Source of the DNA: a virus
Strand: one strand, 5' to 3'
Virus record (IMG/VR): IMGVR_UViG_3300042470_000283
Span: 1-24,207 of that record
Length of the DNA stretch: 24,207 bases
Made by a program: the position numbers and the translations under genes. Below are positions 1 to 24,207 of this stretch, piece by piece. Within the stretch, counting starts at the first letter, position 1. Each line of letters begins with the position of its first letter. The notes under the pieces are model-generated. The model was not told the origin of the DNA, did not search any database, and was given only the letters and a program-made list of their open reading frames with translations.

Positions 1-543
1 ATACGCATAATGCGGCGCGAGGCACGTAAGAACAATTGCAAGTGGGCAATCATTGACTATCTTCAACTGATGACGATAGAGGGCTTCAGAGGCGGTAATC
101 GAGAGGCTGAGGTTGCAGAGATAAGCCGAACATTGAAAGCCGCGCAGAAGGAACTAAACATACCGATTATTGCACTTGCTCAGTTAAGCAGGCAAGTCGA
201 GCAACGCGCCGATAAGCGACCGATACTCTCAGACCTTCGCGAATCGGGCAGCATCGAACAGGATGCCGACACGGTTATGTTCGTATATCGACCTGAATAC
301 TACGGATTGAATGATGAAGCTGGCAATCCTTATAGCTCCGATGTATTTTACCTATTCGAGAAGCATCGGCAAGGCTCAACCGGTGAGGTTCGATTCAAGC
401 ACAACAGCACCCTCACGAGCTTTCACGATAGCGGCTCGAGCGGTGGCAGCACTTATTTGCCGATGCCTGAAGCCGAGCCAAGCTTAAACGGTAGCCTAAA
501 GGCAATGCAGCCGAATGAAACTTTTGATTTTAATCCGTTCTAA
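1..543 (+). CDS. dnaB: Replicative DNA helicase, DnaB type, C-terminal part (5' end outside window)
   Basis: The reading frame is open from the first base, so the gene starts upstream and only about 180 C-terminal residues are seen. Visible motifs match the RecA-like ATPase domain of DnaB-family hexameric helicases. WAIIDYLQLM contains the Walker B Asp. PIIALAQLSRQVE ends in the conserved Gln/Ser-Arg helix. SDLRESGSIEQDADTVMF is the DnaB signature, followed by the region leading to the C-terminal sensor (FEKHRQGSTGEVRF). The last 40 or so residues are Ser/Gly-rich and look disordered. By family knowledge it unwinds the phage replication fork. The next gene overlaps its stop codon by one base. 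An internal ATG at base 10 is not a plausible start because it would cut the ATPase fold. Confidence 0.93.
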   Translation: MRIMRREARKNNCKWAIIDYLQLMTIEGFRGGNREAEVAEISRTLKAAQKELNIPIIALAQLSRQVEQRADKRPILSDLRESGSIEQDADTVMFVYRPEYYGLNDEAGNPYSSDVFYLFEKHRQGSTGEVRFKHNSTLTSFHDSGSSGGSTYLPMPEAEPSLNGSLKAMQPNETFDFNPF

Positions 544-779
544 TGACAATTGAAGAGCAACTAATCGAGCGCATGAATAATTACCAACCGAGCGAGGCAA
601 CGCTAACCGATGGATGCGTAACATACCACAGCACCACGCAAACGCATCGAAGTTACGCAGAGCATTTGAAACACGCGCCTAATGGCTCATTCGTGCGCAA
701 GGTGTACCTCAAACGCTGTTATGAGTGGCTGATGCTTTTGAAAAAAAACGGCATCGAAATGCATCACACAATCAAATAA
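543..779 (+). CDS. Small hypothetical phage protein (78 aa)
   Basis: I do not recognise this protein. Its ATG overlaps the helicase stop codon (TAATG), which suggests translational coupling. The product is small, soluble and basic towards its C-terminus, with no signal peptide or membrane segment. The stretch YAEHLKHAPNGSFVRKVYLK reads like a compact helical domain. It is followed by a short gap holding a -7 promoter element, so it probably ends the helicase operon. A replication accessory role is only a guess from position. Confidence 0.7.
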   Translation: MTIEEQLIERMNNYQPSEATLTDGCVTYHSTTQTHRSYAEHLKHAPNGSFVRKVYLKRCYEWLMLLKKNGIEMHHTIK

Positions 780-784
780 ATACT

Positions 785-792
785 TATCTTTG
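785..792 (+). promoter_or_regulatory. Bacteroidota-type -7 element TATCTTTG
   Basis: TATCTTTG matches the Bacteroidota -7 consensus TAnnTTTG and lies in the short gap between two genes. I see no TTTG at the expected distance upstream. The ATG at 802 starts nine bases after the element, so a transcript from here would be nearly leaderless. Confidence 0.5.
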
Positions 793-801
793 CAGACATC
801 A

Positions 802-1014
802 ATGGAAAGTGAAAACATAAAGACAGGGCGAGGGGGCTACCGCGAGGGAGCTGGAGCGAAGCCGCTATATGGCGAGCCAACGGTTAACATTACCTTTCGC
901 GTCCCCGAATCGCATAAGTCAACAATTCGCCGCATGGTTTATGATTACATGGATGGATTAAAGACTAACCGCAAGGAACAAACCGAGCATAATATGCCTG
1001 AATATGGATGCTAA
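802..1014 (+). CDS. Small DNA-binding-like protein with GGYREGAGAKP motif (70 aa)
   Basis: The N-terminal third has GRGGYREGAGAKP, a Gly-rich motif common at the start of phage DNA-binding and terminase-small-like proteins. It is followed by VNITFRVPESHKSTIRRMV, which resembles a ribbon-helix-helix unit: a beta strand then a helix. The ATG at 802 is preferred over an in-frame TTG at 790 because that TTG lies inside the -7 promoter element. The gene overlaps the next one by 11 bases in another frame. A transcriptional regulator or small DNA-binding protein is likely, but its target is unknown. The tail after residue 55 is Glu/Lys-rich. Confidence 0.65.
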   Translation: MESENIKTGRGGYREGAGAKPLYGEPTVNITFRVPESHKSTIRRMVYDYMDGLKTNRKEQTEHNMPEYGC

Positions 1015-1183
1015 ACCGATAAAACGAAAACGAGGCAACCCTCGACCAAAAATTCTCGATGAGAGAATATGCGTATCAATGAAAAAAGAGGAGATGGATA
1101 AAATAAAATATTTAGCTACCGAAAAAAAAATAACAATTGCCGCATTTATAAGACAATGTGTTTTATGTGATATAAATCAATGA
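1004..1183 (+). CDS. Ribbon-helix-helix (CopG/Arc-like) protein, 59 aa
   Basis: A very basic N-terminus (KPIKRKRGNPRPK) precedes a classical ribbon-helix-helix pattern. RICVSMKKEEMDKI forms the strand and first helix, and LATEKKITIAAFIRQCVL forms the turn and second helix. Such proteins dimerise and bind operator DNA through the beta ribbon. It overlaps the preceding gene by 11 bases and its stop is joined to the next gene as ATGA, so it sits properly within an operon. It follows another possible RHH protein, so the two may form a regulatory pair. Confidence 0.75.
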   Translation: MDAKPIKRKRGNPRPKILDERICVSMKKEEMDKIKYLATEKKITIAAFIRQCVLCDINQ

Positions 1184-1560
1184 ACGAGCTCTTAACCATA
1201 CCATGTGCCATTGAATCGGTAGCCACGCGCCGCGATAAAACGATTAAGGTTACAATCGGAACGCAGGAGCTAACACCCGAGCAAACGAGCGCATTATTCA
1301 ACCAGTGGATGGGTGGCGTGGGTGTGATGGCATTCAAAGGCGAGCAGTTCAACTATAACGATGAACAGATACTCAATAACCTGAAGCTCGATGCCGCAGA
1401 GCTTGGAAGCAAGACACCGAGCCAGCGGTTACGCTCAACGCTCTACGTGCTATTTGAACACGCGCCCGAAGGGCATAAGGACTTCAACAGCTTCTACGCG
1501 GCAATGATGGAGAAATTCATCGAAATGGTTAAGAAACGCATAGACACCTACAACCTATGA
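1180..1560 (+). CDS. Conserved-looking phage protein of unknown function (126 aa)
   Basis: It starts within ATGA and ends within ATGA, so it is coupled on both sides. The first 30 residues form beta strands (IESVATRRDKTIKVTIGTQEL). These are followed by TPEQTSALFNQWMGGVGVMAFKG and a Lys/Glu helical C-terminus with TPSQRLRSTLYVLFEH. The style resembles small proteins found near replication and recombination genes of Bacteroidota phages, but I cannot name a family. There is no signal peptide or membrane segment. An opposite-strand frame over the 5' half is a shadow. Confidence 0.8.
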   Translation: MNELLTIPCAIESVATRRDKTIKVTIGTQELTPEQTSALFNQWMGGVGVMAFKGEQFNYNDEQILNNLKLDAAELGSKTPSQRLRSTLYVLFEHAPEGHKDFNSFYAAMMEKFIEMVKKRIDTYNL

Positions 1561-1928
1561 CAACACGATTACGATCAGGCGTACTCACCCCGTCATCTGT
1601 AAACGGCCAACCGTACTACTTCGGCTATCTGATACATCCGAGCATGGAGTACGAGGTAGCAATTGCAATCACAAAGGAGCAGCTTAAATCATTTGGTCAA
1701 ACGAACAAGCTCATATTGCCAACCGATGAACCCGAGTATAAGTTCGGCACGCTGTTAAGCATCGAAGACCGCGACCGAAACAACGCCTATACGTGCAAGG
1801 TGTTCGCCGATGGTAAGCTGCATAACCTCGTTATCTATCCACGCCAATACAACGAGATAGTAATTACCGGGCATCAGGTAAATGCAGAGCAACAAGGTCG
1901 ATTCATTAACGAATTAAGCTACGCATAA
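1557..1928 (+). CDS. Hypothetical phage protein, beta-rich (123 aa)
   Basis: ATGA overlap with the gene before and TAATG with the gene after put it in the same operon. It is a soluble, mainly beta protein with alternating hydrophobic stretches (YEVAIAITKEQL, TCKVFADGKLHNLVIYP). I recognise no catalytic motif and no family. Base 1573 holds one of only two GATC sites found by eye in the window. Confidence 0.78.
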   Translation: MTTRLRSGVLTPSSVNGQPYYFGYLIHPSMEYEVAIAITKEQLKSFGQTNKLILPTDEPEYKFGTLLSIEDRDRNNAYTCKVFADGKLHNLVIYPRQYNEIVITGHQVNAEQQGRFINELSYA

Positions 1929-2071
1929 TGCCACTATTCCAAGGAGACAGCCAAGAAATAATCAGCATGAACATCCGCAAGCTAATCAGCGAGGGGTATT
2001 CGCCAAGCCAAGCGGCTGCGATTGCATACGCAGAGGCTGATAAGTATAAACAAAAGCGAGGTAAGCGATGA
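1928..2071 (+). CDS. Small phage protein of the (Q)xQAxAIAxxxA type (47 aa)
   Basis: The ATG overlaps the previous stop (TAATG) and the stop overlaps the next start (ATGA). The core, ISMNIRKLISEGYSPSQAAAIAYAEA, matches a short helical motif often seen in phage proteins (NI..LI..GY...QA.AIA..KA). The N-terminus MPLFQGDS also fits such proteins. Function is unknown. The tail is Lys-rich. The perfect coupling at both ends argues strongly that it is a real gene despite its size. Confidence 0.72.
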   Translation: MPLFQGDSQEIISMNIRKLISEGYSPSQAAAIAYAEADKYKQKRGKR

Positions 2072-2607
2072 ACGTACAGCTTATAAACATATCCGAACTA
2101 ACGGTTAACCCTAATAACCCTCGCGTTATTAAGGACGAAAAGTTTGATAAGCTGGTTCAGTCGGTTAAGGAGTTTCCAGATATGCTAAAGCTGCGCCCGA
2201 TAGTGGTGGACGAGAATAACGTGATTTTAGGCGGTAACATGCGTTTTAAGGCGTGTAAAGCTGCCAAGCTAAAGCAAGTATATGTTATGCAGGCTAACGA
2301 GCTTACAGAGGCTCAAAAGCGCGAATTTATAATTAAGGACAACGTAAGCGGCGGCGAGTGGGATTGGGCTATGTTACAAAACGAATGGGATACCGAGCAG
2401 CTCGATGCTTGGGGGGTGGATGTGCCTATATTTGAAACTGAGCCTAGTTATGAAGATTTAATAGGTGAGGAAAAAAATAAGCCAGCAACGATGAAAATTA
2501 CCTTTGAAAGCCCTGAACAATTACAAAAGGCTGAAATAGATATACAAGAACTGATTGATAGAAAATATAAAGGCGCTTACTTTTCAGTTAGTGCAGGTGA
2601 AATATGA
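2068..2607 (+). CDS. ParB/sulfiredoxin-like nuclease-domain protein (179 aa)
   Basis: Residues 1-95 show the ParB N-terminal domain as found in phage and methylase-associated proteins. INISELTVNPNNPR is the first strand with its NPR motif, RPIVVDENNVILGGNMRFKACK contains the GGxxR motif, and REFIIKDNVSGGEWDW ends the domain. The C-terminal part (from about 125) is Glu/Lys-rich. In phages such proteins often accompany DNA methylases or other DNA-modifying enzymes, and here the neighbour is a Mom-like gene joined by ATGA. Whether it cuts DNA, binds a site or acts as a methylase specificity factor cannot be read from sequence. Base composition changes to AT-rich near base 2440, inside the gene. 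Confidence 0.82.
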   Translation: MNVQLINISELTVNPNNPRVIKDEKFDKLVQSVKEFPDMLKLRPIVVDENNVILGGNMRFKACKAAKLKQVYVMQANELTEAQKREFIIKDNVSGGEWDWAMLQNEWDTEQLDAWGVDVPIFETEPSYEDLIGEEKNKPATMKITFESPEQLQKAEIDIQELIDRKYKGAYFSVSAGEI

Positions 2608-3317
2608 GATTAGAAATTGCATCAAATAAGGCTGTAAAATATGCGTGTTTAAATTTTCATTATGCGAAAGCAGTTCCAGTTAATACAATTGGGTTTTCTG
2701 TGTTTAATGAAAAAAAAGAATGGTGCGGCGTTATTTTATATGGCAGTGGAGCTAATAACAATATGCCAAAGCCTTATGGTTTGGTTTCAGGGCAAGTATG
2801 TGAATTAGTTAGAATGGCATTAAATGGAAAACAAGAAAGCACATCTAAAGCTATGTCTATTTCATTAAAGCTATTGCCAAAATATTTGCCATTATGTAAA
2901 ATAGTAGTTTCATACGCTGATATAGATGAAAATCATTTTGGTACAATATATCAAGCTACTAACTGGTATTATACTGGTGAAACAAATATAGGAATGCGAA
3001 CAGGATTTATAATTAATGGTAAAAAAACGCATAATAAATCAGTACATGGAAAGGGTGTAATACAAAGTTTAGATGAGGTTAGAAAGCATTTAGATAAAAA
3101 CGCTAAGCCTTATATAACAAAAGGCAAAAGAAAATATATATACCCGCTTGATAAATCTTTAATACCTTTGTGTAAGTCATTATCAAAGCCATACCCTAAA
3201 CATGCGGCAATAGCTCACTCGGGAGAGCGCAGTACTACCAGTACTGAGGGGGCGTTCGATGCGACCGTGCCGCTCAATATTACAGACGAAATACAGACGC
3301 ATGGCATTCCCGCATGA
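2604..3317 (+). CDS. mom-like: Mom-like DNA modification protein (GNAT-type adenine modification)
   Basis: The N-terminus (MRLEIASNKAVKYACLNFHY, then AKAVP) and the following VNTIGFSVFNEKKEWCGVILYG match the Mom family. Phage Mu Mom is a GNAT-fold enzyme that turns adenines in phage DNA into a modified base and so protects against restriction. Later parts are GQVCELVRMALNG, KIVVSYADIDENHFGTIYQATNWYYTGET and a basic stretch near 150-180. The gene is much richer in A and T than its neighbours, which suggests transfer as a cassette. From residue 201 (base 3204) the composition switches back and the frame reads through a tRNA-Gly-like sequence, so the last 37 residues may not be part of the enzyme fold. 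It overlaps the terminase small gene by 17 bases. Confidence 0.8.
   Translation: MRLEIASNKAVKYACLNFHYAKAVPVNTIGFSVFNEKKEWCGVILYGSGANNNMPKPYGLVSGQVCELVRMALNGKQESTSKAMSISLKLLPKYLPLCKIVVSYADIDENHFGTIYQATNWYYTGETNIGMRTGFIINGKKTHNKSVHGKGVIQSLDEVRKHLDKNAKPYITKGKRKYIYPLDKSLIPLCKSLSKPYPKHAAIAHSGERSTTSTEGAFDATVPLNITDEIQTHGIPA
3204..3274 (+). tRNA. tRNA-Gly-like sequence, anticodon ACC, inside the mom-like gene
   Basis: The sequence folds as a cloverleaf. Acceptor stem 3204-3210 pairs with 3267-3273 (6 of 7 pairs, mismatch at position 7). Positions 8-9 are TA. The D arm has GCTC/GAGC (4 of 4) with a GGG-containing loop. The anticodon stem CAGTA/TACTG is perfect, with loop CTACCAG and anticodon ACC. 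The T arm loop is TTCGATG with 4 of 5 stem pairs. Known glycine identity features are present: G1-C72, C2-G71, G3-C70, C35, C36 and T73. Weak points are a 3-base variable loop, two stem mismatches, A34, and no encoded CCA. It could be a working phage tRNA, a decayed tRNA or a tRNA mimic. It is read in frame as mom codons 201-224. Confidence 0.5.
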
Positions 3318-3609
3318 TGGCAGAAAAATGAAGAAGGGGGAAACACTAAACCCGAACGGGCGACCGCGTAAGCTGCCCGAACTCGATAAGCTATTAGCCG
3401 AAGTATTAGGCGAAGAGAAGGACGGCATAACGGCAGGCGAAGCGATATTGAAAGCAATACGAGCAAAGGCGGCTAAAGGCGACGTAAGAGCTGCGGAGCT
3501 GTTACTAGACCGCGCCTATGGTAAGCCGAAGCAAAGTATAGACACCGCGATAACTACAACTGAGCCGCTGGTAATTATTCGCACCGAACCGAGCCAACCG
3601 AATGAATGA
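3301..3609 (+). CDS. terS: Probable terminase small subunit (DUF5681-like)
   Basis: After a short leader comes GETLNPNGRPRKLPELDKLL, the NPNGRP motif typical of DUF5681-type phage proteins that precede the large terminase. A helical DNA-binding-like part follows (AGEAILKAIRAKAAKGDVRAAELLLDRAYGKPKQ). By position it recognises phage DNA and loads it onto TerL. The start could be ATG 3301 or ATG 3328. I list 3301, but 3328 puts the motif right after MKKGE and is equally good. It ends as ATGA with TerL. The last 25 residues are Thr/Pro-rich. Confidence 0.75.
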   Translation: MAFPHDGRKMKKGETLNPNGRPRKLPELDKLLAEVLGEEKDGITAGEAILKAIRAKAAKGDVRAAELLLDRAYGKPKQSIDTAITTTEPLVIIRTEPSQPNE

Positions 3610-4883
3610 GCTACCGATTAACCGAACGGCAAACGATAGCCTACGATTTAGCGTTAAGCGGCGATAAGCGCGTTATCGTATTCGGAGGGGCAATACGCGG
3701 CGGCAAAACATATTGGCTACTATTAACCCTCACGCACCTTTGCCTACAATACCCGCGCAGCCGCTGGGCAATCATTCGCAAAAGCTTACCCGACCTAAAG
3801 CGTACCACCTTCCCGAGCTTTACCGCGATCATGGTCGATGGCGTTTCAAATTACGTTAAGAGCTGGAATCGCGACACGCAAGTAGTTACATTCATTAACG
3901 GCTCAGAACTTATCTTCATGGCAGAATCATTCGATGAAGATAAAGACCTTAACCGCTTTCGAGGCTTGGAGATTAATGGAGCAGGGCTCGATGAAGTGAA
4001 CGAGCTACAAGAGCCAACCTTTTACAAAGTTCAGGAGCGTATCGGGAGCTGGAATAAGGCGCACGGCAAACCGCCTATCGTTTGCCTCGCAACGTGTAAC
4101 CCGGCTCAGAACTGGGTTAAAACAATTATATACAACCGTTACCGTGAAAACACCCTGCCCGAACGCTGGGCATACATACCGAGCCGCATAACCGATAATC
4201 CACACATTGCACCCGAATACCTCGAGAGCTTAAAAGAATTACCGCCTATTCAATACGCCCGATTTGTCGAGGGCGATTGGGATGTTTTAGATGACGTTGC
4301 AAACCCATTCTTATACGCTTGGGATGACGATAAACACATCGACGATAGTGCTAACCATAACCCACACCTACCGACGTTTATTAGCGTCGATTTCAATATT
4401 AACCCTTTGTGCGCTTTGGTTATTCAAAACGTTGGCAGCGCGGCGCGGGTAGTGGACGAAATAAAGATAGAGCGCGGCTCGATAGATGCGTTCTGCGATG
4501 CGGTCGATGCTTTAAACATACCTACGGGTTTAATAAGGATAACTGGCGACGCAATGGGTAAAGGCGGTACAATACAGGAACGCGATAACTCGAGCGCATA
4601 CATTCAGATTAAACGCCGCCTCAAGTTAGCCGATAACCAAATAATAATACCAGCCAACCCGCGCCACGTTAACAGCCGTATCGATTGCAACACAGCATTA
4701 AAGAAACTCGATATTAAGGTAAACTCAAAGAAATGTAAGGGTTTTGTATTTGATGCCAAGCAAGTGCAATGTAACGCTGAAGGGCAGATAATAAAGAGCA
4801 ATCGTAAAAACCTAACCGAACGCGCCGATTATTTAGATTGTTTTCGTTACTTTGTAAACGCAATCTTAAAACGATACCTATGA
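3606..4883 (+). CDS. terL: Terminase large subunit (packaging ATPase and nuclease)
   Basis: The protein has 425 residues, the usual TerL length. Walker A is at residues 27-35 (GGAIRGGKT), Walker B at 123-130 (INGAGLDE) and the coupling motif at 161-166 (LATCNP). The C-terminal RNase H-like nuclease has FISVDFNINP (D262), ITGDAMG (D315) and a terminal ADYLDCFRYFV helix with acidic residues. It packages DNA into the prohead through the portal and cuts it. It is coupled by ATGA on both sides. Base 3827 holds the second GATC of the window. Confidence 0.95.
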   Translation: MSYRLTERQTIAYDLALSGDKRVIVFGGAIRGGKTYWLLLTLTHLCLQYPRSRWAIIRKSLPDLKRTTFPSFTAIMVDGVSNYVKSWNRDTQVVTFINGSELIFMAESFDEDKDLNRFRGLEINGAGLDEVNELQEPTFYKVQERIGSWNKAHGKPPIVCLATCNPAQNWVKTIIYNRYRENTLPERWAYIPSRITDNPHIAPEYLESLKELPPIQYARFVEGDWDVLDDVANPFLYAWDDDKHIDDSANHNPHLPTFISVDFNINPLCALVIQNVGSAARVVDEIKIERGSIDAFCDAVDALNIPTGLIRITGDAMGKGGTIQERDNSSAYIQIKRRLKLADNQIIIPANPRHVNSRIDCNTALKKLDIKVNSKKCKGFVFDAKQVQCNAEGQIIKSNRKNLTERADYLDCFRYFVNAILKRYL

Positions 4884-5233
4884 GCGTTTGTACACCTTGT
4901 TTCGATTCGGGCATTCAGGTAGCCTATTGTAACGGCGGTATTCAGTTCGGTTACGTAGAACCCGAAACCGAGTATGTAGTGGTATTAAAGCCCAATGCTA
5001 CTAACCGCGTTCAAACGTTTAGCGTTACGTCCGATGTCGATGGGCTGTTAACTATAAACAATGCAAAGATAGATAATGGGCAGGGCTACACTATTAAGCT
5101 CGGTTCATGTGGTGAGTTTACAATTTGCGAAACGGCTTACGATTGTATTAGCTTTAGCGTGGCGAATATTGAAACGGATAGCGAAGAGCCGCCAGTAATT
5201 AACTTAATGGAGTGTATCGAATGCGCAGGATAG
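4880..5233 (+). CDS. Cys-rich hypothetical phage protein (117 aa)
   Basis: The start within ATGA at the TerL stop is chosen over an in-frame ATG at 4838 that would lie inside TerL. The protein starts MSVCTPCFDSG and ends MECIECAG, with two CxxC pairs at the termini and more Cys between. The centre is beta-rich (YVVVLKPNATNRVQTFSV, TINNAKIDNGQGYTIKLGSC). I recognise no family. Several proteins of this phage share such Cys pairs, and a virion or tail-associated beta domain is possible. The next gene overlaps it by 13 bases. Confidence 0.72.
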   Translation: MSVCTPCFDSGIQVAYCNGGIQFGYVEPETEYVVVLKPNATNRVQTFSVTSDVDGLLTINNAKIDNGQGYTIKLGSCGEFTICETAYDCISFSVANIETDSEEPPVINLMECIECAG

Positions 5234-5430
5234 GTACAATAATTCGCGGTTGGTGGTTTTGGATAACATCCAACAAAGAGGCTAACGCATTAAGCCAAAC
5301 CCGAACGCCTGTGTGTAACGTATGCCAGCACCGCAATAAGGCTTTAAATGTTTGTACGGCGTGCGGTTGTTTCCTACCCGCTAAAACGCGGGTTAAAGAT
5401 GCTGAATGCCCGCACGATTATTGGAGTTAG
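5221..5430 (+). CDS. Small zinc-ribbon protein (69 aa)
   Basis: The N-terminal 25 residues include the aromatic stretch IIRGWWFWI, which may be a short hydrophobic anchor. A zinc-ribbon pattern follows: CNVCQHRN, then CTACGCFLPAKTR, then CPHDYW. Proteins with C..C...C..CGC.L..K.R....CP...W are frequent small genes of Bacteroidota phages, and their function is not known to me. The ATG at 5221 is preferred to an in-frame GTG at 5212. The gene overlaps the previous one by 13 bases. Confidence 0.7.
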   Translation: MRRIGTIIRGWWFWITSNKEANALSQTRTPVCNVCQHRNKALNVCTACGCFLPAKTRVKDAECPHDYWS

Positions 5431-5432
5431 AT

Positions 5433-5696
5433 ATGACTGGGTTCATCCTCTGCAAAGCGTTCTTGACCGAATCGCTCGACACCGAGGATGAAACCCTGCG
5501 CGAATTAAGCGAGCGCGAGATTGGGTTTGTTGAGGTGCTGATAAACGTTAACGACATAAGCCACGTATTTAGCGGCGAAAACGATGAGTGTATAATACAG
5601 CTACGTAGTGGCAACTTAATAAAAGTAAATAATGACATTGATTACCTCATTCAACAAATTAGGCGGGCGACTGCGCTCAATATTTTCGCGCAATAA
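5433..5696 (+). CDS. Hypothetical small phage protein (87 aa)
   Basis: The start codon lies two bases after the previous stop. The protein is acidic in its first half, then has a beta-rich part (IGFVEVLINVNDISHVFSG, CIIQLRSGNLIKV) and a short basic helix. The final 65 bases overlap the next gene in another frame. I recognise no family. Its position just before chaperone-like genes suggests a tail-related role. Confidence 0.68.
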   Translation: MTGFILCKAFLTESLDTEDETLRELSEREIGFVEVLINVNDISHVFSGENDECIIQLRSGNLIKVNNDIDYLIQQIRRATALNIFAQ

Positions 5697-6294
5697 GCAA
5701 AACGCCGAACTACCGAAATACAATTTAGTACAACTATTTAATAAGGACGGGTACACCTATTATCGATTTCCGAAGGAAACAGCGTTACCGCTTGAACGCT
5801 TTGCGATGAGCATGAGTTTACTTGAACGCCTTAGTAGTGGGCTTTCGGGTAGCGAAATGGAAGCGATATTAACCGAAATGGAAAAGGCTTTAGCCGCTGG
5901 GTTAAGCAACCCACGAAACGCGGCTTTAGTTGCTACCTACATTCACGTTATTCGCGAAAGGCAAAACACGGTAATACATCGCGACCTATTATTAAACATT
6001 GCAGCGACGTGGGTAGTACGTTCGGATGAAAACCCTGCAATTATTAACCCCGATATACATACGGCAAAACTAAAAGTGTTTGAAGCGATGGCAGAGGAGG
6101 GGTCGCACGATTTTTTTACAGGTTTGGATATAGAGCCGCTGAAACCCTTACTACGTATGTCGCCCGACGAATTAACGACATTATGGGAGTACAATCGGGT
6201 GCAACTTCAAAAGCTACACGAAACGTTAGCGGCGTTGAGTTCTCACCGGGACGAAGGGCAAAGCAAGCGCAAGAAAGATTTAGGGAGCAAGTGA
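5632..6294 (+). CDS. Candidate tail assembly chaperone (220 aa)
   Basis: The protein is largely helical (ERFAMSMSLLERLSSGLSGSE, LTEMEKALAAGL, TYIHVIRERQNTVIHRDLLL) and highly charged at its C-terminus (SKRKKDLGSK). It lies just upstream of the tape measure gene, where siphophages encode the chaperone pair that coats the tape measure protein (lambda gpG and gpGT). The next small frame overlaps it in the -1 direction, as in frameshifted chaperone pairs, but I found no standard slippery heptamer. The call rests on position and character, not on a recognised domain. Confidence 0.6.
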   Translation: MTLITSFNKLGGRLRSIFSRNKQNAELPKYNLVQLFNKDGYTYYRFPKETALPLERFAMSMSLLERLSSGLSGSEMEAILTEMEKALAAGLSNPRNAALVATYIHVIRERQNTVIHRDLLLNIAATWVVRSDENPAIINPDIHTAKLKVFEAMAEEGSHDFFTGLDIEPLKPLLRMSPDELTTLWEYNRVQLQKLHETLAALSSHRDEGQSKRKKDLGSK

Positions 6295-6407
6295 TGCACA
6301 TCGCTGGCGGCAATGTTTTAGAGTTCAAAGAATTAATGCAGTCCGATATTGAAGTTTTTTTGATTAAATTTGGGGTGTTCTATAAGCAACACCACAAAGA
6401 TGGCTGA
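6294..6407 (+). CDS. Small protein before the tape measure (37 aa), possible second chaperone domain
   Basis: The ATG overlaps the preceding stop as TGATG, and the stop overlaps the tape measure start by 8 bases. The short product reads as a helix (LEFKELMQSDIEVFLIKFGV). The same frame stays open upstream to about 6183 with protein-like sequence (RAKQAQERFREQV), inside the previous gene and in the -1 frame relative to it. It may therefore be the C-terminal part of a frameshift product of the chaperone gene, or an independently reinitiated microprotein. Confidence 0.55.
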   Translation: MHIAGGNVLEFKELMQSDIEVFLIKFGVFYKQHHKDG

Positions 6408-9084
6408 AGTTCTCATAAAGTATAAAGCCGATGCGGGCGACCTCGAAGCCACGGTTAACAAAATTAACGAGGTAAATAACGAGGCGGTTAAGTCGGCTCA
6501 AAAGGCTTCAGATAAGATAGCAACCGATTTTAAAAATGCAGGTAAAAGCATTGCAGCAGCGTTCTCGGGCAATGAAGTAAAGAAAGCTTTAGCAGAACAG
6601 AACAAGGCATTCGATGACTTAAATAAGAAAGGCGTTCCTCTTACTCGCGTATTGCGTGGGTTAAAAAATGAGCTTAATCAGTTAGAGGAATCAGGTCAAG
6701 GAGGTACAGAAGCTTTTAGAAAACTAACAGCAGAAGCTGCAAGGTTAGAAGACCAAATTGGAGATACAAGGGCGCGGGTTTCCAACTTGGCATCTGATAC
6801 ATTTAAGTTCGATGCAGCAGTTCAGGCTACGCAAGGGCTCGCGGCAGGCTTCGAAATTGCTCAAGGTGCTGCTGCATTATTTGGAACTGAAAACGAAGAT
6901 TTGCAACAAACGATTGCTAAAACAACGGCTGCCATAGCTATTGCAAACGGATTGCAACAGATAAGTGCATTGTTGTTAGAAGAAAGTAAAATAAAGACTT
7001 TCGCACTTGCAGCAGCGCAAACTGCATATAATGGAGTAATTGCATTAACAACTGGTGCATTAAAGGGGTTAAGGTTAGCATTAGCCGCAACAGGAGTAGG
7101 TACATTGATTGTTGCGCTTGGTGCGCTTGTAGCATATTGGGATGATATAAAGACAGCGATTACTGGTGTAAGTGAAGCACAAAGAGACCTTAATGCAACA
7201 AGTGAAAAGGTATTAAAGGTTGAGCAAGATAAACTTGCAGCAATAGGCGACCAAGATGAAGTCCTTAAATTGCAAGGAAAGACCGAGCGCGAGATATTGA
7301 ATTTGAAGGTTAAGCAATCTGAGCAAACTATTATTGCGCAACAAACTGCAATTAAAAATGCGCAGACCACATTAAAGCTGCAAATTGAAGCAGAGACAAA
7401 ATCATTTCAAACCTTGCGCAACATTGCTCGATTTGCGATTGAGGTCAATCTTGCTGTGCTTCGTGTTATAGCAGCGCCGTTAGATTTATTGATTTCAACA
7501 GCAAACGAGATTTCGGAAGCATTAGGGTTTGAAAAGATTAGTTCAACCATAAACGAGCAATTAAGCAAGCTTGCTGCTACTGGAGCTGAGACAGTATCTA
7601 AATTGGTATTTGACCCACAAGAGACTAAGGCATCAGGCGAAGCTGCATTACAAGAAAGCGAAAAGGCTTTAAAGGATTTACAAAATCAAAGAGCAGGTTT
7701 CTTAAATTCAATAAAAGACCTTGACCAAAAAGCTGCGGATGATGCAGCTGCAAAAGCAAAAGAGGCTGCCGATAAAGCAGATGCAATCGCAAAGAAATCA
7801 GCCGAAGACCAAAAAGCGGCGCGCCTTGCATTATTAGCTGCTGAACGTGAGGCATTCATTAATTCATTAGACCAACGTGAAAAGATATTAAACGATAGCA
7901 ACGACAAGATTGCAGAACTTGAAAAGAATTTCAGAGCTGCTAACTTTAAGGAGGGAAGCGATGAACAGATTCAGGCTCAAAACGCACTCAACGATACCAT
8001 TGCACAAATCAAAACAAATGCAAATAATCAAATAGCTGAGATTGATAAAAAGGCACTTGAAGATAGATTAGCAAAAGAAGCTGAAGCAAGAAGAGCTGCC
8101 GCCGAATCGTCTTTAAATACGCAAACAAATTTAATTAAGCAATTAGAGATTGAACAAGGTAGCTCATTAGAACGGCGCATTCAATTAATTAATTTAGAAG
8201 CTGAAGGGCGTAAGTTAGCGGCTACTAATAGCATTAAAGACGAAAAGGAGCGAGCCAGCGCCATTGAGTTAATCAATGCTGAATCGCAAAAGGCTATTCG
8301 CGAAGAGCAAAAGAAAACACGAGACGAACAGATTAATAATGCTTTAGAGATTGCAGAGCAAACGGCTGAATTATTCAGCGGCTTGTTAAACCTTTCAAAA
8401 GAACAATCACAGGCGCGAATCGAACAGATTAATCAACAAACCGAGGCTGAAATAGCGGCTATAAACCAAACGAGCCAAAGCGAAGTAGATAAGCAGCGCC
8501 AACGCGAGGCTGCACAATTAAGGTCAAGCCGTAAGATAGCAGCCGAAAAGTTGAAACAGGCTAAATTAGACCGAGCCGCTGCATTATTCGAAATAGGTAT
8601 TAATACAGCGATAGCCGTTAGTAAATCTATTGCCGCAAGCCCTACGACATTCGGTTTACCTTTTAGCGCCTTTGCTGTTGCACAAGGTTTAATCCAAGCT
8701 GGTTTAGTTTTATCGAAACCCTTACCTAAGTACAAGCGAGGCGGTATTGTAGGCGGTCGAAGCCACGAGGCTGGCGGTACAATTATCGAAGCCGAGCGCG
8801 GTGAGTTTGTTGTTAATCGCAATGCAGTAAGCCGCCACCGTAGCGAATTGGATGCGCTGAACACCTCGAGCGCAGCGTTTAAGCGTTTAATCGATGAGCG
8901 TTACGTTCGCCCTGCATTAAATTACTATATGGGCAAAAAGGAGCGCTCTATTAACGTCAATGCTTCACTGAATAGTAAATCTATGGAACGCGAAATAAAA
9001 GGCATGAGGCGCGACCTAAAGCGCAATAAAACGATAGTTAATTTTAACGGCAACGATTCGCGATATTCATGGCATCTGAATTAA
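6400..9084 (+). CDS. tmp: Tail tape measure protein (894 aa)
   Basis: The ATG at 6400 (MAEVLIKYKADAGDLEATVN) is chosen over an earlier in-frame ATG because tape measure proteins often begin this way. Residues 1-140 are helical and charged. A long hydrophobic region lies at about 200-250 (LALAATGVGTLIVALGALVA). Coiled coil rich in Ala, Glu, Gln and Lys spans about 430-740. The typical C-terminal Gly-rich motif GGIVGGRSHEAGGTIIEAE then GEFVVNRNA is near 781-810. It sets tail length. At the known ratio of about 0.15 nm per residue, a tail of roughly 130 nm is expected, so the phage is likely a siphovirus. Overlap with the next gene is 16 bases. Confidence 0.93.
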   Translation: MAEVLIKYKADAGDLEATVNKINEVNNEAVKSAQKASDKIATDFKNAGKSIAAAFSGNEVKKALAEQNKAFDDLNKKGVPLTRVLRGLKNELNQLEESGQGGTEAFRKLTAEAARLEDQIGDTRARVSNLASDTFKFDAAVQATQGLAAGFEIAQGAAALFGTENEDLQQTIAKTTAAIAIANGLQQISALLLEESKIKTFALAAAQTAYNGVIALTTGALKGLRLALAATGVGTLIVALGALVAYWDDIKTAITGVSEAQRDLNATSEKVLKVEQDKLAAIGDQDEVLKLQGKTEREILNLKVKQSEQTIIAQQTAIKNAQTTLKLQIEAETKSFQTLRNIARFAIEVNLAVLRVIAAPLDLLISTANEISEALGFEKISSTINEQLSKLAATGAETVSKLVFDPQETKASGEAALQESEKALKDLQNQRAGFLNSIKDLDQKAADDAAAKAKEAADKADAIAKKSAEDQKAARLALLAAEREAFINSLDQREKILNDSNDKIAELEKNFRAANFKEGSDEQIQAQNALNDTIAQIKTNANNQIAEIDKKALEDRLAKEAEARRAAAESSLNTQTNLIKQLEIEQGSSLERRIQLINLEAEGRKLAATNSIKDEKERASAIELINAESQKAIREEQKKTRDEQINNALEIAEQTAELFSGLLNLSKEQSQARIEQINQQTEAEIAAINQTSQSEVDKQRQREAAQLRSSRKIAAEKLKQAKLDRAAALFEIGINTAIAVSKSIAASPTTFGLPFSAFAVAQGLIQAGLVLSKPLPKYKRGGIVGGRSHEAGGTIIEAERGEFVVNRNAVSRHRSELDALNTSSAAFKRLIDERYVRPALNYYMGKKERSINVNASLNSKSMEREIKGMRRDLKRNKTIVNFNGNDSRYSWHLN

Positions 9085-11042
9085 AGTTTTTAATCGACGG
9101 CATCGACAGAGGGCAGCCGCTAAACCCCGAGGATTTCGGGATTAATATAACCGAGGACGATACCATAGGGGCGCGCATTGTGTCATTCGATAATGAGTTA
9201 ATCTTTGGCGGCGATGTGTTTGGATATCTTTACAATAAGTTAGCAACCTCAGGCTATTGTGAACTGGTGCGCGTTTCGGTTCAGTATCTATGCGATTCGG
9301 GAACTTGGGCGCAATTAGTAGACGGTTACATTATAGCAACCGAATCTAATTTTATTCTCGACCGATGTCAGGTAAAAACAAAGATTTACGATGAAACGTT
9401 TAGCACTAAGATAAATAATAACAAGAGCATCCCGTTTTCGATGCGGCTAACAACCTCAAAGAATGGCACTGCTATAACACCTCCTACATTAAGACGCTTA
9501 GACATTTACGACCCTTCGACTGGAAACTGGTATCCAAACCCGTCTTTGTGCTATGCAGTTTATGACGTTTTTACTCATTTAATAAATTGTATGAGCGACG
9601 GTTTAATCGATTTCGGTTCTAACTTATTCGCTTATTCAACTGGTACATTTAATGTACCTATTTATACGCAGGGTAACGTTTTGCGCACCCGTACTGATAT
9701 TGAAATGTTTGCGACTTTCGAGCAAGTTTATTTGTCGCTTAAACAGAAATTAAACTTAGGTATAGGTTTTGAAAAGCAACCGAATGGTCGCCCTTTATTG
9801 CGCATAGAACCGATTAGCTACTTTCAGCAATCGACCGCCTCGGTTAGTTTATATGACCAGCCCGAAATTGAAATGAAGTTCGATGTATCGCGGCTGTATG
9901 CTTCGGTAAACTTTGGCTCAGAGCCTTTCTTGTTTCCGAACGAATGTAATGGAGGCCAGGGCTATTGTACATTTCCACAGCCATCGTTTTTGGGTTTCCG
10001 GAATGAAACATTCGGCTTTGTAGGGGAGTGCAATACATCCAATGTACTTAACCTAAAAACAAGCGAAGTAATTTTTGACCATAATGTTATCGAAGATTTG
10101 TTAAGGTTTAACTCTCAGGATTACGAATTAAACCCTGTAATAATTCAATGCGATTATAATAACACCTTTGCTCCTAATTCATTTAATGCTCGCGTTTATA
10201 GCTTACCGGGACTTACTATTCCTTTTTATAATTTAAACTTTTCAAATCAAGGCGTATCGGCTAATTGGTTAAATGGGTTTCCTAATTCGTTGCAAGGTTT
10301 TTTTGATGCTTTTGATGAAACACTAACACCCTTTAACGCAAGTGTTTTAGTAACGCCTGTACAAGATTGGGAAATAGTAAATTCAATCTCAACTTCATTT
10401 AGTGAATATAACGGCGTTTTCCCAAACTGGAATAATGAATTTGTAGACGCAGGTAATAATTTAAATGGAGAATATTATTTAATTCCATTTAGTGGCATAT
10501 ACACCTTTAGCGCGAATTTTTATTGCGACCAAATTACTGGCGTGGCTGGCGATAGAACTTTAATAGCAATATTAAGACGATACAACGCTGACGGTTCAAC
10601 AATAATTCAAGAGGTTTTAGGCACGCCAGTAACAAGTGATGTAAATATATTAGTTAGCGTAAATGTTACGCTATACTGCAACCAAGGCGAAAGGATTTAT
10701 ACCGATGTTACTGGTGCTTCAACGGTTGGCAATATGTTTATGCGTATCCTTTCAGGTTTTTCAAATGCAACCTCATTTAGCGGCTTTGGTCAAAACTTTC
10801 AAAGCCCGAATTTACAGCCCGTAGATATTAACGACGTACAAGCCTACTTGTATAAGTTTAAACGCCCGTTAAGTATGGCTGAGATTAACGCGATTACAAG
10901 CGAAACATCGAAGCCTATTTTACTCGGGCGTAAAGACGATGCTTTAGCGGTACAGCCTACGTATATTAAAAATATTCAAATTGAATCAGTAATGCGCAAG
11001 GGCGCACAATTCGAACTACGTTCTAACAAACTTTTACCATGA
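9069..11042 (+). CDS. Distal tail / baseplate protein (657 aa)
   Basis: The gene comes directly after the tape measure gene, the usual place of the distal tail and baseplate hub proteins. The first 130 residues (ELKFLIDGIDRGQPLNPEDF, ARIVSFDNELIFGG, YCELVRVSVQYL) look like a beta-rich tail-ring domain. Residues 350-570 are Asn/Phe/Ser-rich and encoded by more AT-rich DNA, including ALTIP-type beta turns (SLPGLTIPFYNLNFSNQGV) and a possible sugar- or receptor-facing beta domain. The C-terminus (KPILLGRKDDALAVQPTYIK) closes the fold. I do not recognise an enzymatic motif. The stop is joined to the next start as ATGA. Confidence 0.7.
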   Translation: MASELKFLIDGIDRGQPLNPEDFGINITEDDTIGARIVSFDNELIFGGDVFGYLYNKLATSGYCELVRVSVQYLCDSGTWAQLVDGYIIATESNFILDRCQVKTKIYDETFSTKINNNKSIPFSMRLTTSKNGTAITPPTLRRLDIYDPSTGNWYPNPSLCYAVYDVFTHLINCMSDGLIDFGSNLFAYSTGTFNVPIYTQGNVLRTRTDIEMFATFEQVYLSLKQKLNLGIGFEKQPNGRPLLRIEPISYFQQSTASVSLYDQPEIEMKFDVSRLYASVNFGSEPFLFPNECNGGQGYCTFPQPSFLGFRNETFGFVGECNTSNVLNLKTSEVIFDHNVIEDLLRFNSQDYELNPVIIQCDYNNTFAPNSFNARVYSLPGLTIPFYNLNFSNQGVSANWLNGFPNSLQGFFDAFDETLTPFNASVLVTPVQDWEIVNSISTSFSEYNGVFPNWNNEFVDAGNNLNGEYYLIPFSGIYTFSANFYCDQITGVAGDRTLIAILRRYNADGSTIIQEVLGTPVTSDVNILVSVNVTLYCNQGERIYTDVTGASTVGNMFMRILSGFSNATSFSGFGQNFQSPNLQPVDINDVQAYLYKFKRPLSMAEINAITSETSKPILLGRKDDALAVQPTYIKNIQIESVMRKGAQFELRSNKLLP

Positions 11043-12691
11043 GTTACACATCGATACCAAACCAACCGATAATCTTTAACAGCGTATTGCCTGAAGCGTG
11101 CGAAGGGTGTAATAATCAATTCGCGCAGTTAGCCGATTTTAACGACCAGTTGTTTTGGCAACTTGAAACGGGCATTTGTGGAGAGCTTCAATTCGTTAGC
11201 GATACGCTTTCGGGCGATTGGACGCAAGCTGGCAGCGAGATAACTGGAACAGGTAACGCGGGTGGCTATATCCAAGGGTATGAGCGTTTCGATGTAGTGT
11301 TAAATTATAAGGTAACGGTAACGATTAGCACGTACAACAGCGGCACGTTGGTAGTAGGTATTTTCCCGAGCGGCTCGTTTCTTTATTTGAATGCACCGGG
11401 TACGCATACGATTTACCTCAACACACCCGATACAACCTCGGCGGGCTTGCTATTTTACTTTAATGGTTTAGCAGGCGATGAGTTCGACGGCGTGTTTAAT
11501 ATCGATAGCGTTGAGCCTATACCCTCGGGCGCGTTATTTGCTGGCTTGGTCGATTCTGAAACGTTAAGCGTGGTTGAGGTACTTGACCCAGTGCTTACGG
11601 TTAAAGACCAGTATTTAACGGCGGGCATAGACCTTTCAGATTATACAATCGATGCGGGCTGTTATCGGTTAGCCATTGCCGACTATTGTACCAATACGTG
11701 CGGGCAATATTTTATTTACAATCCTTACTTTAACGGCGACCCTTTATGCGTTGGTTGCCCACCAGTAGGCTGGACATCTAACCCGATAACGGGTAGCGAC
11801 GATTGGAACGTTGGAGGCGGTGAGGCGCAAATCGATTTAACGGTTTTAGGTAACGCAACTGAATTAATAAGCGTTACCGAATTGTGCGCTGATAAAGATT
11901 ATAACGTTACGATAGTTGTAGATTCAATCGTTAACGCACGTTTGCGCTTACAAGTGGACGGTCTTAATTATGGCACTGGAATTAATGCGGCTGGTACTTA
12001 TAACTTTTTAATTACGCCAACCACTACGGGCAATGTTAGTTTATTAGCTAACCAGTTCGGGGCTTCACTGGATGGAGAAGTAACCGTTAAACGAATAACG
12101 ATACGAGCCGATAAGAACTCGGCTACTTACGATAAGTACAGCGAGCTTATTCAAATAGGCGATTATTCCGACGATTGCCGATTTTTTAAGATTGAGGGTT
12201 GCAATGGCGAGAATCAATTCGGTTTAGCTTTTTATGGTACATCCTTTTTACCGGGCATACGTTTAGAGGGGCGTAGGTTTCAACCGCAATACGATACCGA
12301 TACCGATTTATTTAGGTATGCTTCGGGGCGTTGGAGCGCCAGTTATGTAGACCGTAGAAAAAAATTAAGTTACTATTTCGGGCGGTTGCCTGAGTACGTT
12401 TTAGATTTCCTTTCGATTGTTTTCTATTTCGATAATTGCTACATAAACGGCGATACGGTATTTCCAGCGGATAACGAGTTCCCGACTATTGAATACGATA
12501 ATGCCGATGATTTAGGGGCGTTAACAATCGACCTTTATAACAAGCGCGATAAGGTACGTAAGACGGTTTGTGTTGGTGTGGATGCCGACTGCTTACCATC
12601 AATACTCGATAACGATTCTGAGCCGTTTATTTTAACACAGGACAACGAAAGGATTACCACTCAAAACCTTGTTAATTTATATCAGGAATAA
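11039..12691 (+). CDS. Tail-tip protein with two carbohydrate-binding-like beta modules (550 aa)
   Basis: Two modules share the layout of galactose-binding-like beta sandwiches. The first is at about 55-160 (GDWTQAGSEITGTGNAGGYI, YKVTVTIS, GTHTIYLNT, DSVEPI). The second is at about 240-355 (GWTSNPITGSDDWNVGGGEA, DKDYNVTIVVD, GTYNFLITPTTTGNVSLLAN, TVKRITI). A C-terminal part from about 380 (FLPGIRLEGRRFQPQYDTDT, SYYFGRLPEYVLDFLSI) probably docks to the tail. Cys pairs occur in CEGCNNQ, NTCGQ and CVGCPP. By position and modules it is a receptor-contact candidate. This is inference from fold-like patterns. Confidence 0.68.
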   Translation: MSYTSIPNQPIIFNSVLPEACEGCNNQFAQLADFNDQLFWQLETGICGELQFVSDTLSGDWTQAGSEITGTGNAGGYIQGYERFDVVLNYKVTVTISTYNSGTLVVGIFPSGSFLYLNAPGTHTIYLNTPDTTSAGLLFYFNGLAGDEFDGVFNIDSVEPIPSGALFAGLVDSETLSVVEVLDPVLTVKDQYLTAGIDLSDYTIDAGCYRLAIADYCTNTCGQYFIYNPYFNGDPLCVGCPPVGWTSNPITGSDDWNVGGGEAQIDLTVLGNATELISVTELCADKDYNVTIVVDSIVNARLRLQVDGLNYGTGINAAGTYNFLITPTTTGNVSLLANQFGASLDGEVTVKRITIRADKNSATYDKYSELIQIGDYSDDCRFFKIEGCNGENQFGLAFYGTSFLPGIRLEGRRFQPQYDTDTDLFRYASGRWSASYVDRRKKLSYYFGRLPEYVLDFLSIVFYFDNCYINGDTVFPADNEFPTIEYDNADDLGALTIDLYNKRDKVRKTVCVGVDADCLPSILDNDSEPFILTQDNERITTQNLVNLYQE

Positions 12692-12695
12692 TTTG

Positions 12696-12785
12696 TAAAT
12701 TTGGGGAACATTTGAGCAATCCTTTTTAGGTGTACGGCTTACGACCTATCAAACCGAAGTCAAAACAATAAACACCTTTTAAATT
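12696..12785 (+). promoter_or_regulatory. Candidate promoter and leader of the tail tube gene
   Basis: TAAATTTG at 12696-12703 matches the Bacteroidota -7 element. A TTG at 12669-12671 lies 24 bases upstream, longer than the 19 bases seen at better promoters in this window. A leader of roughly 75 bases follows and ends in an A-rich stretch before the ATG at 12786. No other gene fits in this gap. Together with the hairpin after the gene, this makes the tail tube gene a separate transcription unit. Confidence 0.45.
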
Positions 12786-13325
12786 ATGGGATGCGTTTCC
12801 TATTGCGATTCAGCGTTACTCGAACATAATTTGGTGGACTGCAACGAGTATAAACTCGGCGGTGTTTCTGCGATTATCGTAGGGGCTTGTAATACAACTG
12901 TAGCCGACCCGTCGGATGCGGTAGAAATTCAGGCTTTACTCGATAGCGGAGAGGCTCGCATTATTGAGGACATTCGTTTTGCACTGCCAGCAGGTTCGCC
13001 CGTAACGGTAGACAGCCCGATTGGCTGCGGTACACCTATCCGCATTAATGAAGACCGCACAGCTACATTATACGATGCAAATGTAACCGATGAAAATAAC
13101 CTATTTTGGAACGACGTTAATAACCGTCGCGTTGGTTGGATTATGGCGTATATGTGCGACAGCGGTAAGATTATTTTTATCGACCCGCCTGTGGGCATTA
13201 CAACGAGCGCTAACTTTATTTTGCCTGAGCAGAATAACGAGTTACAGCGTTACGAAGTAACCTTTAGCTGGCGCGATAAAGATATTCCAACTCAATATAA
13301 TGCACCAGTTGGTATCTTCAGCTAA
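12786..13325 (+). CDS. Probable major tail tube protein (179 aa)
   Basis: Size fits siphovirus tail tube proteins (150-200 residues). The sequence is beta-rich with a long helix-like centre: KLGGVSAIIVGACNTTVAD, DAVEIQALLDSGEARIIEDI, RVGWIMAYMCDSGKIIFID, and a C-terminal strand YEVTFSWRDKDIP. The last part ('response to residues, then rotating strand') is typical of tube subunits that need an edge strand. It has its own leader and is followed by a strong terminator-like hairpin, as expected for a protein needed in hundreds of copies. No domain was recognised directly, so another abundant virion protein remains possible. Confidence 0.6.
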   Translation: MGCVSYCDSALLEHNLVDCNEYKLGGVSAIIVGACNTTVADPSDAVEIQALLDSGEARIIEDIRFALPAGSPVTVDSPIGCGTPIRINEDRTATLYDANVTDENNLFWNDVNNRRVGWIMAYMCDSGKIIFIDPPVGITTSANFILPEQNNELQRYEVTFSWRDKDIPTQYNAPVGIFS

Positions 13326-14268
13326 TCAGTCTAAAGAACAAAAGCACACCTCGGCAAATGTCGGGGTTGTGCTTTTTGCGTTCGGTAAACCGCACTATTA
13401 CGGCGCGGCTTATAATTTAGCGTTTAGTATTAAACGATTCAATAGCGGGCTTAAAATAGCCTTATTCGTTGACGATATAAGCAAGGTACACGGCTATGCT
13501 AACGGGCTTGCTGATTACGTCGATTCAATTAATCAAATTAACCTTAATAATTTAGTTACGGGCGGTAAGTTAGACCCGGGCAAATTAAAGGTTAACCTCT
13601 ATGAATACATACCTTTTGACCATAACATTTACCTTGACGTTGATGCCGTAGCGCTCAAAGATATTGAGCCTATGATTAACGAATTGATTAACGCGGGTAA
13701 AGATTACATAAGCCATACGGTCGGCTATCATACCATTAAGCAAGGGCGGGCAATACCGTCAATGCAATGGGCTTGGGCTGATGACATTTGGCAGCATTTC
13801 GAATTAAGCGAAACGGCGGTTTTACCCGCGATTAATAGCTCGATTCAATACATTCGTAAGGGTGAGACAGCCGAGCGTTTATACGCGACTGCTAAACTCT
13901 ATTACGAAAATAACCAGCTACCCATTCAGAAGCTACGAATGAAATGGGGCGGCGGGCAACCTGATGAGCTTTATATGAACGCTGCTTTAGCTAAATTAGG
14001 TTTAGACCCTGCGATTATTCCAGTAGGTCAAACCGAGGGCAGCGAAAACGGGTTTATTCATTTTGCAATGCAACGCCGCTTAACGTTTGAACAAATAACC
14101 GAGCGTTATTATTTACAATCGTATTACGGCGGTCAGGGTTTTACACCGATATTTTACATTGAATGGCTCGACCGAGTTTTGAAAAAATGGTTTGCCGAAA
14201 GTGGTAAGCAACACATACATTTTATAAACCGAATAATTTCGAACAAATATGCCGGAAACAAAAAGTAA
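13300..14268 (+). CDS. Glycosyltransferase, GT-A-like (322 aa)
   Basis: The first Rossmann strand (VGVVLFAFGKPHYYGAAYN) begins at about residue 21. The nucleotide-sugar site is visible as NIYLDVDAVALKD near 110-118, a DxD-type motif for the metal and sugar nucleotide. WGGGQPDELYMNAALAKLG near 225 resembles the acceptor-side motif of GT8-like phage and bacterial enzymes. The product is probably a soluble sugar transferase acting on phage DNA, virion protein or host surface; sequence does not say which. The only upstream ATG (13300) overlaps the tube gene by 26 bases and lies before a terminator-like hairpin, so expression is probably lower than that of the tube. Confidence 0.82.
   Translation: MHQLVSSANQSKEQKHTSANVGVVLFAFGKPHYYGAAYNLAFSIKRFNSGLKIALFVDDISKVHGYANGLADYVDSINQINLNNLVTGGKLDPGKLKVNLYEYIPFDHNIYLDVDAVALKDIEPMINELINAGKDYISHTVGYHTIKQGRAIPSMQWAWADDIWQHFELSETAVLPAINSSIQYIRKGETAERLYATAKLYYENNQLPIQKLRMKWGGGQPDELYMNAALAKLGLDPAIIPVGQTEGSENGFIHFAMQRRLTFEQITERYYLQSYYGGQGFTPIFYIEWLDRVLKKWFAESGKQHIHFINRIISNKYAGNKK
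13340..13377 (+). terminator. Strong rho-independent terminator-like hairpin inside the 5' end of the glycosyltransferase gene
   Basis: The left arm 13340-13353 (AAAAGCACACCTCG) pairs with 13362-13376, giving 14 pairs including one G-T pair and one bulged T. The loop is 8 bases and the right arm ends in five T. It sits 15 bases after the tail tube stop codon but within codons 14-26 of the overlapping glycosyltransferase frame, so it may act as a partial terminator that separates high tube from low transferase expression. Confidence 0.78.
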
Positions 14269-14899
14269 AAAGGCGCTTAAGCCAAAAGCCGAAGCCCCTA
14301 CCGAGCCAAAGCCTAAAAAACAAAAGGCGGCTAAAACTGAATACGCCTACGCGCTTGAGCCGCTACCTGAAAAGGAACTCGTTACAACTAAAACATTTAA
14401 TGAGCAACCTCGCCACGGCTGGAATAGTGAGCCTGACGTATGCGAATTTATCGGGGCATTAATTAAGATGCACGGCGCTAAAGCTGTTTTAGAGGTTGGC
14501 GTTTTCGAGGGCGAAACGGCTGTTAAAATGATTGATGCTTTACCGCAGGGCGGCTATTATGCTGGCATTGATATTAACGACCATCGCAAACATACGTTAG
14601 AGCGTGGCGGTGTAGCGGTCGATTTCATTTTAGGCGAATCGATTAAGGTAATGAAAGGGATGCCAGCCAATCATTTCGATTTTATCTTTGTGGATGGCGA
14701 CCATTCATGGGCAAATATTTTACCCGAGTTCAAAGAGATTGAGCGCGTAATCGCAAAGGGTGGCATTATTGCTTATCACGATTCAATTCATTTGCCTGAT
14801 GTAAAAGAATTAATGCGCTACGCAAACCATTACAAGTATAACGTAGTTACGCTCAACACTTCCGAGGGGCGTGGCTTATCAATATTACAAAGATTATGA
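14249..14899 (+). CDS. Class I SAM-dependent methyltransferase (216 aa)
   Basis: The first 35 residues are Lys/Pro/Glu-rich and probably disordered. The Rossmann core has motif I AVLEVGVFEGETAVKM near 80-94, the acidic end of strand 2 (YYAGIDINDH), motif IV-like FDFIFVDGDHSWA near 143-155, and GGIIAYHDSIH. The arrangement matches the Methyltransf_24 group, whose members methylate sugars or small molecules such as glycan components. It overlaps the glycosyltransferase gene by 20 bases, so a joint glycan-modifying path is likely (inference). The stop overlaps the next start as ATGA. Confidence 0.85.
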   Translation: MPETKSKKALKPKAEAPTEPKPKKQKAAKTEYAYALEPLPEKELVTTKTFNEQPRHGWNSEPDVCEFIGALIKMHGAKAVLEVGVFEGETAVKMIDALPQGGYYAGIDINDHRKHTLERGGVAVDFILGESIKVMKGMPANHFDFIFVDGDHSWANILPEFKEIERVIAKGGIIAYHDSIHLPDVKELMRYANHYKYNVVTLNTSEGRGLSILQRL

Positions 14900-14973
14900 A
14901 ACCAACTTTTTGCCGTTCTAAGTCGTGCGGCTCGCACGTAATCGTTAAACCAACAACTAAAGCCGTAGCATAA
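14896..14973 (+). CDS. Microprotein, Lys/Cys-containing (25 aa)
   Basis: The frame starts in ATGA with the methyltransferase stop and ends as TAATG with the portal start. It thus bridges the gap exactly, the arrangement seen for real genes throughout this phage. The product (MKPTFCRSKSCGSHVIVKP) has two Cys close together and a basic character. Function is unknown. A translational-coupling leader for the portal gene is an alternative explanation. Confidence 0.45.
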   Translation: MKPTFCRSKSCGSHVIVKPTTKAVA

Positions 14974-16883
14974 TGGCACTATCAACCGAGGAAATAAATA
15001 AGGTCGTTAATCGCTTTGCCGTTAAATACAAAGGTTGGAGCGAAGCGCAAAGGTCATCGCCCCTTAACCCTATAACTAAACAGCGCACGGGCGTAAGCCA
15101 GTACCCTGAATATTGGGATGGGTATAACTACGCGGCTAAGATGTATGATTCTATTTTACCACATACGCGCCCCGATGTTTATCCCGAGCATTTGTTAAGC
15201 GTGCGAGCCCCGAATCAAACCGACGTACAAGCGCAATACATTAAGGCTAATTATAAGCCCACTACGTTAAGCGTATTCGAGGATTTCAAGGCAACGGTAA
15301 GCCGTGCTTTCGCAGACCAGAACTGGAGCATTAAATATATGCCCGAAGCCGATGAGCGTTTTGGAGACGATACTTTTCAAAGGTTCGTAAACGAGGAAAT
15401 AGAAAAGTTTGGAAGCGTTGAGGCGTTCGTTAAAACGATGCTCCCTACATTAAAACTTGTAGACCCAAACGGGATTATAGCCATAGAACCCGAGGACGTA
15501 GAAACCGTGCAAACCGAAGGCGAGGAAAGCGAAGTAATAAGCAACGACCTATTAAAACCGATGCCCGAATATTATTCGTGTAAATCGATTGTAGGGCAAA
15601 AGTTCGGCGAGTATTACCTTGTTATTACCGACGATTACAGCACCGTTAAAAACGGCTCTAAAATGGAAATGAGCGGTATCGTGTTAGAGCTGTACGACGA
15701 TATGAATATTTGGAAGATTTACCAAACTGGTAAAAAATCCGAATTAGAATTTAGCGAGCCTGTGCTTTACTTTGCTCACAACCTCGGTTACGTGCCTTGC
15801 CATAAGTTACAAGGTATGCCGCAACTTATTAACGGCGAAATTTGTTTTCAGTCGCCTTTTATTACCGCCGTGCCTTTCCTCGACCAAGTGGTATTAGACG
15901 AAAGTTATTTGCAAATTAGCAAAGCAACGAGCGCGTTTCCGTTTATGGTTGCGCTTGGTGAGGTTTGCGACTTTGTAGACCGCGAAGGTAATAAGTGCGT
16001 AGACGGTCAAATTTTCGACCCTATAAACGGCGGTTATCGTACTTGCCCATCGTGTAGCGGTGGCGGTTTAAAATCGCGTTTTAGCCCTACGGGTATGTTA
16101 TTAATCAAACCGAAAACGTCGGTAAGCGAAGGCGATACGGGTATAAGTGGCGAATACTTAAAATTTGTTTCGCCGCCGATGGACACGTTAAACTTTTTAC
16201 GTGTAGAAATAGAGGCGCAAATGAAAAAAGCGCGGGCTATATTACACCTACCGAGCAGCGATAGTACGGCGGGCGTTGGTGAGGCTGTAACCGCAACGGG
16301 TAGTCTAAATAAGATGCGCAGCTTATACGCGTTTTTAAAGCCTATTTCTGACCAGTTGTTTAGCCTGTATGAGTTTATACTCGTTACCACGGGGCGTATG
16401 CGTTACGGCGACTTATTCGGGGGCGTATCTTTGGTGTACCCTACAACCTTTGATATTAGCACGCCGTCCGATTATTTAGCGGTAATAGGTGAGGGTATCT
16501 CGGCTGGCGTACCGCCGTCGGTAACGTTTAGCAATGTTTACAATTACATTAAGGCAATCCATTACACCGACGAGGAAACGAGCGCTATTTACGATTTGAT
16601 TATTCATGCCGACGAATTGCTATTAATGAGCAGCGCCGATATTGCTGCAAGGGTGGCGAACGGTACGGTTGAAAAATGGCAGGACGTTCTACACTTTAGC
16701 GCACCTCAACTAATTATGGAGTTAATAAGAAACTACATACCAACCGAGGACGCGCCAAGGTTTACCGACTTACCTTTACAAGAGCAAGTAATACAGCTAC
16801 GTAATATCGCTGCTGGTAAAGTACGCGAGCAGTTAGACCCTATTCAACAAGCCCAGCGCGATTTATTGAATGGCATCGCTTGA
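14973..16883 (+). CDS. Portal protein (636 aa)
   Basis: Length, acidic helical content and position before a MuF-like gene fit a portal. Visible parts are a charged N-terminal wing (PEYWDGYNYAAKMYDSILPH) and a central clip/stem region. A C-terminal crown holds long helices (EAQMKKARAILHLPSSDSTA, then GSLNKMRSLYAFLKPISDQL). A Cys-rich insert at residues 332-361 (C332, C342, C358, C361 in CDFVDREGNKC and CPSCSGGG) looks like a zinc ribbon and is unusual for canonical portals. The dodecameric portal is the DNA entry ring and head-tail joint. It overlaps the next gene by 14 bases. Confidence 0.85.
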   Translation: MALSTEEINKVVNRFAVKYKGWSEAQRSSPLNPITKQRTGVSQYPEYWDGYNYAAKMYDSILPHTRPDVYPEHLLSVRAPNQTDVQAQYIKANYKPTTLSVFEDFKATVSRAFADQNWSIKYMPEADERFGDDTFQRFVNEEIEKFGSVEAFVKTMLPTLKLVDPNGIIAIEPEDVETVQTEGEESEVISNDLLKPMPEYYSCKSIVGQKFGEYYLVITDDYSTVKNGSKMEMSGIVLELYDDMNIWKIYQTGKKSELEFSEPVLYFAHNLGYVPCHKLQGMPQLINGEICFQSPFITAVPFLDQVVLDESYLQISKATSAFPFMVALGEVCDFVDREGNKCVDGQIFDPINGGYRTCPSCSGGGLKSRFSPTGMLLIKPKTSVSEGDTGISGEYLKFVSPPMDTLNFLRVEIEAQMKKARAILHLPSSDSTAGVGEAVTATGSLNKMRSLYAFLKPISDQLFSLYEFILVTTGRMRYGDLFGGVSLVYPTTFDISTPSDYLAVIGEGISAGVPPSVTFSNVYNYIKAIHYTDEETSAIYDLIIHADELLLMSSADIAARVANGTVEKWQDVLHFSAPQLIMELIRNYIPTEDAPRFTDLPLQEQVIQLRNIAAGKVREQLDPIQQAQRDLLNGIA

Positions 16884-17781
16884 CGAACTGATTAAAAAGA
16901 AAATTCGGTTATTTGAACAGATACCGAAGGATATGGCAACGAGCGCCGAAAGGGCGCAGCTCGAAGCGTGGCGAACGGTCGAGCCGTTGCTGCGTGATAT
17001 GGACGTGGATAGTTCAGGTAATATCATTCAGAGCGATGCGAATATTAACCGAATCGGATTAATAGCCGACGAGCTTAATAAGGTTTTAGCCGGTGGCGAG
17101 TATAAAGAGGCGGTATCTAAATTCCTTTCGCAAATCGAAGCGGGTGTAAACCTATCGACTGAAATAGCGCAAAAGTTCGAGGCTGGGTTTGAGCCTACCG
17201 AAGCACAGCGGCGATTAGTTCAAATAAGTAAACAGAATGCAATCAATTCTTTTTTCGGTAGTGGATTGAGGGAGCGCGTAACACAACCTTTTTTAGAGCA
17301 ACTAACGGCTAATATTGCAGCTCGCGCCCCGTTACGCGAAGCCGTTAAGGCTTTAAGCGCAACGATAATCGGCGATAATAAACTCGACGGTAATTTGCTC
17401 GGGCATATTAAAACAACCGCCACCACAGCGCAAGCCGTCGCAGACCGTAGCTATTCGGCGGCGGTTAACGAGGAAATAGGCATACAATGGTTTCAATACT
17501 TAGGCGGCGAAATACCTACAACTCGCCCCTTTTGTGCGCACCGCGAGGGCGAGATATTTCATAAGAAAGAAATCGAGGCATGGGGGCGCGGCGAAAATAG
17601 CGCAGGTATAAACGACATTAAAGGCGGTACGTGGGCAGGGCAAATTGATGGAACGGATAGCAAAACTATTTTTACGTTTGTTGGCGGTTGGAATTGCCGC
17701 CATGATTTAGTACCCGTGCCAGCGTCAAAAGTTCCTGAAACCGTTAAGGCACGCGCAAGGGCTGAAGGGTTTATAGATTAG
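16870..17781 (+). CDS. MuF-like head morphogenesis protein (303 aa)
   Basis: The N-terminal 200 residues are helical (LDELIKKKIRLFEQIPKDMA, RLVQISKQNAINSFFGSGL). The C-terminal part from about 217 has TRPFCAHREGEIFHKKEIEA and ends in GGWNCRHDLVPVP, the Cys/His pattern of phage Mu gpF-like minor head proteins. These stay with the portal and enter the head early. It comes directly after the portal gene as in other phages. It is the last gene of the operon; a promoter gap follows. Confidence 0.85.
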   Translation: MASLDELIKKKIRLFEQIPKDMATSAERAQLEAWRTVEPLLRDMDVDSSGNIIQSDANINRIGLIADELNKVLAGGEYKEAVSKFLSQIEAGVNLSTEIAQKFEAGFEPTEAQRRLVQISKQNAINSFFGSGLRERVTQPFLEQLTANIAARAPLREAVKALSATIIGDNKLDGNLLGHIKTTATTAQAVADRSYSAAVNEEIGIQWFQYLGGEIPTTRPFCAHREGEIFHKKEIEAWGRGENSAGINDIKGGTWAGQIDGTDSKTIFTFVGGWNCRHDLVPVPASKVPETVKARARAEGFID

Positions 17782-17788
17782 GAAAAAA

Positions 17789-17877
17789 ATATTTTTACTT
17801 TTTTTATGAAATAGTTTGCTAATTCAAAAAGTGTTTCTATATTTGTGCTGTTAAACAATTAAACACTTACACACATG
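17789..17877 (+). repeat. Promoter-leader repeat, copy A
   Basis: This 89-base segment aligns without gaps across the promoter part with 19620-19708. Shared parts are ATATTTTTA, GTTTGC, ATTCAAAA, a TAnnTTTG -7 element at the same offset, and a leader with GTTAAACA, TTAAACA and CACAC before ATG. The downstream coding sequences are not similar, so only the regulatory part is duplicated. Confidence 0.75.
17815..17845 (+). promoter_or_regulatory. Bacteroidota-type promoter, TTTG-N19-TATATTTG
   Basis: TTTG at 17815-17818 and TATATTTG at 17838-17845 are separated by 19 bases, a near-ideal Bacteroidota -33/-7 pair. TTTGC is followed after three bases by TTCAA, as at three other promoters of this window. 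Transcription should begin near 17852, giving a leader of about 23 bases with AAACA repeats and no Shine-Dalgarno sequence. Confidence 0.8.
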
Positions 17878-18060
17878 ACAACAATTCAAAACACAACAGG
17901 AAGCAAAGCGGTAAACATCAGAAGAAACGGCGCAAACTCTACTACATTTATTGCGTCTTACGTGCAAATTTACGACGGTATGCAGCAAGTTTTAGACGCT
18001 AAAGATTTTGCCTCTGAAAAAAACGCAATCAAATGGGCTAACAAAGTTTTAGGAAACTAA
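17875..18060 (+). CDS. Small monocistronic phage protein (61 aa)
   Basis: A basic N-terminal half (GSKAVNIRRNGAN) precedes a beta part (FIASYVQIYDGMQQVLDAKDF) and a short helix (SEKNAIKWANKVL). This pattern occurs in small Bacteroidota phage proteins, but I know no function. It has its own strong promoter and terminator, so it is a self-contained transcription unit placed between virion genes, as expected of an early or accessory (moron-like) gene. Confidence 0.82.
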   Translation: MTTIQNTTGSKAVNIRRNGANSTTFIASYVQIYDGMQQVLDAKDFASEKNAIKWANKVLGN

Positions 18061-18085
18061 AACCCGTTTTAAAATATAGATATGC

Positions 18086-18110
18086 AGCCGCCATAAAAAG
18101 CGGCTTTTTT
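18086..18110 (+). terminator. Rho-independent terminator after the 61-aa gene
   Basis: AGCCGC (18086-18091) pairs with GCGGCT (18100-18105) around an 8-base loop, followed by a run of six T. The T run doubles as part of the -33 element of the next promoter. The same stem sequence is used in the terminator at 20019-20043. Confidence 0.85.
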
Positions 18111-18138
18111 GTTTTGCAATTTCAATTAACTATCTTTG
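18108..18138 (+). promoter_or_regulatory. Promoter overlapping the terminator, TTTG-N19-TATCTTTG
   Basis: TTTG at 18108-18111 lies 19 bases before TATCTTTG (18131-18138). A second TTTG at 18113-18116 carries the TTTGC-N3-TTCAA pattern but is only 14 bases away. The ATG at 18145 begins six bases after the -7 element, so the mRNA is probably leaderless or nearly so. Confidence 0.75.
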
Positions 18139-18144
18139 TGCTTT

Positions 18145-18408
18145 ATGAAGTATCTATTATTGTCAGACGGCAAAATAATACAGGCATCTGATGTAGTCGC
18201 CTCGAACCTATTAGCACGGGGCGCTCGTGAATTGAAACTAAAACAAATTGAAACCCCTATAATTTATGGCAATGAAACCCGAGGAGGCGCTGGAGTTAGT
18301 GAAATTCCTAAACCTCGACGAAGCCGAAAACCTCGAAACAGCGAAGGAGAAATTTCAACAGAACTGGATAGACCAAAAAGAACACGCCGCAACGCTCGGC
18401 AAGCTTAA
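18145..18408 (+). CDS. Small basic-tailed protein overlapping the scaffold gene (87 aa)
   Basis: The first 45 residues (MKYLLLSDGKIIQASDVVAS, then LLARGARELK) look like a small folded domain of a kind often placed before capsid genes. The remaining 40 are Arg/Lys/Pro/Ser-rich (PRRSRKPRNSEGE, RPKRTRRNARQA) and lie in the region that is also the start of the scaffold gene, in another frame. The 143-base overlap is by far the longest here. The basic tail could bind DNA or be a by-product of the overlap. Confidence 0.62.
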   Translation: MKYLLLSDGKIIQASDVVASNLLARGARELKLKQIETPIIYGNETRGGAGVSEIPKPRRSRKPRNSEGEISTELDRPKRTRRNARQA

Positions 18409-19090
18409 CGGCTCAATCGCTAACGTGGTTAAACGCGCCTTCGAGCCGTTTGGCGTTACGCTAACCGAAGATGATTTTAAGGAGCAAAAGAGCTTAGATG
18501 TAATCCGTAATGCAGCCGAGCGGGCTAAAACCGAATACGAAAAGCAGCGAGAAGAGTGGGAGAAAAAAGCAACTGGTAACGGCGCTGCCGAGCTTGTAGC
18601 TGAGTGGGAGAAAAAACATAAACAGCTTGAACGTAAATATAACGAGGTTGAGCAAGCGCGTCAGGAAGCTTTAACGCAATTCGAAAGCTATAAGACACAA
18701 GCCGCTGAAGAAAAGAAAGCGATTAAAGTAAGCAGCGTATTCGAGCGCGAACTCGGCGCATTGAAGTTAGACCCTACGGTTAACGAATACACGATTAAAG
18801 GGTTTAAATCTGCGATTAACGAAAAGTTTGTTATAGATTTAGAAGAGGACGGCAGCGCAATAGTTAAAGACCGTAAGACGGGCGAGCGCTTAAAATCGAA
18901 AGACAAAGCAGGCGTGTTCTTAGGTGTTAGCGATGTATTGATAGCCGAAGCAACGGCGGCGGGTATTATTCAAAAGAACCCACACGCGGGCAAGCCAATG
19001 AATAGACCGGGTCAACCGATGATACCAGCGATTGAATCGCAAGTTGACAAACGAATTAAAGGCGTTAACCCTCGTTTCTTTGTAAAATGA
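18266..19090 (+). CDS. Capsid scaffold protein (GP20-like, 274 aa)
   Basis: The N-terminal part (PEEALELVKFLNLDEAENLE) is acidic. A long coiled coil covers about 85-160 (KTEYEKQREEWEKKATG, ELVAEWEKKHKQLERKYNEV, ALTQFESYKTQAAEEKK). The C-terminal part from about 165 is a mixed fold with a flexible Pro/Gly stretch (NPHAGKPMNRPGQPMIP) and a final basic peptide (KRIKGVNPRFFVK) suited to binding capsid subunits. This layout matches phage scaffold proteins, which guide capsid assembly and leave or are cut. It lies before the capsid gene with three short genes between. The start could also be the ATG two codons later. Confidence 0.8.
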   Translation: MAMKPEEALELVKFLNLDEAENLETAKEKFQQNWIDQKEHAATLGKLNGSIANVVKRAFEPFGVTLTEDDFKEQKSLDVIRNAAERAKTEYEKQREEWEKKATGNGAAELVAEWEKKHKQLERKYNEVEQARQEALTQFESYKTQAAEEKKAIKVSSVFERELGALKLDPTVNEYTIKGFKSAINEKFVIDLEEDGSAIVKDRKTGERLKSKDKAGVFLGVSDVLIAEATAAGIIQKNPHAGKPMNRPGQPMIPAIESQVDKRIKGVNPRFFVK

Positions 19091-19248
19091 GACTTTACCA
19101 AGCATACGTAGTTTTGAAGCATCATGCCGAATGGAGGCAAGGTGAACATGCAGAAATGGTCAAACCTGAGAGATTGACACAAGCTCTTAATTTAATCCTT
19201 AATGATTTACAAACCAAGCTAACCAAAGAAAGCCATGCCGCAATATGA
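19087..19248 (+). CDS. Small hypothetical protein (53 aa)
   Basis: The start is joined to the scaffold stop as ATGA and the end overlaps the next gene by 14 bases. The sequence (RLYQAYVVLKHHAEWRQGEH, LTQALNLILNDLQTKL) suggests one strand and one or two helices. I recognise no family. The tight coupling supports a real gene. Confidence 0.65.
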   Translation: MRLYQAYVVLKHHAEWRQGEHAEMVKPERLTQALNLILNDLQTKLTKESHAAI

Positions 19249-19507
19249 AGGTTATAATGTGACAGCCTCAGAGCGCGAGGGTAAAAAGTATAAAGCAGTC
19301 GATGATGAAGGCAACGAGATTCATTTCGGCGCTTCGGGTTATAGGATTAAACCCGGCACGGATGCGGGTAACTCTTACTGCGCTCGTAGTGCTGGCATCC
19401 CTGCGCCGAAAGGCTCGGCTAATTGGTGGGCGCGTCAACTTTGGAGCTGCGAGGGGCGAAGGTCAGTAAGCGATAAACCTTTTTTTGGTAAAATCGATTT
19501 GCCGTAG
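19235..19507 (+). CDS. Small phage protein with IHFGASGYRI and SYCARS motifs (90 aa)
   Basis: The core reads KYKAVDDEGNEIHFGASGYR, IKPGTDAGNSYCARSAGI, then NWWARQLWSCEGRRS, a pattern recurring in small late proteins of phages of several phyla. Conserved Cys and Trp residues suggest a compact domain. I know no proven function. It overlaps the previous gene by 14 bases and is the last gene before a terminator. Confidence 0.75.
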   Translation: MPQYEGYNVTASEREGKKYKAVDDEGNEIHFGASGYRIKPGTDAGNSYCARSAGIPAPKGSANWWARQLWSCEGRRSVSDKPFFGKIDLP

Positions 19508-19515
19508 TATATTTG
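19484..19515 (+). promoter_or_regulatory. Possible promoter at the end of the 90-aa gene
   Basis: TTTG at 19484-19487 and TATATTTG at 19508-19515 are 20 bases apart, a good Bacteroidota promoter fit. However, a terminator follows only about 30-60 bases later. A transcript from here would be about 60 bases and noncoding, or the match is accidental. The sequence after the -7 element resembles the leader of the repeat promoters. Confidence 0.35.
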
Positions 19516-19551
19516 TTCATCGTTCATACCGATAAAGTTTAGGCAACTTTG

Positions 19552-19582
19552 AACGCGCTCACTAACCGGGGCGCGTTTTTTT
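19552..19582 (+). terminator. Rho-independent terminator of the scaffold operon
   Basis: AACGCGC (19552-19558) pairs with GCGCGTT (19571-19577) around a 12-base loop, followed by seven T from 19576. It ends transcription from the 18108 promoter. Confidence 0.82.
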
Positions 19583-19619
19583 ATTGTTTATTTTCAGCGA
19601 GTTAGGTAAGTAAGTAAAA

Positions 19620-19708
19620 ATATTTTTAATTATTTTCTGAATAAGTTTGCAGATTCAAAATAAAGTTATACATTTGTCATCGTTAAACATTTAAACATTC
19701 ACACTATG
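19620..19708 (+). repeat. Promoter-leader repeat, copy B
   Basis: Same length as copy A (17789-17877), with TTTG and the -7 element at identical offsets (27 and 50). The leader keeps GTTAAACA, TTTAAACA and CACAC before the ATG. The copy drives a different small gene. The 37 bases between the terminator at 19582 and this repeat show nothing else. Confidence 0.75.
19646..19676 (+). promoter_or_regulatory. Bacteroidota-type promoter, TTTG-N19-TACATTTG
   Basis: TTTG at 19646-19649 and TACATTTG at 19669-19676 are 19 bases apart, with TTTGC-N3-TTCAA at the -33 side. The leader of about 23 bases before ATG 19706 has no Shine-Dalgarno sequence. Confidence 0.8.
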
Positions 19709-19999
19709 AACACAGCAACACAAATTCTGGAGCAATTAGGCGGTAACAAATTCGCGGTAATGACTGGCTCTTACAATTTCATCGCAACAAATAACGGTTT
19801 GCGTATGACACTACGTAGAAACAAAGTACAAGCAAAACAATTAAGCATCGAGCTTAATTCGTTAGACCTTTACGATGTACATTTTTACACTTTCGATAAA
19901 GAGTTTAACATCAAAACAAAAGCAAAGTTCGAGAACGTTTATAACGATATGCTTCAATCTATATTCACTCAGGTAACGGGTTTATATACTCGCCTGTAA
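19706..19999 (+). CDS. Small monocistronic phage protein (97 aa), widespread type in Bacteroidota
   Basis: The sequence begins with a helix (ATQILEQLGGNKF) and continues with beta strands (NFIATNNGLRMTLRRN, LYDVHFYTFDKEFN). It ends with FENVYNDMLQSIFTQVTGLY. I have seen this ILEQLGGNKF...SIF...TGLYT pattern in many small proteins of Bacteroidota phages and mobile elements, but the function is unknown to me. It has a private promoter and terminator, as does the 61-aa gene, and sits in the middle of the head module, so it is probably an accessory gene active apart from the virion operon. Confidence 0.85.
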   Translation: MNTATQILEQLGGNKFAVMTGSYNFIATNNGLRMTLRRNKVQAKQLSIELNSLDLYDVHFYTFDKEFNIKTKAKFENVYNDMLQSIFTQVTGLYTRL

Positions 20000-20016
20000 T
20001 ATTTAAAAGCAATTTA

Positions 20017-20043
20017 AGAGCCGCCTAACAAGCGGCTTTTTTT
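20017..20043 (+). terminator. Rho-independent terminator after the 97-aa gene
   Basis: AGAGCCGC (20017-20024) pairs with GCGGCTTT (20032-20039) around a 7-base loop, followed by more T. The stem core equals that of the terminator at 18086. Confidence 0.85.
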
Positions 20044-20053
20044 ATTTAATTGT

Positions 20054-20082
20054 TTTGCATTTTCAAATAATTACTATATTTG
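20054..20082 (+). promoter_or_regulatory. Promoter of the structured RNA, TTTG-N17-TATATTTG
   Basis: TTTG at 20054-20057 and TATATTTG at 20075-20082 are 17 bases apart, and TTTGC-N3-TTCAA is again present. Transcription should begin near 20088, which is the base of the first hairpin of the noncoding RNA below. No start codon follows closely. Confidence 0.75.
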
Positions 20083-20086
20083 CAAA

Positions 20087-20501
20087 AGATAGTTAGGGGC
20101 TATCTAACTAAGCACGGATATTCCTTTTCGATATATCGCCCTTAAATAGACCCCCTACCTATTTAGGGGCTTTTTTATTGCCCCTAACAGGCTGATAAAC
20201 CGACCAGTTCAGCCGTGAGCATAGGCGAGGAATCGCAAACAAAAGCAGTCGTTAAAGAACTTATAAACCAAGTTATGCGTAGGTGCGCTGCAAACTCGAG
20301 GGGGGCAACACCGACCAAGTGCAAGGGGCTAAATGCTCAAGTGTAACGAGGGGATTTGTTGAAAATAGTTAGCGCGAAAGAAAAGAGGCGACGAGCGGCT
20401 AACAGCCTGATATATCGAAAACAGGAACACGGGCAATAAATCTAATAAGTACCGATTAAACGGTTTAACTACCTTGCACGGGAGAACCCCCTCGCTATGC
20501 T
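20087..20501 (+). ncRNA. Large structured noncoding RNA, unclassified (about 415 bases)
   Basis: No convincing protein gene lies here, but paired segments abound. The outer helix joins 20218-20230 to 20490-20501 (12 pairs, one bulge). Nested within is 20319-20326 with 20472-20479 (8 pairs). Local hairpins are 20087-20105, 20190-20214 (GGCTGA/TCAGCC), 20258-20274, 20368-20403 (GTTAGC/GCTAAC), 20406-20425 and 20451-20464. The 12-base loop of hairpin 20406-20425 is fully complementary to 20125-20136, giving a possible pseudoknot. A 9-pair match joins 20092-20100 and 20180-20188. A promoter sits just upstream. It does not resemble RNase P, tmRNA, 6S RNA or group I introns by their core motifs. 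A long capsid leader or packaging element are alternatives. Confidence 0.6.
20152..20188 (+). promoter_or_regulatory. Attenuator-like terminator/antiterminator switch in the RNA 5' region
   Basis: CCCCTA (20152-20157) can pair with TAGGGG (20164-20169), and CTTTTTT follows, making a terminator. The same TTAGGGGC (20163-20170) can instead pair with GCCCCTAA (20180-20187), hiding the T run in a loop. TTAGGGG in the loop of the first hairpin (20093-20099) can also pair with either C-rich segment. Four segments with exclusive pairings are the architecture of known attenuators and riboswitches. Confidence 0.55.
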
Positions 20502-20572
20502 TTGAAATTAAAATAATCTTACGTAAATTTACCGCGCTCAAATGACAAATTATTTTTAGGCGTGAATCTTTG
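20501..20572 (+). promoter_or_regulatory. Candidate promoters for the capsid gene
   Basis: Two weak candidates are seen. TTTG at 20501-20504 with TAAATTTA at 20524-20531 has the ideal 19-base spacing but one mismatch in the -7 element. AATCTTTG at 20565-20572 has a one-base difference in the -7 element and no clear -33. An A-rich leader without a Shine-Dalgarno sequence runs to the capsid ATG at 20618. Confidence 0.4.
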
Positions 20573-20582
20573 CCGCCTTTTT
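20558..20582 (+). terminator. Possible terminator of the structured RNA
   Basis: AGGCG (20558-20562) pairs with CGCCT (20074 bases after 500, i.e. 20574-20578) around an 11-base loop, followed by four more T. The stem is short. It would end the RNA about 35 bases before the capsid ATG, but it also overlaps the second candidate capsid promoter. Confidence 0.45.
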
Positions 20583-20617
20583 AAGTGCAAAGACAAACTA
20601 AAAAACCTAAAAACAAA

Positions 20618-21661
20618 ATGTCAATTTCTCGCATTTTATCAGAATGCCCGAATGTGCAAATGTCACTATCGGAGCTTTTCATCGAGGTAGGTCAGCGCGA
20701 ACAGCTACCTTTCCTCGAGTTTCTTAATTCACCTGAAAACGTAAAGCTAATTAAACAAGAAGTAGCACCCGGTCGCGGTAAGCTAAAGACTGTTGAGGCT
20801 CGTTGGATTCAGCGCCTACCTGAGACGGAAGTCGAAGAGGGTGGCGATATCCTTACTTGTACCTCATCAAACACCTACGGCGATTCGACCACTACTTACA
20901 CGCTCGAAACAACCGATACGTACATCGCATCACAATTAATTAACGCTGCTGATATTGCTCGCCATTGTCAGGAAAACAGCCGTTACGTACTTGAGAGCGT
21001 TATGCGTTTAATGGATGTAATCGACCGCAAGGTAGCATCAGCCGCAGCTACGCAAGCTGTTTCAGCTATCGGAGCTTGGGGTACTGATGTAGATGGTTAT
21101 TACAGCGTAACTGGAGATTGTTTAGAAATCACAACTGAATTGGGTTCGGCTGAACTTAACCCGTTTGCTTTGGCTGACATCTTACAGGCTACTCGTATGG
21201 CTAATTACCCTGCCGCGCCAATCGCTTTCGGCGGTGCTGCAATGCAGCGTTACGCTAACGCGGTTCAAGCTGGGTGCTGCACCCAGTATGGCATCGACCT
21301 TTTAGCTATTTCACAGCAAAACGGTTTCGGGTTTGCTTACGATGCTCGTTTAGCTGCTGCACAGGGCAGCCAAACTAAAGCTCTCGTAACAACCGCAGGC
21401 GCGATGCAATGGTTATCGTTTAACATGGCTGAGTGGAATGCAGGTATTACACCAGTAGCGGGTAGCAATTATTCTAAGACTATTGCTTTCACCCCTGCGG
21501 GCTTGCCTGTTGACTTGACCATGAAAGACGATTGCGGTAACTTATCTATCGTTGTAACGCACACGGGCAAGCTCGTAACGTTGCCAACTGATATTTACGA
21601 ATCAGGCGACAAATACGCTGGCGTAAATTACGTTAACTGCGTGTCTATCGTAAACCCGTAG
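20618..21661 (+). CDS. Major capsid protein (347 aa)
   Basis: The start MSISRILSECPNVQ at 20618 follows an A-rich leader; an in-frame upstream TTG/ATG-like start in the leader was set aside. An N-terminal arm (LSELFIEVGQREQLPFLEFL) is followed by the long spine-helix region (INAADIARHCQENSRYVLES, VMRLMDVIDRKVAS), Ala-rich domains and a beta-rich C-terminus (DCGNLSIVVTHTGKLVTLPT). Size, codon-regular sequence, the scaffold gene upstream and position in the head module support the capsid call. A terminator follows after 78 bases that are open in the -1 frame. Confidence 0.82.
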   Translation: MSISRILSECPNVQMSLSELFIEVGQREQLPFLEFLNSPENVKLIKQEVAPGRGKLKTVEARWIQRLPETEVEEGGDILTCTSSNTYGDSTTTYTLETTDTYIASQLINAADIARHCQENSRYVLESVMRLMDVIDRKVASAAATQAVSAIGAWGTDVDGYYSVTGDCLEITTELGSAELNPFALADILQATRMANYPAAPIAFGGAAMQRYANAVQAGCCTQYGIDLLAISQQNGFGFAYDARLAAAQGSQTKALVTTAGAMQWLSFNMAEWNAGITPVAGSNYSKTIAFTPAGLPVDLTMKDDCGNLSIVVTHTGKLVTLPTDIYESGDKYAGVNYVNCVSIVNP

Positions 21662-21741
21662 CAGCGTCGGTAAGTTTATTATCGCAAGCCGATGAAGACT
21701 TATTGACGCAAAATGGGTTAGATAATTTAGTAACCGAATAG
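21652..21741 (+). other. Candidate programmed -1 frameshift and capsid extension
   Basis: The last capsid codons are gta aac ccg tag, so the heptamer A AAC CCG (21652-21658) fits X XXY YYZ directly before the stop. After a six-base spacer, 21665-21670 can pair with 21689-21694 (six pairs, one G-T). In the -1 frame 27 codons follow (VAASVSLLSQADEDLLTQNG, LDNLVTE) and end at TAG 21739-21741, exactly at the base of the terminator. The extension has no start codon of its own. YYY of CCC is not among the most efficient slippery sites, so efficiency may be low. Confidence 0.5.
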
Positions 21742-21769
21742 AGGGGTGTAACAACCCCTCTTTTTTTTT
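21740..21769 (+). terminator. Rho-independent terminator after the capsid gene
   Basis: AGAGGGGT (21740-21747) pairs with ACCCCTCT (21754-21761) around a 6-base loop, followed by nine T in all. It is the strongest canonical terminator in the window, as expected after the most expressed gene. Confidence 0.9.
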
Positions 21770-21776
21770 ATCTTTG
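21769..21776 (+). promoter_or_regulatory. -7 element TATCTTTG before the connector operon
   Basis: TATCTTTG begins with the last T of the terminator run. No TTTG is present 19 bases upstream. The ATG at 21782 follows after five bases, so a transcript from here is leaderless. Confidence 0.5.
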
Positions 21777-21781
21777 TTGCT

Positions 21782-22810
21782 ATGTGCTACGAATCACTTT
21801 TAGGCTTACGCGATTGCAACCTCGCTACACCTACTACGGGCTTATATATCGATGAACTCGGTATAAACAACACTTTTTTAGGGCAACTCATAACCGACCA
21901 GTATAACAACGGGGTAGAATTGTTCGAAGATAAACGCGCCTTCGCATGGAAAAAATTAAGCAGCGACGTTTTAACGCGCCTTTCACCAATGATGAAATCC
22001 GACACGATAATCGAATCGAAGCGTATCGGTCAAGTGGTGAGCGATTACAGCAACGTTCAAACGGCGTTAGGCGCGGGTAATTACGGCGGCATACGTGTAA
22101 AGATTAGCCCGAATACGTTAAGCTATCTAAACTTATTTATAAGCGATTTAACGCTCGCAATAGATTCGAGCAACACAAACGTGCCGATACTTGTTTTCGA
22201 TATGACCACGCTTCAGCTAATCGATACGATTACATACACGGCTGGCGGCATCGAGTATTATATCGGTAAGGAGTTCGCGGCAAAGCGGCGCAAATTAGAT
22301 TTAGCTTTCGTTTATGAATCGACGATGAACACGGTTAAGTTTATCCCGAAAAAAGGTAGCTGCTACGATTGCGGCGGTTCGGTACGTGAGGCGCATATTT
22401 GCCCGTTTGTAGATGCGATAGGCATTAACCTAACAACCGACGGCGTAAGCGTGTTAAGCAGTTCAAATAATAAGTACACTACGGGTATGAGTTTGAATTA
22501 CTCGGTTAGCTGCGACCGTCGCGGCTGGCTTTGTTCAATTGGTAACCAAATGAGTTTAGCTTTAGCATACGCCACAGCCGTAGAAATATATAACTACGCG
22601 CTAACGGTAAGCCCTAACCAACGGGCTAACACCTCGGTAATAGTAAACAAAGGCTCAAAGGATTTAGGCGGCATAACAAACGCCCGCGACATTGCAGCCG
22701 AGCAGTACAATACCGAGTTAACGGCAATGCTTCAAAATATGAGACTGCCCGACGATAACCATTGTTTCGATTGCCGTAAGAATATCAAATACGTAACGGC
22801 GCTGCCATGA
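21782..22810 (+). CDS. Virion-module protein of unknown function, possible connector (342 aa)
   Basis: The start (MCYESLLGLRDCN) lies directly after the promoter. The protein is mainly beta with Cys pairs in GSCYDCGG, ICPF and HCFDCRKN, which may bind a metal. ATPTTGLYIDELGINNTFLG near the N-terminus recurs in Bacteroidota phage proteins that follow the capsid gene. I do not recognise a defined domain. Position after the capsid and before neck-like genes suggests a head-completion or connector role. It is joined to the next gene as ATGA. Confidence 0.68.
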   Translation: MCYESLLGLRDCNLATPTTGLYIDELGINNTFLGQLITDQYNNGVELFEDKRAFAWKKLSSDVLTRLSPMMKSDTIIESKRIGQVVSDYSNVQTALGAGNYGGIRVKISPNTLSYLNLFISDLTLAIDSSNTNVPILVFDMTTLQLIDTITYTAGGIEYYIGKEFAAKRRKLDLAFVYESTMNTVKFIPKKGSCYDCGGSVREAHICPFVDAIGINLTTDGVSVLSSSNNKYTTGMSLNYSVSCDRRGWLCSIGNQMSLALAYATAVEIYNYALTVSPNQRANTSVIVNKGSKDLGGITNARDIAAEQYNTELTAMLQNMRLPDDNHCFDCRKNIKYVTALP

Positions 22811-23313
22811 CACCCGAAGAGGCGAAAAAACGAACCGACGCGCTTTATAACGACTGGCTCAGTAATTTCGAGCCGTTATATTTAGCCGCTATCGAATTAC
22901 GCCGCTTAATGTACACGCGAATATTCGAGCGTTCAGGGGGCAACCTTAACACGGCAGGGCAACAAATACCATTACCAGCTCGGCGTGGCGGTAATTACGA
23001 AACACCTTATTCGCCGGGTTATGCAGTTAGAAAGCAACGCCGACCGATACCGCTCGAGTTAACTGGTTTTTTACGCCGTAACTTTTTAACCGAGCCGATA
23101 CTGGAACAAGGGTTAAGCGCCGCGTTAATGCTTAACGACCACGAATATTTAAAGGCGCAGGGCTTACAATTCGGAAAGGCTGTTAACCCTCGTTATGATT
23201 CGTTTGGCGGTTACGGAGTAATATTTAAACCCACCGAGGAAGAGGAAGCCGAATTTTTACGCATACATACTGAGTTTGTAACCGAGCAAATAAATAAACA
23301 ACTGGGAGCATGA
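22807..23313 (+). CDS. Neck / tail-completion-like protein (168 aa)
   Basis: The N-terminal helices (KKRTDALYNDWLSNFEPLYL) lead into RRLMYTRIFERSGG. YAVRKQRRPIPLELTGFLRR then resembles the K/R..P..LTG.L.R signature of phage virion morphogenesis (gpG/HK97 gp10-like) proteins that join head and tail. The C-terminus is acidic and helical. Starts and ends are coupled as ATGA with both neighbours. Confidence 0.62.
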   Translation: MTPEEAKKRTDALYNDWLSNFEPLYLAAIELRRLMYTRIFERSGGNLNTAGQQIPLPARRGGNYETPYSPGYAVRKQRRPIPLELTGFLRRNFLTEPILEQGLSAALMLNDHEYLKAQGLQFGKAVNPRYDSFGGYGVIFKPTEEEEAEFLRIHTEFVTEQINKQLGA

Positions 23314-24207
23314 TTTTAAAAACGATTATAGACCGTTTAAACCAACGAATTGAGGTAAGCAATATATTCGACCGCATATATGGTTTGTGTGAGCTTACAG
23401 GCGATAAGGGTTGGATTTACTACATAGGCGACGGGCAAGCGATACCCGTAACGGATTACGATTCTAAACAGGGTTCGTTATTTTGGGCTAAGCGTGGTAA
23501 GGTTAACATATCGAAAATTGATAGCCTAAAGGTTAGCGGATGCAAGCAAATGTATTCGACTAAATTTAACCTTTCAGCTTACGCAATAGTTCGTAAATCG
23601 CACCTACCCTGCGACGGTGAAGATGCAGGCGACTGGGTAGCTTCACGGGTTTATAAGTTAGTGAGCGGGCGCGATTATGGATTTAAAGAGGTAATCGATG
23701 TCGTAAGCTACGAAGTAATACCGAACGGCTACACGGTGGGCGATAAAACGTTACCGCCTAATTTTGAGTTCGCAACGGTTGTAATCGATTTAGAAGTTGA
23801 GATTGTTAGCGGTTCGGAAGATACGTGCTACGATATTTGCAACACGGGCGACATTCCTTTGCCGCCCGACTTTTTACCCTGTACGCCTTGCTTAACCGAA
23901 GTTGCGGTTGACGGCGTTACGATTATCGGCAACGGTACACCGAGCGACCCTTTAATAGCTGTTGGTGGTGGTGGCGGTACGCCATTGCGCACGCAAGATG
24001 AGGGCGTAAACGTAAGCACCAACACGACTACCTTAAACTTCACAGGCGCGGGCGTAACGGCTTCGCTAACCTCGCCGGGAGTGGTTCAGGTAAACATCCC
24101 AAGCGGTGGCGGTGTTACAAGCGTTACCGGTGTTGCTCCAATTGCCTCGAGTGGTGGCAATACGCCAGCGATAAGCATCCCACAAGCGAGCGCAAGCGTG
24201 GATGGGT
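23310..24207 (+). CDS. Tail-completion-like domain fused to fibre-like repeats (3' end outside window)
   Basis: The frame opens in ATGA with the previous gene and has no stop before the window end (298 codons seen). Residues 1-170 (RIEVSNIFDRIYGLCELTGD, VNISKIDSLKVSGCKQMYST) look like a tail-terminator-sized alpha/beta domain. A Cys-rich linker follows at about 173-192 (CYDICNTGDIP, PCTPC). From about 200 the sequence changes to GNGTPSDPLIAVGGGGGT, PLRTQDEGVNV, then VTSVTGVAPIASSGG and TPAISIPQASASVDG. This is the style of trimeric phage tail fibres with Gly/Ser/Thr-rich repeats. Confidence 0.72.
   Translation, partial: MILKTIIDRLNQRIEVSNIFDRIYGLCELTGDKGWIYYIGDGQAIPVTDYDSKQGSLFWAKRGKVNISKIDSLKVSGCKQMYSTKFNLSAYAIVRKSHLPCDGEDAGDWVASRVYKLVSGRDYGFKEVIDVVSYEVIPNGYTVGDKTLPPNFEFATVVIDLEVEIVSGSEDTCYDICNTGDIPLPPDFLPCTPCLTEVAVDGVTIIGNGTPSDPLIAVGGGGGTPLRTQDEGVNVSTNTTTLNFTGAGVTASLTSPGVVQVNIPSGGGVTSVTGVAPIASSGGNTPAISIPQASASVDG

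Follow-up and report, generated by a model that had tools for sequence, protein, structure and literature searches.

The window, that is, the whole stretch of DNA analyzed here, is the complete 24,207-base virus record of a tailed phage, and its recognized proteins are a DnaB-type helicase, a ParB-like protein, a Mom-like protein, the large terminase, the tape measure protein, and the portal protein. The feature under study lies between a small gene and a gene that has no match in PHROG or Pfam; as gene position is the only basis for "capsid", the latter is referred to here as the capsid-position gene (Table 1). The sole tRNA found in the record by ARAGORN, a tRNA-Gly (anticodon acc) at 3204-3275 (+), is 17 kb away from the RNA, within the end of the Mom-like open reading frame (ORF; 2604-3317) and just before the terminase ORF. 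At 2068-3317, the ParB-like protein adjoins this Mom-family DNA modification protein (PF25680, E 3.7e-35), a neighborhood that suggests modification of the phage DNA. Two pairs of similar non-coding stretches (17785-17878 with 19616-19711, and 18086-18138 with 20018-20082) each stand before different genes; they are ~74-83% identical (inside the window or between the window and relatives) and constitute repeated terminator-promoter units.

Judged by comparative analysis, the ~415 bases at 20087-20502 are a real, folded, non-coding RNA gene, termed type A, with its own Bacteroidota-type promoter. The promoter that an earlier note on this DNA had placed directly upstream is present as TTTG and TATATTTG, the latter invariant in 11/11 aligned sequences, and its assignment follows what we take to be the Bacteroidota consensus. 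Because the first pair of hairpin P1 comes five bases after TATATTTG, this hairpin probably stands at, or adjoins, the 5' end of the transcript.

Table 1. Features of the type A RNA gene and its flanks in the window, with the basis or support for each.
Feature	Position	Strand	Basis or support
Small gene 5' of the RNA	19706-19999		
Intrinsic terminator of the small gene; left flank of the cassette	20016-20040	+	terminator scan
Promoter: TTTG (20054-20057), 17-nt spacer, TATATTTG (20075-20082)	20054-20082	+	sequence
P1, hairpin at the transcript 5' end, loop TTAGGGG	20087-20105	+	predicted start site
P1 loop bases complementary to T loop 20152-20157 (kissing loops)	20094-20099	+	
P2, small hairpin between P1 and T	20117-20137	+	94.5% of cells
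T, 12-pair terminator-like hairpin (20138-20170), then six-U run	20138-20176	+	
GCCCCTA 3' of the U-run; could re-pair with the T 3' arm in read-through RNA	20180-20186	+	prediction
Hairpin GGCUGA/UCAGCC opening the body	20190-20214	+	6/6 pairs invariant
RNA body, closed by helix 20217-20224/20495-20502	20217-20502	+	97.7% of cells paired
Local hairpin	20225-20236	+	48/48 cells; 3/4 pairs two-sided (L043, L113)
Helix 20297-20304/20487-20494, CGAGGGGG/CCCCCUCG (CAAGG/CCUUG in L003)	20297-20494	+	94/95 cells
Helix 20319-20326/20472-20479, GUGCAAGG/CCUUGCAC	20319-20479	+	invariant, 12/12
Helix 20353-20361/20434-20442	20353-20442	+	96.0% of cells; 2 pairs two-sided
Helix 20368-20375/20395-20403	20368-20403	+	100% of cells; 4/8 pairs two-sided
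Hairpin CCUG/CAGG or CCUC/GGGG	20406-20425	+	100% of cells
Hairpin, stem 20448-20454/20461-20470	20448-20470	+	two helices, 93.9% and 95.5% of cells
Leader belonging to the capsid-position gene; flanks the cassette on the right, outside the RNA	20506-20584	+	
Capsid-position gene, 3' of the RNA	20585-21661	+	

Conserved fold and coding potential

The single-sequence fold of the window strand has an energy of -125.3 kcal/mol (z -2.77; 0/100 shuffles equally good). A homolog search coupled to a test for compensatory change, as proposed in the earlier note, yielded 11 further type A records (75-94% identity to the window), and an alignment of 11 sequences, which leaves out the joined L124/L084, was used for the comparison. 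The at least eight mutually compatible helices recognized previously are extended by this alignment to a structure of 16 helices and 96 pairs, in which 98.4% of 1055 cells are paired, a figure favored by the structure having been drawn with the alignment and the RNAalifold prediction already in view. The shuffle test is less affected by this: two-sided compensatory changes occur at 17/96 pairs, compared with 5.5 ± 1.6 in shuffled alignments (0/500 reach the observed number), and covariation is 0.148 versus 0.082 in shuffles (0/500). When the registers of the structure are slid, pairing drops to 36-43% of cells.

The region was described at first as lacking a convincing gene, and the comparison agrees. 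The longest ORF touching it in the window, a 70-aa minus-strand frame with a TTG start (20329-20541), is present in 2/11 type A records, the window sharing the frame with L003 only. Frames of 45-80 aa are present in 10/11 type A records, and this, together with a fold energy that is only moderately unusual, is what an unrecognized small protein or chance folding has in its favor; no frame of at least 45 aa is common to more than 6/11 records, and L016 has none. A small protein was rejected for the lack of any frame generally kept across the type A records, and the covariation and the frame comparison together refute both explanations computationally, leaving them next to no chance of being correct.

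The clearest compensations are found in the hairpin at 20225-20236, where GCGA/UCGC in most sequences is GGCU/AGCC in L043, and at 20406-20409/20422-20425, with CCUG/CAGG versus CCUC/GGGG; further clear cases occur in 20368-20375/20395-20403 and 20451-20454/20461-20464. In the hairpin at 20406-20425, which had been predicted from the window and is paired in every aligned sequence, one pair is swapped between G-C and C-G in 5/11 sequences, and the hairpin at 20448-20470 has three pairs with two-sided changes. The invariant helices (T, 20190-20214, and 20319-20326/20472-20479) are compatible with the structure, and covariation is silent on them. The last of these, the nested eight-pair helix of the earlier note, is kept throughout, and its constancy means that covariation says nothing about it.

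Two elements of the original fold fared less well. From the outer 12-pair helix 20218-20230/20490-20501, the seven outer pairs stand (82/84 cells), and the five inner pairs (54/59 cells, with no two-sided change) were rejected, as the hairpin 20225-20236 and the helix 20297-20304/20487-20494 explain the same bases better. The 12-base pseudoknot 20125-20136/20410-20421 can be formed in the window, yet it is paired in 78.8% of cells, has a single compensatory cell (240/500 shuffles reach this), and is broken in the alignments of L019, L015, L018, L099, L016, and L124. Neither the kissing hairpins at the 5' end nor the hairpin resembling an intrinsic terminator within the RNA had been noticed in that first fold. 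Single-sequence folding of such regions is thus misleading: the claimed pseudoknot is unconserved, and another loop-loop contact is kept.

The earlier placement of this RNA outside the Rfam classes also stands: no family reaches its gathering score anywhere in the region, and at E ≤10 in 19990-20620 no match lies within the body, with a few weak ones overlapping its edges, as far as 20198 on the left and starting at 20497 on the right. Membership in ROOL or GOLLD, which had been raised without a sequence match, is not borne out, as neither covariance model matches at gathering score or at E ≤10 in 19990-20620. For ROOL, GOLLD, and similar large phage RNAs, structures are available, and to our knowledge no function is known. 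The likeness of type A to them, as far as the excerpted text of PMC12286853 describes it, lies in being phage-encoded, large, ornate, non-coding, and equipped with kissing loops. The type A RNA differs in being smaller (~415 nt) and in adjoining a capsid-position gene rather than a tRNA island; a GOLLD RNA has a conserved 3' region and often exceeds 800 nt, a description that type A does not fit. A literature search of titles and the beginnings of abstracts, with few subscription journals included, found no such phage RNA named.

Distribution and exchange at one genomic site

Among candidate stretches in viral_contigs, 227 relatives of the capsid-position protein were identified, and the best 80 were kept. 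Profile searches of these best 80 of 227 loci identified 8 with type A, 6 with a second RNA (type B), 7 with a third (type C), and 58 with none, some of which end close to the gene (e.g., L029, L067, L070); L026 ends within the 5' module, so that 59/80 kept loci, L026 included, are without a full A, B, or C. In most RNA-less loci with a recognized upstream gene, the gap is ~190-280 bases. Pattern scans added type A in L113, L099, and L124/L084, and the type B records were joined by L399 and by L185 and L253, the latter two among the matches listed by a general pattern scan in which nearly all loci listed are unrelated. The totals are at least 12 type A records including the window, 9 type B, and 7 type C, with identical RNA score and position in the type C records L006, L007, and L008. 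A strict-stem motif scan missed types B and C, because of a bulge or mismatch in their T stems, as well as some of type A; its remaining matches come from an unrelated locus and from a coincidence of terminator and loop that recurs in records of type A and in L047.

In all 11 further type A records, the RNA precedes the same capsid-position gene, and the neighboring genes agree in every record inspected. Within 40 records, picked by us from these loci and mostly without known completeness, a single copy of type A is present in each of 9 and a single copy of the B/C module in each of 10 different records, with neither found anywhere else. In genome_contigs (84,980 species), there is no relative of the capsid-position protein and no exact match to a 23-letter type A pattern; the phage collection holds no relative of the RNAs (merely short matches at chance level) and no match of the capsid-position protein, and the plasmids hold no relative of the type A body.

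Types B and C are structured RNAs located between the same flanks on the opposite strand. The type B records L022 and L020 are 92% identical to the window as far as 20049, a left flank common to all three, and again from 20506; the replaced stretch is 20050-20505, in which type B reads away from the capsid-position gene. The distance between the matched ends is similar (~417 vs 457 bases in the comparison of type B with type A). Types B and C have a common 5' module and differing bodies, and the bodies of A, B, and C are unrelated. RNAalifold predictions without shuffle control contain two-sided changes at 18/94 pairs in type B (6 sequences), 10 of these being body pairs, and at 12/120 in type C (5 sequences, some near-identical), with 7 body pairs, and single-sequence folds give z -2.21 for type B (L022; 3/100 shuffles equally good) and z -3.50 for type C (L006; 0/100).

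Type C bodies match the Betaproteobacteria-1 RNA (RF02932) over its full length in 5/5 type C records examined, with 38.3 bits and E 8.3e-6 in L040 and 26 bits and E 0.0054 in L006, compared with a gathering score of 49.4 bits. Positions 7-61 of the 391 in HOLDH (RF02997; gathering score 319.4 bits) match at 21.2-22.6 bits in 3/5 type C records (3/20 records, all type C). In controls at E ≤10, RF02932 matches 11/14 genomes and HOLDH 4/14, none over the cut-off, and type C may be regarded at most as a distant, below-cut-off relative of Betaproteobacteria-1/HOLDH. This likeness belongs to type C and not to the type A of the window: neither model matches the type A or B RNAs, and the sole other RF02932 match is one of 20 bases elsewhere in the window (E 2.66).

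The last 120 bases of type C (L006, L012, L027, L040, L023) and type B (L022, L021) have a direct repeat in their 3' part, with copies that vary in step between records: AAAAGCTATAC occurs twice in L006, AAAAGCTATTAG in L040, GGATACTT in L022, and GAATGTTT in L021. Because the copies do not appear by eye to pair with each other, they may bind a partner in trans. From reading of the sequences, the same slot holds other cargo with open frames in L009, L014, L030, L053, and L054, including what we take, from motifs judged by eye, to be a DNA methyltransferase (L054, 1432-3001).

The earlier note had also considered a regulatory leader of the capsid gene. Type A does lie on the strand of that gene and upstream of it, and the terminator scan found no terminator between 20502 and 20700, both of which speak for a cis-acting leader. 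Against this, the site is occupied in relatives by types B and C, which read from the opposite strand, as in L022 and L020, or has none of these RNAs, as in L047, where the right flank is kept at 89%. The gene retains its own leader (20506-20584) in such relatives, at 88-92% identity in L022, L020, L021, L035, L006, and L047, in which the RNA is replaced or absent; in L011 the leader is diverged (76%). A cis-acting role was rejected on these grounds and appears very unlikely. It is hard to see how a gene of opposite direction could take the place of a leader, so the type A RNA most likely works in trans; with near relatives that have no RNA or other, opposite-strand RNAs, it has the appearance of an exchangeable cassette, inserted at a site for accessory genes that the small gene and the capsid-position gene enclose. 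The retained, conserved leader itself contains inverted repeats of short length; in L016 and L043 another leader is present, resembling that of L009 and L014.

The shared 5' module

At the 5' end of type A, P1 (20088-20104) is paired in 100% of cells, with G-U changes that preserve the hairpin in L113 and L016, and all 12 pairs of T are invariant in the 11 sequences; by sequence, 20138-20176 has the marks of an intrinsic attenuator in a leader, a hairpin rich in G+C with a U-run directly after it, and this hairpin is invariant in A and covarying in B/C. The terminator scan also reports a shorter terminator-like site at 20152-20169 with the same U tail. P2 is weak, since 3/5 of its pairs are broken in L016 and no compensatory change occurs, and the predicted re-pairing of 20180-20186 with the T 3' arm has no two-sided change. 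The loops of P1 and T are complementary in 98.5% of type A cells: with G-U allowed, all six pairs form in 12/12 type A sequences (five to six by Watson-Crick pairing alone), 2/6 pairs have two-sided changes, and the sequences change in step in L113 and L005 (UGAGGG/CCCUCA). Within type A, a permutation test of the loops is weak (1492/20000), because the loops are all G-rich versus C-rich.

The same layout occurs in types B and C, where P1 is CGAAAC...UUCG and T is CCCCGA (or a close variant)...UCGGGG, followed by the invariant UUUUUUUAU; the U-run TTTTTTTAT is invariant in 10/10 B/C sequences. Eight different complementary loop sequences are present in B/C: CGGGCGG, CGAGCGG, GUGCAG, GUGCCG, CUUGCAG, CUUGCGC, and CUUGCGG, each opposite its exact complement, and an eighth, new pair, GUGCCU/AGGCAC (GTGCCT/AGGCAC), in the held-out L185, which was found via its terminator. 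The held-out type B records L253 and L399 repeat the L035 loops (GUGCCG) and CGAGCGG, respectively. Loops form a mean Watson-Crick run of 6.75 with their own partners and 3.57 when crossed (reached in 2/20000 permutations), and shuffled loops reach a run of at least 6 in 444/40000. For P1, T, and the loop-loop contact together, 91.6% of 214 B/C cells are paired, with nine pairs two-sided (0/500 shuffles); loop-loop cells are undercounted in this figure because the L021 and L035 loops are one column off register in the alignment.

Selection appears to keep two hairpins and a loop contact, since covariation is seen in the hairpin stems and not in those of a full P1:T duplex. The two-hairpin stems of B/C have 10 two-sided cells (0/500 shuffles), which, counted as pairs, are 4 and not unusual (95/500); these changes fall in the inner stem of T, and the P1 stem is nearly constant. 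The full P1:T duplex, the candidate competing antiterminator of an attenuator, has 0 two-sided cells; it was rejected as the selected fold and could still be an alternative state. In equilibrium folding of the read-through RNA, it prevails over T in 22/23 sequences (P(T) ≤0.12; 0.65 in L003), and in folding of the nascent RNA ending at T, the B/C sequences already prefer the duplex and those of A are mixed; with the duplex favored in folding, T may be transient.

A type A covariance model finds 9/12 B/C modules (E 0.004-1.5, mixed with antisense self-matches of type A), and a B/C model finds 9/12 A modules (E 0.055-2.4). Unrelated loci chosen for a similar terminator score equally well or better with the B/C model (L242, E 0.0015), and cross-recognition is therefore not used as evidence of common descent. 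What the 5' modules of A, B, and C have in common is the layout, and we make no claim of common descent.

Proposed working and implications

At a probability of roughly 45%, we tentatively propose that type A is a self-standing, exchangeable RNA gene, likely acting in trans, with a terminator gated by kissing hairpins. The P1 hairpin would open the transcript, and its loop would pair with that of T, which begins 50 nt downstream; this kissing pair would gate the intrinsic terminator, such that part of transcription would stop at the U-run, giving a short RNA of ~90 nt (P1 and T), and the remainder would read through into the full RNA of ~415 nt, with the conserved body as the putative effector. 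As each RNA bears a loop and its complement, the short RNA of one genome copy could bind the nascent RNA of another, and the loop sequence would act as a specificity tag, as in plasmid antisense-RNA attenuation or phage P4 CI RNA immunity. Counting against gating are the position of the body past the U-run, which makes it dependent on read-through, the duplex favored in folding, the weak loop covariation within type A taken alone, the weak cross-recognition of A and B/C modules, and the lack of a full A, B, or C in 59/80 kept loci, some of which are cut short.

Known systems of this kind offer partial parallels. According to the excerpted text of PMC4825925, termination in phage P4 is brought about by the CI RNA, which base-pairs with seqA/seqC in the transcript it derives from, and IsrK gives short terminated and read-through forms from one phage promoter. 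Type A resembles antisense-RNA attenuation and the P4 system, as far as they are described there, in having a predicted short RNA and a leader with complementary stretches near a terminator. It differs in that one transcript contains both the antisense hairpin and the terminator, with the two in the same orientation, and in that the downstream product is a structured RNA and not an mRNA; the likeness is one of working only.

The main rival to terminator gating is oligomerization via the same loops, a possible but rather doubtful reading in which the P1-loop/T-loop contact forms between molecules to give dimers or rings/cages, and the U-run is a linker and not a terminator. Every RNA has a loop plus its complement, the loop pairs covary, and the RNA is phage-encoded, large, structured, and missing from many relatives. 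The prohead RNA (pRNA) of phage phi29 likewise has two complementary loops in one RNA, able to bind between molecules; type A differs from it in being a much larger RNA of an unrelated phage, and accessory rather than universal in its group. GOLLD, ROOL, and OLE form homo-oligomers in which intermolecular kissing loops provide part of the contacts, as stated in the excerpted text of PMC12286853, which keeps this rival alive. Its difficulties are that T resembles a textbook terminator, with the constant U-run noted above in B/C, that one kind of contact, located close to the 5' end, would produce chains or dimers if the geometry did not close a ring, and that no ROOL or GOLLD model matches.

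It is also conceivable, and in our estimation quite unlikely, that the short 5' RNA alone (P1-P2-T, ~90-105 nt) is functional as an sRNA and the body is a separate element or a decoy. The 5' layout common to A, B, and C in front of unrelated bodies fits such an sRNA. The bodies do not: that of type A holds most of the covarying pairs (helices 7, 9, and 11-16), those of B and C contain the predicted two-sided pairs given above, and no second promoter was seen before the type A body, either by eye or in a sigma-70 scan.

Returning to the gated RNA gene, the related phages amount to a natural experiment in which one slot is empty, carries small open frames, or is occupied by any of three large RNAs. 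Because the 5' layout is common to all three and their loops change in matching fashion, a function such as termination control or RNA-RNA recognition could be tested by swapping two short loops. More speculatively, and on balance improbably, the slot may house an RNA-only phage cargo system, in which unrelated large RNA effectors are swapped on either strand behind a common 5' module, with hypervariable kissing loops as self/non-self tags. If true, such RNA-only cargo would provide protein-free copy sensing or superinfection immunity, or self-specific assembly of RNA particles.
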